Assembly: GCF_002556545.1 (NCBI RefSeq)
Contig: NZ_CP022685.1
Location: 7,604,001 to 7,668,000 of the forward strand
Direction of reading: 5' to 3'
Source: Streptomyces formicae
GTDB taxonomy: Bacteria; Actinomycetota; Actinomycetes; Streptomycetales; Streptomycetaceae
Length of the DNA: 64,000 nt
The notes beneath the pieces are model-generated. The model ran no database searches. It was not told the origin of the DNA and saw only the letters and a list, made by a program, of their open reading frames with translations. Both the position numbers and the translations under genes were made by a program. The first letter of the stretch is position 1. The number at the start of each line of letters is the position of its first letter. This document shows positions 1 through 64,000 of this stretch, piece by piece.

Positions 1-110
1 GCGCCGGTGACAGTGGTGGAGCCCGGGACGCTCTTCTGGACGGTGCCGCTCAGGCTGTTCGCGTCGCCCGCGGACGTCGCCGCCTTGGTGGTGAGGTCCT
101 GTGTCGCCAT
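1..110 (-). CDS. Asp23/Gls24-type envelope stress protein, N-terminus only (partial)
   Basis: Only the first 36 codons are inside the window; the gene runs off the left edge. It starts at ATG (110-108) and has a strong ribosome site, GAGGAG, seven bases upstream. The visible peptide begins MATQDLTTKAATS and is rich in Thr, Ser and Val, as expected for the variable N-terminus of Asp23/Gls24 proteins. No domain core is visible, so the assignment rests mainly on context: the divergent operon encodes a sigma factor and two Asp23-like proteins, an arrangement common in Streptomyces. It could be another small protein of the same locus. Confidence 0.55.
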   Translation of the reverse strand, partial: MATQDLTTKAATSAGDANSLSGTVQKSVPGSTTVTG

Positions 111-294
111 GGTGACTTCTCCTCGTCGGGTGCCGGTCCGTTTTCGGTGCTTCTCCGGTTCTGACCCGGACACCGGTCTTCCGTTACGCGCCTACGCGGA
201 ATTTCTTCGTCTCGCGTGTAGCGTGCCTGCGCCGCGTAACGCGGAGCGCTCCCGATGTGTCGTACGAGCACGGTCTAAAGGAGAGGAGCCGCGT

Positions 295-882
295 GTGCCG
301 GGGGACCGGGACAGAGCACTGGAGAAGACGGACGCGTCCCTGCGGCGTGAGCAGGACCTGCTGACGGTCAGGGCGGCGGAGGGCGACGAGGAGGCGTTCG
401 AGACCCTGGTGCACCACCACGCGCCCGGCCTGCTGCGCCTCGCCACGCGGCTCCTGGGCAGCAGGGCCGAGGCCGAGGACGCCGTGCAGGAGTCGTTCGT
501 GAGCGCCTGGCGGAAGCTGCCGGAGTTCCGGGGCGACGCCAGGTTCGGCACCTGGATCCACCGGATCGTCACCAACAGGTGCCTCAACGTGCTGCGGTCG
601 CGCCGCTCCGACCTGGGCCTCGACGCGGTGCCCGAACCGTCGGCGCCCGACCACCAGGTGTCACCCTCGCGGGCGGCGGAGGCCCACGCCGCGGTGGCGG
701 ACCTGTCACGGGCCATGGAGGGCCTCTCCGCGGAGCAGCGCGTGTGCTGGGTGCTGCGCGAACTGGACGGCGTGTCCTACGAGTCCATTGCCGAGACGGT
801 CGGCATCAGCCCGGAGGCGGTCCGCGGCCGTGTCTTCCGGGCGCGGCGCTATCTGACGGAGGCGATGGCCGCATGGCGATGA
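295..882 (+). CDS. ECF-type RNA polymerase sigma factor (sigma-70 family)
   Basis: A 195-residue sigma factor with only regions 2 and 4, the layout of group 4 (ECF) factors. Region 2 spans about residues 35-105 and includes the -10 recognition helix near DAVQESFVSAWRKL and the FGTWIHRIVTNRCLN segment. Region 4 (about 140-195) ends in a helix-turn-helix with SYESIAETVGISPEAVRGRV. GTG at 295 is chosen because GAGGAG lies six bases upstream; the frame is open to base 7 but the upstream part has no sigma homology. The stop overlaps the next gene (ATGGCGATGA), indicating translational coupling. A GGAAT (198-202) in the leader is a possible ECF-type -35 and could mean autoregulation, but no convincing -10 is seen. 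Confidence 0.9.
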   Translation: MPGDRDRALEKTDASLRREQDLLTVRAAEGDEEAFETLVHHHAPGLLRLATRLLGSRAEAEDAVQESFVSAWRKLPEFRGDARFGTWIHRIVTNRCLNVLRSRRSDLGLDAVPEPSAPDHQVSPSRAAEAHAAVADLSRAMEGLSAEQRVCWVLRELDGVSYESIAETVGISPEAVRGRVFRARRYLTEAMAAWR

Positions 883-1544
883 ACGAAGAGGGCCGTGGGG
901 CCGTGGACGAGGAGACCCTTCCGTGCGGACGCGAGCTCGCGCGGGTGTGGGAGCGGTGGGAGGCGGGGGAGCGGGACCCGCACGTCGACGGCTGCGCGTA
1001 CTGCGCCGATGCCGTGGCCGCGCTGCGCGCCCTGGAAGGAGTCGTGGCCCAGGCACGCGTGGCGGAACCGCCGGAGCAGGCGTCGCAGGCCGCGACGCTC
1101 GCGGGTCGGATCATGGACGTCGTACGCCTGGAGCTGCGACCTGGCCGTACGTTGCCGCTGGGCGACGAGGACGAGGACGTGTGGATCGTGGAGGCGGCCG
1201 CCGCCAGGACGATCCGGGCCGCGGTGGAGACGCTGCCCGGCGTACGTGCGGGCAGCTGCCGCATCGACATCGCGCCCCTGGAAGCGGGGCAGGGACGGCC
1301 CGCGCCGGTGGTGCCGTCGGGGCGGCTGCCCCGGGGGCCGGTCAGAGTGCGGGTCGAGATCCAGGTCGCCCTCGCGTGGAACCTGCGGGACGTCGCGGAC
1401 CGGGCCAGGCACAGAGTGCTCGCGGCGGCCGACGCCGAGCTGGGAATGAGGGTGGCGGAGATCGACGTACGGATCGCCGACATCATCGACGACGGCGCGG
1501 AGGACGACGGCGTGGGCGACGGAGTGGAAGGGGAACGGCGGTGA
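873..1544 (+). CDS. Zinc-binding anti-sigma motif joined to an Asp23/Gls24-like domain
   Basis: A 223-residue protein in two parts. The N-terminal 60 residues carry Cys18, then His37-x3-Cys41-x2-Cys44, the Hx3Cx2C signature of zinc-containing anti-sigma (ZAS) proteins. From about residue 105 the sequence resembles Asp23/Gls24: a conserved IRAAVETLPGV segment, then alternating beta-strand-like stretches (VRVEIQVALAWN) and ADRARHRVLAAAD. The tail is acidic. It overlaps the sigma gene by ten bases, and its own stop overlaps the next start (GTGA), so the three genes form one coupled operon. The inferred role is cognate anti-sigma factor that senses envelope state through the Asp23 part. No transmembrane helix is present, unlike many ZAS proteins. 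The start could be ATG 873 or ATG 879. Confidence 0.72.
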   Translation: MAMNEEGRGAVDEETLPCGRELARVWERWEAGERDPHVDGCAYCADAVAALRALEGVVAQARVAEPPEQASQAATLAGRIMDVVRLELRPGRTLPLGDEDEDVWIVEAAAARTIRAAVETLPGVRAGSCRIDIAPLEAGQGRPAPVVPSGRLPRGPVRVRVEIQVALAWNLRDVADRARHRVLAAADAELGMRVAEIDVRIADIIDDGAEDDGVGDGVEGERR

Positions 1545-1873
1545 CGGAGAGACAAGCGGAGAGGGACGCCGCCCGTGCGATGACCGACGTGGTCAGGGAC
1601 GCGGTCCTGCGTACGCCGGGCGTCGCCTTCCTCAAGCCGGGCATCGCGGAACTCCTTCGCTCCACCCCGCTGTTGCCGACAGGGCGCTCGGCGGGCGTGC
1701 GGGTCCGGCGCGACAGGAGCACGGGGGACTGGCACGTGGAGGTGCAGGTGGTGGTGCGCAGGGACCACCGGGCCCTGGACGTGACCCGGGAGATCCGCGC
1801 CGGGGTGACGGAGGCCGTGGCGCGGGAGACCGGGCGGATCGCGGTGACCGTGACGGTGAGCGGGCTCGTGTGA
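1541..1873 (+). CDS. Small Asp23/Gls24-like protein
   Basis: A 110-residue soluble protein starting at GTG 1541, which overlaps the preceding stop by four bases. It begins with a helical stretch (AMTDVVRDAVLRTPGVAFLKPG). It then has two amphipathic strands around VRVRRDRSTGDWHVEVQVVV and a C-terminal helix-strand unit ending RIAVTVTVSGLV. This strand-strand-helix-strand pattern matches the short Asp23/Gls24 family proteins that accompany sigma/anti-sigma pairs in actinomycetes. Its function is unknown; it may scaffold or bind the fused anti-sigma protein encoded just upstream. The next gene converges from the right, six bases beyond the stop, with no visible terminator between them. Confidence 0.65.
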   Translation: MTERQAERDAARAMTDVVRDAVLRTPGVAFLKPGIAELLRSTPLLPTGRSAGVRVRRDRSTGDWHVEVQVVVRRDHRALDVTREIRAGVTEAVARETGRIAVTVTVSGLV

Positions 1874-1879
1874 GCGGCG

Positions 1880-2623
1880 TCAGGTGGTGACCTGAGCGTC
1901 ACAGGGAGCCGGGGGAGCGGGCACGGTGACGTCGGGCGCCGAGGGACCGGGCGCCGAGACATCGGACGCCGGGGCACCGGGCGCCGCCGGACCGGGCAGT
2001 TCGGCGAACACCCGTGCCCCTCGGTCCTCGGCGAGGTCGAGCGAGGCGAGTACCGAGGGGATCACGATGCTGGGCAGCAGATGCCGCAGGAGGGCGGCGG
2101 CTCTGCGGTCCAGGTCCCGGTATCTGCTGGCCGTCTCGGACATGGACTGCACACCGGCGAAGCCGCCCACGAGGACCTCGGCGCTCGCCGCGATGTCGAC
2201 GTGCGACAGGAGCTCGCCCCGGGCCTTGGCCGCTTCGAGGAGGTCGCGGACGATGTCCACCCACGGGTCGAACGGGCCCCGGCCGTCGGGCCGGTGGCCC
2301 ACCTCGTGCAGGGAGAGGCGCACTCCGGCACGGACCATCGGATCGCTCTGTAACCGGTAGCCGTGCAGCAGCACGACGTCGACGAGTTCCTGCGCCCGGC
2401 AGGTGCGCGGCGGTACCGTCGGGCGCGCGGTCTGCTCGGTCAGGACGCCGTGGGCCAGGTCCTCCTTGGACTGGAAGTGGAAGTACAGCGCCCCCTTGGT
2501 CACCCCCGCGGTCCTGAGGATCTCGGTGATGGTGGCCGCCTGATAGTCGTGCTCGTCGAAGACCCTCGCCGCCGCTTCCAGGATCGCGCGACGCGTCCGT
2601 ATCGCCCGGGCTTGCTTCGCCAC
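1880..2623 (-). CDS. Gamma-butyrolactone receptor-like TetR repressor (ArpA/ScbR type), contains a TTA codon
   Basis: A 247-residue TetR-family DNA-binding protein. The N-terminus (VAKQARAIRTRRAILEAAARVF) and the helix-turn-helix with VTKGALYFHFQSKEDLA at about 40-60 are the hallmarks of the butyrolactone-receptor subfamily (ArpA, ScbR, FarA). The ligand domain covers about 75-205. The last 40 residues are a low-complexity Ala/Pro/Ser tail that is unusual for the family. GTG 2623 is preferred over the upstream start because AGGAAGG lies upstream and the family normally begins at this point. Codon 91 is TTA (2351-2353), so translation should depend on the bldA tRNA. Three operator-like palindromes lie upstream, which suggests autoregulation. 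No butyrolactone synthase (AfsA) gene is in the window, so it may be a pseudo-receptor for another signal. Confidence 0.85.
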   Translation of the reverse strand: MAKQARAIRTRRAILEAAARVFDEHDYQAATITEILRTAGVTKGALYFHFQSKEDLAHGVLTEQTARPTVPPRTCRAQELVDVVLLHGYRLQSDPMVRAGVRLSLHEVGHRPDGRGPFDPWVDIVRDLLEAAKARGELLSHVDIAASAEVLVGGFAGVQSMSETASRYRDLDRRAAALLRHLLPSIVIPSVLASLDLAEDRGARVFAELPGPAAPGAPASDVSAPGPSAPDVTVPAPPAPCDAQVTT

Positions 2624-2659
2624 GCTGTTCCTTCCTGGCCAGTTCCTTGGAGCAAGTAT

Positions 2660-2679
2660 CAAACCAGAACGGCGGTTTG
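2660..2679. promoter_or_regulatory. Butyrolactone-receptor-type operator 1
   Basis: The half sites AAACC (2661-2665) and GGTTT (2674-2678) form an inverted repeat about 40 bp upstream of the repressor start. The arms match those of the two sites further upstream. AT-rich AAACC/GGTTT palindromes are typical targets of ArpA/ScbR-family repressors. Its position suggests it covers the repressor's own promoter or leader. Confidence 0.6.
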
Positions 2680-2705
2680 TGATCCAGGGCTGGTCAGCGG
2701 CCTTC

Positions 2706-2723
2706 TAGACAGACGTCTGGTTT
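2706..2723. promoter_or_regulatory. Butyrolactone-receptor-type operator 2
   Basis: A perfect 10-bp palindrome, CAGACGTCTG (2710-2719), is extended by GGTTT on one side only. It lies about 90 bp upstream of the repressor start, between the first and third sites. The strong centre with a degenerate outer arm fits a secondary operator of the same protein, though another TetR protein could bind it. Confidence 0.5.
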
Positions 2724-2875
2724 CCACTTGTCTGGCCTGACTGTGTTTCACTACTCCTGTGCCGGGAACGTGCTGGCCGTACGGGCCTTCGGGTGCCAGG
2801 GAAGTGGATCGTTGCGAAAGATGCGGCGGCGGCGGAAACTGGCGTGGTCCTTACGGCAACCCGGCTTCCTCAGTT

Positions 2876-2899
2876 TACAAACCGTGCAGTCGGTTTATA
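2876..2899. promoter_or_regulatory. Butyrolactone-receptor-type operator 3 (best match)
   Basis: TACAAACCG (2876-2884), six bases, then CGGTTTATA (2891-2899): 24 bp with one mismatch between the arms. This is the clearest autoregulatory-element-like site in the window. It lies in the 372-bp gap between the aminotransferase stop (2996) and the repressor start (2623). That gap contains no gene; these three palindromes are its only recognisable content. Confidence 0.7.
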
Positions 2900-2995
2900 G
2901 ACTCCCGATCGGGACGCGCAAGCGGTCGGCACTTCGTCCCCCGGCGTGCCGACGGGCCGGTCGCGGTCCCCACCGCGGCCGGCCGCTCCGTGACC

Positions 2996-4147
2996 TCAGC
3001 GGTGGAGGAGTGCCTCCACCGACTTGCGCAGGGCGGCGGCCACGGTGTGCACGTCCGCGTCGTCGAGCCCGGGGTGCAGGGGCAGACAGAGGGTCCGGTC
3101 CGCCGCGTGCTCGGCCCCCGGCAGGCTCAACTCGCCCGCCCCGTAGGCGGGAACCTTGTGCAGCGGCGCGTAGCGGAACGTGGTGTAGATCCCCGCGGCC
3201 CGCAGTTCGTTGGCCACGTCGTCGCGTATGTCCGGGGGCATCTGGACCCAGTAGAAGTAGTACGTCGAGGTGTGCCCTGCGGGCAGCGGCGGGGGCGTCA
3301 GCAGGTCGGACAGGTCGGCCAGGTCGGCGAGTTCGCGGTCGTAGAGCTCGGTGATCTCGCGGCGCCTGGCGACCAGTTCGGGCAGTCGGCGCAGTTGGAC
3401 GGCGCCGATGGCGGCGGTGAGGTCGTTGCCGATGTCGCGGCGGCCGACCTCGGGGACGTCCAGCTCCCACCAGCGTGAGGAGACCTGGGCGTAGCCGAAC
3501 CCGGTCGGCTGTGCCAGTCCGTGGTAGGCGAGGCGCCTGGCCCGCGCGGCGGCATCGGGGTCGCGGGCGTAGAGCATGCCGCCGTCGCCGCAGACCATGA
3601 CCTTCATGGCGTCGAAGCTCCACATGGCGAAGTCGCCGAAGGTGCCCACGGGTCGGCCGTCGACGGTGGAGGCCACCGAGCAGGCGGCGTCCTCGATCAG
3701 GGTGATGTCCCTGTGGCGGCAGAGTTCCGCGATGCGGGTGATGTCGCCGGGGCTGCCGCCGTAGTGCAGGACGAGGACGGCCCTGGTGCGGTCGGTGAGG
3801 GCCGCTTCGATGTGCTCGGCGGTGGGGTTGAGGGTGCGCGGGTCTACGTCGCAGAAGACCGGGCGGCCGCCGCCGGCGACGACGGCGTTGGCGGCGGCGA
3901 CGAAGCTGGGCGAGGGCAGGACGACCTCGTCGCCCTCGGTCAGGTCGAGGGATTCGACGGCGAGGAAGAGCCCCGCGGTGCCGGAGTTGAGGAAGACGAC
4001 GTGCTCGGCGTCCACCTGGAGGTGCTCGGCGAAGGCCGCCTCGAACGCCTCGGTACGGGGCCCGTGCCCCAGCCACTTGCTGTCGAACACTTCGGCCACG
4101 GCAGCCAGTTCCTCCTGGCCCACCTGCGGCTGATGGAGATGGATCAT
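2996..4147 (-). CDS. DegT/DnrJ/EryC1/StrS family PLP-dependent aminotransferase
   Basis: A 383-residue fold-type I PLP enzyme of the sugar-aminotransferase family. Visible family features are NSGTAGLFLA (about 54-63, phosphate-binding turn), IEDAA with Asp153 contacting the pyridine nitrogen, and SFDAMK with Lys182 as the Schiff-base lysine, followed by GDGGM. The C-terminal part holds the RYAPLHKVPAY segment. Most relatives transaminate nucleotide-linked keto sugars, but no sugar-nucleotide genes are nearby, so the substrate is unknown. The gene is on the same strand as the butyrolactone-receptor-like repressor, 372 bp upstream of it, and may be co-regulated. It is divergent from the acyl-CoA synthetase gene, with about 175 bp between the starts. 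Confidence 0.88.
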   Translation of the reverse strand: MIHLHQPQVGQEELAAVAEVFDSKWLGHGPRTEAFEAAFAEHLQVDAEHVVFLNSGTAGLFLAVESLDLTEGDEVVLPSPSFVAAANAVVAGGGRPVFCDVDPRTLNPTAEHIEAALTDRTRAVLVLHYGGSPGDITRIAELCRHRDITLIEDAACSVASTVDGRPVGTFGDFAMWSFDAMKVMVCGDGGMLYARDPDAAARARRLAYHGLAQPTGFGYAQVSSRWWELDVPEVGRRDIGNDLTAAIGAVQLRRLPELVARRREITELYDRELADLADLSDLLTPPPLPAGHTSTYYFYWVQMPPDIRDDVANELRAAGIYTTFRYAPLHKVPAYGAGELSLPGAEHAADRTLCLPLHPGLDDADVHTVAAALRKSVEALLHR

Positions 4148-4321
4148 GATCGTGTTCCCCCCGCTGCGTCGCGACTTCCTTGATCGTCAACAGATCGTAA
4201 AACAGGAGGGGTGGTCTGTTGTCGTGTGCTGGTGGCGGTCCCGGGGCGCGGCCGGGCATGCTGAGCGTCATGGTGCAGCAAGTTGCAGAAGGTGCCGGTG
4301 ACATGGTGCGAGGAGGCCTTC

Positions 4322-5971
4322 GTGACTGAGGACATGGCTGAGGACGCGGCCGAGGGCGTGACTGAGGGCGCGTACGCGCACGGAACCAGTGGGACGCCCC
4401 TGCTCGGGGACACCATCGGCCGCAACCTCGACCGGGCCGTCGCGGCCTGGCCCGACCGGGACGCGCTCGTGGACGTGCCGACCGGCAGACGGTGGACGTA
4501 CGGAGAATTCGGCGAGGCCGTGGCCGAGTTGGCGCGCGGCTTCCTCGGCTCGGGCGTCGGCAAGGGCGATCGCGTCGGGATCTGGGCGGTGAACTGCGCC
4601 GAGTGGGTGCTCGTGCAGTACGCCACCGCGCGGATCGGCGCGATCATGGTGAACATCAATCCGGCGTACCGCGCCCACGAGCTGGACTTCGTCCTGAAGC
4701 AGGCCGGGATCTCCGTCCTGGTCGCCTCGCTGTCCCACAAGAGCAGCGACTACCGCGCGCTCGTCGAACAGGTGCGGCCCGACTGTCCCGAGCTGCGCGC
4801 CGTCCACTACATCGGGGACGCGTCGTGGGACCGGCTCGTCGACGCGGGGCGGCGGGTCACGGAGACGGAACTCGCCGCCCACGAGGCCGGGCTGAGCTGC
4901 GACGACCCCATCAACATCCAGTACACCTCGGGCACCACGGGCTTCCCCAAGGGGGCCACGCTCTCCCACCACAACATCCTCAACAACGGGTACTGGGTGG
5001 GCCGTACGGTCGGCTACACCGAGCAGGACCGGATCTGTCTGCCCGTGCCCTTCTACCACTGCTTCGGCATGGTCATGGGCAACCTCGGGGCCACCTCGCA
5101 CGGCGCGTGCGTGGTGATCCCCGCGGCGTCCTTCGACCCCGTCGCCACGCTGCGCGCCGTCGAGCAGGAACGCTGCACCTCGCTGTACGGCGTACCGACC
5201 ATGTTCATCGCGGAGCTGAACCTCCCCGACTTCGCCTCGTACGACCTGAGTTCGCTGCGCACCGGGATCATGGCGGGCTCGCCGTGCCCGGTCGAGGTGA
5301 TGAAGCGGGTGGTCGCCGAGATGCACATGGCGGAGGTGTCCATCTGCTACGGCATGACCGAGACCTCACCCGTCTCCACCCAGACCCGCCGCGACGACGA
5401 CCTGGAGCGCCGCACCGGCACGGTCGGCAGGGTCCTGCCGCACATCGAGGTGAAGGTCGTCGACCCGGCCACCGGCGTGACGCTGCCGCGCGGCGCCTCC
5501 GGCGAACTGTGCACGCGCGGCTACAGCGTGATGCTCGGCTACTGGGACGAGCCCGAACGGACCTCCGAGGTCATCGACTCCGGGCGCTGGATGCACACGG
5601 GTGACCTCGCGGTCATGCGCGACGACGGCTACGTCCAGATCGTCGGCCGCATCAAGGACATGATCATCAGGGGCGGTGAGAACGTCTACCCCAGGGAGAT
5701 CGAGGAGTTCCTGTACGGCCACCCCAAGATCTCCGACGTCCAGGTCGTCGGCGCCCCCGACGAGCGGTACGGCGAGGTGCCGCTGGCCTGCGTGATCCTG
5801 CGCGAGCCCGGCGGCGTACTGACGCTCGAAGAGCTTCGGGCCTACTGCGAGGGGCAGTTGGCGCACTACAAGATCCCGGCGCGGCTGCGGATCGTGGACT
5901 CCTTCCCGATGACGGTCTCGGGCAAGGTGCGCAAGATCGAGCTCAGGGAGCGGTACGGCCCGCAGACGTGA
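4322..5971 (+). CDS. Acyl-CoA synthetase (AMP-forming, FadD-type)
   Basis: A 549-residue adenylate-forming enzyme that activates a carboxylic acid as acyl-AMP and transfers it to CoA. The ATP loop [11 protein letters not shown] is near residues 200-210, the adenine motif YGMTETSP near 343, and the HTGDLA motif near 425. The C-terminal catalytic lysine lies in SGKVRK near 533. The full length matches medium/long-chain fatty acyl-CoA ligases. The GTG start at 4322 is chosen for the AGGAGG six bases upstream; the frame is open further upstream. The 3' end overlaps the convergent acetyltransferase gene by 29 bp. The chain length of the substrate cannot be read from the sequence. Confidence 0.92.
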
Positions 5972-6497
5972 GGTCGCGGCGCATGCACAGACGGGGCCAC
6001 CGGTCCAGGCCGAGCTCCGCCTCGTGCGCGCGGATCGCCCGCAGTTCCGGGGTGAGTTCGGCGGGGGCGAGCGGGCGGAAGCCGATGCGGGCGTAGTACG
6101 GGGCGTTCCACGGCACGTCGGCGAAGGTCGTCAGGGTGAGCGCGGAGCGCCCGGCCGCGCGGGCGTGCCGTGCGGTGTGTTCGATGAGGGCACCGCCGAC
6201 CCCTCGGCGGGCGGCGCGCGGATGCACGGAGACCTGCTCGATGTGCTCGGCGTCCGCGTCCTCGACCGGCTCACTGATCAGGTACGCGATCGGGGCGCCC
6301 GCCTCCTCGTCCACGGCCACCCAGGCGCGTCCCGCCCTGCGGAAGCGGTCGAGGTCCTCGACGGCGGGCGGCTCGTCGTCGGCGATCGAAGCCATCCCGA
6401 GGGCGCGGAACGGCTCGCCCGCGGCCCGCTCGATGTCCTGGAGCAGGGGGAGTTCGGCGGCGGTGACGGGGCGGATGAGCGGGGGCCGGGTGTGCAT
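5943..6497 (-). CDS. GNAT family N-acetyltransferase
   Basis: A 184-residue protein with the GNAT fold. The central strand IEQVSVHP leads into the acetyl-CoA pyrophosphate loop [12 protein letters not shown] (consensus Q/RxxGxG/A), followed by [19 protein letters not shown], the usual motif B with its tyrosine and glycine-phenylalanine turn. The start is ATG 6497 in a weak ribosome-site context; the open frame continues upstream only as antisense to the MFS gene. The last 29 bp overlap the 3' end of the convergent acyl-CoA synthetase gene. The acceptor substrate is unknown; relatives acetylate small amines or antibiotics. It is divergent from the MFS transporter. Confidence 0.87.
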
Positions 6498-6590
6498 GGC
6501 CCGAGTATGCCCCGGCCGAAATCGGTTGTGCGCGGGCGGGTGTCGCGGCGATCGTGGGCCGGTCCTTCCACCGATCCCCGTGAGGTACGT

Positions 6591-7877
6591 GTGCGTCTTT
6601 CCCAGCCCGGTGAGTCCGGCCCGCCTCCTTCGGCGGGGACCGGCGAGGGCTCCGACGGCCTTCCCCGGCGGCGGCCTCCGCGAGGGATCGGCCGGGGGAC
6701 GGTGTGGCTGCTCGCCGTGGCCTGCGGCGTGGGCGTGGGCAACGTGTACTTTCCGCAGGCCATCAGTCCGCTGGTCGCCGAGGGCCTCGGCGTCTCGCCG
6801 GACACGGCGGCCTCCGTGGTGACGGCGACCCAGTTCGGCTACGCGGGCGGCATCTTCCTCCTCGTACCGCTCGGCGACCGCTTCCCCCACCGGCCGCTGC
6901 TCGTCACGCTGTTCACGCTCGCCGGGCTCGGTCTGCTCGGCGCGGGCGCGGCGCCCGGCATCGGGTCCCTCGTCACCGCGAGCGTCCTCGTCGGCGTCAC
7001 GACCGTGATCGCCCCGATCGTCGCGCCCATGGCGGTGGGCCTGGTCGCCGACGACCGGCGCGGCGCGGTCACCGGCACGCTCCTCAGCGGGTCGATCGGC
7101 GGGATGCTGCTGTCCCGCGCCTTCGGCGGCAGCGTCGGCGAGTGGCTCGGCTGGCGGGCCCCGTACCTGATGACGGCCGCGGTCGCCCTGCTCATCGCGG
7201 TCGTCCTGGCCCGCGCCCTGCCGCGCACGACGGCTCCGTCGAAGCAGCGCTACCCGGCACTGCTCGCGGCCTCGCTCCACCTCCTTCGCACCGAACCGGA
7301 GCTGCGCCGCTCCTGCGTCTACCAGGCCACGGTCTTCGGGGGGTTCTCCGCGCTGTGGACCGGTGTGGCGCTGCTGCTCACGGGCCCGGAGTACGGTCTT
7401 GGCGCGTCGGCCGTCGGGGCGCTCGCGCTCGTCAACGCGGGGACGATGCTCTGCACGCCCGTGGCGGGCCGGATGGTGGACCGGCGCGGCCCCGACGCGG
7501 TCAACCTCGTCTGCCTCGTCGCGGTCCTCGGCGCGGCCGGGGTGCTCCTGCTCGGCGGGCTCGGCGGAGCGGTGGGTCTCGCGGGGCTCGCGGTGGGCTC
7601 GCTGCTGCTCGACGTCGCGATGCAGTCGGGCATGGTCGCCAACCAGGTACGGATCTTCGCCCTGAGCGACGAGGCCCGCGCGCGGCTCAACACGGCGTAC
7701 ATGACGTGCGGTTACCTGGGCGGCAGCGTCGGTTCCTGGCTCGGCGTACGCGCGTACGACCGGTTCGGCTGGCCCGGGGTGTGCGCCCTGGTGGCCCTGC
7801 TCGCCGCCGTGGCGCTGACCCGCCACGTCCTCGGCCCGCGCGCCACGGAGGCGGCGCTCACGCTCCCGTCGCGATGA
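6591..7877 (+). CDS. MFS transporter (drug/metabolite exporter type)
   Basis: A 428-residue integral membrane protein of the major facilitator superfamily with about 12 hydrophobic segments starting near residue 35. The loop after helix 2 has LGDRFPHRPLLV, the usual MFS motif A position, and the second half repeats it as AGRMVDRRGPDAV. The charged N-terminal 30 residues are probably cytoplasmic. GTG 6591 is chosen because GAGG lies five bases upstream; the open frame extends further left only as antisense to the acetyltransferase. Its last 20 bp overlap the convergent zinc-ribbon gene. The substrate is unknown; the organisation resembles arabinose/chloramphenicol-type proton antiporters. Confidence 0.87.
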   Translation: MRLSQPGESGPPPSAGTGEGSDGLPRRRPPRGIGRGTVWLLAVACGVGVGNVYFPQAISPLVAEGLGVSPDTAASVVTATQFGYAGGIFLLVPLGDRFPHRPLLVTLFTLAGLGLLGAGAAPGIGSLVTASVLVGVTTVIAPIVAPMAVGLVADDRRGAVTGTLLSGSIGGMLLSRAFGGSVGEWLGWRAPYLMTAAVALLIAVVLARALPRTTAPSKQRYPALLAASLHLLRTEPELRRSCVYQATVFGGFSALWTGVALLLTGPEYGLGASAVGALALVNAGTMLCTPVAGRMVDRRGPDAVNLVCLVAVLGAAGVLLLGGLGGAVGLAGLAVGSLLLDVAMQSGMVANQVRIFALSDEARARLNTAYMTCGYLGGSVGSWLGVRAYDRFGWPGVCALVALLAAVALTRHVLGPRATEAALTLPSR

Positions 7878-9555
7878 GCTCGTCCGCCGCGCTGTTGACC
7901 GGCTGGGGCGTGCCGGTGAGATCCATCGTGAAGAGCGGCACGCCGAGTGCGTCCGCACGGGTGCGGGCCTCGTCGGTGTACCCCGCGAGCGAGAAGAACG
8001 CACAGGCGAGAGCGGTCTCGTCGGCCTCGGTCATCGCGCTCAGCCACAGACACTCGACATCACGCGGCGCGGTGCGCCGCAGCGAGGGCTCCACCTGGGC
8101 GACGATCCCGCGCGCGGTGATCCGCACGCCCGAGGGCGGCCGGAGCGTGGCACTGCGCGTATGGAGATACCCGAGCCACCGCAGATAGAGCGCGGCAACG
8201 GTGACGGCGTCCCGCGCGTCGCGGATGGTCATGGGCCGGAAGGCGGGGCGGGGGCGCGGGGCTGTCCGGGGCAGGGGGATGTGAGCGGGGCCGTCGGGGG
8301 CGGGGAGCTCTGGGGCGTCGGTGTGTGGGGGTGGGGTGGGGCTAGTTGTGGGGTCGGTGTGTCGGGCTGGGGCAGGGCTGCTTGTGGGGTCGGTGCGTCG
8401 GGCTGGGGCAGCACCTGTGAGGTCGGGCGAAGCTGTGGGGCCCGTGGGGTGCGTCGAATCGGCGGGGTGTGTTGGGCTCGTCGGATCTGTTGGGCCTGGG
8501 GGGCTTGCGGGGTCTGCTGGGCTTGTGGGGCTTGCTGGTCCCGTGGGGCTTGCCGGGTCTGCCGGGCCAACCGGGCCTGCTGGGCTCGCCGGGTCGACAG
8601 AACCTCCTGGGGCCACCGGGCCTCCTGGACCAACCGGTCCCGTTGGGCTCAGCGAGCCTGCCTGGCCTGCCGGTTCTGTGGGGTCGACCGGATCTGCCGG
8701 GTCCGTCGGATCTGCCGGACCTGTTCGTCCCGGCGAACGCGCCGGTCCTGTCGTGTCCGCGGATGCCGCCGAACGCGACGCTCCCGTCGAGCCCGCCCTT
8801 GGTGATTCCGCCTTCGCCGTGCCGCCCGCACTCGCTGAGTCCGTCGGCACCTCGGGTACTGCCGGGTCCGTGTGGTGCGGTGCGCGGGTGGAGCTGCTCG
8901 GGTCCGTCGGGCTCCCCGGTCCCGCCTGACGTGCTTGCCGCACTGCATCGGCGGAGCTGGCACGACCCGCCGATCCCGCCGAGGGTGCTGGGTTCGCCGG
9001 TCCGGTCGACCCCGCTGGCGCGGCGGGATCTGCTGGTCCCGGCGGGCTCACTGGGTCTGCCGGGCCCTCTGGACTCGCCGGATCCGCAAGACCTCCTCGC
9101 CCCTCTGCACCCTCAGGCCCCTCCGAACCCCCTGAGCCCGCCACCCCCATGGACCCACCCGCCGACTCCGTCGGCCCAGCGTCACCCGATCCCGCCACGT
9201 CACCCGGCCCCACCGAGTCCCCCGGAAAGCCCGCACCCCCCGACGGCCGAGCCCACCGTGCCGGAGGGCGGGACGTGCGGACTGCCGGGATGACCGGGAC
9301 GCGGAGGATCGCGCCGCAGGCGCAGCCCAGTTCCGGTTGGGGCCATTGGCTCGGGCGGCCGCAGGCCAGGCAGCGGACCGTTACCCAGGAGTCCGCCCAT
9401 GTCTGGTCCGTGATGACCGACGCCGTCGTGCCGCGGGCGATCGGGGGGACCACGAGGGTGCCGCACGCGCAGGGGAACGCCGGGGGAGCGTAGGCGTGCT
9501 CGCGTCGGCAGAGGGGGCACCGTACCGGCACGCCGTCGTCCGTCATTACCGCCAC
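7858..9555 (-). CDS. Double zinc-ribbon protein with a giant Gly/Pro/Asp-rich linker and a nuclease-fold-like C-terminus
   Basis: A 565-residue protein in three parts. Residues 1-85 hold two zinc ribbons: Cys13/16/29/31 and Cys62/65/78/80. Residues about 105-430 are a low-complexity linker made of Gly-x-x and Asp-Pro-x triplets, collagen-like in pattern. Residues 440-565 form a compact domain ending in LFTMDLTGTPQPVN. That domain resembles the Mrr-like restriction endonuclease fold, but the usual catalytic Q-x-K appears as QVE, so it is probably inactive. Its upstream neighbour, a kinase-like gene, ends nine bases before this start, so the two are probably one operon. The start is GTG 9555; ATG 9546 is an alternative. 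Function unknown. The C-terminal 20 bp overlap the MFS gene. Confidence 0.72.
   Translation of the reverse strand: MAVMTDDGVPVRCPLCRREHAYAPPAFPCACGTLVVPPIARGTTASVITDQTWADSWVTVRCLACGRPSQWPQPELGCACGAILRVPVIPAVRTSRPPARWARPSGGAGFPGDSVGPGDVAGSGDAGPTESAGGSMGVAGSGGSEGPEGAEGRGGLADPASPEGPADPVSPPGPADPAAPAGSTGPANPAPSAGSAGRASSADAVRQARQAGPGSPTDPSSSTRAPHHTDPAVPEVPTDSASAGGTAKAESPRAGSTGASRSAASADTTGPARSPGRTGPADPTDPADPVDPTEPAGQAGSLSPTGPVGPGGPVAPGGSVDPASPAGPVGPADPASPTGPASPTSPADPASPPGPTDPTSPTHPADSTHPTGPTASPDLTGAAPARRTDPTSSPAPARHTDPTTSPTPPPHTDAPELPAPDGPAHIPLPRTAPRPRPAFRPMTIRDARDAVTVAALYLRWLGYLHTRSATLRPPSGVRITARGIVAQVEPSLRRTAPRDVECLWLSAMTEADETALACAFFSLAGYTDEARTRADALGVPLFTMDLTGTPQPVNSAADELIATGA
8266..9243. repeat. 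Long degenerate triplet-codon repeat coding for the Gly/Pro linker
   Basis: Nearly 1 kb in which codons for Gly, Pro, Ala, Ser, Thr and Asp alternate in short cycles. Most of the six reading frames remain open and give similarly biased peptides. Units such as GGT/GGG-x-x recur imperfectly with period 3, 9 and 18, as expected from repeated slippage or unequal exchange. The linker length is therefore likely to vary between strains. Confidence 0.75.
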
Positions 9556-9564
9556 CGCCTGCCG

Positions 9565-10500
9565 TCAGCCCGGGGTGCCGTCGGCCCCGGCGCGCCGTTC
9601 CGTTCCATCGTCCACCAAAGTGCGGTGCCGAGGTGCCGAGTTGACGTGATGGCTCGCGAAGGCCAGGAGCACCGTCGCCACCGTCAGCGCCTTGCGGCGG
9701 CTGCCGGGCAGCGGGTGGCCCGCCATGCGCGCGACCGTGCGGGGCGTGGGCCGGGCCGCCGGATCCACGGCCAGGCAGGCGGCGAGCAGCGGAAGCACCG
9801 GCTCCGGGGCGCCCGCCAGGTCGGGGTCGCCGGGTACGGCGCGCGGGCCGCCCGCGAAGGGCGCGTGCCCCGTCGCGGCGAAGGCGAGCACCGCGCCGAG
9901 CGAGAAGACGTCGGCGGCGGGCGTCGACAGGGCCTGGGCCAGTTGCTCCGGCGCGGCGTAAGGGAGGCCACGGGCACTCCGCTCCGTGTCGCTCGACGCG
10001 TCGTCCATCGCCCGCGCCATCCCGAAGTCGACGACGCGCGGCCCCGCCTCGGCGAGCAGTACGTTCGACGGCTTCAGGCCGCCGTGGACCAGGCCCGCAC
10101 CGTGGACGGTGTCCAGCGCCCACGCGAGGGCGCCCGCGAGGGAACGCAGTTCGCCGAGGGGCAGGGGATCGCCGCCACCGACCGCGTCCGCACCTCCCAC
10201 GCGCGCGTGCAACGTAGGACCCCTCACGTACTCCATGGCGACCCACGGCACCGTCGCCTCCACCCCCGCGTCCGCGTCGACGAGCGCGGCCGTGTGGCGG
10301 CCGTGCACCGCGCCGAGCGTGGCGACCTCGCGGGCGAAGCGGGCGCGGAACTCCTCGTCCCTGGCGAGAAAGGTGTGCACCACCTTGAGGGCGACGGCGT
10401 GGCCCGTCGCGTCGTGCGCGAGGCGGACCGTTCCCGTCGTGCCCCGTCCGAGCAGCGTCCCGGCCGTCCAGCGGCCGTACGTCACGGGTGTTGCGGCCAC
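9565..10500 (-). CDS. Ser/Thr protein kinase-like protein lacking the HRD aspartate (probable pseudokinase)
   Basis: A 311-residue Hanks-type kinase domain. The glycine loop LGRGTTGTV (18-26), the ATP lysine (Lys39 in VALKVV), the C-helix region and DFG (158-160) are intact. The catalytic loop reads H139-G140-G141-L-K-P-S-N, where active kinases have HRDLKPSN, so the catalytic-base aspartate is missing while the ATP-binding residues remain. The APE motif (YAAPEQ) is present. There is no PASTA domain and no clear transmembrane helix; the hydrophobic stretch near residues 270-283 is short. The start is GTG 10500. It is followed after nine bases by the zinc-ribbon gene, suggesting that the two proteins act together. 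It probably binds ATP and works as a scaffold or allosteric partner. Confidence 0.85.
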   Translation of the reverse strand: MAATPVTYGRWTAGTLLGRGTTGTVRLAHDATGHAVALKVVHTFLARDEEFRARFAREVATLGAVHGRHTAALVDADAGVEATVPWVAMEYVRGPTLHARVGGADAVGGGDPLPLGELRSLAGALAWALDTVHGAGLVHGGLKPSNVLLAEAGPRVVDFGMARAMDDASSDTERSARGLPYAAPEQLAQALSTPAADVFSLGAVLAFAATGHAPFAGGPRAVPGDPDLAGAPEPVLPLLAACLAVDPAARPTPRTVARMAGHPLPGSRRKALTVATVLLAFASHHVNSAPRHRTLVDDGTERRAGADGTPG

Positions 10501-10610
10501 GATCGCCCCCCAGCCGTGTCGTGACGGTGTGGCCCGAATTCACCGTCTGGGACGCCGCCGCGGCGGGCGTGGTTCCCGGCCCGCCGGGGCGCCCGGATCC
10601 CGGATGTCTC

Positions 10611-10640
10611 TTGACGGTCTCCGCAGGACGCCTCTACATT
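10611..10640 (+). promoter_or_regulatory. gcl promoter
   Basis: TTGACG (10611-10616), an 18-bp spacer and TACATT (10635-10640) form a vegetative-type promoter. The predicted transcription start, near 10647, falls inside the first operator of the tandem pair, so a bound repressor would block initiation. The leader to the gcl start is about 147 bases and contains no obvious gene. Confidence 0.7.
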
Positions 10641-10642
10641 GC

Positions 10643-10678
10643 TTCCATATAGCAGAACAAACTTTCCACAATGCGGAA
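10643..10678 (+). promoter_or_regulatory. Tandem operator pair upstream of gcl (AllR-like)
   Basis: TTCCATATAGCAGAA (10643-10657) and TTCCACAATGCGGAA (10664-10678) start 21 bp apart, two helical turns. The same two-part arrangement, in the same order relative to transcription, precedes hyi at 17664-17699. In S. coelicolor the IclR-family regulator AllR controls these genes, so an AllR homologue is the likely ligand; no such gene is in this window. Confidence 0.75.
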
Positions 10679-10793
10679 ACTGAAGCTCACCGCGGGGCGC
10701 GACGGGAGCCGAAACCGCCAGCCGTACGCGGCGGCCGCGAGGCCGCCACAGCTGTCGACTCGTCGAAGCTGTTGTCGAAGCAGGAGAACTCCC

Positions 10794-12573
<1,780 letters not shown>

Positions 12574-12581
<8 letters not shown>

Positions 12582-12624
12582 CGCGACCGGAGGTCCGACG
12601 CGACCGAAGGTCCGACGCGACGCC
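12574..12624 (+). repeat. Three 17-bp tandem repeats across the gcl stop codon
   Basis: Three consecutive 17-bp units (12574-12590, 12591-12607, 12608-12624) share AGGTC(C/T)GACGCGAC. The gcl stop codon lies inside the first unit. They immediately precede the terminator hairpin and look like a local duplication rather than a binding array. Confidence 0.7.
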
Positions 12625-12635
12625 GAACGCTGACA

Positions 12636-12668
12636 GGGGCGGTCCACCAGAGGGGGGTGGACCGCCCC
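12636..12668 (+). terminator. gcl terminator
   Basis: A perfect 13-bp stem, GGGGCGGTCCACC (12636-12648) with its complement at 12656-12668, has a 7-base loop. It lies 55 bases after the gcl stop. The remaining 235 bases to the next gene (12669-12903) show no gene and no convincing promoter; they only provide the ribosome site at the end. Confidence 0.85.
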
Positions 12669-12903
12669 TTCGGCGTACCCGGGGGCATCACTCGAACGGG
12701 CTAATCGGGGGTGAGCGCTCCTGTCCCGTCCCCGCGCCTCAACCAGGCGCGTATCGCCCTTCGAGTAACCGGTCCGGAAACCCTGCGTGAGCTTCGCGAT
12801 TGCACTCGGGCCGCCGAAGCAGCGCGATGGAGAACGGAGGGTGCGCGGTCCCGTGGCCGGGTTTCGAGCCGTGCCAGTCGCGCACCTGAGGGAGTGATCA
12901 CCC

Positions 12904-13845
12904 ATGACGCAGGGCGAGGCCTTCAGCAATCCCGACGCACTCAAGGGCCTGACGGCGTACGACGGCAGTGGCGAGAAGATCGGCTCCGTCGAGCAGGTCT
13001 ACCTCGACGACCGGACGGGACAGGCCGAGTGGGTGACGGTGAAGACCGGCCTGTTCGGCACGAAGGAGAGTTTCGTGCCACTGGACGGAGCGGCACGCCA
13101 GGACGACACGCTCCGGGTCAGGCCCGCCAAGGACGTCGTGAAGGACGCGCCGCGGGTGGACGCCGACCACCACCTGGACGCGGCCCAGGAGCAGGAGCTG
13201 TACGCCCACTACGGCATGACGCGTCCTGACGCGCGGGCGCGCGGTGTCGCGGGCACCGCGGCCGGCACTCCGGTGGCGGGCACGGGCGGGCGGGCCGATG
13301 CCGCGAAGACCGGTCACGCGACGGGCGCGGCCGGGGCGATGAGCACCGGCATGGGCGCCGAGAGCCACGGACGCCACGCGGGCGCACGGGAGTTCGCGAC
13401 CCGCGGCACGGCGGGCGCGGACGAGAAGGGCGAGTCGCTCGTGCGGTCCGAGGAGCGGCTGCGGGTCGGCACCGAGGAGACGGAGTCCGGCCACGCGCGG
13501 CTGCGCAAGGTCGTGGAGACCGAGGAGGTCACCACCACCGTGCCGGTTTCGCACGAGGAGGTGCGCGTGGTGCGCGAGCCCATCCGCGAGGGTGAGCGCG
13601 TGCGCTCGCAGATCGGCGAGGGGCAGACCGAGGTGACGCTGCACGCGGAGCGGGCGGTCGTCAGCAAGGAGACCGTGCCGGTGGAGCGGGTACGCCTGGA
13701 GACGGAGCGCGTCACCGAGCAGCAGGAGGTGTCCGACACGGTCCGCAAGGAGCGGATCGAGTACGACGCCCCGAAGGACGAGGGCAAGTACGGCAAGGAC
13801 ACCAAGGGCGGCGACTGGCGGGGCAAGCAGGGCCCGAGCCACTGA
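12904..13845 (+). CDS. PRC-barrel and YsnF-type (DUF2382) stress protein
   Basis: A 313-residue soluble protein. Residues 10-75 form a PRC-barrel (LKGLTAYDGSGEKIGSVEQVY ... TGQAEWVTVK). A low-complexity Gly/Ala/Thr linker spans about 110-175. Residues 180-290 are the YsnF/DUF2382 domain with its repeated charged strands (SEERLRVGTEE, VVETEEVTTTVPV, EEVRVVREPI). The tail is Lys- and Gly-rich. ATG 12904 follows a GGAG ribosome site. Such proteins are general stress proteins in actinomycetes and bacilli; their molecular role is unknown. A strong terminator hairpin lies 25 bp downstream. Confidence 0.88.
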   Translation: MTQGEAFSNPDALKGLTAYDGSGEKIGSVEQVYLDDRTGQAEWVTVKTGLFGTKESFVPLDGAARQDDTLRVRPAKDVVKDAPRVDADHHLDAAQEQELYAHYGMTRPDARARGVAGTAAGTPVAGTGGRADAAKTGHATGAAGAMSTGMGAESHGRHAGAREFATRGTAGADEKGESLVRSEERLRVGTEETESGHARLRKVVETEEVTTTVPVSHEEVRVVREPIREGERVRSQIGEGQTEVTLHAERAVVSKETVPVERVRLETERVTEQQEVSDTVRKERIEYDAPKDEGKYGKDTKGGDWRGKQGPSH

Positions 13846-13870
13846 CCGCGGCACTGATCGAGGCACAGAA

Positions 13871-13906
13871 GAGCGCCGAGTACGGGACCGTCCGTACTCG
13901 GCGCTC
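13871..13906 (+). terminator. Terminator after the PRC-barrel gene
   Basis: A perfect 15-bp stem, GAGCGCCGAGTACGG (13871-13885) with its complement at 13892-13906, has a 6-base loop. It lies 25 bases after the stop codon. This is the strongest simple hairpin in the window and could act on both strands. Confidence 0.85.
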
Positions 13907-14184
13907 CGGCCTGACGTCGTATGACGTGGGTGCCGCCCGACGGCGCGCGACTGGCGGAACATGCGTACGCGCTGCCGGACGGAGTCCATGGGCCCCTCGG
14001 CGCGAGGGGCGGGGAAGGGACCGCGGCGGGTGCGACGGACCGGCGGGTTCCGCTCCCTCAGGTCGAGAGCGGATCCGTCGGACCATGACCACCGCACTGG
14101 CTCGCAGAGCCGCCGCGGACCGTACCTGCCCGCGTGTGTCACGTACCACCCCTCATCCGGGTCCGTGACGACGGTGCGGGCTCA
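13907..14184. other. Intergenic stretch with no recognisable feature
   Basis: This lies between the terminators of the convergent PRC-barrel and catalase genes. Open frames here are short and lack third-position bias or ribosome sites. I see no gene, repeat or promoter that I would defend. Confidence 0.6.
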
Positions 14185-14221
14185 GCGCCGATGAGCTGAC
14201 CTCCCGTCAACTCATCGGCGC
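14185..14221 (-). terminator. Catalase gene terminator
   Basis: GCGCCGATGAG (14185-14195) pairs with CTCATCGGCGC (14211-14221). The inner TGAC/GTCA extends the stem to about 15 bp with one mismatch. It lies 24 bases beyond the catalase stop on the minus strand. Confidence 0.8.
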
Positions 14222-14245
14222 AGCCTGGGAGATGCTGCTGCTCGC

Positions 14246-15703
14246 TCAGTCCTCGCGCAGGGCGCGGACGGCCTCCTCGACGCGCTTGCCGTAGTCGGCG
14301 TCGGCGGCGTGGAAGTGGGCGAGGTTCTTCTCGATGACGTCGTCGCGGGAGACCTGCGAGAGGCCGCCGGCGATGTTCGCCACCAGACGGGACTTCTCGT
14401 CCTCGGACATCAGGCGGTAGAGCTCGCCCGCCTGGAAGAAGTCGTCGTCCTTGGTGTGGGCCGGGGCCTCGTGCGTGCCCGTGTAGCCGTTGACGGCGAG
14501 CGGCGCGGAGAGCGCCTGGCCGGTCTCGGCGGGACCGTCGTACGAGTTGGGCTCGTAGTTCTTGCGGTCACGGCCGTACGCGTTGGACGCCATCAGGCCG
14601 TCGCGGCCGTAGTTGTCGGCCTTGGCCGCCTTGGGGGCGTTCACCGCGAGCTGGGTGTGGTTGACGCCCAGGCGGTAGCGGTGCGCGTCCGCGTAGGCGA
14701 ACAGGCGGCCCTGGAGCATCTTGTCGGGCGAGGGGCCGATGCCCGGCACGAAGTTGTTCGGGGAGAAGGCCGCCTGCTCCACCTCGGCGAACACGTTGTC
14801 GGGGTTGCGGTCGAGGACCAGACGGCCGACGCGCTGGAGCGGGTAGTCCTTGTGCGGCCACACCTTGGTGAGGTCGAACGGGTTGAAGCGGTACTCGGCC
14901 GCCTCCGCCGCGGGCATGATCTGCACGTGCAGCGTCCAGGACGGGTTCACGCCGCGCTCGATGGCCTGGAGCAGGTCCGTCTGGTGCGAGTTGGGGTCCT
15001 TGCCCGCGGTCTCGGCGCCCTGCTCGGCGGAGAGGCTGCGGATGCCCTGGTTCGTCTTGAAGTGGTACTTGACGAAGAAGGCCTCGCCCCGCGCGTTCGT
15101 CCACTGGTAGGTGTGCGAGCCGTAGCCGTTCATGTGGCGGTACGACGCGGGGATGCCGCGGTCGCCCATCAGCCAGGTGATCTGGTGCGTCGCCTCGGGG
15201 GCGTGCGCCCAGAAGTCCCAGACGTTGTCCGGCTCCTGCTTGCCCGTGAAGGGGTCGCGCTTCTGGGAGTGGATGAAGTCGGGGAACTTGATCGGGTCCT
15301 TGATGAAGAACACCGGGGTGTTGTTGCCGACGAGGTCGTAGTTGCCCTCTTCGGTGTAGAACTTCAGCGCGAAGCCGCGCGGGTCGCGGACGGCGTCGGC
15401 GCCGCCGAGGTTGTCGGCCACGGTGGAGAACCGCAGGAAGACCTCGGTGCGCTTGCCGATCTCGCTGAGGAAGTCGGCGTGGGTGAAGCCGGTGACGTCG
15501 TCCGTCACCTCGAAGTGGCCGTACGCACCGGAGCCGCGGGCGTGCACGACTCGCTCCGGGATGCGCTCACGGTTGAAGCGGGCGAGCTTCTCCAGGAGGT
15601 GCTGGTCCTGGAGCAGGATCGGGCCACCGACGCCGGCGGTGGCTGAGTTCTGGTTGTCGGCGACGGGGGCGCCGGACTCGGTCGTAAGCACGCGCTTCGA
15701 CAT
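14246..15703 (-). CDS. katA: Monofunctional haem catalase
   Basis: A 485-residue clade-3 type catalase that converts hydrogen peroxide to water and oxygen. The distal haem histidine is His54 (RVVHARG), the asparagine lies in VGNNTPVFF, and the proximal haem tyrosine is in [12 protein letters not shown]. Length is typical of small-subunit catalases and no signal peptide is present. It lies inside the urate/glyoxylate island, and its promoter carries the same 18-bp operator/-35 element as the uricase operon. This suggests it is made together with uricase to remove the peroxide uricase produces. The start is ATG 15703. A symmetrical hairpin terminates it. Confidence 0.95.
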
Positions 15704-15739
15704 CGTGACCTTCCGTGCTGTGACTGCTGAGGTGTTCGG

Positions 15740-15781
15740 AGCGTAAGGACCCCTGAACTGCTACGTCAACAGTTTGTTGAA
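15740..15781 (-). promoter_or_regulatory. katA promoter with an operator over the -35 box
   Basis: Reading the minus strand, TTCAACAAACTGTTGACG (15781-15764) is followed by 18 bases and TACGCT (15745-15740). TTGACG is the -35 box and TACGCT the -10. The palindrome TCAACA-N3-TGTTGA (15766-15780) overlaps the -35 box. The element ends 61 bp from the start codon. The identical 18 bp occur at 18560-18577 before uraD in the same orientation to transcription. Confidence 0.85.
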
Positions 15782-15872
15782 GTTGATGATGGGGTTCCGG
15801 GCCGCGGCGACGCCTGGGCGCGACAGGACAGGTGTCAGCGCCACCGCGGCCCGGAAGTTCATGGGGGAGCTC

Positions 15873-16763
15873 TTAGAGCTCGGCGCCCGAGAGGCGCTCG
15901 ACGGAGCGCAGCAGGGCGGAGTGGTCCAGGCCGCCGTCACCCTGGGCGCGCAGCGAGGCGACCAGCTGGGCGACGACCGCGCCGACCGGCAGGGCGGCAC
16001 CGACGTTGCGGGCGGCGTCGGTGACGATGCCCATGTCCTTGTGGTGCAGGTCGATCCGGAAGCCGGGCTTGAAGTCCCGGTTCAGGAAGTTGTCCTTCTT
16101 GCGGGTCAGCACGGTCGAGCCCGCGAGGCCGCCGTTGAGGACGTCGAGCGCGGCCGTCAGGTCCACGCCGGACTTCTCCAGGAAGACCACGGCCTCGGCG
16201 CACGCCTGGATGTTCACGGCGACGATGAGCTGGTTGGCGGCCTTGACGGTCTGGCCCGAGCCGTGCGGACCGCACAGCACGATGGTCTTGCCCAGGGCGT
16301 CGAGGAGCGGCTTGGCCTCGTCGAAGTCGGCCTGCTCACCGCCGACCATGATGGAGAGCACGGCCTCGATGGCACCGGCCTCGCCGCCGGACACCGGGGC
16401 GTCCAGGACGCGCAGGCCCTTCTCCTTGGCGGCCTTGGCCAGGTCCACGGAGGTCTGCGGCGTGATCGACGACATGTCGACGATCAGCGCGCCCGCCTTC
16501 GCGTTCTCCAGGATGCCGTCGGCACCGTACGCGATGGCCTCGACCTGCGGCGACGCGGGCACCATCGTGACCACGACGTCGGCGTCCTTGACGGCCTCGG
16601 CGATGGACTTCGCGGCGGTGCCACCGGCGGCGGCAAGGCGGTCCAGCTTGTCCTGCTCCAGGGTGAAGCCGGTGACGGAGTAACCCGCCTTGATCAGGTT
16701 CTCGGACATGGGGGAGCCCATGATGCCGAGGCCGATCCACGCGATCTTGGGAAGGTTGCTCAT
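15873..16763 (-). CDS. glxR: 2-hydroxy-3-oxopropionate (tartronate semialdehyde) reductase
   Basis: A 296-residue beta-hydroxyacid dehydrogenase reducing tartronate semialdehyde to D-glycerate with NAD(P)H. Visible features are the Rossmann motif GLGIMGSPM (11-19), the substrate-binding DAPVSGG segment (about 121-127) and the catalytic lysine Lys174 in GSGQTVKAANQ. Length is typical. It starts 44 bases after the hydroxypyruvate isomerase stop and probably shares that gene's operator-controlled promoter. Together with gcl it forms the glycerate pathway that returns purine-derived glyoxylate to central metabolism. 169 bp separate its stop from the catalase start; catalase has its own promoter. 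Confidence 0.95.
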   Translation of the reverse strand: MSNLPKIAWIGLGIMGSPMSENLIKAGYSVTGFTLEQDKLDRLAAAGGTAAKSIAEAVKDADVVVTMVPASPQVEAIAYGADGILENAKAGALIVDMSSITPQTSVDLAKAAKEKGLRVLDAPVSGGEAGAIEAVLSIMVGGEQADFDEAKPLLDALGKTIVLCGPHGSGQTVKAANQLIVAVNIQACAEAVVFLEKSGVDLTAALDVLNGGLAGSTVLTRKKDNFLNRDFKPGFRIDLHHKDMGIVTDAARNVGAALPVGAVVAQLVASLRAQGDGGLDHSALLRSVERLSGAEL

Positions 16764-16807
16764 GAGGGTGCCTCTCTAACTGCTGACGTACGACGGTGAG
16801 TTGGCGC

Positions 16808-17647
16808 TCAGCGCGCGGCGCGGGCCTCGGCGGGCAGCCAGTCGAAGACCTCGGCGCTCGGGCGGTCCCCGGCCTTGTACTCCAGGCCGACCCAGCCCTC
16901 GTAACCGACCTTCTTGAGCTGGTCGAGAAGGGCCTCGAGGGGGAGCGAGCCGGTGCCGGGGGCGCCGCGGCCCGGGTTGTCCGCGATCTGCACGTGGCCG
17001 GTCTGGGCGGCGTACCGCTCGATGACCGACGGCAGGTCCTCGCCGTTCATGGACAGGTGGTACAGGTCCATCAGGAACTTGGCGTTGCCGAGCCCGGTGA
17101 GGGCGTTCACCTTGTCGACGATCTCGATCGCCTTGGGCGCGCTCACGATGGGGCAGAGCGGCGACTCGGGCTTGTTGAGGGCCTCGATCAGGAGGATCGC
17201 GCCGACGCGGTCGGCCTCGCGGGCCGCGCGCGCCAGGTTCTCCAGGGCGAGCTCGTCCTGGACGGCCGGGTCCACGCCGTCGACGCGGTTGCCGTACAGC
17301 GCGTTGAGCGCCGTGCAGCCGAGCGACTTGGCGAAGTCGGCCGCCACCGCGAGGTTCGCGCGGAACTTCTCGCTCTCCTCGCCGGGGATCGACAGGGCGC
17401 CGCGGTCGGGGCCCGGCAGCTGTCCGGCGTAGAAGTTCAGGCCCACCAGCTGGACGCCCGCGTCCTCGATCGCCTTCTTCAGGGCGTCGAGCTCGGACTG
17501 CTCGGGGGTGGGGGCGTCGACCCAGGGCCACCACAGCTCGACCGCGCCGAAGCCTGCCTTCGCGGCGGCCGCGGGGCGCTCCAGGAGCGGGAGCTCGGTG
17601 AAGAGGATCGACAGGTTCACATTGAAGCGCTGGTCGGAGTATCCCAT
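16808..17647 (-). CDS. hyi: Hydroxypyruvate isomerase, TIM-barrel type
   Basis: A 279-residue xylose-isomerase-like TIM barrel of the Hyi family, interconverting hydroxypyruvate and tartronate semialdehyde. It begins with the family pattern FNVNLSILFTELPLLERPAAA. Metal and base residues lie in LIEALNK, FLMDLYHLS, HVQIADNPGRGAPGTG and GLEYKA. It is the first gene of the hyi-glxR unit. The ATG start lies directly after the proximal operator (17664-17678), so a repressor there could also occlude the ribosome site. The order hyi, glxR, katA and its closeness to gcl match the Streptomyces allantoin/glyoxylate locus. Confidence 0.93.
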   Translation of the reverse strand: MGYSDQRFNVNLSILFTELPLLERPAAAAKAGFGAVELWWPWVDAPTPEQSELDALKKAIEDAGVQLVGLNFYAGQLPGPDRGALSIPGEESEKFRANLAVAADFAKSLGCTALNALYGNRVDGVDPAVQDELALENLARAAREADRVGAILLIEALNKPESPLCPIVSAPKAIEIVDKVNALTGLGNAKFLMDLYHLSMNGEDLPSVIERYAAQTGHVQIADNPGRGAPGTGSLPLEALLDQLKKVGYEGWVGLEYKAGDRPSAEVFDWLPAEARAAR

Positions 17648-17663
17648 GGGGCTTCCGCGCTCC

Positions 17664-17699
17664 TTCCGTATTGCGGAAGTTCATTTCTGCTTGATGGAA
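17664..17699 (-). promoter_or_regulatory. Tandem operator pair upstream of hyi (AllR-like)
   Basis: TTCCGTATTGCGGAA (17664-17678, near-perfect dyad) and TTCTGCTTGATGGAA (17685-17699) start 21 bp apart. In transcription order the distal site reads TTCCATCAAGCAGAA, almost identical to the distal gcl site. A -35 box TTGACA lies at 17728-17723, and the -10 (CACTCT, 17704-17699) is poor. Confidence 0.78.
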
Positions 17700-17773
17700 G
17701 AGTGCATGTGATCCGAGGAAGCTGTCAAGAGGGGGCTGCCGAAAATTCGAGGACCGGCAGTAGGTTGTTCCGC

Positions 17774-18052
17774 GTGCGATTGAGAGTGGAGTTCACGACC
17801 GAACCCTTCGATCTCGACGAGGCCCCCGCGCACGCGCTGGTGGCCCGCGACGTCATCGAGGGGGCCTCGCTCGACGCGGTGGACGTAGGTCCGTTCGGCA
17901 ATACGGCGGAGGGCGGCATCGACGCCGTGCTCACCGCGGTCGATGCCATGCTGCGCCAGTCCCTGGAGGCCGGGGCGACCCGTGTCTCGTTGCAGGTCAA
18001 CGTGATCGGCGAACCGGGGGAGCCGCGGAAGCCGGGGGAGGGGGATAAGTGA
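17774..18052 (+). CDS. Small thiamine-binding-domain-like (DUF77/YqgV type) protein
   Basis: A 92-residue protein with a predicted ferredoxin-like fold: a strand at MRLRVEFTTEP, a helix at 18-30, GPFGNTAEGGIDAVLTAVDAM, and a last strand TRVSLQVNVIGE. The GxxGNTxEGG turn and the order of elements resemble the DUF77 thiamine-binding family, but the match is by eye and the ligand could be different. GTG 17774 has no ribosome site; TAGGTT at 17761-17766 lies about eight bases upstream, so translation may be leaderless. It overlaps the next gene by four bases (GTGA). The pair lies between the hyi and uraD promoters in the purine island, so a regulatory or ligand-sensing role there is plausible. 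Confidence 0.6.
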   Translation: MRLRVEFTTEPFDLDEAPAHALVARDVIEGASLDAVDVGPFGNTAEGGIDAVLTAVDAMLRQSLEAGATRVSLQVNVIGEPGEPRKPGEGDK

Positions 18053-18426
18053 CCAGCTTCGGGGACGACCCCTTCGTCACCGCGGTGAAGCCGCTGGTGG
18101 ACGCCATGGGCGGCGAGCTGATGCCGCCCGCGGAGGCGGGGGCCGACGACGTCGTCCTCGCCTGGGAGGGCGAGGACGTGGTGGCCGTGCGGCTGCCGCA
18201 GCTCGCCGACTCCTTGGATCACATCCTGCTCGCCCTTGAGCGCAAGCGGGGGTGTCCACTGTCCGAGCTGGACCGCAAGGCGAAGCAGGAGGTCGTACGC
18301 ATATTGGAGGCGCGCGGAGCGTTCTCCGTGCGGCATGGTGTGGAGACGGTGGCGAGCGCCCTTGGCGTCAGCCGTTTCACCGTCTACAACTACCTGAACA
18401 GGGAGAACGCCGCTAAGGAGGGGTGA
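18049..18426 (+). CDS. Helix-turn-helix DNA-binding protein of the urate locus
   Basis: A 125-residue protein with a hydrophobic N-terminal domain (LVDAMGGELMPPAEAG, VVLAWEGEDVVAVRLP). Its C-terminal part has the helix LDRKAKQEVVRILEARGAF and an HTH, VETVASALGVSRFTVYNYLNR. The second half resembles the YlxR/PRD-like HTH in which one helix pair follows a regulatory helix. It is translationally coupled to the small upstream gene. Because it lies directly before the uraD-pucM-pucL operon, it is the best local candidate to bind the TCAACA-N3-TGTTGA operators at katA and uraD. That link is inference only. Confidence 0.72.
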   Translation: MTSFGDDPFVTAVKPLVDAMGGELMPPAEAGADDVVLAWEGEDVVAVRLPQLADSLDHILLALERKRGCPLSELDRKAKQEVVRILEARGAFSVRHGVETVASALGVSRFTVYNYLNRENAAKEG

Positions 18427-18450
18427 TTGTCCCCTCTGCGGGCCGGTGGT

Positions 18451-18478
18451 GGCTGGTCGCGCAGTTCCCCGCGCCCCT
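18451..18478 (+). repeat. Dispersed intergenic repeat, copy 1
   Basis: A 28-bp element starting GGCTGGTCGCGCAG and ending CGCGCCCCT. It is identical to the reverse complement of 42739-42766 and shares its last 22 bp with 42628-42649. It sits between the HTH gene stop and a terminator hairpin. Such elements are scattered between genes in Streptomyces genomes. Confidence 0.85.
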
Positions 18479-18514
18479 TGCGGGGCCTCCCCCCGAGTCA
18501 CTCTTCGCAGCTGA

Positions 18515-18542
18515 GCCGTCACCCGTATGAACGGGTGGCGGC
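18515..18542 (+). terminator. Terminator between the HTH gene and the urate operon
   Basis: GCCGTCACCCGT (18515-18526) pairs with ACGGGTGGCGGC (18531-18542) around an ATGA loop, with one G-T pair, followed by TTCTTTGTT. It separates the HTH gene from the uraD promoter. Confidence 0.8.
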
Positions 18543-18559
18543 TTCTTTGTTCAAGTTAT

Positions 18560-18601
18560 TTCAACAAACTGTTGACGCCGTGTTGTTGAAGGTCTTAGCT
18601 G
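18560..18601 (+). promoter_or_regulatory. uraD-pucM-pucL promoter with an operator over the -35 box
   Basis: TTCAACAAACTGTTGACG (18560-18577) contains TCAACA-N3-TGTTGA and ends in the -35 box TTGACG. After 18 bases comes the -10, TAGCTG (18596-18601). The start codon is 63 bp beyond the element. Sequence, orientation and spacing equal those at katA, so one regulator should control both. Confidence 0.85.
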
Positions 18602-18639
18602 TTCCGCAGCCCGTCCAGCACAAGGCCACGGAGGCTCCC

Positions 18640-19164
18640 GTGACTTCGAGTACGACACCGGGTCTCACCCGGTTCAACGCCTTGGAGGAGGCCGCGGCCA
18701 CCGCCGCCCTCCACGAGGTATGCGCCTCTTCGGCCTGGGGAGGAAAGCTCCTCTCCCAGCGCCCCTACGCCACTGTCGAAGCCCTCTTCGCCGCGAGCGA
18801 CGCCGCCATGGCCGAGCTCACCGCCGGCGATCTGGCCGAGGCGATGGCGGGGCACCCGCCGATCGGCCGCCCGAAGCCCGGGGACCCGACCTCGTCCCGC
18901 GAACAGCGGGGCATGGCGGGAGCCTCCGAGGAGCTCAAGGCCGAACTGCTCGAACTGAACCTGGCCTACCAGGAGAAGTTCGGGCACGTCTTCCTGATCT
19001 GCGCGACCGGCGCCACCGCCGAGTTCATGCTCGGACAGCTCAGGATCCGGATCGAGAACGAGGCGGAGGGAGAGCGGGAGATCGTCCGTACCGAACTGGG
19101 CAAGATCAACCGCATCCGTCTCACCCGTCTCGTAGCACTCGCAGAAGAAGGAAGCGACGCATGA
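18640..19164 (+). CDS. uraD: OHCU decarboxylase
   Basis: A 174-residue enzyme decarboxylating 2-oxo-4-hydroxy-4-carboxy-5-ureidoimidazoline to S-allantoin. The catalytic histidine is in the family motif GHPPIGRP, and the conserved EQ and NxxYxxKFGHVFLICATG segment (about 105-127) is present. GTG 18640 follows GGAGG. It overlaps the HIU hydrolase start by four bases (ATGA), and uricase follows within a few bases, so all three urate-degradation steps are on one transcript. The enzyme acts third in the pathway although its gene is first. Confidence 0.93.
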   Translation: MTSSTTPGLTRFNALEEAAATAALHEVCASSAWGGKLLSQRPYATVEALFAASDAAMAELTAGDLAEAMAGHPPIGRPKPGDPTSSREQRGMAGASEELKAELLELNLAYQEKFGHVFLICATGATAEFMLGQLRIRIENEAEGEREIVRTELGKINRIRLTRLVALAEEGSDA

Positions 19165-19568
19165 GCACCGCCACCACCGCCTCGGTGTCCACCCACATCC
19201 TGGACACCAGCGTCGGGCGCCCCGCCGAGGGCGTCGCCATCTCCCTGTCCGCCCGCAGTGGTACAGGCGAGGAGTGGCAGGCGCTCGGCGGCAGCGCGAC
19301 CGACGCGGACGGCCGCTGCAAGGACCTCCCGGCGCTGCCGGAAGGCACCACCCACGTACGTCTCGACTTCGAGACCGAGGCGTACTTCCTGAGTAAGAAG
19401 AACAAGCAAGCCGAGGCGCAGCAGGACGCCCCCGCGAATCGGGACAGCGGTGCGACCGGAGCGTTCTTCCCGGAGGTGGCGATCACGTTCGCCGTCACGC
19501 CGGGCGAGCACTACCACGTACCGCTGCTGCTCAACCCGTTCGGCTACTCCGTTTACCGAGGGAGCTAG
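19161..19568 (+). CDS. pucM: 5-hydroxyisourate hydrolase (transthyretin-like)
   Basis: A 135-residue transthyretin-related enzyme that opens 5-hydroxyisourate to OHCU. It has the N-terminal VSTHILDTSVGRPA with the catalytic histidine and the C-terminal signature ending SVYRGS. The family is usually about 110-115 residues; here roughly 20-25 extra polar residues (around 75-100, SKKNKQAEAQQDAPANRDSG) are inserted before FFPEVAITFAV. The insertion should lie in a surface loop. The start overlaps the uraD stop; uricase begins five bases after the stop. Confidence 0.94.
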   Translation: MSTATTASVSTHILDTSVGRPAEGVAISLSARSGTGEEWQALGGSATDADGRCKDLPALPEGTTHVRLDFETEAYFLSKKNKQAEAQQDAPANRDSGATGAFFPEVAITFAVTPGEHYHVPLLLNPFGYSVYRGS

Positions 19569-19573
19569 CAGAC

Positions 19574-20506
19574 ATGCCCACCATTCTGGGACAGAACCAG
19601 TACGGCAAGGCTGAGAACCGGGTCGTAAAGATCACGCGGGACGGCGACACCCACCACATCAAGGACCTGAACGTCTCGGTCGCCCTCTCCGGCGACCTGG
19701 ACGACGTCCACTACAACGGCTCGAACGCCAACTGCCTGCCGACGGACACCACGAAGAACACCTGCTTCGCGTTCGCCAAGGAATACGGCATCGAGTCCGC
19801 CGAGCAGTACGGCATCCACCTCGCCCGGCACTTCGTGGACAGCCAGCCCTCCATCCACCGCGCGCGGATCCGGATCGAGGAGTACTCCTGGGAGCGCATC
19901 GGCGGCTCCGACAGCAACTCCAAGTTCATCGGCGCCGACGAGGTCAAGCACTCCTTCGTCCGCAAGGGCCAGGAGACGCGGCTCGCCCAGATCACCTATG
20001 ACGGGGAGAACTTCGAGGTCCTCTCGGGTCTGAAGGACCTGACCGTGATGAACTCCACGAACTCCGAGTTCTGGGGCTACATCAAGGACAAGTACACGAC
20101 CCTGCAAGAGGACTACGACCGCATCCTCGCCACCTCCCTGTCCACCTGGTGGCGGCACAACTGGACCAACGACGAGCAGCGCATGCCCAGTTGGGAGCGG
20201 TCGTACGAGCAGTCCAAGAAGCACATCCTGCAGGCCTTCGTGGAGACCTACTCCCTGTCGCTCCAGCAGACGCTCTACCAGATGGGTTCGCGGGTCATCA
20301 ACAACCGCAGCGAGATCGACGAGATCCGCTTCTCCGCGCCCAACAAGCACCACTTCCGCCAGGACCTCTCCGCCTTCGGACTCGACAACGAGGCCAAGGA
20401 CGGCGCCGTCTACTACGCGGCCGACCGTCCCTACGGCCTCATCGAGGCCACGATCCTGCGGGACGGCGTCGAGCCGAAGATCCCGGTCGACATGACCAAC
20501 CTCTGA
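19574..20506 (+). CDS. pucL: Uricase (urate oxidase)
   Basis: A 310-residue cofactor-free urate oxidase producing 5-hydroxyisourate and hydrogen peroxide. Conserved features are GQNQYGKAENRVVKI with the catalytic lysine (Lys12), the active-site threonine region NCLPTDTTKNT, SFVRKGQ, and the substrate-binding Arg/Gln part with NKHHFRQDLSAFG near the C-terminus. Length is normal. It lacks the peroxisomal targeting signal of eukaryotic forms, as expected. The ATG is preceded by GAGGGAG. A GC-rich hairpin follows before the first permease gene. The peroxide produced explains the co-controlled catalase. Confidence 0.96.
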   Translation: MPTILGQNQYGKAENRVVKITRDGDTHHIKDLNVSVALSGDLDDVHYNGSNANCLPTDTTKNTCFAFAKEYGIESAEQYGIHLARHFVDSQPSIHRARIRIEEYSWERIGGSDSNSKFIGADEVKHSFVRKGQETRLAQITYDGENFEVLSGLKDLTVMNSTNSEFWGYIKDKYTTLQEDYDRILATSLSTWWRHNWTNDEQRMPSWERSYEQSKKHILQAFVETYSLSLQQTLYQMGSRVINNRSEIDEIRFSAPNKHHFRQDLSAFGLDNEAKDGAVYYAADRPYGLIEATILRDGVEPKIPVDMTNL

Positions 20507-20514
20507 CGCGGGAC

Positions 20515-20551
20515 GCGCGCCCCCGCCCCACCGCAGTGGGCGGGGGCGCGC
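20515..20551 (+). terminator. Terminator/attenuator after uricase
   Basis: A 14-bp all-GC stem, GCGCGCCCCCGCCC (20515-20528) and its complement (20538-20551), lies eight bases after the uricase stop. Only 19 bases separate it from the next start, so it may reduce rather than end transcription into the permease. Confidence 0.75.
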
Positions 20552-20570
20552 CACACCGGAGGGAACAGCA

Positions 20571-21998
20571 ATGGCACAGCCTGCATCGGGGCCCGCAGAA
20601 GGTCCATGTTCCACCCCACCGGACACAGCTGACTCAGCTGACGGCGGCTCGACCGCCGCCTGTCATCCGGTGGACGAGAAGCTCCACCCCTCGCGGCTCG
20701 TCCCCGCCGCGCTCCAGCACATCGCCGCCATGTACGCGGGTGTCGTCACCCCTCCGCTCATCATCGGCCAGGCGTGTGGCCTGGACACCGTGGCCCAGAC
20801 CCGGCTGATCGCCGCGGGTCTGCTGATCGCCGGTCTCGCCACCATCCTGCAGACCCTCGGCGTCAAGGGCTTCGTCGGCAACCGCCTGCCGTTCGTCAAC
20901 GCCGCCTCCTCCGCGGGCATCGCGCCCATCCTCGCCATCGCCGAGACCAACGCCAAGGGCGACCAACTCCCGGCGATCTACGGCGCGGTGATGGTCGCGG
21001 GCGTCTTCTGTCTCGCCGTGGGACCCTTCTTCGGCCGACTGCTCCGCTTCTTCCCGCCGCTGGTCACCGGCGTCGTCATCACCCTCATCGGCGTCACGCT
21101 GATGCCCGTGCCGGTCAAGTGGGCACAGGGCGGGGACGAGACCGACCCGACCTTCGGCGACATGAAGTACCTCGCGCTCGCCGCCTTCACGCTCGTCGTG
21201 ATCCTGCTCTTCCAGCGTTTCGGCCGCGGCTTCCTCAAGCAAGTCGCCCTGCTGGCAGGCATGTTCATCGGCACGCTCGCCGCGATCCCGTTCGGGATGG
21301 CCGACTTCACCTCCGTACAGACGGCGCCGCTCGCCGCGCTGCCCACGCCGTTCGCCGCGGGGGCGCCGGTCTTCCAGCCCGCCGCGATCCTCTCGCTCTG
21401 CATCGTGATGCTGGTCCTGATGACGGAGTCGGCTGCCGGGATGCTGGCCCTCGGCGAGATCTGCGAGCGCAAGACCGACGGGAAGACCATCACCCGCGGC
21501 CTGCGCACGGACGGCATCGCCACGCTCGTGGGACCGGTGTTCGGCGGCTTCCCGACCTCGGCCTTCGCGCAGAACGTCGGCGTCGTCTCCCTGACCCGGG
21601 TCCGCAGCCGGTACGTCGTCGCCGTCGCGGGCGGCGCGCTCATCGTGCTCGGCGCCTTCCCGGTGCTCGGCGCGGTCGTGAACGTCGTCCCCATGCCGGT
21701 GCTCGGCGGCGCGGGCATCGTCCTCTTCGGCTCCATCGCGGTCAGCGGCATCCGTACGCTCTCCGAGGCGGGCCTGGACGACAGTTCCAACATCATCCTG
21801 GTGGCCGTGTCGCTCGGAGCGGGCATCATCCCGCTCGCCGCGCCCACCTTCTACGCGGAGTTCCCCGCGTGGGCCCAGACCGTGCTCGGCTCCGGCATCA
21901 GCGCCGGTGCGCTCGTCGCGGTCACGCTCAACCTGTTCTTCCACCATCTCGGCACCCGTAGCAGCGCCAACGCGGCTGCGGCACTCAAATCTTCCTAG
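20571..21998 (+). CDS. NCS2 (NAT) purine permease 1
   Basis: A 475-residue, about 14-helix nucleobase symporter of the NCS2/NAT family. It has the QH motif in the first helix (LQHIAAMYAGVV) and the NAT signature QNVGVVSLTRVRSR, with Gln first and Thr-Arg at the end. That pattern is found in xanthine/urate transporters rather than uracil ones. Hydrophilic N-terminal 40 residues precede helix 1, with the shared HPVDEKLHP motif. It follows uricase by 64 bp and precedes a guanine-type deaminase by 46 bp, consistent with import of urate or xanthine. Two paralogues are encoded at 23723 and 26483. Confidence 0.92.
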   Translation: MAQPASGPAEGPCSTPPDTADSADGGSTAACHPVDEKLHPSRLVPAALQHIAAMYAGVVTPPLIIGQACGLDTVAQTRLIAAGLLIAGLATILQTLGVKGFVGNRLPFVNAASSAGIAPILAIAETNAKGDQLPAIYGAVMVAGVFCLAVGPFFGRLLRFFPPLVTGVVITLIGVTLMPVPVKWAQGGDETDPTFGDMKYLALAAFTLVVILLFQRFGRGFLKQVALLAGMFIGTLAAIPFGMADFTSVQTAPLAALPTPFAAGAPVFQPAAILSLCIVMLVLMTESAAGMLALGEICERKTDGKTITRGLRTDGIATLVGPVFGGFPTSAFAQNVGVVSLTRVRSRYVVAVAGGALIVLGAFPVLGAVVNVVPMPVLGGAGIVLFGSIAVSGIRTLSEAGLDDSSNIILVAVSLGAGIIPLAAPTFYAEFPAWAQTVLGSGISAGALVAVTLNLFFHHLGTRSSANAAAALKSS

Positions 21999-22044
21999 GG
22001 TCATGCCGTGCCCACATCGCCACTCACCGAGTAAAGGAAGCACC

Positions 22045-23454
22045 ATGGCAGCATCGGCAACCCCCAGCAGCACCGCAGGCGCCGTCGAGCGCATCGTCAT
22101 CGAGAACGTCGCCATCGCGACGGTCGACGCCACCGACACCGAGTACGCCTCGGGTCACATCGTCGTCGCGGGCAACAGGATCGAGTCCATCGGGGCGGGC
22201 AAGGCTCCCGAGGGCCTGGAGAACGTCGTGCGCCGCGTCGACGGCACGGGACACCTCGCCACGCCCGGCCTGGTCAACACGCACCACCACTTCTACCAGT
22301 GGATCACCAGGGGCCTGGCCACCGACCACAACCTGTTCAACTGGCTGGTGGCGCTGTACCCGACCTGGGCGCGCATCGACGAGCAGATGACGTACGCGGC
22401 CGCGCAGGGCTCCCTCGGCATGATGGCCCGCGGCGGTGTCACCACCGCCATGGACCACCACTACGTCTTCCCGAAGGGCTCCGGCGACCTGTCGGGCTCG
22501 ATCATCCGTGCCGCCTCCGAGATGGGCGTCCGCTTCACCCTGGCCCGCGGCTCCATGGACCGCAGCGAGAAGGACGGCGGCCTGCCGCCGGACTTCGCCG
22601 TCGAGACCCTCGAAGGCGCGCTCGCCGCGACCGAGGAGACCGTCAAGAAGCACCACGACGCGTCCTTCGACGCGATGACGCAGGTGGCCGTCGCGCCCTG
22701 CTCGCCGTTCTCCGTCTCCACCGAACTCATGAAGCAGGGCGCCGAGTTGGCGCGTCGCCTCGGCGTACGACTGCACACCCACGGCAGCGAGACGGTCGAG
22801 GAGGAGAAGTTCTGCCACGAGCTGTTCGGCATGGGCCCGACCGACTACTTCGAGTCGACCGGATGGCTGGGTGAGGACGTGTGGATGGCGCACTGCGTCC
22901 ACATGAACGACTCCGACATCGCGGCGTTCGCCCGTACCGGTACGGGCGTTGCCCACTGCCCGTCCTCCAACGCGCGTCTGGCGGCCGGTATCGCCCGCGT
23001 CCCCGACATGCTCAAGGCGGGCGTCCCCGTCGGCCTCGGCGTCGACGGCACCGCTTCCAACGAGTCCGGCGAGCTCCACACCGAGCTGCGCAACGCCCTG
23101 CTCATCAACCGCCTCGGCGCGCACCGCGAGGCCGCCCTGAACGCCCGTCAGGCGCTGCGCCTCGGCACCTACGGTGGCGCGCAGGTCCTGGGGCGCGCCA
23201 CGCAGATCGGCTCCCTGGAGGCGGGCAAGCTCGCCGACCTGGTGCTCTGGAAGATCGACGGCATCGGGCACGCCTCGATCGCCGACCCGGTGACCGCCAT
23301 CGTCTTCGGCGCCGCGGCCCCGGTCACGCTCTCCCTCGTCAACGGCGAGCCGGTCGTCGAGAACGGCCGCCTGCTGCACGCCGACGAGGACGCCATCGCC
23401 CGCTCCACGCGGGAGGAGGCGCAGCGTCTCGCGCGGATCGCCGCCGGGAGCTGA
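22045..23454 (+). CDS. Amidohydrolase, 8-oxoguanine/guanine deaminase type
   Basis: A 469-residue metal-dependent hydrolase of the TRZ/ATZ deaminase group. Metal ligands are visible in TPGLVNTHHHFYQ (HxH), HTHGSETVEEE, HCVHM and GVDGTASNESGE. The sequence FCHELFGMGPTDYFESTGWLG is the substrate-side helix typical of 8-oxoguanine deaminases annotated in Streptomyces. It would convert 8-oxoguanine to urate, feeding uricase, or guanine to xanthine. ATG 22045 follows AAAGGAAG. It lies between two NCS2 permeases, supporting a purine substrate. Exact specificity cannot be fixed without structure or assay. Confidence 0.88.
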   Translation: MAASATPSSTAGAVERIVIENVAIATVDATDTEYASGHIVVAGNRIESIGAGKAPEGLENVVRRVDGTGHLATPGLVNTHHHFYQWITRGLATDHNLFNWLVALYPTWARIDEQMTYAAAQGSLGMMARGGVTTAMDHHYVFPKGSGDLSGSIIRAASEMGVRFTLARGSMDRSEKDGGLPPDFAVETLEGALAATEETVKKHHDASFDAMTQVAVAPCSPFSVSTELMKQGAELARRLGVRLHTHGSETVEEEKFCHELFGMGPTDYFESTGWLGEDVWMAHCVHMNDSDIAAFARTGTGVAHCPSSNARLAAGIARVPDMLKAGVPVGLGVDGTASNESGELHTELRNALLINRLGAHREAALNARQALRLGTYGGAQVLGRATQIGSLEAGKLADLVLWKIDGIGHASIADPVTAIVFGAAAPVTLSLVNGEPVVENGRLLHADEDAIARSTREEAQRLARIAAGS

Positions 23455-23493
23455 ACCCATGAACTCCGGTTGAGGGGGACGGCCCTCGACCGG

Positions 23494-23566
23494 ACTTGAG
23501 CAGCCGAGCGGGCTGCTCAAGTTGCCGCCCCGGAACGCGGCCCAAAACTTCGCGTTCCCGGGGCGG
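23494..23566 (+). terminator. Double hairpin after the deaminase gene
   Basis: Two stems in tandem. ACTTGAGCAGCC (23494-23505) pairs with 23511-23522. CCGCCCCGGAACGCG (23525-23539) pairs with 23551-23566, with one bulged C. They end the uricase-permease-deaminase unit. About 155 bp of leader then precede the second permease; no riboswitch fold is recognisable in it. Confidence 0.78.
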
Positions 23567-23722
23567 TCAGCACTACCTGGGCGCATTTCCACCGGCCACG
23601 CCGGTACCTCTCAGCACCACCCACAACCTCATACCGAGCAAGTCCTTGCACGACGCACCACCTCCCAGAAGCGAAAAGTGCCGGCGCTCAGCCGGGACCG
23701 GAAAACAACCGGAGGAGCCACA

Positions 23723-25186
23723 GTGGCCAATCAGCCCAGGTTCACCAAGCAAGGCACCACCCCAGGCACCACCCCGGGCCCGGACACCGACGAGGGGTCC
23801 ATACACCCCGTCGACGAGAAGCTCCCCCCGCTGAAGATGGCGACGACCGGCCTCCAGCACGTCGCCGCCATGTACGCGGGAGTCGTCGCGCCCCCGCTCA
23901 TCGTGGGAGCGGCGATCGGCCTCTCCGCCAAGGAACTCACCTTCCTCACCGGCGCCTGTCTCTTCACCGCGGGCCTCGCGACCTTCCTGCAGACCCTCGG
24001 CGTCTGGAAGATCGGCGCCCGCCTCCCCTTCGTCAACGGCGTGACCTTCGCCGGTGTCGCGCCCATGCTCGCCGTCGTCGACTCCACCAAGGACAAGGAC
24101 GACGCGCTGCCGATCATCTTCGGCGCGGTCATCGTCGCGGGCGTGCTCGGCTTCATCGCCGCCCCGTTCTTCTCCAAGATGATCCGCTTCTTCCCGCCGG
24201 TCGTGACCGGCACGGTCATCACCCTGATCGGCATCTCGCTGATGCCCGTCGCCTTCGGCTGGGCGCAGGGACCGGTCCCCGGGGCCGACGACTACGGCTC
24301 GATGAAGAACCTGGGCCTCGCGGGCATCACGCTCGTGGTCGTCCTGCTCCTTCGCCGCTTCACCACCGGGTTCGTGAAGCAGATCGCCGTACTGCTCGGC
24401 CTGGTCATCGGCACGGTCATCGCGATCCCCTTCGGCGTCACGGACTTCGGCCCGGTCGGCGACGCGGACGTCGTCGGCTTCCCGACGCCCTTCCACTTCG
24501 GCGCCCCGCAGTTCGCGGCCGCCGCGATCGTCTCCCTGTGCGTGGTCATGGTGGTCTCGATGACCGAGTCCACCGCCGACATGCTGGCGCTCGGTGAGAT
24601 CGTCGACCGCCCCGCCGACGAGAAGACCATCGCGGCGGGCCTGCGCGCCGACACCCTCGGCTCGGCGATCAGCCCGCTCTTCAACGGCTTCATGTGCAGC
24701 GCCTTCGCGCAGAACATCGGTCTGGTCGCGATGACGAAGATCCGCAGCCGGTACGTCGTGGCGGCGGGCGGCGGCTTCCTCGTCCTGATGGGTCTGTGCC
24801 CGATGGCGGCGTCGCTGATCGCGGTCGTGCCGCGCCCGGTGCTCGGCGGCGCGGGCGTGGTCCTCTTCGGTTCGGTCGCGGCGAGCGGCATCCAGACGCT
24901 GGTGAAGGCGAACCTGGAGAAGGACAACAACGTCCTGATCGTGGCGGTCTCGCTGGCCGTCGGCCTGATCCCGATCGCGGCGCCGGAGTTCTACCACGCG
25001 TTCCCGGAGACCGCGAAGATCATCCTCGACTCGGGCATCTCGACGGGCTGCGTGGCCGCCGTCCTCCTGAACCTGGTCTTCAACCACATCGGCAAGGGCC
25101 GTGAGGACGACGACGTCACGGCGCCGATGGAGGGCGGCGAGGCGATCGCGGAGACGCGGGTGCCGGGGCAGGCCGTGGCGCACTGA
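23723..25186 (+). CDS. NCS2 (NAT) purine permease 2
   Basis: A 487-residue paralogue of the permease at 20571, with the same elements: SIHPVDEKLPP before helix 1, the QH motif LQHVAAMYAGVV, and the NAT signature QNIGLVAMTKIRSR. Lys at the second-last signature position (Arg in permease 1) is a known specificity position in the family, so transported bases may differ. The first 25 residues are a Thr/Pro-rich cytoplasmic extension. GTG 23723 follows GGAGGA. It has its own leader after a double terminator, and a bidirectional hairpin follows. Confidence 0.91.
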   Translation: MANQPRFTKQGTTPGTTPGPDTDEGSIHPVDEKLPPLKMATTGLQHVAAMYAGVVAPPLIVGAAIGLSAKELTFLTGACLFTAGLATFLQTLGVWKIGARLPFVNGVTFAGVAPMLAVVDSTKDKDDALPIIFGAVIVAGVLGFIAAPFFSKMIRFFPPVVTGTVITLIGISLMPVAFGWAQGPVPGADDYGSMKNLGLAGITLVVVLLLRRFTTGFVKQIAVLLGLVIGTVIAIPFGVTDFGPVGDADVVGFPTPFHFGAPQFAAAAIVSLCVVMVVSMTESTADMLALGEIVDRPADEKTIAAGLRADTLGSAISPLFNGFMCSAFAQNIGLVAMTKIRSRYVVAAGGGFLVLMGLCPMAASLIAVVPRPVLGGAGVVLFGSVAASGIQTLVKANLEKDNNVLIVAVSLAVGLIPIAAPEFYHAFPETAKIILDSGISTGCVAAVLLNLVFNHIGKGREDDDVTAPMEGGEAIAETRVPGQAVAH

Positions 25187-25218
25187 GCCACCGGCCCACG
25201 GCCACCGGTTGTTCCGGC

Positions 25219-25251
25219 GCCCCTCGCGCGGTCAGGACCCGCGCGAGGGGC
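25219..25251. terminator. Bidirectional terminator
   Basis: GCCCCTCGCGCGG (25219-25231) pairs with 25239-25251, a 13-bp stem with a 7-base loop. It sits in the 86-bp gap between the convergent permease 2 and ADP-ribosyltransferase genes, serving both. Confidence 0.8.
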
Positions 25252-25272
25252 CGCCGCGCGAGCGGCCACCGC

Positions 25273-26187
25273 TCAGTCGCTGTCGATGTCCATCGCGTCG
25301 CCCTGCCCGGCCGCGGCCTGCCCCGCCCCGGCGCCACCGGCGGGGATGACCTTGAGGATGTTGCCGTTCTTGTCGCACAGCTCCGCGCGCAGGATGTGAC
25401 CGGCCGTCATGCCCCGCCAGAAGATGACCTCCTGCTGCTGGACGAAGGACGTGGTGCCCAGCGTGTCCACCAGGTCGATGCCGCCGGGCGCGCTGATCAC
25501 ATAGCGGTAGCCGCTGCCGTCGGGCTGGCGTGCCCAGTCGGGCACGTATCCGCCGGGGGAGCGGGTGGTGCTGACGAAACCGGTCTTCTGCAGCAGCTTC
25601 TGGTAGTGCCGCAGGCTGGCCGGGAGCTTGTCGTTCCAGGCGTCGAACCCCTTGCCGAGGATCTGGTCGGGGGTGCGCTTGTCCCACCGGTACAGGAGTT
25701 CGTTGTCCTTGCGGTAGAGCAGCGGCGGGAGGGGGCGCCCACCGCCCGCCTTGTCCTCGCGCATCGTCTTCACCTTGGCCGGGTCGACGCCGTACTTGCT
25801 GTCGCCGAACCCGACCGCCTCCTGGGGCGTCGGAGTGGTGGACCGCGGGTACTTGCCGCGCTCGGCCATGAACGACTGGTAGTCGGCCTCGTCCGCCTCG
25901 GAGTCCATGCCGCCGTCCGAGATCTCCTCGGCATCGGAGAAGTCCCGCTGGTCGATGTCCATGGCCATCGAGTCCTGCCCCGGCGCCCGCTGCACCACGG
26001 GCTGTTCGCCCCGCTGTTCGCCCTGCCGCTCGTCCTGCTGAAGCAGTTGGACGACGGCGGCGTTGCCCGCGGCGGCCTGGAGCGCCTGGAGCCGCTGCAA
26101 GGGGGAGCCCGCTCCGGCCGGGGATCTGCGGGCCGCGGCTCGCGACGTCGCTGGGGCGGTTTTCCTGGCGTGGTCGTGTTCGCGCAA
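25273..26187 (-). CDS. Pierisin/scabin-like ADP-ribosyltransferase toxin with an export-cargo-type leader
   Basis: A 304-residue protein. The C-terminal half carries the R-S-E triad of DNA/nucleoside-modifying ADP-ribosyltransferases: Arg167 in LLYRWDKR, Ser206-Thr-Thr in GFVSTTR, and Gln251-x-Glu253 in QQQEVIFWRG. GGIDLVDTLG and the YR(D/K)DNELLYR run-in also match the pierisin/scabin group. Residues 30-49 read LQRLQALQAAAGNAAVVQLL, a helix common at the start of Streptomyces toxins, including cargo of extracellular contractile injection systems. No Sec signal is seen. Two SMAMDID/DAMDIDS peptides flank the catalytic part. TTG 26187 is preferred for its GAGGAG site; GTG 26214 is the alternative. 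No immunity gene is adjacent. It interrupts the permease genes. Confidence 0.82.
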   Translation of the reverse strand: MREHDHARKTAPATSRAAARRSPAGAGSPLQRLQALQAAAGNAAVVQLLQQDERQGEQRGEQPVVQRAPGQDSMAMDIDQRDFSDAEEISDGGMDSEADEADYQSFMAERGKYPRSTTPTPQEAVGFGDSKYGVDPAKVKTMREDKAGGGRPLPPLLYRKDNELLYRWDKRTPDQILGKGFDAWNDKLPASLRHYQKLLQKTGFVSTTRSPGGYVPDWARQPDGSGYRYVISAPGGIDLVDTLGTTSFVQQQEVIFWRGMTAGHILRAELCDKNGNILKVIPAGGAGAGQAAAGQGDAMDIDSD

Positions 26188-26482
26188 CGGGGGGCTCCTC
26201 GGTGACAGAGGCACCCATGCTTCCCGAAGGGCACCGGACGGGACCAGAAGCGGAAGGGCAGCATTCGATGACCGAACGGGCAGGTGGGCGCGGTCGTGCC
26301 GATCAAGGTGAGCGGCTCCGGGGTCTTCCGCGGCCGGGGTGCGCTGACGTAACGTCGTGGCGCCGCCGATCGCATGGCGGAAGTTACTTTCCAGTCGGTC
26401 AAGGCCGCCCTGTTCCGCGTCTCGTGAACTCCCACGGAACGGGAGCGACTTCCGGCGTCACGCAACGGAAGAAGCGCCACCC

Positions 26483-27871
26483 ATGAGTTCTGCAGCGAAG
26501 TCCGCCGCCGCGCGTGCGGGCACCCCGGAAGTCCACCCCGTCGACGAGGTCCTGCCGCCGGGCCGGATGCTCGTCGCCAGCCTCCAGCACGTCGCCTCCA
26601 TGTACGCGGGCGCGGTCTCCGTCCCGCTCGTCGTGGCCGTCGCGGCGAAGATGTCGCCGGGCGACACGGCCGTACTCATGGGCGGCAGCCTCCTGATGGC
26701 GGGCATCGCGACGCTCCTCCAGACCCTCGGCATCGGCACCTTCATCGGCTCGCGCCTGCCGTTCGTCAACGGCGTCTCGTTCGCGGGCGTCGGCGTGATG
26801 CTGACGATCATCTCGACCCAGGGCGGCGTCGAGGCGGGCATGCCGATCGTGTTCGGCGCGATCATCGTCTCAAGTCTCTTCGGTTTCCTGGTCAGTTCGT
26901 ACTTCTCGCGCCTGGTCCGCTTCTTCCCGCCCGTCGTCACCGGCTCGGTCATCACCCTGATCGGCGTCTCGCTGATCCCCGTCGCGTACGACTGGATCGT
27001 GGACGACTCGACGACCGGCACGCCGGAACCGAAGAGCATCGGGCTCGCGGGCGCCACCGTCCTGGTCATGCTCCTGCTCCAGCGCTTCACGCGCGGCTTC
27101 CTCAAGCAGATCAGCATGCTCTTCGCGATGGTCTTCGGCACGCTGCTCGCGATACCGATGGGCCTCGCCGACTTCTCGAAGCTGGACGGCGCCGACCCGG
27201 TCGGCATCCCGTCCCCGCTGCACTTCGGCGCCCCGGAGTTCAACATCCCCGCGATCATCTCCATGTGCGTCGTGATGCTGGTGATCCTCACCGAGTCGAC
27301 CGCCGACATGATCGCCCTCGGCAAGATCGTCGAGAAGGACGTCGACGAGAAGACCATCGCCCGCGGCCTGCGCGCCGATGCGCTCGGCTCGGCGCTGAGC
27401 CCCCTCTTCAACGCCTTCCACGCCAGCGCGTTCGCGCAGAACATCGGCCTGGTCGTCATCTCCAAGGTGCGCAGCCGCTTCGTCGTCGCCCTCAGCGGCG
27501 CCATCCTGGTCCTGATCGGCCTCAGCCCCGCCGCGGCCGCGCTGATCTCCGTGGTCCCCATGCCGGTGCTCGCCGCCGTGAGCCTCTTCCTCTTCGGCTC
27601 CATCGCGGTCAGCGGCATCCAGACCCTCTTCCAGGCCGACCTGCACCGGGGCGACAACGCGCTGATCGTGGTCGTCACCCTCGGCGCGGGCCTGGCCCCC
27701 GCACTCTCCGACGGCTTCTACGAAGCGTTCCCCGACTGGGCGCAGATCGTCCTCGGCTCGGGCATCTCCACGGGCTGCATCCTCGCGGTGACACTGAACC
27801 TGATCTTCAACCACCTCGGTACGAAGGAGAGTTCGGTCCCACCGGACCCGGAACCCGCGACGACGCACTGA
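26483..27871 (+). CDS. NCS2 (NAT) purine permease 3
   Basis: A 462-residue third paralogue with EVHPVDEVLPP, the QH motif LQHVASMYAGAV, and NAT signature QNIGLVVISKVRSR. Here the signature threonine is replaced by Ser-Lys, again pointing to a different substrate. It diverges from the toxin gene, with about 295 bp between starts. This gap holds a GGAA-N6-TTCC dyad near 26379-26392 but no copy of the operators at gcl or katA, so its regulation seems separate. The last 15 residues are Pro/Ser/Thr-rich. Import of a purine is likely but the specific base is not known. Confidence 0.9.
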   Translation: MSSAAKSAAARAGTPEVHPVDEVLPPGRMLVASLQHVASMYAGAVSVPLVVAVAAKMSPGDTAVLMGGSLLMAGIATLLQTLGIGTFIGSRLPFVNGVSFAGVGVMLTIISTQGGVEAGMPIVFGAIIVSSLFGFLVSSYFSRLVRFFPPVVTGSVITLIGVSLIPVAYDWIVDDSTTGTPEPKSIGLAGATVLVMLLLQRFTRGFLKQISMLFAMVFGTLLAIPMGLADFSKLDGADPVGIPSPLHFGAPEFNIPAIISMCVVMLVILTESTADMIALGKIVEKDVDEKTIARGLRADALGSALSPLFNAFHASAFAQNIGLVVISKVRSRFVVALSGAILVLIGLSPAAAALISVVPMPVLAAVSLFLFGSIAVSGIQTLFQADLHRGDNALIVVVTLGAGLAPALSDGFYEAFPDWAQIVLGSGISTGCILAVTLNLIFNHLGTKESSVPPDPEPATTH

Positions 27872-27925
27872 GACGGACCCCTCCCTCCTCCCGCCCTCCG
27901 CGGAGCCTGACTACGCTGGTACGCC

Positions 27926-28249
27926 GTGATCACCCACCCCCACACATCCCCTCCCGCCCCCACGCAGTCACGCAGGCTCACCGCCCGGCGGCGACCGGCC
28001 CCACGGTGGCCGACGGGGCGGTCGAACTCCGCGTCGGGGCACCGACGGTGTGGGCCGCGGCACTCGGCGCCTCGTTCCTCAACCGCGTCGCGCTGACCCG
28101 TCCGGCACGGGCGAGCGTCGGCGAATTCCTGACCGGCCTGCGCGTCGTCCGCGCCACCGACGGCGGCCAGGGGTGGTGGTGTTCGTGCCCCTGCACGTGG
28201 CGACCGACAGCGATGTGGAGCAGCAGGACGCGATGCTCCTGATCGTGGC
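27926..28249 (+). pseudogene. Broken gene remnant with at least one frame change
   Basis: TACGCT (27912-27917) lies eight bases before GTG 27926, a typical leaderless Streptomyces promoter-start arrangement. Third-position GC bias is strong but moves between frames. It starts in the GTG frame, passes to a frame encoding VADGAVELRVGAPTVWAAALG through RARASVGEFLTGLRVV, then near 28165-28175 shifts again to VVVFVPLHVATDSDVEQQD. No single frame covers the whole. The end runs into the convergent DUF6461 gene. The family is not recognised. A sequencing error could explain one shift, but two changes favour decay. Confidence 0.6.
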
Positions 28250-29311
28250 TCAGGCCGCTCTTCGCACCGCGTTGTGCAGGTGCGCGACCATCCAGAACTC
28301 CTCGACGCGCGCGCCGTCCCCGGTCATCGCCGTGACCAAGGAGCTGAGGATGTCCGGGAGGCCGTCCGTCGGGGTGGGCAGCTGGGCGGCGACGCACTGG
28401 GCCAGGACGCCGAAGACGATGGCCTGACGGAAGACGAGGTGGGAGGGGCGTTCCCACTCGGGTTCGAACTCTTCCGGCTCGCCGATCAGAAGTGCCCGTG
28501 CCCGGAGCAGCTCTTGGTCGTGTGCGGCGGCGAGGTCCTCGTGCAGTCGCACTCTTGCGGCGGCCGGGACGGTGGCGGCCGCAAGTGCTGTTACGGCCAG
28601 TGGGTGTTCGCCCAGGCCGGCGTGGGCGAGGGCCAGGTCCAGGGCGTGGCGCCGCATCGGCGTCAGCGACGAAGGTCCCAGGTCGGCCAGATAGCTGACG
28701 AAGGGCTCCCGCTTGAGTAGGGGTGAGTCGATGAGTCCTTGCCCCAGCAGGTACTCAGGCACCCGCGTGATCTCCACGGCGCGGTGCGGGCCCCGTACCC
28801 AGGCGTCGTCGAATCGCGCACCGGTCGCGCGCTCGACGGCCGCCAGACCGGTGCCCCACAGGTAGTCATCGTCTTCCAGGCTCAGCCCCCGCAACAGGGG
28901 CTGCCAGGCGTCGGGGCGCGCGCCGAATATGCCCTCGGGCACGAGCATTTCGAATGCGGAGGAGATCAGTCCGTCCTCGGCCAGGGTCAGTTGGGAGACC
29001 GCGTTGACGTTCCAGTAGGCGCTGGCGGTGCGTCCGCGCCGGGAGAGCGGACGCAGCACCTCCTCGCGAGACCCTTGATAGTTGTTGTTCTCCACGACGA
29101 CGACGGCAGGTCCTGACCGGGAGACCAGGATGAGGTCCCTGTCGTAGTGCTCGCGCAGTTCCTCCAGGCGCAGGGGACAGCACTGCTCGGGGTTGCCGCC
29201 GAAGAGACGGATGACGGCGTCCTCGTCGCCGCCGTGCACGGCTGTGAACGTGGCCGCCTCCGCGAGTCCCAGATCGGTGAGGAGGCCGTGGAGCTGCTGG
29301 GGTGAGGTCAT
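28250..29311 (-). CDS. DUF6461 domain protein
   Basis: A 353-residue cytoplasmic protein. Residues 55-125 match the DUF6461 pattern: DLILVSRSGPAVVVVENNNYQGSREEVLRPLS, then YWNVNAVSQLTLAEDGLISSAFEML. The rest is mostly helical, with Leu/Ala-rich segments (HALDLALAHAGLGEHPLAVTALAAA), and contains no catalytic motif. Such proteins are abundant and lineage-specific in Streptomyces and have no known function. Another copy-number feature or partner is not seen nearby. ATG 29311 is used, although the upstream bases are a weak ribosome site. It converges with the remnant on its 3' side. Confidence 0.78.
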   Translation of the reverse strand: MTSPQQLHGLLTDLGLAEAATFTAVHGGDEDAVIRLFGGNPEQCCPLRLEELREHYDRDLILVSRSGPAVVVVENNNYQGSREEVLRPLSRRGRTASAYWNVNAVSQLTLAEDGLISSAFEMLVPEGIFGARPDAWQPLLRGLSLEDDDYLWGTGLAAVERATGARFDDAWVRGPHRAVEITRVPEYLLGQGLIDSPLLKREPFVSYLADLGPSSLTPMRRHALDLALAHAGLGEHPLAVTALAAATVPAAARVRLHEDLAAAHDQELLRARALLIGEPEEFEPEWERPSHLVFRQAIVFGVLAQCVAAQLPTPTDGLPDILSSLVTAMTGDGARVEEFWMVAHLHNAVRRAA

Positions 29312-29353
29312 GCGGGGATTGTCGTCCCCGGCACTGACAATCGGGGCTCGCTC

Positions 29354-30493
29354 TCATCTCGCGGCTTCGCGGGAGGCGGTCCGCTTCGTGCGGCCGACTG
29401 TGCGGCCGACCGCGTTGCGCACCGCGAGGCCGGACCGGGTGCGGGGCACCAGGAGCCTGGAGAGCGGACCGACGCGGCGCTGCCGCGGGCCTACCTCACG
29501 GCGGAGCCGCGACTCGTAGGCGGCGAAGGCCCGGGCGTGATCACCGGGATGGGCGGCGAGCTCTTCCGCGAGGGCGTACGCGCCCGCCATCGCCATGCTG
29601 GACCCGTCACCCAGCAGGGCTGTCGCCGCCGCCGCGTCCCCGAGCAGGACGACCCGTCCGCGGGACCACGAGGGCACCCGGACGGTGGTCAGCGGGTCGA
29701 AGTACGGAGCCGGGTGGTCGACGAACGCCGCCACGAACTCCGGTGCCCGCCACCGCACGTCGGCGTAGGCGTCGGCCACGGTCTGTTTGTGGAGGGCGAC
29801 GTTCTTGCGGTCGTGGGGCGCCGACCGTGCGGCCCGGAAGGTGAAGATCGCGAGCGGAGTGGTCCGCGAGGGGTGGAGGACCAGCATCCGGTTCGGCGCG
29901 GTCAGCATCGTCATCTCGCTCGGGTCCTCGACGGCGCCGGGATCCAGCGGCACGGTCGCGCCGTACAGGCCCAGGTCGCCCGCGAACTGCCGCTCGGGCC
30001 CGAACACCAGGCGCCGCACGGTCGAGTGCATCCCGTCGGCACCGACCACCAGGTCGAAGCGCCGTGGCGCGGACCGCCGGAAGGTGACGTCGACCCCGTC
30101 CGCGTCCTGGTCGAGTGCGGTGACCGTGTCGTCGAACAAGAACTCGGCGTCGGTCCGCGCCGACCGGTGGAGCACCTCGGACAGGTCGGCCCGGGTGACC
30201 TCGACCGTGGGCGCCTTGTCCGAGGCGAGCGGGAGTCGCAGGATCCGCCTGCCGTCGGGGTCGAGCAGGCTCAGTGACCGAGTGCGGGTGGCGAGCCCGT
30301 GGAGCTGCGGGAGGACGCCCATGCGGTCGGCGACCGGGATCGCGGGCCCCTTCACGACGATCGCGCTGCCACCGGAGCGCAGCTGCCTGGCATGTTCGAC
30401 GACCGTCGGCCGGTAGCCGTTCCGCGAGAGCCAGTACGCGAGCGCGGGCCCTGCGATTCCGGCACCGACTATCAGCACCTCGGGCTTGTTCAT
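29354..30493 (-). CDS. FAD-dependent monooxygenase (PHBH/TetX type)
   Basis: A 379-residue flavoprotein hydroxylase. The FAD dinucleotide motif VGAGIAGPALA (8-18), the DG motif VVGADGMHSTVRR (about 150-162) and the second FAD motif VVLLGDAAAATALLGDGSSMAMAGA (about 280-305) are all in place. Length matches short single-component hydroxylases. The C-terminus is basic. Relatives hydroxylate aromatic compounds or inactivate antibiotics such as tetracyclines and rifamycins. It is divergent from an ArsR regulator, 90 bp away. Two perfect operators lie in that gap, so expression should respond to the regulator's ligand, probably the monooxygenase substrate. Confidence 0.9.
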   Translation of the reverse strand: MNKPEVLIVGAGIAGPALAYWLSRNGYRPTVVEHARQLRSGGSAIVVKGPAIPVADRMGVLPQLHGLATRTRSLSLLDPDGRRILRLPLASDKAPTVEVTRADLSEVLHRSARTDAEFLFDDTVTALDQDADGVDVTFRRSAPRRFDLVVGADGMHSTVRRLVFGPERQFAGDLGLYGATVPLDPGAVEDPSEMTMLTAPNRMLVLHPSRTTPLAIFTFRAARSAPHDRKNVALHKQTVADAYADVRWRAPEFVAAFVDHPAPYFDPLTTVRVPSWSRGRVVLLGDAAAATALLGDGSSMAMAGAYALAEELAAHPGDHARAFAAYESRLRREVGPRQRRVGPLSRLLVPRTRSGLAVRNAVGRTVGRTKRTASREAAR

Positions 30494-30505
30494 GGCGATG
30501 ACCTC

Positions 30506-30531
30506 TCAGGTACGAAAAATTTCGTACCTGA
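30506..30531. promoter_or_regulatory. ArsR-type operator A
   Basis: TCAGGTACGAAA and TTTCGTACCTGA are perfect 12-bp arms around a central AA. It lies 13 bp upstream of the monooxygenase start, so binding would cover its transcription or translation start. The shared core AGGTACGA...TCGTACCT recurs in the next site. Confidence 0.88.
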
Positions 30532-30544
30532 GTGGAGCACAGCC

Positions 30545-30572
30545 TTCAGGTACGATTCAAGTCGTACCTGAA
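30545..30572. promoter_or_regulatory. ArsR-type operator B
   Basis: TTCAGGTACGA and TCGTACCTGAA are perfect 11-bp arms around six bases. Its centre is 40 bp from that of operator A, close to four helical turns. It ends within the AAGGAGG ribosome site of the regulator, so it fits autoregulation. Confidence 0.88.
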
Positions 30573-30583
30573 GGAGGTGTCGC

Positions 30584-30931
30584 GTGACCGGGAAGAACCT
30601 GGTTGGCCCGGAGGCCGATGCGCTCGATCTGGGTGCGGTGTTCCGCGCCCTCGCCGACGATCACCGCCGCTCGGTGCTGACGCAGTTGGCCGCCGACCGC
30701 GACGACAGCGAGCGGGGCTGCAACTCGTTCGATCTTCCGATCTCGAAGCAGACCCAGACCCACCACTTCCGCGTCCTGCGCGAGGCGGGTCTCGTGGACG
30801 AAATCGACTACGGCAACCGCAAGGGCATCCGGCTGCGACGCGCGGACATCGAGAAGAGGTTCCCCGGGCTGCTCGCCCTCCTGGTGGCGGGGCCTCCGGG
30901 ATCGGCTGCTCTCAGGACCGACGCGTCCTGA
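30584..30931 (+). CDS. ArsR family transcriptional regulator
   Basis: A 115-residue winged-helix protein of the ArsR type: FRALADDHRRSVLTQLAA (helices 1-2), DLPISKQTQTHHFRVLREAGLV (recognition helix, normally S..S.HL..L..AGLV) and the wing EIDYGNRKGIRLRRADIE. No metal-binding ELCVCDL-type cysteine motif is present; the only Cys is in GCNSFD, so it probably senses an organic ligand rather than a metal. GTG 30584 is preceded by AAGGAGG. It is divergent from the monooxygenase and is the clear candidate for the two palindromes between them. Confidence 0.9.
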   Translation: MTGKNLVGPEADALDLGAVFRALADDHRRSVLTQLAADRDDSERGCNSFDLPISKQTQTHHFRVLREAGLVDEIDYGNRKGIRLRRADIEKRFPGLLALLVAGPPGSAALRTDAS

Positions 30932-30984
30932 GGCGCCGTACGGTCTCGGGCTCCGAGTGCTCCGTGAGCCCCTCGGCGCCAAGT

Positions 30985-31002
30985 ACGCACTAAATAGTGC
31001 GT
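30985..31002. promoter_or_regulatory. Orphan 18-bp palindrome
   Basis: ACGCACTA-AA-TAGTGCGT is a perfect dyad. It lies between the 3' ends of two convergent genes (ArsR and the response regulator), where an operator is not expected. It could be a short hairpin terminator (ACGCAC/GTGCGT with a TAAATA loop) or a relic of a lost regulator gene. Confidence 0.5.
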
Positions 31003-31049
31003 GGTTCCGCGGCAGGCGCGCAGGCGGGAGCGGGCCGCCTGATGTCGCG

Positions 31050-31808
31050 TCAGCCCGGCACCCCGGGCACGACCAGGCCGGTCTCGTACGCGATGACCAC
31101 CGCGTGGGTCCGGTTCTGTGCGCCGAGTTTGGTCAGTACGTTCCCGACGTGCGTCTTCACCGTCTCCAGACTCACTCCGCACGACTCCGCGATGTCCGGA
31201 TTGGAGCGGCCGGTGGCCATCAGGCGCAGGACCGCCTCCTCCCTGGCCGTCAGTGCCGCCCGCGGCAGCGCGTCGGCGGACTCCCGCGGGCGGGTGGTGA
31301 CCATCTGACGCAGGGCCGCGGGGAAGAGGATCGCCTCGCCCGCCGCGACCACCCGCACCGCCTCCGCGATCTTGGGGACGGGGAGCCGCTTGAGCACGAA
31401 GCCGCTGGCCCCGGCGCTGAGCGCGGCGGTGACGTAGTCGTCGTTCTCGAAGGTGGTGATCACCACGACCTTCGGCGGGGCGGCGGGCCCGGCGAGGAGC
31501 TGCCGGGTGGCCTCGATGCCGTTGAGGCGCGGCATCCGTACGTCCATCAGGACCACGTCGGGCCGCGAGCGCCGCGCCCGCTCGACCGCTTCGACGCCGT
31601 CGGCGGCCTCCCCGACGACGGCGATCCCGGGCTGCATCGCGAGCAGCGTGCGCAGACCGCTGCGGGTCACCGCGTCGTCGTCCGCGATCAGGAGGGTGGT
31701 GCGGTCGGTGGCGTCGGAGGTGTGGGAGTCGTCCGTGGTGTCAGGTGTGACGGCTGCGCTCGCGTCGGGGCCGGTCGCTGCCGCTGCGCTCGCTCGTGAG
31801 CCGATCAT
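31050..31808 (-). CDS. LuxR/NarL family response regulator
   Basis: A 252-residue two-component response regulator. The receiver domain (38-155) has the acidic pair ADDD (42-45), phosphorylation site Asp89 in VLMDVRMP, and the conserved Thr and Lys (VITTFE, FVLKRLP). The C-terminal LuxR HTH includes LTAREEAVLRLMATGRSNPDIAESCGVSLETVKTHVGNVLTKLG. An unusual 36-residue Ala/Thr/Asp-rich leader precedes the receiver. The ATG overlaps the histidine kinase stop by four bases, so kinase and regulator are coupled and form one system. Confidence 0.94.
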   Translation of the reverse strand: MIGSRASAAAATGPDASAAVTPDTTDDSHTSDATDRTTLLIADDDAVTRSGLRTLLAMQPGIAVVGEAADGVEAVERARRSRPDVVLMDVRMPRLNGIEATRQLLAGPAAPPKVVVITTFENDDYVTAALSAGASGFVLKRLPVPKIAEAVRVVAAGEAILFPAALRQMVTTRPRESADALPRAALTAREEAVLRLMATGRSNPDIAESCGVSLETVKTHVGNVLTKLGAQNRTHAVVIAYETGLVVPGVPG

Positions 31809-33115
31809 GCGGGCAACCGTACCGGCAGCCGGACCGCGAGCCGCCAGTGCTCGGGTCCGTCAGGACCGGCCTCGATGTCGCCGTGCAGGAGTCGCACACG
31901 CTCCACGAGGCCGGGCAGGCCGTGCCCGGACGTCGGGAAGGCGTCCGGGCTCTTTCCCTTCCCGGCCCCGGCCCCGGCCCCGGCCCCGGCCCCGGCCCCG
32001 GCCCCGGCCCCGGCCCCGGCTCCGCTCCCGACCCTGTTGACCACGTCGAGCTCCAGCGAGTCCCCCGCGGCCGTCACCGTGACCCGGATCGGACCGCCCG
32101 CTCCGTGCCGCAGCGCGTTCGTCAGTCCTTCTTGCAGGATCCGGTACGCCGCCCGGGACAGCGTGCCCTGCACCTGCGCGTGGTCGCCCGACAGCTCTGG
32201 CTCCACCACCGCGCCCGCGTGCCGCAGCCGGTCGAGCAGTTCGGGCAGGTCGGCCAGGGTGCGGGTCGGCGCCGTCCCCGCCTTGTCCTCGCGCAGCATG
32301 CCAAGGACGTGGTCCAGGTCCTCCAGGGCGGCCCGCGTCGACTCCTCGATGCTGCGCAGGGCGGCCCGCGCCGCCCCCGGGTCGGCGCCGAGCACCTCGC
32401 CCGCCACCGCCGCCTGGATCGTGGCGGCCGTCAGGGTGTGCCCGATCGAGTCGTGCAACTCGTGGGCCAGCCGATTGCGCTCGGCAAGGGCCCGCTCCCG
32501 CTCGGCGAGGACCCGCTCCCGCTCGGCCGCCAGCGCGAGTCGCTCGGCCGACGAAGGACCGAGCAGCCTGGGAGCCAGCCACCGCAGGGCCCACGTCACC
32601 GCGAGGCACAGGGCCGCCGCCAGGAGCAGGCAGCAGAGCGCCGTCGCCCAGCTCTGCCAGCCGCTCTCCGCCCGCAGCGACCAGCCGTTCACACTCACCC
32701 CGGCCTCGGCTCCCGCCCAGCCGCCGGGAAGGAGCAGGGCCGCGCCGAACAGCAGGACGCTCAGCTGCGCCCCCGCCCACCCCAGCACCACATGCGCCAG
32801 GAGCCACAGCGGGGTCCGCAGACGGTCGGCACCCCGGGACTCGCCCACGGGATCCGGCAGCGGCACCCCCAGCATCCGCCGCGCGCAGGCGATCAGTACC
32901 CGCCGCGTGGTGCGAGCAAGGCCGATCACGCCGATCAGTACGGCCCAGACCAGCGCGGTGAGAGCGAACTGCGCTCCCCAGGAAGCGGATGGCCAAGCCA
33001 TCGCCGGTAGTGCCGCGAAAGGCAGCAAGGGAAGGCTCGCCAAGGCGCCGCAATAGGCGAAGAGCGCACCCGCGTACGTGGAGCCGCGCAGCAGCGGCCG
33101 GATTCCTTTGAACAT
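31805..33115 (-). CDS. NarL-class sensor histidine kinase with a Gly-Ala repeat in the ATPase domain
   Basis: A 436-residue HPK7-type kinase. About four membrane segments lie in residues 15-180. A coiled coil (188-215, AERERVLAERERALAERNR) leads to the HisKA_3 box with His221 in ELHDSIGHT. The N-box (ILQEGLTNALRHG, 327-339) and G-box (GHGLPGL, 397-403) are present. A run of about ten Gly-Ala dipeptides (366-385), coded by nine perfect 6-bp repeats, sits between D-box strand DVVNRVG and the G-box, where the ATP lid lies. ATG 33115 is chosen because it precedes the first membrane helix. The stimulus is unknown. Confidence 0.92.
   Translation of the reverse strand: MFKGIRPLLRGSTYAGALFAYCGALASLPLLPFAALPAMAWPSASWGAQFALTALVWAVLIGVIGLARTTRRVLIACARRMLGVPLPDPVGESRGADRLRTPLWLLAHVVLGWAGAQLSVLLFGAALLLPGGWAGAEAGVSVNGWSLRAESGWQSWATALCCLLLAAALCLAVTWALRWLAPRLLGPSSAERLALAAERERVLAERERALAERNRLAHELHDSIGHTLTAATIQAAVAGEVLGADPGAARAALRSIEESTRAALEDLDHVLGMLREDKAGTAPTRTLADLPELLDRLRHAGAVVEPELSGDHAQVQGTLSRAAYRILQEGLTNALRHGAGGPIRVTVTAAGDSLELDVVNRVGSGAGAGAGAGAGAGAGAGAGAGKGKSPDAFPTSGHGLPGLVERVRLLHGDIEAGPDGPEHWRLAVRLPVRLPA
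31964..32017 (-). repeat. Nine tandem GGGGCC hexanucleotides inside the kinase gene
   Basis: Nine perfect copies of GGCCCC on the plus strand (GGGGCC on the coding strand), with degenerate copies on each side. Each unit adds Gly-Ala and keeps the frame, so slippage would change linker length without killing the gene. The coding strand can form G-quadruplexes. Confidence 0.95.
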
Positions 33116-33257
33116 GGCCAGGTAAGTATGACCGGACGGTCCACCGGCGCCCTCCCTCGATCGGGGGAGGGAATTCTCCCGCCTTTCCGCGATGTGCCCA
33201 AGGGCCCCCGAAACCAGAATCGGGGCCTCACCAGTTGATGGGCGAAAGGACGGGCTG

Positions 33258-33641
33258 ATGAACGCCCAGGCAATCGAGACACCGCCGAACCACACGGCAC
33301 CTGAAACACCGAAGGCACCGAAGGCACCGAAGAACAGTCTGGCCACGGCCGCCATGACACTGGGCATCATCGGCCTGCCCACCTCGGTCGTCCTTGTCGG
33401 CGGCCCGCTCGCCGTGATCGGCCTGATTCTGGGCATCGCCGCGCTGATGACGGCCAAGCGGACCGGCACGGGCCGGGGCAAGGCCGTCACCGCGGTGGTG
33501 ACGTCGTCCCTCGCGATCGTGGTGTCCGGGCTCGTCGCCGTCTTCATGGTCTGGTACGCGAACAAGACGCAGGATTGCTATCAGCCCGACAGTTTCCACC
33601 AGTACACGCAGTGCGTCCGCGAGCACCTGAACGGAAATTGA
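33258..33641 (+). CDS. Small DUF4190-like membrane protein
   Basis: A 127-residue protein with a Pro/Lys-rich N-terminus (NHTAPETPKAPKAPKNS) and two membrane helices. The first is TAAMTLGIIGLPTSVVLVGGPLAVIGLILGIAAL, the second TAVVTSSLAIVVSGLVAVFMVWY. The two helices and the Gly-rich first loop resemble DUF4190 proteins. A short extracytoplasmic tail has two cysteines (DCYQ, QCVRE) that could pair. ATG 33258 follows AAAGGA. It lies 15 bp before the exported peptidase gene and may be co-transcribed with it. Function unknown. Confidence 0.8.
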   Translation: MNAQAIETPPNHTAPETPKAPKAPKNSLATAAMTLGIIGLPTSVVLVGGPLAVIGLILGIAALMTAKRTGTGRGKAVTAVVTSSLAIVVSGLVAVFMVWYANKTQDCYQPDSFHQYTQCVREHLNGN

Positions 33642-33655
33642 AAGGCCCCACCACC

Positions 33656-35170
33656 GTGCGAAGCCGAAACACCCTCAAGGCCCCCCTCCTCACCATCGGC
33701 CTCGCGGCGGCCGCCCTTTCGGCGCTGGCGCCCGCGACGGTCTTCACCGCCGCCACGGCATCCGACGCCTCCACCGCCGAGAACCCCCTGCGGAAGTACA
33801 CACAGCAAAAGCTCCATTGGAAACGCTGCGACGCCAAGAGCCCCGCCACCTTCCAATGCGCGACGCTCGAAGTGCCGTTGGACTACGGCGACCCCGGCGG
33901 CCGGACGATCGGCATCGCGATGTCCCGGCTGAAGGCGGGGAGCGCCCAGGCACGTCACGGCGTTCTGCTGCTCAACCCGGGCGGCCCCGGCGCCCCGGGA
34001 CTGCGGCTGCCCGTCGACCCGCTCATGAAGTTCCCCGCGGAAGTGAGGCGGCGGTACGACCTCGTCGGCTTCGACCCGAGGGGCGTCGGGCGGAGCGCTC
34101 CCGTCAACTGCGGGCTGACCGCCGACGAACAGGCCGATCATCCGTACAAGGCGGAGACCTTCGCGAAGGACGTGGCCCGGGCCCGTACCTTCGCGGAGAA
34201 GTGCCGGGTCGCGGCCGGTGACAAGCTGCCGCACCTCACCACCCGCAACAGCGCCCGTGACATGGACGTCATGCGTGCCGCGCTGGGGGAGAAGAAGATC
34301 TCCTACCTGGGGATGTCCTACGGCACCTACCTCGGCGCCGTCTACACGCAGTTGTTCCCCAGGCGGGTCGACCGGATCGTGCTGGACAGCGCGACCGACC
34401 CGACCCGGATCTACCGGGGGATGTTCCAGGACATGGCGAAGGCGGCCGAGCAGGCCTTCACGCGCTGGACCGCGTGGACCGCCCGTCGGCACACGACCTA
34501 CGGCCTCGGCGAGACTCCTGCCGAGGTCCGCAAGGCCTACTGGGACCTGATCGCGCGGGCGAACCGCGAGCCCGTCCCCTTCAAGGGGCAGCCCCTCACC
34601 GGCGACGACATCCGTGCCGACAACAGCACGTTCTTCCACGTAAGGAAGGCCGCCGAAAGGATCGCCGCACTGAAGGAGGCGGCGGCCAAGGGGGAGCACC
34701 GTCCCTACAAGAACGAGGCGAACGACGCCACCGACGACAACTACCTCTCCATCGCCTGGTCCTCCATGTGCGCCGACACCCGCACCTGGTCGCACGACCC
34801 CGAGCGGTACCGCCGCGAGGCGATCCGCGACAAGGCCCGGTACCCGCTCTACGGCGACTTCGCGGCCGCCATCACCCCCTGTGCCTTCTGGCAGCGGGGC
34901 AGTGAGCCGCAGACCAGGATCGGCAACGAGGTCGGCGCGCTGATCACGCAGAACGAGTGGGACTCCCAGACGCCCCTCTTCTCCGGCCGGGCCATGCACC
35001 GGGCCCTGCGCGGCTCCCTGATGCTCACCGTCGCCGACGGCGAGGGGCACGGCGTCCTCTACGCGCCCGACGGCAACCCCTGCGCGGACCTGGCCGCGAC
35101 GCGCTACCTGATCACGGGCAGGCTCCCTGCCGAGGACCTGACCTGCCGGGCCACGACCGGGCAGAGGTAG
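33656..35170 (+). CDS. Exported alpha/beta-hydrolase, tripeptidyl aminopeptidase (Tap/SlpD-E) type
   Basis: A 504-residue secreted peptidase. Residues 1-40 are a signal peptide (RSRNTLKAPLLTIGLAAAALSALAPATVFTA). The mature part has the oxyanion motif LLNPGGPGAPG, the nucleophile Ser221 in GMSYGTYLG, and the C-terminal TAP-like domain with the acid and histidine (LTVADGEGHGVLY). Relatives release tripeptides from protein N-termini or mature other secreted proteins. GTG 33656 follows AAAGG and directly precedes the signal peptide; the longer upstream frame is antisense-like. Sixty bases separate it from the following MFS gene. Confidence 0.92.
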   Translation: MRSRNTLKAPLLTIGLAAAALSALAPATVFTAATASDASTAENPLRKYTQQKLHWKRCDAKSPATFQCATLEVPLDYGDPGGRTIGIAMSRLKAGSAQARHGVLLLNPGGPGAPGLRLPVDPLMKFPAEVRRRYDLVGFDPRGVGRSAPVNCGLTADEQADHPYKAETFAKDVARARTFAEKCRVAAGDKLPHLTTRNSARDMDVMRAALGEKKISYLGMSYGTYLGAVYTQLFPRRVDRIVLDSATDPTRIYRGMFQDMAKAAEQAFTRWTAWTARRHTTYGLGETPAEVRKAYWDLIARANREPVPFKGQPLTGDDIRADNSTFFHVRKAAERIAALKEAAAKGEHRPYKNEANDATDDNYLSIAWSSMCADTRTWSHDPERYRREAIRDKARYPLYGDFAAAITPCAFWQRGSEPQTRIGNEVGALITQNEWDSQTPLFSGRAMHRALRGSLMLTVADGEGHGVLYAPDGNPCADLAATRYLITGRLPAEDLTCRATTGQR

Positions 35171-35230
35171 CGACGTCCACGTCGCATTCGTGCCAGACCC
35201 CGGCAGGTGCTCGCTGATGGACTCGGCACC

Positions 35231-36451
35231 ATGCCCGCACAGACACCCACGTCGGCCCCGCTCGCCCCGAGCGCGAGCGCGACCGCCGCCGCCCCCACCA
35301 CCGTCCGCTCGCCCCGCCTCGGCTGGTTCGCCGTCGTCTCCCTCACCCTGGGGCTCTTCTCGATCGTCACCACCGAGATCCTGCCCATCGGGCTCCTCAC
35401 GCCCATCGGCGACACCTTCGGCGCGTCGGACGGTACGGCGGGGCTGATGATGACGCTGCCGGGGATCCTGGCCGCCGTCGCCGCGCCGGTCGTCACGGTC
35501 GGCACCGGCCGCGTCGACCGGCGTCGCATGCTCTGCCTGCTGATGGCCGTGCTCGCCCTCGCGAACTTCCTGGCCGCGTGCGCGCCCGCGTACTGGCTGA
35601 TGATGGTCTCGCGGGTGCTCGTCGGATGCGTCATCGGCGCGTTCTGGTCCATCGGCGTGGGGCTCGCGGAACGGCTCGTTCCGGCGGAGCGGGTGGGGCG
35701 GGCGACCGCGCTGATCTTCTCCGCCGTCCCCCTGGGTTCCGTGCTCGGCGTCCCCGCGGGCACGCTGCTCGCCCAACTCGCGGGCTGGCGTGCGGTGTTC
35801 GTCACGATGGGCGTCCTCACGCTGGGCGTACTCGCCGCGCTCCTCGTGTCCCTGCCACCGCTCGCGCCCCAACAGGTCACCCGGCTCGCCGTCCTGCGCG
35901 ACCTGCTCGGCACCGCCCGCGCCCGCGCCGGTCTCGCCGTGACGTTCCTGATCGTGACCGCGCACTTCGCCACGTACACGTACGTCACCCCGTTCCTGGC
36001 CGACGTGACGCACGCGGGACCGGGCCTGATCACCGCCTTCCTGCTCGCCTACGGCACCGCGGGCATCGTCGGCAACTTCCTGGCGGGCGCCTGGGTCCGG
36101 CGCGCGCTGCGGACCACCTTCGCCCTCGCGGCGGTGCTCGTCGCCGCGGCGACCCTGCTCCTGCCGCTCCTCGGCACGAGCCGCCCCGGCGCGCTCGCGC
36201 TGCTCCTGGTGTGGGGCCTCGCCTACGGTGCCGTGCCGGTGTGTTCACAGACCTGGTTCGCGACCGCCGCGCCGCACGCGCCCGAGGCGGCGTCCGTCCT
36301 GTTCACCTCGTCGTTCCAGGCGACGCTCTCGTTCGGCGCGCTGGCGGGTGGCGCGGTCGTGGACGCGGCCTCCGTCTCCGTGGTGATGGTGGCGGGAGGG
36401 GCCGCCGCGGTCCTCGCGGCGACGGCCGCGGTCTGTCGCCCCCGGGGCTGA
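35231..36451 (+). CDS. MFS transporter (DHA1/sugar-efflux type)
   Basis: A 406-residue, 12-helix major facilitator. Helix 1 starts at LGWFAVVSLTLGLFSIVTTEILPIGLLTPI, the TEILPxGLL pattern of AraJ/CmlR-type exporters. Motif A-like GTGRVDRRRMLCLL is after helix 2. Helix 5 carries the antiporter-type IFSAVPLGSVLGVPAGTLLAQ. The start is uncertain: ATG 35231 is used, but GTG 35207 in the same frame is possible and neither has a strong ribosome site. It follows the exported peptidase by 60 bp. The cargo is unknown. It converges with the secreted protein gene 20 bp beyond. Confidence 0.88.
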   Translation: MPAQTPTSAPLAPSASATAAAPTTVRSPRLGWFAVVSLTLGLFSIVTTEILPIGLLTPIGDTFGASDGTAGLMMTLPGILAAVAAPVVTVGTGRVDRRRMLCLLMAVLALANFLAACAPAYWLMMVSRVLVGCVIGAFWSIGVGLAERLVPAERVGRATALIFSAVPLGSVLGVPAGTLLAQLAGWRAVFVTMGVLTLGVLAALLVSLPPLAPQQVTRLAVLRDLLGTARARAGLAVTFLIVTAHFATYTYVTPFLADVTHAGPGLITAFLLAYGTAGIVGNFLAGAWVRRALRTTFALAAVLVAAATLLLPLLGTSRPGALALLLVWGLAYGAVPVCSQTWFATAAPHAPEAASVLFTSSFQATLSFGALAGGAVVDAASVSVVMVAGGAAAVLAATAAVCRPRG

Positions 36452-36471
36452 CGACGGAGGCCGACGAGGGC

Positions 36472-37395
36472 TCAGCCGAGCTTGTTCACCGATGTCACCA
36501 CCGCCCCCGCGTTCTCGTCGTCCGTGCCGAGCAGCACCGTCCGCGTGCCCGGCACGCACTCCACCGCCTCTATCTTGTGGCCCTTGAACTTCCGCAGGAC
36601 TTCGGGGGACTTGGCGATGCCGAGCCGTACCTTCCCGGTGCGTCCGACGGACACCGTGCCCGCGTCGCTGACCGCCGAGTCGAACGGTCCGTCGTCGCCC
36701 GCGTCCGACGCCGAGCCGACGAGCAGACGGCCCGAGGCGGTGACGCTGAGGTCGGAGGCGTGGCGTACGGCACCCTTCGGGTAGGCGGCGCGGAAGCGGG
36801 CGGTGGTGACCGGGCCGAAGTCCGCCTCGCCGTACTCGTTGAAGCCGAACGCGGCCGCACGCACGACCGAGGGCCGCTCCTTGCCCGCACCGCGATCGGC
36901 CCAGACCGCCACCGTCTTCCCGTCCCGCGCGGCCAGCGTGAAGCTCTCGTAGTCGTCGCCGTCGGCGATCGCGGGCAGCGGCGAGGTGTCGAGGACCCGC
37001 ACCTCGGAGCCGGTGACCTTCAGGTGGTAGACGAGACCGCGGCTGGCGAGCGCCACGTACTCGCCGGAGGCCCCGGGCACCGCCTCGATCGCCTCCAGGT
37101 CGATCGGCTCGGCGCCGCCGGACCAGGCCAGCGGCTCTATGAGGGCGGACTTCCCGGGCCGATAGGTGAGTTCGGCGACGCGGTTCTGGCCGGGCTTCTT
37201 GTTGTCGCGTACGACGAGCGCGTGCGTGGCACCGCCCGCGCGGCCGGTGAGGGCGAGACCGCTGATGCCGGAGCGGATGTCGTCACCGGCCCGCTGCCAA
37301 CCGTCGTCGACGGCGGAGGCGGCGGGGACGGCGGGGGCCCCTGAGGTGAGGAACGCGGCGGTGACAGTCGCGAGAACGGTCGTACGGAGGAACAT
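36472..37395 (-). CDS. Secreted protein of unknown function, propeller-like
   Basis: A 307-residue exported protein. Residues 1-28 form a signal peptide ending near ASAVDD. The mature sequence is beta-rich with repeated segments such as EAIEAVPGASGEYVALASRG, LAARDGKTVAVWADRG and LSVTASGRLLVGSASDAG, suggesting a beta-propeller. There is no catalytic or binding motif I recognise. The conserved DLEAIE phrase resembles that of phytase-like/SdiA-regulated propellers, which is weak evidence. ATG 37395 is preceded by GGTGAAAGAT, a moderate ribosome site. It is not obviously in an operon with its neighbours. Confidence 0.75.
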   Translation of the reverse strand: MFLRTTVLATVTAAFLTSGAPAVPAASAVDDGWQRAGDDIRSGISGLALTGRAGGATHALVVRDNKKPGQNRVAELTYRPGKSALIEPLAWSGGAEPIDLEAIEAVPGASGEYVALASRGLVYHLKVTGSEVRVLDTSPLPAIADGDDYESFTLAARDGKTVAVWADRGAGKERPSVVRAAAFGFNEYGEADFGPVTTARFRAAYPKGAVRHASDLSVTASGRLLVGSASDAGDDGPFDSAVSDAGTVSVGRTGKVRLGIAKSPEVLRKFKGHKIEAVECVPGTRTVLLGTDDENAGAVVTSVNKLG

Positions 37396-37743
37396 GGGGA
37401 TCTTTCACCTCGGTGCGTGTTGACGCGCGTAGAGCGGGAGTTGGCCGGGACCGTACCCATCTCCACCGGGGTGAGGCAAGGGGCATGCGTGGACGAGACG
37501 CACGGGCGAACGCGGAGCTGCGGCCGCCGAAAAGCAACGACGGCAAGAAAGAGCTGTTCCTGGATCTCCGGTAATGGTCCGAGTATGTACGGGTCAGTTG
37601 GATGTGGAACATCAGCCGATCCTGCGGCGGGAACGAGAAGGGGAGGGGGAGTGTCGCGGGTGTCGGCCATGCGCCGCCGTGGCGAATTACCGCTGCGGCG
37701 CATACGCGCCAAGGGCAGCGCCAGACGGTCGATGGGGGAATTC
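37396..37743. other. Divergent intergenic region, 348 bp, no gene
   Basis: This separates the secreted-protein gene from the AraC gene. Open frames here have no coding bias. No palindrome or promoter stands out, apart from the GGGGGAA ribosome site just before 37744. Confidence 0.6.
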
Positions 37744-38628
37744 ATGCAACATTTAAGCTGTCCACAGGGGCAGTGGGAAACGGCCACCGCCTCGCCCGAT
37801 GCCCGGCTGCGGCCGGGCGTGCAGAGCTACCGGGGGTTCCGCCTGGACCTCGACCGGCCGCGGACCCGGCTCGAAGTGCCGGACGGCGTCGTGACCTTGG
37901 TGCTGGCCTTCGACCGCGCGGTGGAGCTGGCCGACGCGGTGGACCCCACCCTGCCGACGGCCACGCACCGGTCGATGATCTCAGGACTGAGTACCCACGC
38001 GACCTACGGCCGACACGACGGAAAGCTGTACGGCCTGGAGGTCATCCTCGCCCCCTGGGCGGCGTTCTCCCTGTTCGGGACGCCCATGCGAGAGCTCTCC
38101 GAGTGCTTCACCGACCCGGCGGAGCTGCTCGGCCACCGCTTCCCGCTGCTCACCGAGGAACTCGTGGCGGCCGGGGGATGGGCCGAGCGCTTCGACCGTC
38201 TGGACGCGACGCTCGTGCGGTGGATCGGGGCAGGGCCGCCTTCCTCGCCCCGGGTGCGCTACGCCTGGCGGGAACTCGTCCGCTCCTCCGGGACCATCCC
38301 GATCCGGCTGCTCGCGGAGCGGACCGGGTGGGGCTGGCGGCAGTTCGAGCACCGCTTCCGCGAGCAGATCGGACTGACCCCGAAGGCCGCGGCCAGGGTG
38401 CTTCGCCTGCGCAGAGCCCTTCGGCTGCTCACGGAAGTCCGTTCTCCGTCCCGGGTCGCCGCCGCCTGTCATTTCAGCGATCAGGCCCACTTCGCGCGGG
38501 AGTTCAAAACCATGATCGGATGCACTCCCCGGAAATTCCTGGCCATCCGAAGTGGCATCCACGAGGGTCCGGTGATCGCCGACAGAGTACAAGGCGAGAT
38601 CACCAGTGCCGTTCTGGCCATTGAATGA
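37744..38628 (+). CDS. AraC family regulator with TTA at codon 4
   Basis: A 294-residue transcription regulator. The N-terminal 170 residues form a cupin-like domain (VQSYRGFRLDLDRPRTRLEVPDGVVTLVLAFD, then SGLSTHATYGRHDGKLYGLEVILAPWAAFSLFG) close to DUF6597-type sensors. The C-terminal pair of HTHs includes IRLLAERTGWGWRQFEHRFREQIGLTPKAAARVLR and VAAACHFSDQAHFAREFKTMIGCTPRKF. ATG 37744 has a GGGGG ribosome site; ATG 37732 is four codons upstream. Codon 4 is TTA (37753-37755), so bldA tRNA availability should limit it, placing it in late growth. Two secreted I36-type inhibitor genes follow on the same strand. Confidence 0.92.
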   Translation: MQHLSCPQGQWETATASPDARLRPGVQSYRGFRLDLDRPRTRLEVPDGVVTLVLAFDRAVELADAVDPTLPTATHRSMISGLSTHATYGRHDGKLYGLEVILAPWAAFSLFGTPMRELSECFTDPAELLGHRFPLLTEELVAAGGWAERFDRLDATLVRWIGAGPPSSPRVRYAWRELVRSSGTIPIRLLAERTGWGWRQFEHRFREQIGLTPKAAARVLRLRRALRLLTEVRSPSRVAAACHFSDQAHFAREFKTMIGCTPRKFLAIRSGIHEGPVIADRVQGEITSAVLAIE

Positions 38629-38801
38629 ACCAGGTCGAAGGCGGGGTGAGGAAACCGAATTCAGGCCGCCTGCGAACCCACTGCGAATTTCTTCAATACC
38701 GTGGTTGCGGGAGCCCGCCAGGGTGTGGACGCCATCCGGCACCCGGGACCCCGTTCCTCGACGGGCCGGCCCCGGGGCTTCGTCGAAAGGAAGTGGCAGA
38801 C

Positions 38802-39407
38802 ATGCGCTTGCGCACCCACATCGCGATCACCGCGGGAGCGGCTCTCCTCGGCGCGGCGGGCATCGCCGCCCCGGCACTCGCCTCCGGCACCGCCGACACG
38901 ACGAACGGCACAGTGGCGAACGGCGCCGCGGCGTTCCGCTCCGAAGCGGCTCGCGACGGGCTGAGCGCCCAGCAGATCAGTGGCCTCCAGAAGCGGGTGG
39001 ACTCCTTCCTCGCCACGTCCGGCGGCACGCAGATCGCCGCCAACAAGATCGCCGTGAAGGGCGGTTCGGTGACACTCACCGTCCCGGGAGAGAAGTACGC
39101 GCGCGCCCTCAACAGCGGCCTCGACGGCAATTCCCCCGCCACGGCCCTGGGGAACTGCCCCTACTACGACTTCTGCGGTTACAAGGGCGCCAACTACTCC
39201 GGCAGCCAATGGAACGTCGCGTCGTGCAGCCTGCACGAGATCCCCGACGGCTGGAACAGCGGCGGCTCGTGGATCAACAACCAATCCTCGGGGACGCGGG
39301 CGCGCATGTACAACAAGAGCAAGGCCCTCATCTACACCACGCCCGGCGCGTACTCCTTCGACCCGAGCGGCGACTGGGGTCCCGTCTGGTACGTGAGGCC
39401 CTGCTAG
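38802..39407 (+). CDS. Secreted I36-type peptidase inhibitor-like protein with a propeptide
   Basis: A 201-residue exported protein. Residues 1-28 are a signal peptide (THIAITAGAALLGAAGIAAPALA). Residues 30-110 form a Ser/Ala-rich, probably helical pro-region (AQQISGLQKRVDSFLATSGG). The C-terminal 85 residues are the inhibitor I36 (SMPI-like) fold: CPYYDFCGYKGANYSGSQWNVASC, an Asn/Gly turn, and WGPVWYVRPC. Cysteines at both ends and in the middle can form two disulfides. ATG 38802 follows GAAAGGAAG. Three bases after its stop comes a second, shorter I36 gene. The likely role is inhibition of secreted metalloproteases or self-protection. Confidence 0.85.
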   Translation: MRLRTHIAITAGAALLGAAGIAAPALASGTADTTNGTVANGAAAFRSEAARDGLSAQQISGLQKRVDSFLATSGGTQIAANKIAVKGGSVTLTVPGEKYARALNSGLDGNSPATALGNCPYYDFCGYKGANYSGSQWNVASCSLHEIPDGWNSGGSWINNQSSGTRARMYNKSKALIYTTPGAYSFDPSGDWGPVWYVRPC

Positions 39408-39410
39408 GCC

Positions 39411-39764
39411 ATGCGGTTGACGAAGCGCGCGGCGATCGCGTGCGGCGCGGCTCTGCTGGGGGCGGGCCTCGCCGCGACCCCCACCGCGGCGGCGGGGGCT
39501 CCCTCGTCGGCCACCCTCCCGTGCGGCCGGGGCAGCTTCTGCGCCTACGACGACCCCAACGGCCTTCCGGGAACGGTGTGGACGTTCTCTTCGTGCGGCT
39601 TCCACGAAGTCCCCGACAGGGACCTCGGCGCGTGGGTCAACGCCCGACAGGACTCCGTCAGGATGTACGACAAGAACGGCCATGTCGTGCTCACGGCGCG
39701 ACCGGGCGAGTCCCGGACCCACTTCGACTGGAGCCCCATCTGGTACATCCGCCTCTGTGACTGA
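39411..39764 (+). CDS. Secreted I36-type peptidase inhibitor-like protein, short form
   Basis: A 117-residue exported protein with a signal peptide (1-30) directly followed by the I36-type domain: LPCGRGSFCAYDDPNGLPGTVWTFSSCGFHEVPD, then the closing WSPIWYIRLCD. It has the same cysteine pattern and final W-x-W/Y-x-C as the gene before it but lacks the pro-region. The start is three bases after the previous stop. The pair probably arose by duplication of the inhibitor domain and is translated from one message. A hairpin follows. Confidence 0.85.
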   Translation: MRLTKRAAIACGAALLGAGLAATPTAAAGAPSSATLPCGRGSFCAYDDPNGLPGTVWTFSSCGFHEVPDRDLGAWVNARQDSVRMYDKNGHVVLTARPGESRTHFDWSPIWYIRLCD

Positions 39765-39778
39765 GGTGAGCGCCACCG

Positions 39779-39808
39779 GAGGGCCGCGCCGCTGACGGCG
39801 TGGCCCTC
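39779..39808. terminator. Terminator between the inhibitor and hydrolase genes
   Basis: GAGGGCCGCGCCG (39779-39791) pairs with CGGCGTGGCCCTC (39796-39808) with one mismatch. It fills the gap between convergent genes, touching the hydrolase stop, and can serve both. Confidence 0.75.
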
Positions 39809-40606
39809 TCAGCGCATCCGCTCGCCGAGGAACGCGGTGATGAGCTTGAGCCACTCCTCCGGGCGCTCGGCGAACGGCAGGTGGCCCGTGGGGATCTCGA
39901 CCAGCTCGGCGCCCGGGATTCCCGCGGCGACTTCGCGGTGCAGGTCGGGCGTGACGAGGAGGTCTTCGGTCGTCGATATCACCAGGGTCGGGACGGTGAC
40001 GCGCGCCAGGTCGTCGCGGACCTCGACGCGGGTGACCAGGTCGGCGTGCTCGGCCGAGCCCTCGGGGAGCGACTGTGCGGTCCCCTGCACCAGGGCGTCC
40101 ACGTCGGCGGCGGGGAGCGATTCGAGGACCGTGGCCCCCAGGGCCAGGGGGACGAGGAACTGTGCCAGGGGTGCGTGGGCACCGGAGGCGTAGAGGTCGC
40201 GCCAGTGCGTGGCGTTCAGGCGCAGTCGGGCGTTGGGCCGGGCGAACGGGGCGGTCAGGACCAGGCCCGTGACCCGCTCGGGGTGGCGGACGGCGGCCCG
40301 GACGGCGACGGCGGTGCCCAGTGAGTACCCGATCAGCGTGAAGGTGTCCACGCCCTCCGCGACGGCGGCGGCCACCAGTTGGTCGGCCAGTTCGTCGAGG
40401 CTGAGCGGGGTCGTGGAGCGCGGGGTGTCGCCGGTGCCCGGGAAGTCGACGCCGACCACGGTGTGACCGGCGCCCAACTCGTCCAGGATCGGGCCGTAGT
40501 TGGCGGCGACGCTGCCGCCCGCGCCATGGGCGAGGAGCAGTCCAGGCCCTTCGCCGCGGACGACGGTGCGGGCGAAGGCCGGTTCGGGCAGGGCGATGTG
40601 AGACAT
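39809..40606 (-). CDS. Alpha/beta hydrolase
   Basis: A 265-residue cytoplasmic alpha/beta hydrolase with a full triad: Ser95 in GYSLG, Asp215 in TTEDLL, and His242 in PTGHLPF. The oxyanion motif is HGAGGS (27-32). The cap region is short. It most resembles small-molecule esterases and haloperoxidase-like hydrolases. The substrate is unknown. The start is ATG 40606. The promoter region carries a strong inverted-repeat operator of TetR type (40628-40680), yet no TetR gene is next to it. It may be the only gene of its transcript; the inhibitor gene converges from the left. Confidence 0.9.
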   Translation of the reverse strand: MSHIALPEPAFARTVVRGEGPGLLLAHGAGGSVAANYGPILDELGAGHTVVGVDFPGTGDTPRSTTPLSLDELADQLVAAAVAEGVDTFTLIGYSLGTAVAVRAAVRHPERVTGLVLTAPFARPNARLRLNATHWRDLYASGAHAPLAQFLVPLALGATVLESLPAADVDALVQGTAQSLPEGSAEHADLVTRVEVRDDLARVTVPTLVISTTEDLLVTPDLHREVAAGIPGAELVEIPTGHLPFAERPEEWLKLITAFLGERMR

Positions 40607-40627
40607 GGGATGCTCCCCCGTGCTTTC

Positions 40628-40680
40628 TGTAGCGGTCGCTATGGATAGAACCGTAGCAGCTTTATCTATCGACCGCTACA
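40628..40680. promoter_or_regulatory. Paired TetR-type operators upstream of the hydrolase
   Basis: TGTAGCGGTCG (40628-40638) is repeated inverted at 40670-40680. Inside them GATAG (40644-40648) pairs with CTATC (40666-40670). The left half also contains the palindrome TAGCG-GT-CGCTA (40630-40641). Sites of this sequence and spacing are typical of TetR-family repressors, but the cognate gene is not adjacent. Confidence 0.78.
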
Positions 40681-40695
40681 CAATCTTTACGAAGA

Positions 40696-40730
40696 ACACC
40701 CCGGGGCCACGTGACGCGATCCCGGGGTGT
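40696..40730 (-). terminator. Chitosanase gene terminator
   Basis: ACACCCCGGG (40696-40705) pairs with CCCGGGGTGT (40721-40730) with a 15-base loop. On the minus strand it lies 45 bases after the chitosanase stop and is followed by a T-containing tract. Confidence 0.7.
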
Positions 40731-40774
40731 GCGGCCTCGACGGCCGTGACGGCAGTGCCCGTCGGCGGGAATGC

Positions 40775-41626
40775 TCAGCCGATGTGGAACGACTCCCCGT
40801 ACACCTTCCAGTCCAGCGGAGTGTTCAGGTTGAGGTTGCCCTTCTTGAGGAAGACCCGCTGCGCGGTGTCGACCCGGCTGGTGTCCTCGTGCGCCTCCTC
40901 CTGCTTCATCGCCCAGACGCGCGCGTCGAGGAAGGCGTTGAGGTACTTGACCTCGTCGCCGCCCTGGGCCGGCGTCTTGGCCGAACGCAGCGCGCGCTTG
41001 CGGATGTTGCTGAAGCTGGTGGAGTCGCCGCCGTCGCCGTGCATGACGATCGCGTCGTAGTAGGCGAACTGGCCCAGCACGCCGATCCCGTCGGTCTTGC
41101 CCTGCTTGACGGCCGGGTTGAAGTAGACGCGGTCGCGCTCGTCGTTCTGCGCCTTTTGGAAGTCCGGGTCCTTGGCGGCCTTCGCCCAGTCCTTGGTGTA
41201 CGTCGGGTCGAGGCCCTCGTGCGAGTCGGTGCCGTCGACCTCGCGCAGCGCGGGCAGGTACTTGGCGAGCACGTTGTTCGGCTTGCGCTTGGTGTAGAGC
41301 TCGACGAGGTCGAGCATGTCGCCGGTGCCGGAACAGAAGCCGATGATCCCGGCGGTGTAGCCGCGCTCGTCGCCGATGTCCTCGATGTAGCCGTACTGCT
41401 TCTTCCAGTCGAGCGAGGAGTTCTCCGCGCTGCAGACGATCTGCATCGCGATCTCCTTCTTCGCCGGGTCGTCGAGCCCGCCCGCGTTGATCCTGGGGGA
41501 GGTCTGGGTCGCGGTGGCCGTCTGCGTGGCGATGATCGGACCCGCCACGGCTGCGGCGCCGATGAAGGCCAGCAGGGTGCGGCGTGAGGTGTGGGTGGTG
41601 CGCGGGCTTATGTGGGGGGTCTCCAC
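40775..41626 (-). CDS. csn: GH46 chitosanase, exported by the Tat route
   Basis: A 283-residue secreted endo-chitosanase. The signal region has the twin-arginine motif SRRTLLAFIG (14-23) followed by a hydrophobic stretch ending near ATATQ. Mature GH46 hallmarks are catalytic acid Glu68 in QIVCSAENSSLDWK, base Asp86 in IEDIGDERGYTAGIIGFCSGTGD, and the C-terminal WKVYGESFHIG. It closely follows the Streptomyces N174-type enzymes in length and motifs. The GTG start is preceded by AGGAGG. The upstream region carries a TAGGAA-N3-TTCCTA dyad like that bound by the ROK repressor CsnR of chitosanase genes. Confidence 0.95.
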   Translation of the reverse strand: METPHISPRTTHTSRRTLLAFIGAAAVAGPIIATQTATATQTSPRINAGGLDDPAKKEIAMQIVCSAENSSLDWKKQYGYIEDIGDERGYTAGIIGFCSGTGDMLDLVELYTKRKPNNVLAKYLPALREVDGTDSHEGLDPTYTKDWAKAAKDPDFQKAQNDERDRVYFNPAVKQGKTDGIGVLGQFAYYDAIVMHGDGGDSTSFSNIRKRALRSAKTPAQGGDEVKYLNAFLDARVWAMKQEEAHEDTSRVDTAQRVFLKKGNLNLNTPLDWKVYGESFHIG

Positions 41627-41677
41627 GAGAGCCTCCTAGGGGGAGTTCGAGCGGGAGTTCATGGTTCCGCGTTCTGT

Positions 41678-41692
41678 TAGGAAGGTTTCCTA
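41678..41692. promoter_or_regulatory. Chitosanase operator (CsnR-like)
   Basis: TAGGAA-GGT-TTCCTA is a perfect 6-bp dyad about 52 bp upstream of the chitosanase start. A ROK-family repressor, CsnR, is known to act on a similar palindrome at csnA in S. lividans. No ROK gene is in this window, so the regulator is inferred. Confidence 0.72.
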
Positions 41693-41890
41693 CCAGAGAT
41701 TCGACGTGACGTATACCCGTCAAGCAGCGTTTGGATCGGTGGCGTCGATTGGCCGGACATCGCGCTGTCCGCCGGATCCATTGGTCCGTACGATCCCCAC
41801 GCTCACGCAATCCGCTCCAGGCGCCTGCAGCCCGCTCATCGCACCACAGCTCTTCTCCAACTCCCCACCTCAGTAATGGAACGGAGAACC

Positions 41891-42541
41891 ATGGCTGGTG
41901 CACTGCTGCTGACCGGCGCCGTCGCGGCGCTGTTCGGCTCGACGCTGCCCGCGCAGAACACGTCGGCGATCCTCGACCCGCCCCCGGACAAGATCGTCAT
42001 CGAGGTCGCCACGGTGAACGGTTCCGGCTGCCCCGCCGGAACCGCGGCCGTCGCCGTCTCCGAGGACAACACGGCGTTCACGGTGACGTACAGCGACTAC
42101 CTCGCCCGCGCGGGTGCCGGGGCCGACCCCACGGCCTTCCGGAAGAACTGTCAGCTCAACCTGATCGTGCACGTTCCGCAGGGCTTCACCTACGCGATCG
42201 CCAGTGCGGACTATCGCGGTTACGCCTCGCTCCAGCCGGGTGCCAAGGGCACGGAGAAGGCGTCGTACTACTTCCAGGGCTCGCCCCAGACGGCCGCGAT
42301 CAGCCACGAGTTCAAGGGCGTCTACAACGACAACTGGCAGGCCACGGACAGTACGGACTGGGCCCAGTTGGTGTGGGCGCCGTGTGGTGTGCGGCGCAAC
42401 TTCAACATCAACACGGAGTTGCGGGTGGATGTGGGGTCGTCCGATCCGGCGAAGTCCAGCTTCATGACGATGGACTCGACGGACGGGGACATCAGTACCG
42501 TGTACCACTTGGCGTGGAAGGACTGCCCGCGTCGGCCGTGA
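41891..42541 (+). CDS. Secreted DUF4360-type protein
   Basis: A 216-residue exported protein of the DUF4360 type. A signal peptide covers residues 1-27 (MAGALLLTGAVAALFGSTLPAQN). The mature part has IVIEVATVNGSGCPAGTAAVAVSEDNTAFTV near its start, and paired cysteines further on (KNCQLNL, APCGVRRNF, KDCP). The pattern is of a small beta-sandwich. Function unknown; fungal relatives are secreted. ATG 41891 is preferred because GGAG lies seven bases upstream; ATG 41876 is in frame but has no site. It is divergent from the chitosanase. A repeat-rich convergent gap follows. Confidence 0.83.
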   Translation: MAGALLLTGAVAALFGSTLPAQNTSAILDPPPDKIVIEVATVNGSGCPAGTAAVAVSEDNTAFTVTYSDYLARAGAGADPTAFRKNCQLNLIVHVPQGFTYAIASADYRGYASLQPGAKGTEKASYYFQGSPQTAAISHEFKGVYNDNWQATDSTDWAQLVWAPCGVRRNFNINTELRVDVGSSDPAKSSFMTMDSTDGDISTVYHLAWKDCPRRP

Positions 42542-42627
42542 GGTGATGTCGGGGCTGCGCCCCCTTGGCCCCCTACGGGGTGGGGGCGTGGCCCTGCGTC
42601 CTTTGGCCGCGGGCCCGCTTGGGCTGA

Positions 42628-42649
42628 TCGCGCAGTTCCCCGCGCCCCT
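42628..42649 (+). repeat. Dispersed intergenic repeat, copy 2
   Basis: The same 22 bp as 18457-18478 (TCGCGCAGTT to CGCGCCCCT). With copy 3 it forms a perfect 22-bp inverted repeat 90 bp apart, between two convergent genes. It can act as a large transcriptional stem-loop for either strand. Confidence 0.88.
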
Positions 42650-42738
42650 TACGGGGCGCCCCCTGGCGGGGAAAATGGGCGGCCGACCCCGACGGGCCGA
42701 GGGACGCGGGAAACCGCACGACCAGCCCCGTCGCAGTT

Positions 42739-42766
42739 AGGGGCGCGGGGAACTGCGCGACCAGCC
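42739..42766 (-). repeat. Dispersed intergenic repeat, copy 3
   Basis: Reverse complement of the 28 bp at 18451-18478, identical throughout. It faces copy 2 in the same gap. The stretch between them is GC-rich with a short ACGGGGCGCC-type hairpin and no open frame. Confidence 0.88.
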
Positions 42767-42811
42767 ACGATGCGCCCGCAGCCTACGAACCGTCCCCCCC
42801 GGCCCCCGGGC

Positions 42812-45019
42812 CTACTCCCCGCCCGAGAGCCTCCTCCGCACCCGCGCCGCGACGGCATACGTATCGCCCGAAGGGCGGGTGGCGAGGCGACCGGGATCGC
42901 GGATCCACGCCTCCTCGACGGCGTACCAGTCGATCACGTCAGCCGCCCGCCCCCGCGCCAACGCGTCCCGCAACTCCGCGAAGTAGCGCGACCAGCGCAG
43001 CCGGTAGAGCCCGCCGACCAAGCCCGCCCACTCACGGTTGGCGTAATCCCGCAGACCCGCGTCCGCCCCGGCGCGCGTGCCCCAGACCGTGAGCAGGGAG
43101 AGCTGGTCGTACGCGAGCTCCGCACGCTCCTTGTCGGTGGTGCCCCACGATCGCGCGTCGGCGACCCAACGGCCGAGGAGGTGGCGGGAGTCCGTGGCGA
43201 CCAGGCGTTCCAGCAGGTCCATCAGGTCCAGCCAGTCGCGGGTCAACCGGTCGAAGCGCGCCGCGTCCCCGCCCTCGTACGCCTCCTTGATGCGAGGAAG
43301 CAGGACGCGGCTCCGGTTGGAGAGGGCCTGGCGCGCGACGTCGAGCAGGTCGCGCCGGTACGCGGACGAACCGCGCAGGTCCCGCCGCACGGCGAGCAGT
43401 TCGGCGAGGGCGGGCTCGAACTCCGCGGGGTCGTAGCGCATCTTCTTGGGGGACCAGGCCGCCGCCGATGTCGCGGACAGGTCGGGGCGCGCGCCGAACA
43501 GGCCGTCGGCGCCCTCGGCCCACTCGTCGGCGCGGGTCGTGCCGTAGGCCGTGCGGCGCAGGACGTCCCAGGCGGCGGTGGCGTGCGGGTCGCGCGCTCC
43601 GTAGCGGGCCTCCGCCCACTCGCTGAACCATCTCTTGAGGTCCAACTCACCTGTGCGCCAAGCCAGTTCGGAGAAGAGCTCGAAGGCCGCGGGGTTGTTG
43701 TCGGCGGCCTCCGGCATGAGCGAGATGCCGCGCATCGTGCTGCCGTCCTTGGTGCGCCACTTCTCGTAGAGGGCCGCCCAGTCGGGGGTGTTGGCGCCGA
43801 GCGCGGTGTGTCCGCCGAAGTTCCAGATGGAGCCGAAGGTGTACGGCGTGGCGCCCCAGTCGGCCTCGCGGTCGGTGACGTGGGGGAAGCGGTCGGAGAG
43901 GCCGTCGACGACGAGCATCCGCTCCGTGTCGACGGCGTCGGTGATGGCCTTCGGGGGATTGTGCTGCCAGCCGAGGATCACCCAGGTGGCACCGGGGTGG
44001 GCGGTCCGCAGCGCCTTCTCGACGCCCTTGGCCGCGTCGCCGACGGGTACGTCGCCGGGCTTTCCGCCCTCGTGGAGCAGGTCCATCTTGTACATCGTGG
44101 TCGGGCCGAGGAGCGCGTCCTGCGCGCGGTAGAACGCGGCGGCCACGCGGGCGAAGTGGCCGGTGCGCGGATCCAGCCACTCCGGTCGGGTGAAGCCCAC
44201 CCACTCGCCCTGCGGGACCGTCCTCGCGCCCGGGTTCCGGTCGGTGAAACCGGTCGGCACGGTGCCGTAGTAGCCGGGCAGGACCGGTGTCATGCCGAGC
44301 TCGCGGAGCCGGTCGCAGACGCGGCGGCCCAGGTGGGCGCGGGCGTCGAGGAGTTGTCGCGACACGGGGTGCGGGAACGACGACATGTTCTGCAGGAGCC
44401 ACCACGGCTGGTGCGCCGGGCCCGGGATCCAGGCGCGCAGCTCCTCGTCCGTGTAGCCGAACTCCTGGAAGACGCGGTGCTGGACGGTGTCGGCGCCGAG
44501 GTACACGAGGACCTCGTTGTAGCCGTGCAGCGCGAGCACGTCGATCTCGCGCTCCCAGTAGGCCCAGTCGTGGTAGGCGCCGGTGTAGCCGTCGTTGGTG
44601 TCGTTGAGTACGAAGCGGTGGGGGACGTTGGCCGTGCCGGTGAGGGGACGGGTGGGCGCGGGCAGCCGCTTCGGCAGGTCGGTCTGGCTGCCCGCCCAGG
44701 TGATGTTGGCGTGCGCGGTGTGCTTCAAGTAGTGGCGCAGGCCCGCGAGTTGGACGGCGGGGGTGGGTCCTTCGACGGTGATGTCGCCGGGGCGGCCGGT
44801 CACCCGGAAGGCGTCCGCGTCGGCGGCCGGGGTCGCATGGAAGGTCAGCTGGTCCCCGTGGCGGGGGAGCAGTCGTCGGGCCGCGTCGGCGGCGGCGTCC
44901 CCGCGCGGGGCGGGGGCGCCGCCGGAGGGAACGCCGTCGGCGGCGCTGCCGGAACAGGCGACGGCGGCGCCTGCGGTACCGGCGATGCCGGTGAGGAAGG
45001 TGCGGCGGGGCAGTGGCAT
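42812..45019 (-). CDS. GH89 alpha-N-acetylglucosaminidase, Tat-exported lipoprotein
   Basis: A 735-residue NAGLU-family enzyme removing terminal alpha-linked GlcNAc. The N-terminus has twin arginines (PRRTFLTGIAG) and a lipobox AVAC at Cys22, giving a Tat-exported lipoprotein. The N-terminal small domain (about 40-125) precedes the TIM barrel with family segments ALHGYNEVLVYLG, NMSSFPHPVS, GYYGTVPTGF and WVILGWQHNPP, and GSIWNFGGHTALGAN. The all-helical C-terminal third closes the active site. Length agrees with human NAGLU without extra modules. It likely processes alpha-GlcNAc of host or plant glycans. The TetR/MFS pair follows upstream, unrelated in function. Confidence 0.92.
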   Translation of the reverse strand: MPLPRRTFLTGIAGTAGAAVACSGSAADGVPSGGAPAPRGDAAADAARRLLPRHGDQLTFHATPAADADAFRVTGRPGDITVEGPTPAVQLAGLRHYLKHTAHANITWAGSQTDLPKRLPAPTRPLTGTANVPHRFVLNDTNDGYTGAYHDWAYWEREIDVLALHGYNEVLVYLGADTVQHRVFQEFGYTDEELRAWIPGPAHQPWWLLQNMSSFPHPVSRQLLDARAHLGRRVCDRLRELGMTPVLPGYYGTVPTGFTDRNPGARTVPQGEWVGFTRPEWLDPRTGHFARVAAAFYRAQDALLGPTTMYKMDLLHEGGKPGDVPVGDAAKGVEKALRTAHPGATWVILGWQHNPPKAITDAVDTERMLVVDGLSDRFPHVTDREADWGATPYTFGSIWNFGGHTALGANTPDWAALYEKWRTKDGSTMRGISLMPEAADNNPAAFELFSELAWRTGELDLKRWFSEWAEARYGARDPHATAAWDVLRRTAYGTTRADEWAEGADGLFGARPDLSATSAAAWSPKKMRYDPAEFEPALAELLAVRRDLRGSSAYRRDLLDVARQALSNRSRVLLPRIKEAYEGGDAARFDRLTRDWLDLMDLLERLVATDSRHLLGRWVADARSWGTTDKERAELAYDQLSLLTVWGTRAGADAGLRDYANREWAGLVGGLYRLRWSRYFAELRDALARGRAADVIDWYAVEEAWIRDPGRLATRPSGDTYAVAARVRRRLSGGE

Positions 45020-45089
45020 GCGGGCTCCGTGGGGCCGGGGGCGGTGCGGTGCGGGCCGTGGTGTTTCCTGCCCCGTCCGGCCCGGGTCG

Positions 45090-45836
45090 CTAACCGATCG
45101 GCCCCCGCGCGAGTCCGCCGAGCAGCGTCGTGAGGGTGAACTCGAAGCGCTCGTGCCCCTCGCCGGAGGTCAGCTCCTCGATGTGGGCGACCGTGCTCGG
45201 GAACGCGTCACGGGGCAGCATCCGGTACCGCTCCGCGACCGCGTCCCTGTCCAGGACGCGCTGGTCGGCCCCGCTGTCGGGGCGGTAGCGCAGCGACACC
45301 TCGAAGCAGTAGGCCGAGACGTAGAGGAACGCGGCGTCGATCGCCCACGCGGCGGGCCGGGGCGGCACCCCCGCGGCCAGCAGGATCGTCAGCATGCCTT
45401 CGCTGAGCCGCAGCGCCTCCAGGCTGTTCGGGGCGGAGGCCAGCGCGACGCGGGAGATCCCGGGATAGCGCAGGTACTCGTCGCGCAGGGAACGGCAGAT
45501 CTCCAGCATCTGCTCCGTGGCCCGCGCCGGGTCGGGCTCCGGCACGGGCACCCTGCCGCACAGCTCGCTGATCAGCAGCTCGTCCAGCTCGGCCTTGTTG
45601 CGTACGTGTGCGTACAGCGAGGCGGGGCCGGTCTGGAGCGCGGCGGCGACCCGGCGCATGGTCAGCGCGTCGAAGCCCTCGGCCTCGACGAGCCCGAAGG
45701 CCGCCTCCATGATCCGCCCGACCGTGATGGGGGCCTTGCCCTGCCGCTCGGTCCTGCCCGGCTCGCTCAGCGCTGCAATCTTCGCCGCCCACTCGTCACG
45801 CGTCTCGGCGTGACCTGGAGCCCTCTTGTTGGCCAT
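45090..45836 (-). CDS. TetR family repressor (TetR_C_1 type)
   Basis: A 248-residue repressor. A 35-residue basic N-terminal arm precedes the HTH: VGRIMEAAFGLVEAEGFDALTMRRVAAALQTGPASLYAHVRNKAELDELLI. The C-terminal domain matches the TetR(C) group, with PPRPAAWAIDAAFLYVSAYCFEVSLR. ATG 45836 is chosen; ATG 45848 four codons upstream is also possible. It is divergent from an MFS exporter, with 105 bp between the starts, and operator palindromes fill that gap. The inferred role is ligand-released repression of the exporter, as in classical tetracycline resistance systems. Confidence 0.92.
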   Translation of the reverse strand: MANKRAPGHAETRDEWAAKIAALSEPGRTERQGKAPITVGRIMEAAFGLVEAEGFDALTMRRVAAALQTGPASLYAHVRNKAELDELLISELCGRVPVPEPDPARATEQMLEICRSLRDEYLRYPGISRVALASAPNSLEALRLSEGMLTILLAAGVPPRPAAWAIDAAFLYVSAYCFEVSLRYRPDSGADQRVLDRDAVAERYRMLPRDAFPSTVAHIEELTSGEGHERFEFTLTTLLGGLARGPIG

Positions 45837-45857
45837 GCCACCCAGCATAGCTTGACC

Positions 45858-45907
45858 CGAACGGTGTTCGTGTGTAGAACAGCATTCGTAGCACGAACAC
45901 TGTTCGT
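45858..45907. promoter_or_regulatory. Operators for the TetR/MFS pair
   Basis: CGAAC-GGT-GTTCG (45858-45870) and ACGAACA-C-TGTTCGT (45893-45907) are two dyads with centres 36 bp apart. A third, imperfect element (TAGAACAGCATTCGTA) lies between them. The shared CGAAC/GTTCG arms indicate one regulator, the adjacent TetR protein. Confidence 0.82.
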
Positions 45908-45941
45908 CGTCGCCTCCCTTGTCCCGCCCGAGAGGAATCCC

Positions 45942-47405
45942 ATGTCGTCCCCACGCGTCACCCAGGAACGCCCGGCGGCCGAGCCGTCCGGCGCGTTCCG
46001 TTCCCTGCGAGAAGCGTGGGTGGCTCTGGTGGGCCTCTCCGCGGTCTTCCTGTTCGAGATGATGAGCAACACCGTCCTCAACGTCGCCCTGCCCACGATC
46101 GGCCGCGATCTCGCGGCTCCGACGGTCGCGTTGCAGTGGGTGACGAACGGCTACTCGGTGGTGTTCGGCGCGCTGATGCTGGTGTTCGGCGTGGTCGCCG
46201 ACCGGCTCGGCCGCCGCCGCGTGATGCTCGTCGGCCTGGCCCTGCTCGGCGTGGCGAGCCTGGCGACGGTGGCCGTCACCGACACCGGCGAGCTGATCGC
46301 CGTCCGGGCCGTGATGGGCCTCGCGGCCGCGATGACCACGCCGGGGACCATGGCGATGGCCTTCCGGCTGTTCGGCGAGGAGGGGCTCCGGGTCCGGGCG
46401 ATCACTCTGATCTCCACCGTGGGCATGGTCGGCCTGGCGATCGGCCCGACCGTGGGCGGCCTCGTGCTCTCCTTCGCCCCGTGGCAGCTCCTGCTCCTGA
46501 TGAACGTGCCGATCGTGGTGCTCGCGATCGTCGGCATCCGGCTCGGCGTCCCGGCCGACGACCCCGCCGACCTGCATCGGGCGCCCGCCGACCTGGCCGG
46601 TGGCGTGCTCGGCACCGCGACGATCGTGCTCGCGCTCGTCGCGCCCACCCTGTTCGAGCACTCGGGCGCCGGATCGTGGGCGCCGTGGGCTGCCGTCGCC
46701 GGGTTCTTCGCGGCGGCGATCCTGTTCGTCGTACGTGAGCGATCGACCGCACACCCGCTGCTGGACCTCGCGCTCGTCGCCCGGCCCAAGGTCTCCGGCG
46801 GCCTCGCCTACAAGGCGGCCGCGGGCCTCGCGAACGCCGGGCTCGCCTACCTGGTGACCCTGCAACTGCAACTCGACCGGGGCTGGTCGCCCGCCCTCGC
46901 CTCCCTCGGCATGCTGCCCCAGGTCGTCGTGCTGATCGCGGGCGGCCCGTTCGTCCACCGCTTCGTCGCACGGGTCGGCATCGACCGCGCCGCCTGGATC
47001 AGCGCGGGGTCGGTCGTGGCCGGGCTCGCCGTCTACACCGTGTTCGGCACGTTCGGCTACCCGTGGGTGGCGGCCGCGCTGGTGTTCGTCGCCGCGGGCC
47101 TGCGGGTCGTCGGCGCGGCGGCCGGGGTCAACGTGCTGGACGGCCTGCCCCGCAACCGCACCTCGACCGGCGCGGCGCTCCTCGACACCGCCGCCGAGGT
47201 CACCGCCGCGGCCGGCGTCGCCGTGGTCGGCACCGTGCTCGCCGCGGTCTTCGTCGGCAACGTCACCGCCGGACACTGGAGTTCGGCGCAGACCGGGCAG
47301 TTCCGGGAGGCGGCCACCGTCTCCGGGGCGGTGCTCACGGTGGTTTCGGCGGCGCTGGTGGGGTGGGCCATACGGCGGACTCGCCCCGGGGCGGTTGAGC
47401 GGTAG
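45942..47405 (+). CDS. MFS drug exporter, 14-helix EmrB/QacA type
   Basis: A 487-residue transporter of the DHA2 family. The first helix FLFEMMSNTVLNVALPTIGRDL matches the conserved TIVNVALP pattern. Motif A (GVVADRLGRRRVML) follows helix 2. The helix-5 antiporter motif is visible as GLAIGPTVGGLVLSF. About 14 hydrophobic segments are present. The start is ATG 45942 with GAGAGGAA upstream. It is divergent from the TetR repressor and downstream of the operator pair, so it is the regulated gene of that module. It probably exports an amphipathic antibiotic; the substrate is unknown. Confidence 0.92.
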   Translation: MSSPRVTQERPAAEPSGAFRSLREAWVALVGLSAVFLFEMMSNTVLNVALPTIGRDLAAPTVALQWVTNGYSVVFGALMLVFGVVADRLGRRRVMLVGLALLGVASLATVAVTDTGELIAVRAVMGLAAAMTTPGTMAMAFRLFGEEGLRVRAITLISTVGMVGLAIGPTVGGLVLSFAPWQLLLLMNVPIVVLAIVGIRLGVPADDPADLHRAPADLAGGVLGTATIVLALVAPTLFEHSGAGSWAPWAAVAGFFAAAILFVVRERSTAHPLLDLALVARPKVSGGLAYKAAAGLANAGLAYLVTLQLQLDRGWSPALASLGMLPQVVVLIAGGPFVHRFVARVGIDRAAWISAGSVVAGLAVYTVFGTFGYPWVAAALVFVAAGLRVVGAAAGVNVLDGLPRNRTSTGAALLDTAAEVTAAAGVAVVGTVLAAVFVGNVTAGHWSSAQTGQFREAATVSGAVLTVVSAALVGWAIRRTRPGAVER

Positions 47406-47696
47406 ATCAGCGCCTCCGCACCCTCGGCCCCCGGGCCCTGGCTCCGGCTCCAGCCGGGCCGCGTGGGGCCGCCTGGGCAACACCGGCGCCCGTCCGCCAC
47501 CACGGTCGACGCGGCGCCTCTGAAACGGCATGTCCTTCCGTGGGTGTTCCGCTGGACGGACCGGAATCTGAGGGTTCGCCACCTTGCGGGAAACACTGGG
47601 TACGCCGCATCTCGAACAGCGAAATGCGGCCCAACTCACCTTGTGCTCAGGGGAGTTGGCAAGAAGTACTTCGCGAGCACGGATCGGAGAACAGCC

Positions 47697-48059
47697 ATGA
47701 CGACAGTCAATTCGACCAACGCCGTCACCCCCAAGTTCCAAAAGGACGTGCAGGAGGCGGCTCGGGACGCGAGTGCCGAGGCGATCGGCGGCAACGTCGG
47801 CGAGGTGTGGCGCAGCGCGCAGTGGTGGAGCCCGGGGAACGGGGCGTGGGACCTGCCGATCTCCTTGAGCGTGATCAACCCGAACTCGACCGTGGTCATC
47901 ACGGCTTCCGAGGTCGACGGCAACGGCAACAGGTTCGTCGGCTCCGCGCCGTTCCAGGTGGACAACATCGCCCCCGGCAGCGGGGTCGTATGGTTCAAGA
48001 TCAACATTGGTTGGGGCAGCCCGCTTCCGATGCGTACGGACGTGGTCGTCTTCAACTGA
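47697..48059 (+). CDS. Small protein of unknown function
   Basis: A 120-residue protein without signal peptide or membrane helix. The first 40 residues are helical and charged (NAVTPKFQKDVQEAARDASAEAIGG). The rest is beta-rich with Trp and Asn: VWRSAQWWSPGNGAWDLPISLSVINPNSTVVITASEVDGNGNRFVG, ending RTDVVVFN. This beta-sandwich-like half could bind carbohydrate or membrane, but I do not recognise a family. ATG 47697 follows CGGAG. It is followed by a hairpin near 48130 and the fucosidase gene. It is apparently a single-gene transcript. Confidence 0.72.
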   Translation: MTTVNSTNAVTPKFQKDVQEAARDASAEAIGGNVGEVWRSAQWWSPGNGAWDLPISLSVINPNSTVVITASEVDGNGNRFVGSAPFQVDNIAPGSGVVWFKINIGWGSPLPMRTDVVVFN

Positions 48060-48366
48060 TTCAACTTCAACGGATTCAACTGAGAGACGCCTCCCCGGCC
48101 GAGGGCTCGGGAGGTGGTGTGCGGGGAGGGCTCCGGGGCGGCGGAAGGCTGCCCCGGAGCCCGGGCCGTGGGTCGCAGGGCCGCAAGGCCGCCGAGGCGC
48201 CTCCGTCGTCAGAGCAGTGCGAGACGCCTCAGTCATCGGAGCAGTAGAGGTGCGACAAGGGCAACCCAGCGGAGAATCGCGCCAGTTGACCCCATTGACA
48301 TCCGATGTATTCGTCCCTACGTTCCCGAGCGACCCCCCCAACCTAGGGAACCCCGGGAGCCGCCCC
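48060..48366 (+). other. Intergenic region, 307 bp, with one hairpin
   Basis: This contains the hairpin at 48130-48160 and, after it, a leader for the fucosidase with no clear operator. No coding frame is credible here. Confidence 0.6.
48130..48160 (+). terminator. Terminator before the fucosidase gene
   Basis: GCTCCGGGGCGGC (48130-48142) pairs with 48148-48160, with one G-T pair and a 5-base loop. It lies 70 bases after the preceding stop. Confidence 0.75.
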
Positions 48367-50202
48367 ATGCGCCACAGAGCCACTGGAATCGCCCTGCTCC
48401 TCGCCGTGGCCCTCGTCGGCACGGCCGCCATGTCGACCGCGTCCGCCGTTCCGAACGACGCCCCCGCCCAGGACAGCGCGCGGCCCGCGGGGCCCGGCAC
48501 CGACCACGCCACCGACGACCCCTTCACCGCCGACCGCACCAACTGGTTCCGCCAGGACCGGTTCGGGATGTTCATCCACTTCGGCGCGTACTCGAACCTG
48601 GAGGGCGAGTACAAGCGTCCCGACGGGACCGTCTGCCGCGACGCCGAGTGGATCAAGCGGCAGTGCGACATCCCCATGGACGCGTACGAGAAGCAGGCGC
48701 AGGGCTTCAACCCCGCCGACTTCGACGCCAAGGCCGTCGTCAAGGCCGCCAAGGACGCCGGGATGAAGTACATCGTCATCACGTCCAAGCACCACGAGGG
48801 CTACGCGATGTGGCCGACGAAGGTCAACGACTGGAACCTGCGCGACCATTCGTCCTTCGACAAGAACCGCGACATCCTCGCCGAGCTGAAGAAGGCATCC
48901 GACGACGCGGGCATCAAGCTCGGCTTCTACTACTCGATCTGGGACTGGCACGACAAGGACTTCGCGGACCCGGCCACCTTCCCCCGGTACGAGAAGCGCA
49001 TGTACGCCCAGCTCAAGGAGCTGGTCGACAACTACGACCCGGCGCTGCTCTGGTTCGACGGCGAGTGGGACACCGACAATCCGCACAACCCGTGGACGTC
49101 CAAGGACGGCGAGAAGCTGGAGGCGTACCTCCGCGGCCTCGACCCCGACCTCGTCATCAACAACCGCGTCGGCAAGCGCCGCGTGGTCGACGGCGACTAC
49201 GGCACCCCCGAGCAGGAGATCCCGGGCGCCCCGGTCGACGGCCAGCTCTGGGAGTCCTGCATGACCCTCAACGGCCACTGGGGATACGCCCGTTACGACG
49301 AGGACTGGAAGTCCGCCCGGACCCTGACCCGCAACCTCCTCTCCACCACCTCGCGCAGCGGCAACTACCTCCTCAACGTGGGACCCGACGCGCGCGGCCG
49401 CGTGCCCCAGCCCTCCGTCGACCGCCTGAAGCAGATGGGCGACTGGCTGCGCACGGCGGGCCAGGGCGACGCGGTCTTCGGCGCCCGCTACGGCGGTCTC
49501 GTCGAGGAGCCCGCCTGGGGTTCGGTCAGCAGGAAGGGAGACAAGCTCTACGCGGCGGTCACCCAGTGGCCATCGGCGGGCGGTTCCCTGCACCTGACGG
49601 CGCGTACGGCGTTCACGGTGAAGGCCGCCCGCGTCCTCGGCAGCGGCCAGAAGGTGACCGTCACCAAGGCGGGCGACGGCTACGACATCAAGCCGTCCGG
49701 CGCGGCCACCAACGACACCGCGACGGTCGTCGAGCTGACCGTCGACCCCGGACCCACGGCACGGCCCGGGCGCGGCAAGGGCCTCAAGCAGGAGGTCTTC
49801 GACAACGCGAGGTTCGAAGGCGCCCCGAAGGTCACTCGCGTCGACCCCACCCTCAACCACGCCTGGAAGTTCGCCGGTTCGCCGGACGCGTCGATCCCCG
49901 CCGACAACTTCAGTGTCCGCTGGACCGGTTCGATCGAGCCGCGCCGCACGGAGACGTACACCCTGACCACGATCTCGGACGACATGGCCCGCGTCTGGAT
50001 CGACGGCAAGCTCGTCATCGACTCCTGGTCGCCGCACGAGCCGAGGATCGACAAGGCGCAGGTCGCCCTCACCGCGGGCAAGCGCCACTCGATCAAGGTC
50101 GAGTACGCGGAGCAGACGGGCGAGGCCCATCTGAAACTGCTCTGGTCGAGCCCCGGGCAGGAGCAGCAGGTCGTGCCGAAGAGTCAGTTGTACGCGAGGT
50201 GA
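48367..50202 (+). CDS. Secreted GH29 alpha-L-fucosidase with a PA14 domain
   Basis: A 611-residue exported enzyme. The signal peptide is residues 1-27. The GH29 domain follows, with FGMFIHFGAYS, YIVITSKHHEGYAMWPTK, FYYSIWDWHDKDF, and nucleophile Asp231 in LLWFDGEWD. A beta-sandwich closes it near residue 460. Residues 475-605 form a PA14 domain (NHAWKFAGSPDASIPADNFSVRWTGSIEPRRTETYTLTTISDD, VWIDGKLVID), usual for carbohydrate binding. ATG 48367 lies after GGGAG. It is single, with terminators on both sides. It releases fucose from glycans; its link to the GH89 enzyme upstream is only thematic. Confidence 0.94.
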   Translation: MRHRATGIALLLAVALVGTAAMSTASAVPNDAPAQDSARPAGPGTDHATDDPFTADRTNWFRQDRFGMFIHFGAYSNLEGEYKRPDGTVCRDAEWIKRQCDIPMDAYEKQAQGFNPADFDAKAVVKAAKDAGMKYIVITSKHHEGYAMWPTKVNDWNLRDHSSFDKNRDILAELKKASDDAGIKLGFYYSIWDWHDKDFADPATFPRYEKRMYAQLKELVDNYDPALLWFDGEWDTDNPHNPWTSKDGEKLEAYLRGLDPDLVINNRVGKRRVVDGDYGTPEQEIPGAPVDGQLWESCMTLNGHWGYARYDEDWKSARTLTRNLLSTTSRSGNYLLNVGPDARGRVPQPSVDRLKQMGDWLRTAGQGDAVFGARYGGLVEEPAWGSVSRKGDKLYAAVTQWPSAGGSLHLTARTAFTVKAARVLGSGQKVTVTKAGDGYDIKPSGAATNDTATVVELTVDPGPTARPGRGKGLKQEVFDNARFEGAPKVTRVDPTLNHAWKFAGSPDASIPADNFSVRWTGSIEPRRTETYTLTTISDDMARVWIDGKLVIDSWSPHEPRIDKAQVALTAGKRHSIKVEYAEQTGEAHLKLLWSSPGQEQQVVPKSQLYAR

Positions 50203-50236
50203 GCACGGCGTAGTCCGTTCGCTTTGTGGCGATTCA

Positions 50237-50271
50237 GGCCCCAAGTCCTTCCCGATAAGGGACTTGGGGCC
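50237..50271 (+). terminator. Fucosidase gene terminator
   Basis: GGCCCCAAGTCC (50237-50248) pairs with GGACTTGGGGCC (50260-50271), a perfect 12-bp stem. It lies 35 bases after the stop. Confidence 0.85.
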
Positions 50272-50369
50272 ATTGCGGCAAGGACCAATGGCGGGCACTT
50301 TCTGGCTCCACCGGTTGGCAATGTTGATCGACGTCCAGCCAGGAGACGACCGAGAGAGTTGACCCGCCC

Positions 50370-51854
50370 GTGAGCGCGCCAGAAGCCCCCGAAACACCGG
50401 CACCCCCCGCTCCGGAGGCCGTCGCGAGACACCGCGCGCTCTTCCGCGTGATCCACCGCCGCAAGAACCCGCGGCTGCGCCAGTCGGACATCACCGTCAC
50501 CGAGGAAGCCCAGGTCAAGCGCGCGGTCAAGGCGACCGCCCTGGGCAACGCCATGGAGTGGTACGACTTCGGCGTCTACGCCTACCTCGCCGTCATCATC
50601 GGCAAGGAGTTCTTCCCCTCGGGCAACGACACCGCGCAGACGCTGTCGTCCCTCGCCACCTTCGCGGCCGCCTTCCTGGTGCGCCCCATCGGCGGCATGT
50701 TCTTCGGCCCGCTCGGCGACCGCGTGGGACGCAAGAAGATCCTCGCGCTCACCATGATCATGATGTCGGCGGCGACGCTCGCCATCGGCCTGATCCCCAG
50801 CTACACCACGATCGGCGTCTGGGCGCCGATCCTGCTCGTCCTCTGCCGCATGGTGCAGGGCTTCTCCACGGGCGGCGAGTACGGGGGAGCGGCGACCTTC
50901 ATCGCCGAGTACGCCCCCGACAAGCGGCGCGGATTCTGGGGCTCGTTCCTGGAGTTCGGCACCCTGATCGGCTACACCGTCGCCGCCGTCCTCGTCACCA
51001 CCCTGACGATGCTGCTCAGCGACGACGCCATGCAGTCCTGGGGCTGGCGCATCCCCTTCATGGTGGCCGCGCCGCTCGGACTCATCGGCCTCTACCTGCG
51101 CATGAAGCTCGACGAGTCGCCCGCCTTCCAGAAGATGGAGGAGGGCGAGGGCCCGGCCGCCGAGCGCCAGAAGAAGTCCTTCAAGGACTCCTTCTTCGGC
51201 CAGTGGCGCGCGATGCTGCTCTGCATCGCGCTGGTCGCGGCGTTCAACATCACCGACTACATGCTGCTGTCGTACATGCCGACCTACCTCACCCAGCTCG
51301 GCTTCGGCGAAGCGGGCGGCCTGATGTCCATCGTCATCGTCATGCTGATCCTGATGGCGCTGATCAACTCGGTGGGCCGCCTCTCCGACCGCATCGGCCG
51401 CAAGCCGGTCCTGATGGCGGGCTCGGTCGGCTTCTTCGTCCTCGCCCTGCCCGCGTTCCTGCTCATCAAGCAGGGCGGCACGGTCGCGGTCTTCACCGGC
51501 CTGCTCATCCTCGGCCTCGCCCTGGTCTGCTACCTGGGCGTCATGTCGTCCTCGCTGCCCGCGCTCTTCCCGACGGACGTCCGCTACGGCTCCCTCTCCA
51601 TCGGCTTCAACATCTCCGTCTCCCTCTTCGGCGGTACGACCCCGCTGGTCGTCGCGGGCCTGATCAGCGCCACCGGCAACGACCTGATGCCCGCGTTCTA
51701 CACGATGCTGGCCGGTCTGGTCGGCATCATCGCCGTCGCCGCGATGAAGGAGACGGCGCGTCAGCCGCTCGAAGGCTCACCGCCGTCCGTCGCGACGGAC
51801 GAGGAGGCGCGGGAACTGGTGGAGAACCAGCCCCAGTCGCAGCCGCAGTACTGA
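50370..51854 (+). CDS. ProP-type MFS metabolite:H+ symporter
   Basis: A 494-residue, 12-helix transporter of the metabolite:proton symporter family. Helix 1 has the family motif GNAMEWYDFGVYAYLAVIIGKEFFP. Motif A is FGPLGDRVGRKKILAL, and helix 5 region has GFSTGGEYGGAATFIAEYAP. ProP, KgtP and citrate carriers share these. A hydrophilic N-terminal 50 residues is longer than usual, and a Glu/Gln tail ends in SQPQY. GTG 50370 has only a weak ribosome site. It probably imports glycine betaine, proline or a dicarboxylate; which one is unknown. It converges closely on the DUF397 gene. Confidence 0.92.
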   Translation: MSAPEAPETPAPPAPEAVARHRALFRVIHRRKNPRLRQSDITVTEEAQVKRAVKATALGNAMEWYDFGVYAYLAVIIGKEFFPSGNDTAQTLSSLATFAAAFLVRPIGGMFFGPLGDRVGRKKILALTMIMMSAATLAIGLIPSYTTIGVWAPILLVLCRMVQGFSTGGEYGGAATFIAEYAPDKRRGFWGSFLEFGTLIGYTVAAVLVTTLTMLLSDDAMQSWGWRIPFMVAAPLGLIGLYLRMKLDESPAFQKMEEGEGPAAERQKKSFKDSFFGQWRAMLLCIALVAAFNITDYMLLSYMPTYLTQLGFGEAGGLMSIVIVMLILMALINSVGRLSDRIGRKPVLMAGSVGFFVLALPAFLLIKQGGTVAVFTGLLILGLALVCYLGVMSSSLPALFPTDVRYGSLSIGFNISVSLFGGTTPLVVAGLISATGNDLMPAFYTMLAGLVGIIAVAAMKETARQPLEGSPPSVATDEEARELVENQPQSQPQY

Positions 51855-51866
51855 CCGACGACGGCT

Positions 51867-52112
51867 TCAACGGCCCTCGGCGTACGCCACGAACTCCGCC
51901 CAGGCGCGGGGGTTCAGGGCGAGCCGGGGGCCTTCTGGGTTCTTGGAGTCGCGGACGTGGATGGTGGTGGGGCAGGGGGCGATCTCTACGCAGTCTCCGT
52001 CGCCGCTGCTGCTGTAGCTCGACTTGCGCCAGGTGAGGGCGACTTCAAGGCAGTCGCCTGAGCTGCCGCTGCTGTAACTGCTCTTGAACCAGGCCAGTTC
52101 GGGGGTGCTCAT
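51867..52112 (-). CDS. DUF397 protein with an internal duplication
   Basis: An 81-residue protein of the DUF397 family found next to WhiJ-type regulators. The family core, W-KSSYSS---GDC-EVA, appears twice: WFKSSYSSGSSGDCLEVA (8-25) and WRKSSYSSSGDGDCVEIA (28-45). It ends with the normal VRDSKNPEGPRLALNPRAWAEFVAY. Most members have one copy of the core. The ATG overlaps the XRE gene stop (ATGA), so they are coupled. In S. coelicolor such partners modulate the DNA-binding XRE protein in the control of development and antibiotics. Confidence 0.92.
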   Translation of the reverse strand: MSTPELAWFKSSYSSGSSGDCLEVALTWRKSSYSSSGDGDCVEIAPCPTTIHVRDSKNPEGPRLALNPRAWAEFVAYAEGR

Positions 52113-52936
52113 GCTGCTCCTCGCATCTGCTCCAGCAGGCTCACCGAGTCCTCGAACGAGAGAGCCTGTGCGCGCATCCTGGCATACCGCATCTGGAGCA
52201 TGCTGACGACTTTCGAGTCGGAGATGAGCTGGCCGCTCTCCTGTCCCTCTCCGTAGGCGAACCACCTGTTGTCCGGGGTCTCTAGCACTTGCATCGGTCC
52301 GTCCAGCCCTGCATGGCTGTCCCGCACCACCGGCATGATCTGAAGCTCGATGTTCCGTCGCTCGGCGAGACCGAGAACGTGGTCGATGAGTTCCATGGTG
52401 ACTTCATGCCCACCCATGCGGCGCAGGAACAAATGTTCCTCAAGGATGAAGCTATAGGCCGTGTTCGGCCGTCCGGTAAGCAGCTTTTGGCGCTCGAATC
52501 GAGCCTCAAGCCTCGCCTCGATCTGTTCGTCACCCAGAGGTGGAAGCCGGTTGACGAACAGCGTCCGTGCGTATGCCTCGGTCTGCAACAGACCCGGGAT
52601 CAACCGGCATTCGTACGTGTTGAGGGCCAGCGCCTCCTGCTCCAGCAGGGCCCACTGGCGGAACCACGTCGCAAGGCCCGGCTTGCGCGTCAGCTGGTTC
52701 GCGGCGAGCCGCAGCGTGCCGAACGCGTCGAGGGAGGACTCGCACTGGTCGATGAAGCCGACCGGCGGGAACCGCCTGCCCTGTTCGATGGAGGCCAGGA
52801 AGTGCGAGGAACAGCCGACCTCCTCGGCCAGTGCCTCCTGTGTGACACCGGCCCGCTTGCGGAAACTCTTCAGTACCGCGCCGAAGGTCTTCAGGCCGTC
52901 CGACGGCTCTGGCTCTTTGGTGCTCGACGACATCAC
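52109..52936 (-). CDS. WhiJ-type XRE regulator (HTH plus DUF5753)
   Basis: A 275-residue regulator. The HTH_XRE domain (15-72) reads FGAVLKSFRKRAGVTQEALAEEVGCSSHFLASIEQGRR. The C-terminal DUF5753 domain has the family markers FRQWALLEQEALALNTYECRLIPGLLQTEAYAR, LEARFERQKLLTG, EEHLFLRRMGG and the ending SVSLLEQM. GTG 52936 and ATG 52933 are adjacent; either may be used. It is coupled to the DUF397 gene and diverges from an ATPase-like anti-sigma gene, the classical three-gene module that is repeated many times in Streptomyces. A perfect palindrome in the divergent gap is its likely operator. Confidence 0.94.
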   Translation of the reverse strand: MMSSSTKEPEPSDGLKTFGAVLKSFRKRAGVTQEALAEEVGCSSHFLASIEQGRRFPPVGFIDQCESSLDAFGTLRLAANQLTRKPGLATWFRQWALLEQEALALNTYECRLIPGLLQTEAYARTLFVNRLPPLGDEQIEARLEARFERQKLLTGRPNTAYSFILEEHLFLRRMGGHEVTMELIDHVLGLAERRNIELQIMPVVRDSHAGLDGPMQVLETPDNRWFAYGEGQESGQLISDSKVVSMLQMRYARMRAQALSFEDSVSLLEQMRGAA

Positions 52937-53018
52937 GGGTAACCCCCGACGCTCGTGTGCTGATCCCCGCCAACAGCCCCATGGTCACGGTCCGTTACCC
53001 CACCTGTCCACCCTTTGT

Positions 53019-53045
53019 ACTCGTACGCTGACTCAGCGTACGAGT
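53019..53045. promoter_or_regulatory. 27-bp perfect palindrome between the XRE and ATPase genes
   Basis: ACTCGTACGCTG (53019-53030), ACT, then CAGCGTACGAGT (53034-53045): 12-bp perfect arms. It lies 83 bp from the XRE start and 45 bp from the ATPase start, so one bound dimer could control both directions. Confidence 0.88.
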
Positions 53046-53089
53046 TTGGTTGCTGGTGTGCGGCCCGCCCGTACGGCCACGGTGAGATC

Positions 53090-53530
53090 ATGCCGACCCA
53101 ACTCCAACCCGCCGCTCCCGCGCGGGAAGTCACCGAACGCCTCAGCTCGACGCCCCGAGGCGCCCGCCTCGCCCGCAGGCTGGCCAGGTACCACCTGGAC
53201 GGCTGGGGCATCCCGTACGACTCCGAACCGTCCAACGCCGCCGAGGTGATCGTCGCCGAACTCGCCGCCAACGCGGTGACCCACGGTCGCGTACCCGGCC
53301 GTGACTTCGAGCTGCGCCTGACGCTCCACGCGGACACGCTGCGTGTCGAGGTCTCGGACACCCGTGCCGAAAGCAGGCCGCCGCGGGAACCCGAACGGCC
53401 CGCGCCCGACGGGGAGTCGGGCCGGGGGCTCGTGATCGTGGCCGCGCTGGCCGCCGAGTGGGGCGTGACGGAGCGGCCCGTCGGCAAGACGGTGTGGGCC
53501 GAGCTCGCGTTGAACGTCCAACCCGCCTGA
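53090..53530 (+). CDS. RsbW-like ATP-binding (HATPase_c_2) protein
   Basis: A 146-residue single-domain GHKL ATPase. It has the N-box AAEVIVAELAANAVTHGRV (about 55-73), the D-box VEVSDTRAE and the G-box GESGRGLVIVAALAAEWGV. Length fits anti-sigma/serine kinase-like proteins of the RsbW/AbaA type. ATG 53090 with GGTGAG upstream is preferred; the frame is open to 53015 through the palindrome. It completes the XRE-DUF397-ATPase set. Its target could be an unlinked sigma factor or anti-anti-sigma partner. A weakly conserved Pro/Glu loop (PPREPERPAPDGE) lies between the D- and G-boxes. Confidence 0.9.
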   Translation: MPTQLQPAAPAREVTERLSSTPRGARLARRLARYHLDGWGIPYDSEPSNAAEVIVAELAANAVTHGRVPGRDFELRLTLHADTLRVEVSDTRAESRPPREPERPAPDGESGRGLVIVAALAAEWGVTERPVGKTVWAELALNVQPA

Positions 53531-53663
53531 CGTACAGGGGAGTTGGTTCACTCCCCGTACATCCGGGAGGGGTGCTGCCGGACGTGCCGCGTACGCCGGG
53601 CCGACACCCGCAGGCCCCAGTCTCACGCAAGATCCGTCCGACCCCGGAACGAGGAGACACCGC

Positions 53664-54974
53664 GTGACCAGACGCCGTCCGACCCATCGAACGATCGGCC
53701 CGGTCCTGCTCGCACTGACCACCGTCCTGGCGGGCGCCACGGCCACGGCCGCCGCGCCCGCCCGCACCACGGCCGACCCGCTGCCGGGTGTCACGCCCCG
53801 CGCCGAGACGCCCGTGCTGCACGACGACGACGCGGGCGGCAACGCCGACGCCGACGACCCCGCGATCTGGCGCGACGCGGCGAACCCGGCGCGCAGCCTG
53901 GTGATCGCGACGGCGAAGGAGGGCGGTCTGCGCGCGTACGACCTGGACGCGCGGCCCGTGCAGTCGATAGCTGCACCCCCTGCTGAAGGGCAGGACGACG
54001 CGCCTGGCCGCTTCAACAACGTCGACCTGGTCCACGGCCTGAAGCTCTCGTCGGGCCGCGCGGATCTCGCCGTCACCAGCGACCGCGGCCACGACCGGCT
54101 CCGCTTCTACCGCATCGACCCGGACCGGCCCGGCGGTCCGCTCACCGACGTCACGGACCCGGCCGCCCCGCCCGTGTTCTCCGCCGACCAGGCCGAGATC
54201 AACGAACAGCGCACCGCGTACGGGCTCGCCACCTGGCAGGACAAGGCGAGCGGCCGCTCGTACGCCCTGGTCAGCCAGCGCGAGCGCAGCAGCGTCGCGC
54301 TCCTCGAACTGCTCCCCGGGCAGGGCGGCAAGGTCTCGTACCGCAAGATCCGCACCCTTGACCTGCCCTCCTCCTTCCGGCTGCCGAACGGCACCTCGTG
54401 GAGCCCGTGCGCGGAGCCCGGTGAACTCCCGCAGGTCGAGGGCATGGTCGTCGACCCGGCCAACGGCACGCTGTACGCGGGCCAGGAGGACGTCGGCATC
54501 TGGCGGATGCCCGCCGACCTGACGGGGGCGCCCCAACTCGTCGACAAGGTGAGGGAGTACGGCGTCCCCGGTACCTACGACGAGGAGACGGAGGAGTGCA
54601 CCCCGGGCCCCGACCCCGGCTACGGCGGCAAGCGGATCGCGGCCGACGTGGAGGGCCTCACCCTGGTCCACGAGTCCGACGGCGACGGCTACCTGCTCGC
54701 CTCCAGCCAGGGTGACAACACCTTCGCCGCGTACGACCGCGAGCTGAGCGACCACAACGAGTACGAGGGCGGCTTCCGCGTCACCCCGGCGGGCGGCGCG
54801 CTCGACGGCTCCGAGGAGTGCGACGGCGCGGCAGCGCTGAACGAGCCGCTGGGCCCGAAGTACCCGCACGGCCTGCTGGTCGTGCAGGACGGTCACGACG
54901 CGCCCGGCGACGGCGAGCGCCCGTCCACGAACTTCAAGTTCGTGGACCTCGGGAAGGTCATGAAGGCGCTGTGA
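53664..54974 (+). CDS. Secreted beta-propeller phytase (3-phytase)
   Basis: A 436-residue exported enzyme of the BPP family releasing phosphate from phytate with calcium. Residues 1-33 are a signal peptide. The mature part follows the six-blade pattern: GGNADADDPAIWRD (family DDPAIW), ATAKEGGLRAYD, NNVDLVHG, VTSDRGHDRLRFYRI, GKRIAADVEGLTLVHESDGDGYLLASSQGDN, and GPKYPHGLLVVQDG. These hold the calcium- and phosphate-binding acids and Arg/Lys. GTG 53664 follows GAGGAG. A short palindrome (GGGGGAT/ATCCCCC, 54979-54992) just after the stop may act as terminator. It probably scavenges soil phosphate. Confidence 0.95.
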   Translation: MTRRRPTHRTIGPVLLALTTVLAGATATAAAPARTTADPLPGVTPRAETPVLHDDDAGGNADADDPAIWRDAANPARSLVIATAKEGGLRAYDLDARPVQSIAAPPAEGQDDAPGRFNNVDLVHGLKLSSGRADLAVTSDRGHDRLRFYRIDPDRPGGPLTDVTDPAAPPVFSADQAEINEQRTAYGLATWQDKASGRSYALVSQRERSSVALLELLPGQGGKVSYRKIRTLDLPSSFRLPNGTSWSPCAEPGELPQVEGMVVDPANGTLYAGQEDVGIWRMPADLTGAPQLVDKVREYGVPGTYDEETEECTPGPDPGYGGKRIAADVEGLTLVHESDGDGYLLASSQGDNTFAAYDRELSDHNEYEGGFRVTPAGGALDGSEECDGAAALNEPLGPKYPHGLLVVQDGHDAPGDGERPSTNFKFVDLGKVMKAL

Positions 54975-55083
54975 CCCCGGGGGATATCCCCCCTGTCGAT
55001 TGACCGGTACGCCGGATGGTCCGGGCCGTGCTCCTCGGCGATCGTGATTCCTGACGCAGCTCATGTACAGGGAGAGGGAAGCC

Positions 55084-56466
55084 GTGCGACACAGGAGTTC
55101 CAAGGCCGTGCAGGTCGCCGTGGTGCTGGCCCTCGCGGGCGGCGCGATGGCGCCCGTCGCGGCGACGGCGCGATCCGCCGCCCCGCGGCCGACGTCCGTC
55201 GACGGTCTCTGGCGGATGGAGGGCTACGGCGCCGTCCTGGCCATCGAGGGCGGGCGCATGCGGGAGTACCAGACCACGGACGTCAGCTGCCAGAAGGGCT
55301 TCTCCGCGCGGCGGACGGCGCCGGGGGAGTACCAGGACGCCGACCGGACGCTCCTCACCGTCCGCAGGGACGGGGCGCGGCGCGCCACCCTGCACGCGTC
55401 GGGCTCGGCCGGCGACCGGCAGCTGCGGCGCGTCGCGGAGCTCCCCGAGGGCTGCGGCACCGCGATGCCCAAGGACCCGGTGACGGCGTTCGACGTCTTC
55501 TGGCAGTCCTTCGAGGAGAACTACCCCTTCTTCGCGGCCAAGGGGATCGACTGGCACGCCGTACGGGACACGTACCGGCCCCAGGTGCACGCCGACACGA
55601 CGCGGGACGAACTCTTCGCCGTCTTCAGCAAGATGGTGAAGCCGCTTCACGACGCGCATGTCGCTGTCGTCGACGGCGATCACCGGTTCTACCAGGTCCG
55701 CCCCGGGACGACCGTGCCGAGCGAGAAGCTGGACACCAAGGTCAAGAACCACATCGTGCGGCGCGACCTGGGCGGCAAGAAGCCGCGCGAATTCGCGAGC
55801 GGCCGGATCAGCTACGCGGACCTGCCCGGCGGGCAGGGCTATCTGCGCATCTCCGGTTTCGCGGGCTACGACACGAAGGACCCGTCGTACGCCGCCCAGC
55901 TCGCCGAACTCGACAAGGCGCTCGACACCGTCCTCACCCCCGCGCGCACCGCCTCCCTCAAGGGGCTGATCATCGACCTGCGGGTCAACGGCGGCGGCTC
56001 CGACGCGCTCGGCCTGCACATCGCCGGGCGCCTGACCGACACGCCGTACCTCGCCTACAGCAAGCGCACGCGGTACACGCGCCCGCAGCCGGTGCCCGTG
56101 CGGCCCGCCAAGGGCGTGCCCCGCTACACCGGTCCTGTCGCCGTCCTGACGGGCGGTTCGACGGTCAGCGCGGGCGAGACCTTCACCCAGGCGCTCATCG
56201 ACCGCCCCGGCGGGACGGTCCGCATCGGCGAAGCGACGCAGGGCGTCTTCTCGGACGTCATGGAACGCAAGCTTCCCAACGGCATGGCGGTCGGCCTCCC
56301 GAACGAGGAGTTCCTGACCCGCTCGGGCCGGACCTTCGACGGCGCGGGCATCCCGCCCCACCTGCGTACGCCGGTCTTCACGAAGGAGGAGTTCGAGAAG
56401 AACCGGGACTCGGCGTTCGACGAGGCGGTCAAGGTTCTCCGGGCCTCTTTGCCGTCTCATGACTGA
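55084..56466 (+). CDS. Secreted S41 family (tail-specific) peptidase
   Basis: A 460-residue exported peptidase. The signal peptide is residues 1-30 (VQVAVVLALAGGAMAPVAATA). A beta-rich N-terminal domain (45-140) contains two cysteines. The S41 core includes LPGGQGYLRISGFAG, LKGLIIDLRVNGGGSDALG and nucleophile Ser362 in GGSTVSAGETFTQAL; the lysine general base follows near RIGEATQG. No PDZ domain is obvious. GTG 55084 with GAGAGGGAAG is chosen over ATG 55063. Related actinobacterial enzymes resemble Tricorn-like C-terminal processing peptidases. It appears monocistronic. Confidence 0.92.
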   Translation: MRHRSSKAVQVAVVLALAGGAMAPVAATARSAAPRPTSVDGLWRMEGYGAVLAIEGGRMREYQTTDVSCQKGFSARRTAPGEYQDADRTLLTVRRDGARRATLHASGSAGDRQLRRVAELPEGCGTAMPKDPVTAFDVFWQSFEENYPFFAAKGIDWHAVRDTYRPQVHADTTRDELFAVFSKMVKPLHDAHVAVVDGDHRFYQVRPGTTVPSEKLDTKVKNHIVRRDLGGKKPREFASGRISYADLPGGQGYLRISGFAGYDTKDPSYAAQLAELDKALDTVLTPARTASLKGLIIDLRVNGGGSDALGLHIAGRLTDTPYLAYSKRTRYTRPQPVPVRPAKGVPRYTGPVAVLTGGSTVSAGETFTQALIDRPGGTVRIGEATQGVFSDVMERKLPNGMAVGLPNEEFLTRSGRTFDGAGIPPHLRTPVFTKEEFEKNRDSAFDEAVKVLRASLPSHD

Positions 56467-56552
56467 ATGAAGGCGTTCCGCTTACCCGTGACAGCTACTG
56501 TCTGCCGTTGGCATGTGCACACAGCAACGCGGCGTTTCGGGGGACGGCAGCC

Positions 56553-56867
56553 ATGGGGGACCTGGGTAAGGACTCGGAGTCGATCGCGAAGGCGGCGCCG
56601 CTGTTGCGCAAGGCGCCGCATCACATCGCCAAGCCGCTGCACGACTTCAAGACTGCCTCGCACGACCTGTCGGCCCTGGGCGCGCTGGGTGCGTTGATGA
56701 GTGCGACCGATGACGTGCGCGAGGGCATGGAGACGCTCGCCGAGGTCGCCGGGGACCTGGTGGACGAGTGGCACGGTGAGGCCAAGCTGATGACGGACCT
56801 CTCCGAGGCGTTCGACGTCCTGGACGTGCTGCTCGAAGCCGCCGCGCGCGGCAAGAAGCAGGGCTGA
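56553..56867 (+). CDS. Small helical partner protein of the RHS toxin
   Basis: A 104-residue all-helical protein, no signal peptide: MGDLGKDSESIAKAAPLLRKAPHHIAKPLHDF, then LGALGALMSATDDVREGMETLAEVAGDLVDEWHGEAKLMTDLSEAFDVLD. It ends six bases before the RHS gene. Size and helicity suit a secretion partner or chaperone of a WXG-type N-terminus, but the W-x-G turn itself is absent (WHG is the closest match), so this is inference. ATG 56553 follows GGGGGA. I do not recognise a named family. Confidence 0.72.
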   Translation: MGDLGKDSESIAKAAPLLRKAPHHIAKPLHDFKTASHDLSALGALGALMSATDDVREGMETLAEVAGDLVDEWHGEAKLMTDLSEAFDVLDVLLEAAARGKKQG

Positions 56868-56872
56868 GCCCG

Positions 56873-59800
56873 GTGGTCGACCTCAACCCCCTGCACTACA
56901 TCAACAAGTTCAACCACATGGCCGGCGACAACATGGCCTCCATGATGGAGTTCCTGGGGATCTCCGACCCGGCCGTCGACCCGGACGGCGTCCGCGAGAT
57001 CGCCAAGAAGTGGCGCGAGCTGGCCAAGGCCGTGGACGCCTCGGTCAAGGACGCCGAAGCCGCCCTCAAGGACGTCACCTGGGAGGGCAAGACCGCCACC
57101 GCGTTCAACAAGCGGGCCAAGAAGACCCGGACGCAGGCCACCCAGATGGCCGACTCGCTGCGCGACGGCGCCGACGCGCTGGACAAGTACGCGGACGAAG
57201 CACACGAGCTGCTGACCGAACTCAACGTCATCATCCTGGAGATCATCGAGGTGGAGATGGCGGGCCTGGCCCTGTCCGTCCTCACCGGCGGCGCCTCCGC
57301 CGTGGTCAGCAGCCTCGCCGCGGGCGCCCGCTTCGCGAAGGTGATGGCCCTGCTTGGCCGGATCGAGCACGCGGGCACCGCGATGGCCCGCGCCATCCGC
57401 GCCGTCCTTGAGGTCATCCGCGGACTGCGCCGCGCGCTGCGCGCCCTCAAGGAGATCAAGACGATCGCCCGGGTGGGCAAGATGGCGGGCGAGGGCGCCA
57501 AGTTCGCCGCCCTTGACACCCTGTTGAAGGACCCCGCCACCTTCAAGGATCCCGGCAAACTCGCCGAGACCCTCGCGCTGGGCGCGGCCCTCGGCGTCGG
57601 CGTGGGCAGCCTGGGTAAACTGCTGGGCAAGGGCCTGGGCAAACTCAAGCCCAAGGACCTCTCCAAACTCCGCGGCGCGATGAAACTCAACTGCGCCGCC
57701 TTCCAGCGCCTCTCCCTGCGCCCCGGCTTCGACAAACTCCCCGCCTCGGTGCGCAACGCCCTCAAGAAGTTCGTCCGCGACCCCATCGACGTGGCCACCG
57801 GCGACATGGCGCTGCCCCGCACCGACGTCCGGCTCCCCGGCGTCCTGCCCCTGCTCCTGGAACGCACCCACCTGTCCTCCTACCGCTTCGGCGGCTGGTT
57901 CGGCCCGTCCTGGGCCTCCACGCTGGACCAGCGGATCCAGGCCGACGCGGACGGCTTCATCTACGCCGCCGCGGACGGCGCGCGCCTCTGCTTCCCCCCA
58001 CCGTCCCCGGAAACCGGCACCCCCTCCGTCACCCCGGACACCCCCGGCTCCCGCCTCACCCTCTCCTACGCCGACGGCTTCGACGGCGCGCTGTGCGTGC
58101 ACGACCCCGACACGGGCCTGACCCACACCTTCCACAGCCCCCTCCCCGCCGCCGCGGGCGAAGCGGTCGACGTCCCCCTGCAGTCCATCGAGGACCGCAA
58201 CGGCAACCGCATCACCATCGAGTACGCGCCCGACGGCGACCTCCCGCTGGCGGTCACCCACTCCGGCGGCTACCGCATCGCACTGGACCGCGACGCCACC
58301 AACTCCCGCATCACCGGCCTGCGCCTGCTGGACCCCACCTCCCCCAAGGCCCCCGGCACCACGCTGGTCACCTTCGGCTACGACGAGGCAGGCCACCTGG
58401 TGGAGGAGACCAACTCCTCGGGCCTGCCGATGCGTTACACCTACGACGACGCGGGCCGCATCACCTCCTGGACCGACCGCAACGGCACGACGTACTGGTA
58501 CGTCTACGACGAACGCGGCCGGGTCACGGCCACCGGCGGCACCGGCGACGCACTCGCCTCGACGCTGACGTATGAGGACGCGACGCACACGACGCGGGTG
58601 ACGGACTCGCTGGGGCATGTGCGGGTGTATGAGCACAACGACGCGTATCGGCTGGTGCGGGAGACGGATCCGCTGGGGCATGTCACCCACCAGGAGTGGG
58701 ACGAGGAACACCGACTCACCGCGTACGTCGACCCGTTGGGCCGGACGACGCGGTACGCGTACGACCAGGTCGGCCGCCTGATCCAGGTGACGCGGCCGGA
58801 CGGTGCGCACTCCTCCGTCGAGTTCGACGAGTCGGGCCTCCCGGCTCTGACGGTCGACCCGGACGGCTCCCGCTGGGTGCGGGAGTACGACAGCACGGGC
58901 AACCCCGTCGCCGTGACCGACCCCGCGGGCCGCACCACACGTTTCGCCTACGACTCGGCGGGTGGCCTCTCGGAGGTCACGGATGCCCTGGGGCACGCGG
59001 TGCGGGTCCGCTGTGATGCTGCGGGGTTGCCGCTCACGGTCACGAACGCACGGGGTGCGGTGAGCACCTATGAGCGCGACGCGTTCGGGCGGCTCGCCGT
59101 TCTGACGGACCCGCTCGGGGCGTCGACCCGCCTGGAGTGGACCGTCGAGGGGAGGCCCGCCAGGCGTGTGGCGGCTGACGGTTCGCAGGAGACGTGGCTC
59201 TACGACGCCGAGGGCAACTGCACGCACCACACGGCCGCGAGTGGCGCGGTCTCGCGCTTCGAGTACACCCACTTCGACCTCCTGTCGGCACGCACGAGTG
59301 CCGACGGGGTGCGCCACGCGTTCACCTACGACAGTGAACTGCGGCTCACCACGGTCACCAATCCACAGGGCCTCACCTGGACGTACGAGTACGACGCAGC
59401 GGGCCGTCTGGTCGCGGAGTCGGACTTCGACGGACGCTCGCAGCGGTACACGCACGATGCGGCAGGCCAGCTGACCCGTCGCACGACCCCGCTCGGTGAG
59501 GAGATCCGCTACTGGCGCGACGCGCTCGGACAGGCGGCACGGAAGGACGTCGCCGGGCAGGTCACCGACTTCACGTACGACGTGGCGGGCCGCATGCTGC
59601 GCGCGGCCACGTCGGGCACGGCCGTCGAATGGCACTGGGACGAGAAGGGCCAGCTCCGCGCGGAGACGGTGGCAGGCAGGGAACTGAGCTACGCCTACGA
59701 CGAGCTGGGCCGCCGCACACACCGCACTACGCCCACCGGAGTGGTGAGCACCTGGTCGTACGACGCGGTCGGCAACCGCACCGGACTGACGACGGGCGGA

Positions 59801-61354
59801 CACAGCCTGCGCTTCGAGCACGACGCGGCGGGACGCGAGATCACCCGCCACGTCGGAGACCACCTCACCGTCGCCCACACGTTTGACCAACTGGGCCGCC
59901 CGCGGACCCAGACCGTCACCGGCTCCGAGGACCGTCGCGTCCAGGAACGCGCCTACCGATACCGCGCGGACGGCTATCTGACGGACATCGAGGAATCGTC
60001 TGGCGGCAGCCGCGCCTTCGAACTCGACGAGGTCGGCCGGGTCACGGGTGTCAGTGCCGAGGGGTGGCGCGAGACGTACGCGTACGACGCGGCGGGCAAC
60101 CAGACGGACGCCTCCTGGCCCGCGGCGCACCCGGGCCAAGAGGCCCAAGGAGCACGCGAGTTGGCCGGAATGACGCTCCTGAGGGCGGGTGCTGTCCGGT
60201 ACGAGCACGACGCCGCGGGCCGCGTCGTGCTGCGCCAGAAGACCCGCCTGTCGCGCAAGCCGGACACCTGGCGGTACACCTGGGACGCGGAGGACCGGCT
60301 CACGTCGGTCGTCACGCCGGACGGGACGCGGTGGCGGTACACCTACGACCCGCTCGGGCGGCGCATCGCCAAGGAGCGGCTCGCCGGCGACGGGGAGACG
60401 GTCACCGAGCGCGTCGACTTCACCTGGGACGGCACGACGCTCTGCGAACAGACCACACGGGGTGACGGGCTCGCTTCCCCCGTCACGCTGACGTGGGACC
60501 ACGACGCGGTGCGGCCTTTGGCGCAGACGGAACGCATCGCCGCCCACGAAGGCGGTGACGGCTCCTCGGACGGCAGCGGCTCCGCCGACGACGGGCCGTC
60601 GCAGGAACAGATCGACGAGCGCTTCTACGCCATCGTCACCGACCTCGTCGGCACCCCGACGGAACTGGTCGACGAGGACGGTGACATCGCCTGGCGCATG
60701 CGCTCCACCCTCTGGGGCACCACGAGCTGGGCCGCCGACAGCACCGCCTACACGCCGCTCCGCTTCCCGGGCCAGTACTTCGACCCGGAGACCGGCCTGC
60801 ACTACAACTACTTCCGGTACTACGACCCGAGTACGGGCCGCTACCACTCACCGGACCCACTGGGTCTGCGTCCGGCGGACAACGCCTTCACCTATCCGCA
60901 CAACCCGTGCACCTGGACGGACCCGCTCGGGCTCGCACCGGAGTGCGGTGACGCCGATGTGCCGCCGAGCAACTGGGTGCCGGACGAGAACTATTCGCCG
61001 GAGGAGATCACCCGGCGCATCGGCGGGAACAAGGACCGCAAGGCTTGGTTCGAAACACCAGAGGACATTCATAAGCTGGTGGACGACATCGTCAAGAATC
61101 CCAACAAGGAACAGCGTTATACCGGTCCGGCCCACGATCGGGTGGCCGACAATTATCGGGGTGGAAATTCCCGCGCAGGGCAGCGGTGGAAGGACCAGCC
61201 GATTTATGACAACGGAAATCCGTTGAGTCAGGCGCGAGTTGTGGTGGACCGGGAAGGGAACATCGCCTACTTCGGCAGGCGCAAGGACGGATCGCACAAC
61301 TACGACCAGGTCATCCCGTACCCTTGGGCGAAGGCGCAGCCGCGGTCCAACTAG
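56873..61354 (+). CDS. RHS-repeat polymorphic toxin with an unrecognised C-terminal domain
   Basis: A 1493-residue toxin. Residues 1-115 are helical with a WEG turn (ALKDVTWEGKTATAFNKR), resembling a type VII (WXG100-like) export domain. A hydrophobic stretch lies at 128-160. DUF6531 begins near 300 (DPIDVATGDMALPRTDVRLPG). YD repeats (YDDAGR, YDERGR, YDAAGR) fill about 500-1290. The RHS core ends with FDPETGLHYNYFRYYDPSTGRYHSPDPLGL near 1300-1332 and a second DPLGL at 1349. The last 140 residues form the toxin; they end KDGSHNYDQVIPYPW and match no toxin I know. Its GC content is visibly lower than the shell. Immunity genes follow. Confidence 0.93.
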   Translation: MVDLNPLHYINKFNHMAGDNMASMMEFLGISDPAVDPDGVREIAKKWRELAKAVDASVKDAEAALKDVTWEGKTATAFNKRAKKTRTQATQMADSLRDGADALDKYADEAHELLTELNVIILEIIEVEMAGLALSVLTGGASAVVSSLAAGARFAKVMALLGRIEHAGTAMARAIRAVLEVIRGLRRALRALKEIKTIARVGKMAGEGAKFAALDTLLKDPATFKDPGKLAETLALGAALGVGVGSLGKLLGKGLGKLKPKDLSKLRGAMKLNCAAFQRLSLRPGFDKLPASVRNALKKFVRDPIDVATGDMALPRTDVRLPGVLPLLLERTHLSSYRFGGWFGPSWASTLDQRIQADADGFIYAAADGARLCFPPPSPETGTPSVTPDTPGSRLTLSYADGFDGALCVHDPDTGLTHTFHSPLPAAAGEAVDVPLQSIEDRNGNRITIEYAPDGDLPLAVTHSGGYRIALDRDATNSRITGLRLLDPTSPKAPGTTLVTFGYDEAGHLVEETNSSGLPMRYTYDDAGRITSWTDRNGTTYWYVYDERGRVTATGGTGDALASTLTYEDATHTTRVTDSLGHVRVYEHNDAYRLVRETDPLGHVTHQEWDEEHRLTAYVDPLGRTTRYAYDQVGRLIQVTRPDGAHSSVEFDESGLPALTVDPDGSRWVREYDSTGNPVAVTDPAGRTTRFAYDSAGGLSEVTDALGHAVRVRCDAAGLPLTVTNARGAVSTYERDAFGRLAVLTDPLGASTRLEWTVEGRPARRVAADGSQETWLYDAEGNCTHHTAASGAVSRFEYTHFDLLSARTSADGVRHAFTYDSELRLTTVTNPQGLTWTYEYDAAGRLVAESDFDGRSQRYTHDAAGQLTRRTTPLGEEIRYWRDALGQAARKDVAGQVTDFTYDVAGRMLRAATSGTAVEWHWDEKGQLRAETVAGRELSYAYDELGRRTHRTTPTGVVSTWSYDAVGNRTGLTTGGHSLRFEHDAAGREITRHVGDHLTVAHTFDQLGRPRTQTVTGSEDRRVQERAYRYRADGYLTDIEESSGGSRAFELDEVGRVTGVSAEGWRETYAYDAAGNQTDASWPAAHPGQEAQGARELAGMTLLRAGAVRYEHDAAGRVVLRQKTRLSRKPDTWRYTWDAEDRLTSVVTPDGTRWRYTYDPLGRRIAKERLAGDGETVTERVDFTWDGTTLCEQTTRGDGLASPVTLTWDHDAVRPLAQTERIAAHEGGDGSSDGSGSADDGPSQEQIDERFYAIVTDLVGTPTELVDEDGDIAWRMRSTLWGTTSWAADSTAYTPLRFPGQYFDPETGLHYNYFRYYDPSTGRYHSPDPLGLRPADNAFTYPHNPCTWTDPLGLAPECGDADVPPSNWVPDENYSPEEITRRIGGNKDRKAWFETPEDIHKLVDDIVKNPNKEQRYTGPAHDRVADNYRGGNSRAGQRWKDQPIYDNGNPLSQARVVVDREGNIAYFGRRKDGSHNYDQVIPYPWAKAQPRSN

Positions 61355-61389
61355 GCGCGGGCCGCGAACGCTCATCTCGAAGGAATGCC

Positions 61390-61977
61390 ATGCGGGAAGC
61401 AGAACTGGAGAATTCGCTGACCAAGGCGGGTCTGCGATACCTGGGCCTCGCGGACCCGTCCGCACCGCTCATCCCTCCGAGCCTGGCGTTCTTCGCGGAT
61501 TCCGTGGAAACCGGCGGTCAGGAATGGGCCGTGAGCGTGGAATCCGATGCGCCCGACCTGCGGGAGAGGGTGAACCACGAGTGGTACATGCTCAGCGCGG
61601 ACCAGGGACTGTTCCAGCCGGACGCCCCGGAGTTCCTGCTCGCCGTCGGCGACAGGGAGGCCACGCACCCTGACTCCCTGCGGTGGGCGCGGGTGGCCCT
61701 GACCGTGGACTGCGACCTCGCGGGCGCGGGCGCCGAGGCCGGGGTGACGGGGCGCGGCGCGGGCCACGTCGACTTCGCGATGCTGTCCCTCGACGGAACC
61801 GTCCTCGTGCGGGGAGCGAAGGGGGAGGAGTGGACGGACTGCGTCCTCCTGAGGAACCCCCATGACCTCCCATCACTTCGGGATCTCGGTACGCGCATGG
61901 CGGCATCGCCGGAGACTCCGCGGGGCACGCGGGATGCCCTGGAGCGCTGGCTGGAGCACACGCGGGTCGGCGAATGA
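61390..61977 (+). CDS. Probable immunity protein for the RHS toxin
   Basis: A 195-residue acidic cytoplasmic protein starting 36 bases after the toxin. It contains WAVSVESDAPDLRERVNHEWYMLSADQGLF, LRWARVALTVDCDLAGAG, and the end EETPRGTRDALERWLEHTRVGE-like tail. No signal or membrane helix is seen, and I recognise no family. Position directly behind the C-terminal toxin module is the normal place for the cognate immunity gene; acidity fits binding to a basic toxin. ATG 61390 follows AAGGAA. It overlaps the next gene by four bases. Confidence 0.68.
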   Translation: MREAELENSLTKAGLRYLGLADPSAPLIPPSLAFFADSVETGGQEWAVSVESDAPDLRERVNHEWYMLSADQGLFQPDAPEFLLAVGDREATHPDSLRWARVALTVDCDLAGAGAEAGVTGRGAGHVDFAMLSLDGTVLVRGAKGEEWTDCVLLRNPHDLPSLRDLGTRMAASPETPRGTRDALERWLEHTRVGE

Positions 61978-62411
61978 GGAACTCCACGGTGACGGGGCCG
62001 CTCGACCGGGGCAGGTCCCTGGAGGAACTGGAGGGGCACCGCTGGCCGGATCCGCCCGCGGACGCGACTGCCCTGGTCAGAGCCGTGCACGAGATGCGGC
62101 GCCGCCCCGTCGGGACCCTGGAGCCGCATGAGCTGGCGCGGCTGATCAGGCAGGACGTGGGCACGGCCTGGCTGCTGCCGCTGGCGGTGGAGATCCTCCG
62201 GGACGCGGCGCCGCGGCAGGCGGAGGGCGGCTGGTTCGACGACGACTTGTTGTACGCCGTCGTCACCGGCAAGCCGGAGATCTGGGCAGCGGCACCGCAA
62301 CTGGCCCGCGAGCTCCGCGACACCGTGGCGGTCCTGACCGATGTGTCGCGCTACGTCCGCCAGGAGATCGAGACGTTCTTGGCGACGGTTCCGGCTCCTG
62401 GGGAGGACTGA
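61974..62411 (+). CDS. CdiI-type contact-dependent inhibition immunity protein
   Basis: A 145-residue helical protein. RSLEELEGHRWPDPPADATALVRAVHEMRRRPVGTLEPHELARLIRQDVGTAWLLPLAVEILRDA matches the pattern of the CdiI_3-type immunity family (SLEELEG-W ... LR--P---L--EDLR-LI-Q--G---L-P-AL--L). This family accompanies CDI and RHS toxins of varying activity. It is translationally coupled to the preceding gene (ATGA). Two immunity-like genes after one toxin suggest either a double system or a retained immunity gene from an earlier toxin tip. The middle GGWFDDDLLYAVV is the conserved acidic part. Confidence 0.78.
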   Translation: MRNSTVTGPLDRGRSLEELEGHRWPDPPADATALVRAVHEMRRRPVGTLEPHELARLIRQDVGTAWLLPLAVEILRDAAPRQAEGGWFDDDLLYAVVTGKPEIWAAAPQLARELRDTVAVLTDVSRYVRQEIETFLATVPAPGED

Positions 62412-62419
62412 CGACGCGC

Positions 62420-62827
62420 GTGTTCCACGAGATCGAGGACATCGAGCAGGAGCGCCTCCGCGTCGCCCGGCGCCCGCCCCCGCAGGACGCGCCCCCGGTG
62501 CTGAGCACGTTCGACGTGACGCTGACCGTGCCCGCCGCGGAGTACGAGGCACGCCTGCGGTCCGTGCTCGACGCCGCGCTGGGGATCGCCCTCTCGGCGG
62601 ACTTCGCCGAGGAGGACCTGCCGGTGGCCGCCGTGCCCGCGTGGTTCGCCGAGGTGAGCGGTCCGCTCTCGGCGCGGGCCCCGCGGTTCGCACGGCGCGG
62701 CAGGGAGCGCTACGCCGCGGCGATCAGGGGCGGACGGTGCGGATCTGGGCCGACACCTGGGGCGAGTCCTTCTTCGCCTGCGACGAACTGCGCTGGCTGG
62801 CCTACGTGTCGGGCGCCGAGGACGTGA
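62420..62827 (+). CDS. Unknown protein, first part of a probable frame-broken gene
   Basis: From GTG 62420 the frame shows strong coding bias up to about 62733 (VFHEIEDIEQERLRVARRPPPQDAPPVL ... RFARRGRERYAAAIRGG). Beyond that, third positions lose their GC bias and the peptide becomes Cys/Pro/Ser-rich until the stop at 62827. The coding signal continues one frame back (-1) in the next entry. So the true product is probably about 105 residues plus the downstream part, joined by a frameshift at the G-rich AGGGGC near 62726. The family is unknown. The gap to the CdiI gene is only eight bases. Confidence 0.6.
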   Translation: MFHEIEDIEQERLRVARRPPPQDAPPVLSTFDVTLTVPAAEYEARLRSVLDAALGIALSADFAEEDLPVAAVPAWFAEVSGPLSARAPRFARRGRERYAAAIRGGRCGSGPTPGASPSSPATNCAGWPTCRAPRT

Positions 62828-63153
62828 GCGGGCCGGAGCTCAGGCGGGTCGACTGCGCCGAGGGCGGCCGGGGCCTCGACTGGTCCGGGGCGGACGGCTC
62901 CCTGGAAGCGGCGATCCGCTCCCGTCTGCGTTCCCTCGCCGCCGGTGCGGTCACGCCCGAGGAGGTGTCGGGATGGGCGCTGGACGCCATGGAGGGCGAT
63001 TCCCCGCAGCTGCGTGACGGGCGGATCCGGACCGCCCTCGACCGGCTGTCCGGAGCGGATCTCCTGGAGGGCCCGGGGCAGTACCTGCACGGCAAAGAGG
63101 ACTTCGACGCCTGGGTCGAGGAATGGGACCGGCCCGCCACGCCATCGCCGTAG
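62737..63153 (+). CDS. Unknown protein, second part (separate gene or frameshifted continuation)
   Basis: From GTG 62737 a 138-residue frame has full coding bias: RIWADTWGESFFACDELRWLAYVSGAED, then LEAAIRSRLRSLAAGAVTPEEVSGWALDAMEGD, and GPGQYLHGKEDFDAWVEEWD. AGGGGCGG upstream could serve as ribosome site, so it may be an independent gene overlapping the previous frame by 91 bp. A single frameshifted gene of about 240 residues is the other reading. The second half resembles small helical immunity proteins, but no family is recognised. Confidence 0.62.
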   Translation: MRIWADTWGESFFACDELRWLAYVSGAEDVSGPELRRVDCAEGGRGLDWSGADGSLEAAIRSRLRSLAAGAVTPEEVSGWALDAMEGDSPQLRDGRIRTALDRLSGADLLEGPGQYLHGKEDFDAWVEEWDRPATPSP

Positions 63154-63199
63154 AGTATGCGCGGCATACCCGGAACGAACCGTGGAACGAGGGGGAAGC

Positions 63200-63538
63200 G
63201 TGGCCGAGGGGATCGGGGTCGGGGAGGCCGTGCAGGCGTTGCGGGACGAGTTGATGGCCGCCGCTGTCGCGGGGGCCGCGAGTGGGGTGAAGTTCGAAGT
63301 CGGGCCCATCGAGATGGAGTTCGCCTTCACCCTGACCAAAGAGGGCACCGCCAAGGTGGGCCTCAGCAAGATCTTCAGCTCCGTGGTGTCCGCGGACGTC
63401 TCCGGCAAGGTCGCCAAGGAGGACGTCCACCGGGTGAAGTTGGTCCTCACGCCCAAGGACGGCTCCGGCGGCCCGCTTCTGATCAGTAATCAGGACAAGG
63501 CGGACGTCGGGAAGTTGGACTCCTCCTTCGGGCGCTGA
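63200..63538 (+). CDS. Trypco2 (trypsin-co-occurring domain) protein
   Basis: A 112-residue protein with the trypco2 layout. A helix (GVGEAVQALRDELMAAAVAGAA) is followed by strands VKFEVGPIEMEFAFTLTKEG and AKVGLSKIFSSVVSADVSGK, then HRVKLVLTPKDGSGG. Families named trypco are small partners encoded next to trypsin-like proteases in NTP-dependent conflict systems. That context is met: the next gene, 14 bases on, encodes a trypsin-like protease. GTG 63200 follows GAGGGGGAA. It is probably an accessory or substrate of the protease. Confidence 0.82.
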   Translation: MAEGIGVGEAVQALRDELMAAAVAGAASGVKFEVGPIEMEFAFTLTKEGTAKVGLSKIFSSVVSADVSGKVAKEDVHRVKLVLTPKDGSGGPLLISNQDKADVGKLDSSFGR

Positions 63539-63552
63539 GGGGCGGGTCCGTA

Positions 63553-64000
63553 GTGGAGGACAGGCGCCGGGTCGCGGTGGTGGAGGCGGCTGGGCAGGGC
63601 TCCGGCTATCTGCTCGCGCCGCGCCTCGTCCTGACCGCCCAGCACGTGCTGGGCGACCACACACAGGCGACGGTACAGACCCCCGGTGGCGTGTCGGCCA
63701 ACTGCCAGGTGGTGTGGGCCCGTTCCGACGGCCCCTACGACGCCGCCCTCCTGCTGGCCGACGAGGACGTGCTCCCCGCCGTGGATCCCGTGCGCTGGGG
63801 AAGGGCGGTGACATCGGACCTCGCCGACGTCACGATCCTCGGATTCACCGCGCTGGCGGGCCGCGACGGACGCGTCGGGTCCGCGGTGTTCCGAGGGTCG
63901 CTCGACCCGCTGGAAGCCGTCGAGAGGGACCGGTACGTACTGGCCCTCCAGGGAGGCAGCCCGCCGGTCGGAGCCCCGGCGGCGTCGCCGTGGGCCGGTC
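63553..64000 (+). CDS. Trypsin-like serine protease, N-terminal part (runs off the window)
   Basis: The first 149 residues of a protease from GTG 63553. GQGSGYLLAPRLVLTAQHVLGDH contains the catalytic His (TAxHV), and DGPYDAALLLADED the catalytic Asp. The serine (expected in a GMSGA-type motif) would lie just beyond base 64000. No signal peptide precedes the domain, so it is cytoplasmic, as in conflict-system proteases fused to NTPase and TPR domains. The adjacent trypco2 gene supports that. Whether a STAND NTPase follows cannot be seen. Confidence 0.85.
   Translation, partial: MEDRRRVAVVEAAGQGSGYLLAPRLVLTAQHVLGDHTQATVQTPGGVSANCQVVWARSDGPYDAALLLADEDVLPAVDPVRWGRAVTSDLADVTILGFTALAGRDGRVGSAVFRGSLDPLEAVERDRYVLALQGGSPPVGAPAASPWAG

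Follow-up and report, generated by a model that had tools for sequence, protein, structure and literature searches.

The window, a stretch of 64,000 nucleotides from Streptomyces formicae, contains a catalase gene and a uricase operon separated by a tartronate semialdehyde reductase-like gene, hyi and a pair of small overlapping genes, and each of the two flanking transcription units is preceded by one copy of the same element. The features used below are as follows.

10664–10678, forward strand: TTCCACAATGCGGAA, which differs from TTCCGTATTGCGGAA at one position and lies close to the gcl ORF start
14246–15703, reverse strand: katA, catalase (PF00199, E 2.5e-187)
15740–15745, reverse strand: katA −10-like box TACGCT, 18 bp from TTGACG
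15764–15781, reverse strand: predicted katA operator TTCAACAAACTGTTGACG, 3′ part TTGACG as −35
15873–16763, reverse strand: tartronate semialdehyde reductase-like gene, between katA and hyi (PF03446/PF14833)
16808–17647, reverse strand: hyi, hydroxypyruvate isomerase-like (PF01261)
17664–17678, forward strand: palindrome TTCCGTATTGCGGAA before hyi, distinct from the katA/uraD dyad
17774–18052, forward strand: small MTH1187/thiamine-binding-like protein, proposed sensor half (PF01910, E 4.1e-5)
18049–18426, forward strand: HTH_22 protein, proposed DNA-binding half and candidate repressor (PF13309, E 8.4e-20)
18513–18544, forward strand: terminator-like hairpin by folding energy, downstream of the HTH_22 gene and ahead of the uraD promoter
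18560–18577, forward strand: predicted uraD-pucM-uox operator TTCAACAAACTGTTGACG, 3′ part TTGACG as −35
18596–18601, forward strand: uraD −10-like box TAGCTG at 18-bp spacing, with TTAGCT at 17 bp as an alternative
18640–19164, forward strand: uraD, OHCU decarboxylase, GTG start (domain/family search)
19161–19568, forward strand: pucM, 5-hydroxyisourate hydrolase (PF00576)
19574–20506, forward strand: pucL/uox, uricase (PF01014, TIGR03383)
20571–21998, forward strand: xanthine/uracil-type permease, downstream of uricase (PF00860)

The hairpin region (18505–18562) folded at −29.1 kcal/mol (z −5.2); a hairpin pattern scan by itself found two against 2.0 expected in shuffles, which is not above chance.

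The window holds two exact copies of the 18-mer TTCAACAAACTGTTGACG, and a window scan allowing up to three mismatches found no further copy (shuffle mean 0.00, n = 100). The sharing of this element by katA and uraD-pucM-pucL, its like orientation relative to both genes, the overlap of its palindrome TCAACA-N3-TGTTGA with the −35 box and the 18-bp spacing to the −10 box had all been put forward in a preliminary description of the sequence, and all were found again: TTGACG, the −35-like box, forms the 3′ end of the element at both genes and lies 18 bp from the −10-like boxes, apart from the 17-bp alternative at uraD. Only the distance to the start codon, previously given as 61–63 bp, shifted on recounting, to 60 bp for katA and 62 bp for uraD. 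In the whole genome (9,611,874 bp), the 15-bp dyad occurs exactly at katA and uraD alone, two sites where base composition predicts about 0.03 per genome, and the wider core TTCAAC-N5-GTTGA has a third exact site, at allB.

Conservation was assessed in 80 related loci, 54 of which hold katA. The 17-mer TTCAACAAA[C/G]TGTTGAC is present upstream of uraD in 80/80 loci and upstream of katA in 54/54. Information in the site reached 1.96 (uraD) and 2.00 (katA) bits per base, against 0.53–1.07 in the flanks, which diverge between loci. All positions of the 17-mer are invariant across the related loci except the centre base, which is G at uraD in 65 of the 80 relatives and C at katA in all 54; the perfect 18-bp identity in S. 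formicae is therefore partly luck. Plain conservation of a −35 box was rejected as an explanation, as conservation is equally strong in the left and the −35 halves of the dyad, and it is the left half that two genomes (G109 and G025) have lost. That the two copies reflect local promoter duplication or a chance −35 similarity, a reading for which their separation by just 2.8 kb might speak, is scarcely credible given unrelated flanks, a likeness ending at 18 bp, a centre base differing in most relatives, the 80/80 and 54/54 conservation and the many other targets described below.

The pair of genes between hyi and uraD overlaps by 4 nt (GTGA), and an RTG start at this overlap is kept in 78 of 79 loci. 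The protein encoded at 18049–18426 matches PF13309 over residues 56–117 with 71 bits (cut-off 29.6), and the protein encoded at 17774–18052 scores 23.9 bits against PF01910, just under the cut-off of 24.9. In family f33 and in other genera, the sensor-like and HTH_22 proteins form one fused polypeptide, and PF01910 and PF13309 occur together in 114 of 120 among the fused-protein homologues listed. In a PDB fold search, the model of one such fused homologue, P0185 (pLDDT 90.9), rather than of the window protein, matched 1lxn (E 1.4e-5). The model of the HTH_22 protein of the window (mean pLDDT 80.5) gave no significant PDB fold match, and a PDB sequence search with this protein gave no convincing relative. 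Our literature search, which covered few subscription journals, returned no description of the motif or of the HTH_22 protein as a regulator; the accessible part of PMC3897704 lists SCO6208, judged by position probably the counterpart of the HTH_22 gene, as a putative transposase.

The dyad and the HTH_22 protein were compared across genomes. Among 150 Streptomycetaceae genomes, both were present in 138 and both absent from eight, with four discordant; this co-occurrence is partly confounded by the position of the pair next to uraD, and the counts ignore kinship. In family f33 (119 genomes), the dyad was found in 15/15 protein-positive genomes (33 places) and in 15/104 protein-negative genomes (16 places, more than the 5 in 119 of a reversed-pattern control). 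Of the 15 f33 genomes with the protein, 14 have a dyad, at up to two mismatches, directly adjoining the pair, and in Tsukamurella the sole dyad in a 10-kb stretch separates the pair from the divergently oriented uraD. Two genomes with a broken HTH gene, G109 and G025, have a uraD promoter that retains TGTTGACG and has lost the left dyad half; in G025, G068 and G008, the gene and part of the promoter may have gone in a single deletion. Exceptions are G022, with an intact HTH gene and uraD without the dyad, G053, in which two dyads are retained and the HTH gene is undetectable, and three of the 15 protein-positive f33 genomes (G484, G510 and G527), where the uricase found is far from any dyad.

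These patterns bear on the possibility that the dyad belongs to a different, unlinked regulator, such as a urate sensor of the MarR type or a TetR-type protein, and that the HTH_22 pair merely accompanies the uricase cluster. Precedents exist in the MarR-family protein HucR of Deinococcus, which urate releases from the uricase promoter (according to the accessible part of PMC5487221), and in XdhR, which controls xdh in S. coelicolor (accessible part of PMC6627660), and the dyads of G053 point the same way. The dyad nevertheless follows the pair and not uricase, being beside uricase in none of the 25 uricase-positive, protein-negative f33 genomes; it adjoins the pair in f33 and Tsukamurella, and breakage of the HTH gene coincides with loss of the left dyad half. 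We thus consider an unlinked regulator unlikely, and the HTH protein, already suggested as the binder, appears on comparative evidence to be the best candidate.

Elsewhere the dyad precedes genes for xanthine dehydrogenase, MoaA, allantoinase, urease, a purine permease, malate synthase, DUF6986 and malic enzyme. Its presence at uraD, xanthine dehydrogenase, allB, urease, permeases and moaA is what would be expected of the operator of a purine-catabolism repressor, and by sequence the dyad-bearing genes form a predicted purine-to-pyruvate regulon, with katA as an additional member in Streptomyces and some of its relatives. Genes for malic enzyme, DUF6986, xanthine dehydrogenase, permeases and allantoinase were called first by layout or blastp and then by Pfam or NCBIfam, with blastp as the sole basis for the DUF6986 genes of L175, L180, L181 and L182; a PDB sequence search with DUF6986 likewise gave no convincing relative. 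Sites that do not fit the regulon numbered four among 40 regions fetched (L135, L140, L141, L150), three among a further 20 (L168, L176, L179) and four among 18 protein-positive f33 regions (L361, L371, L374, L376); the regions cover a subset of the listed sites and were chosen for their additional dyads, so the proportions should not be read as representative. The L376 site sits just behind a ureidoglycine aminohydrolase gene. One-mismatch dyads occur at 14 places in the S. formicae genome, and among the 13 examined (L003–L015) only that of allB directly precedes a pathway gene; L004 is found 92 bp ahead of an unnamed gene, L008 and L011 lie outside predicted genes, and most others lie inside genes.

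With promoter boxes judged by eye, the dyad covers the −35 box at katA, uraD and moaA, falls in the −35/−10 spacer at the xanthine dehydrogenase gene of G195, and lies just past the −10 box at allB and DUF6986 and farther downstream at malic enzyme. This variation in position fits a repressor. Were the pair instead to bind the dyad as a class II activator of katA and uraD, centred near −40, the location of the dyad centre about 40 bp ahead of the expected start and the poor −10 boxes would be accounted for; at other targets, however, the dyad falls within the −35/−10 spacer, across the start or past it, positions that block polymerase rather than recruit it, and TTGACG is already a good −35, which makes activation improbable.

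The target list also bears on the signal. A peroxide-sensing regulator acting on both genes through the dyad, with H2O2 as the common signal, would suit the catalase gene, one of two targets in the window, and according to the accessible part of PMC4991794 the S. coelicolor uraD-pucM-uox genes fall under oxidative stress in an HbpS-SenS-SenR-dependent manner. Xanthine dehydrogenase, permeases, allantoinase, urease, malate synthase and malic enzyme are not peroxide genes, however, and the SenR site predicted for SCO6209, as printed in that part of the source, differs in sequence. We therefore regard this reading as very unlikely and rejected a peroxide regulon. The earlier idea of one repressor freeing uricase and catalase together agrees with the shared operator and with a single regulator favoured by comparative evidence, but hydrogen peroxide as its signal found no support in view of a purine carbon/nitrogen regulon, and a purine metabolite is the more likely inducer.

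The palindrome TTCCGTATTGCGGAA before hyi is presumably AllR-type. At up to one mismatch it matches the window four times, where shuffles give 2.9, and is therefore weak by itself. In S. formicae, allB carries the dyad and an AllR-type site side by side, and the gene divergent from it is of the IclR family, with a presumed site that touches the dyad there; DUF6986 and aceB in some relatives likewise carry both kinds. Of the proposal that two regulators divide the pathway, the different site at hyi and gcl stood, whereas allB, bearing both kinds, departs from a clean division.

Taken together, these observations suggest that the element is rather probably the operator of a two-polypeptide purine-catabolism repressor, which a purine metabolite would release so that catalase and uricase are made together. 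The data show the operator, its conservation, the regulon around it and its co-occurrence with the regulator genes, whereas direct binding, repression, the ligand and the way the two proteins would share their tasks are inferred. The repressor would consist of the co-translated HTH_22 and MTH1187/thiamine-binding-fold proteins and, ligand-free, would occupy TTCAAC-N5-GTTGAA, masking the −35 boxes of both transcription units, katA and uraD-pucM-uox. The ligand, a metabolite derived from purines and most likely urate or a later ureide, would bind, probably in the MTH1187-fold part, and the ligand-bound repressor would leave; both promoters would then fire, and catalase would therefore be made alongside the peroxide-producing uricase. 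Chances seem about even for the broader proposal of a split factor, in which an MTH1187-fold protein senses a purine metabolite and, with a minimal HTH_22 protein, runs the purine-to-pyruvate regulon, catalase having been recruited in Streptomyces and some relatives to offset the peroxide from uricase, and which in other actinobacteria is fused and uses the same operator.

The candidate pair shares its C-terminal HTH_22 domain (PF13309) with YheO/DauR-type regulators. These are defined by an N-terminal YheO/PAS-like domain ahead of HTH_22; in contrast, Pfam gives PF13309 only for the HTH_22 protein of the window, the Streptomyces N-terminus is short, and the fused form has an MTH1187 domain. 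The sensor half may resemble the MTH1187/TM0486/YkoF thiamine-binding proteins in predicted fold, judged on the modelled fused homologue, but unlike them it is encoded in a purine cluster, where it is either joined to a DNA-binding protein in one polypeptide or co-translated with one. AllR, of the IclR family, acts in allantoin catabolism of Streptomyces; it would control neighbouring steps, consistent with the IclR-family gene at allB, but the AllR-type palindrome is TTCCG-N5-CGGAA. XdhR is a TetR-family protein. Like the proposed repressor it regulates purine oxidation, whereas the accessible part of PMC6627660 describes it as ppGpp-responsive and knows it from the xdh operon. As with HucR in the accessible part of PMC5487221, the repressor proposed here would be encoded beside uricase and freed by a purine metabolite; unlike HucR and PecS, both urate-responsive members of the MarR family, it would combine HTH_22 with an MTH1187-like protein, with no MarR domain matched by Pfam in either, and serve a far wider set of sites.

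Thus, katA, uraD and a set of purine-degradation genes are probably under an uncharacterised two-part regulator encoded next door. If true, uricase-linked purine breakdown in actinobacteria would have a regulator of new architecture, whose operator would allow the regulon to be read off many genomes, and a peroxide source, uricase, would be paired by design with its sink, catalase. DUF6986, a family of unknown function, gains a pathway context in glyoxylate disposal, and the system may offer a new urate- or ureide-responsive biosensor.

Near the site, the leftward genes are katA, a tartronate-semialdehyde-reductase-like gene and hyi, and the rightward genes are a small gene, the HTH_22 gene, uraD, pucM, the uricase gene and a permease gene. 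The 18-mer TTCAACAAACTGTTGACG lay ahead of both katA and uraD, oriented alike to each gene, with 18 bp from TTGACG to TACGCT (katA) or TAGCTG (uraD), as in the preliminary description; the distance to the start codon, given there as 61-63 bp, was corrected to 60 bp (katA) and 62 bp (uraD). No further match to TTCAACAAACTGTTGACG was found in the window, even at 3 mismatches, and a scan of the own genome (a single contig of 9.61 Mb) for the 15-bp dyad TCAACA-N3-TGTTGA found exact copies only in these two places, with about 0.03 expected. A strong hairpin lies between the HTH_22 gene and the uraD promoter. Three xanthine/uracil-type permease genes and an 8-oxoguanine deaminase gene follow the uricase gene.

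17774-18052: PF01910-like gene, partner of the HTH_22 gene
18049-18426: HTH_22 gene, encoding the candidate DNA-binding protein
20571-27871: stretch with the three permease genes (PF00860) and the deaminase gene
22045-23454: 8-oxoguanine deaminase gene (NF006055 above cut-off)

The closest loci to the window were from Streptomyces, and conservation was assessed in the best 80 of 349 related loci from a UraD search, all Streptomyces. A 17-mer of the site preceded uraD in 80/80 loci and katA in all 54 loci whose retrieved DNA included katA, in agreement with the earlier proposal of one operator shared by catalase and uricase. Information content was 1.96 bits per base at uraD (73 distinct sequences) and 2.00 at katA (53 distinct sequences), against 0.53 to 1.07 in the 40-bp flanks; the centre base at uraD was G in 65 loci and C in the remaining 15, and at katA it was C throughout. 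The 1.49 Mb of the 80 loci contained 135 dyads, 80 before uraD, 55 before katA and none elsewhere, and no copy of the reversed control pattern. Judged by sequence comparison, the putative operator common to katA and uraD is real and conserved far beyond coincidence. One Streptomyces locus (L041) carried two tandem dyads about 70-120 bp before katA.

The HTH_22 gene stood just upstream of uraD in 79/80 loci, and in 78/79 it had an RTG start, chosen as the one nearest the overlap position, at an exact 4-nt overlap with the preceding PF01910-like gene. In locus L035, other DNA had entered at the 3′ end of the HTH_22 gene; within L035:9000-10000 the final codons (NYLNRE...) adjoin unrelated sequence, a layout suggestive of an inserted element at the codons of the recognition helix. 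Across 150 Streptomycetaceae genomes, protein and dyad were both present in 138, both absent in 8 and discordant in 4. The protein occurred without the dyad in G022 and G109, and the dyad without the protein in G053 and G138, the latter 71% complete and with its site at a contig edge. The G109 protein was a 43-residue fragment; its HTH gene and uricase were both broken, and its uraD promoter, CCCAACGAACTGTTGACG, retained the -35 half while the other half had decayed. In G025 an apparent HTH-gene remnant continued straight into TGTTGACG, and G068 and G008 had neither gene nor site. G022 is a counterexample, with an intact HTH gene and uraD lacking the dyad. Catalase searches in 12 genomes gave best matches of at most 78% identity, with neither glxR nor hyi found within about 1.5 kb; these are therefore probably other paralogues, and thus uninformative on the katA site.

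In a sample of 296 genomes of the class, the dyad occurred in 25 genomes outside the genus, in one place each except in G195 (family f33, outside Streptomycetaceae), which had three. G195 also encoded the sole outside protein under E 1e-15 (1.3e-19; runner-up 1.1e-10), with both proteins as one 190-residue polypeptide; TTCAACAAACTGTTGAC comes no more than about 100 bp after the fused gene, and uricase follows it. Among 119 f33 genomes, the protein, fused or split, was found in 15, and the dyad in 15/15 of these (33 places) and in 15/104 of the others (16 places, varied centres), with 5 reversed controls in all 119. The dyad, at up to 2 mismatches, lay right beside the pair in 14/15 protein-positive genomes. 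Uricase was found in 40 f33 genomes, including all 15 with the protein; the dyad lay beside it in 12/15 of these (in G484, G510 and G527 the uricase found sits away from the dyad) and in 0/25 without the protein. Fisher's test of protein versus dyad, uncorrected for ancestry, gave p = 3.7e-11 for all f33 genomes and 7.7e-7 for uricase-positive ones only. In 18 further protein-positive f33 regions, the site preceded xanthine dehydrogenase in 7 and purine permeases in 4 (plus one next to the pair), and otherwise uricase, DUF6986 or hyi, with 4 regions left unassigned; two regions from protein-negative f33 genomes gave no pathway gene in blastp, which named an Rpf-like gene and tyrosyl-tRNA synthetase. 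In Tsukamurella tyrosinosolvens, of a third order, the split pair is divergent from uraD, and the only dyad in the stretch lies between them. The proposal of the protein at 18049-18426 as candidate regulator stands on these comparative grounds.

A search with the fused protein gave 1025 hits; 114 of the 120 listed had both Pfam domains, and the matches listed include Pedococcus, Phycicoccus, Knoellia and Amycolatopsis. Where the dyad adjoins HTH_22, its recognition helix is (V/L/M)(S/T)RFT(V/I)YNYLNR; among 15 distant homologues lacking a dyad within roughly 1.5 kb, 10 had RITVYNYLN and 5 had RFT, four of these with YNYLD. The model of the fused homologue P0185 (pLDDT 90.9, pTM 0.52) comprised an MTH1187-like domain (1lxn, E 1.4e-5) and a C-terminal helical domain.

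TTCAACA-N3-TGTTGA was present in 140/150 Streptomycetaceae genomes, against a total of 4 hits for the reversed pattern. Among 40 regions retrieved from these genomes, selected for extra sites, 36 had the site before a recognised target: uraD/uricase by itself in 15, along with katA in one and along with malate synthase in two, malic enzyme in 8, DUF6986 in 8 and moaA in 2; 4 fitted none. Twenty further regions added allB and urease gamma (two genomes) as targets, showed DUF6986 as one in the genus of the window and xanthine dehydrogenase in a different family, and in seven cases had the site at a cyclophilin-like gene opposite cydA. The wider core of the site was TTCAAC-N5-GTTGAA, and TTCAAC-N5-GTTGA gave a third exact own-genome site, which directly adjoins TTCCGTTAAGCGGAA and lies upstream of allantoinase (allB, TIGR03178), from which an IclR-family gene diverges. 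In these seven regions the cyclophilin-like gene is divergent from cytochrome bd subunit I (identified from a scan of L169) and has a perfect TTCAACA-N3-TGTTGAA shortly 5′ of its start. DUF6986 (PF22484) lies under the dyad in several genera, as does malate synthase in genus g5. It weakly resembles HpcH/HpaI and malyl-CoA lyase and is a candidate glyoxylate-condensing enzyme; it need not replace malate synthase, because an aceB-like stretch adjoins it in G446 (L294). TTCAACACTCTGTTGA recurs in genus g14 (L150 and sites in other g14 genomes), upstream of a GH25 gene in the single g14 region retrieved (L150), and the string also precedes urease gamma in L183 and L184.

L169:4624-5016, L170:4599-4967, L171-L174, L177: cyclophilin-like gene (PF04126 in both scanned)
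L145:3775-5067, L163:3704-4999, L129:3743-5050, L175:5032-6321, L181:3645-4976: DUF6986
L014:1490-1530 (own genome, C1:7711753), L175, L182, L136, L156: dyad with TTCCG...CGGAA-type site

The dyad abuts such a TTCCG...CGGAA-type site at allB, DUF6986 and aceB, which suggests double control at the ureide/glyoxylate node. With promoter boxes judged by eye, the dyad lay over the -35 box at katA, uraD and moaA, in the -35/-10 spacer of the G195 xanthine dehydrogenase promoter and immediately past -10 at allB and DUF6986, whereas at malic enzyme it was some 15-17 bp downstream of -10; these varied positions form the pattern of a blocking repressor. Binding by the candidate regulator, the sign of control and the ligand are inferences; the ligand would be bound by the MTH1187 part. 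The MTH1187-fold protein TM0486 is said to be thiamin-binding in the title of one work cited by PMC6393860.

Extracts of PMC4991794 describe a SenR-dependent fall of the S. coelicolor urate genes SCO6209-6211 under oxidative stress, and the SenR site predicted there for this region is unlike the dyad. In PMC7324645, SCO6204 appears as a putative catalase, and among the purine-degradation genes that one table of PMC6629963 shows with the same direction of change are SCO6209, xanthine dehydrogenase, SCO6247 and SCO6248. In Deinococcus, urate frees the uricase promoter from the MarR-family protein HucR (PMC5487221), and xdh of S. coelicolor is under the control of XdhR (PMC6627660). Our literature searches for the dyad motif, and for the HTH_22 protein as regulator, found no description.

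Two parts of the preliminary description lost support: peroxide as the signal, since the targets are mostly purine-to-pyruvate steps or cofactors, and a clean split between this regulator and a second one for gcl/hyi, since the allB dyad lies directly beside TTCCGTTAAGCGGAA. The present analysis adds the partner protein, its fusion and a wider regulon. With catalase and the cyclophilin-like gene as exceptions, every assigned target is, by predicted function, a step or cofactor of the path from purine through ureide, glyoxylate and malate to pyruvate.
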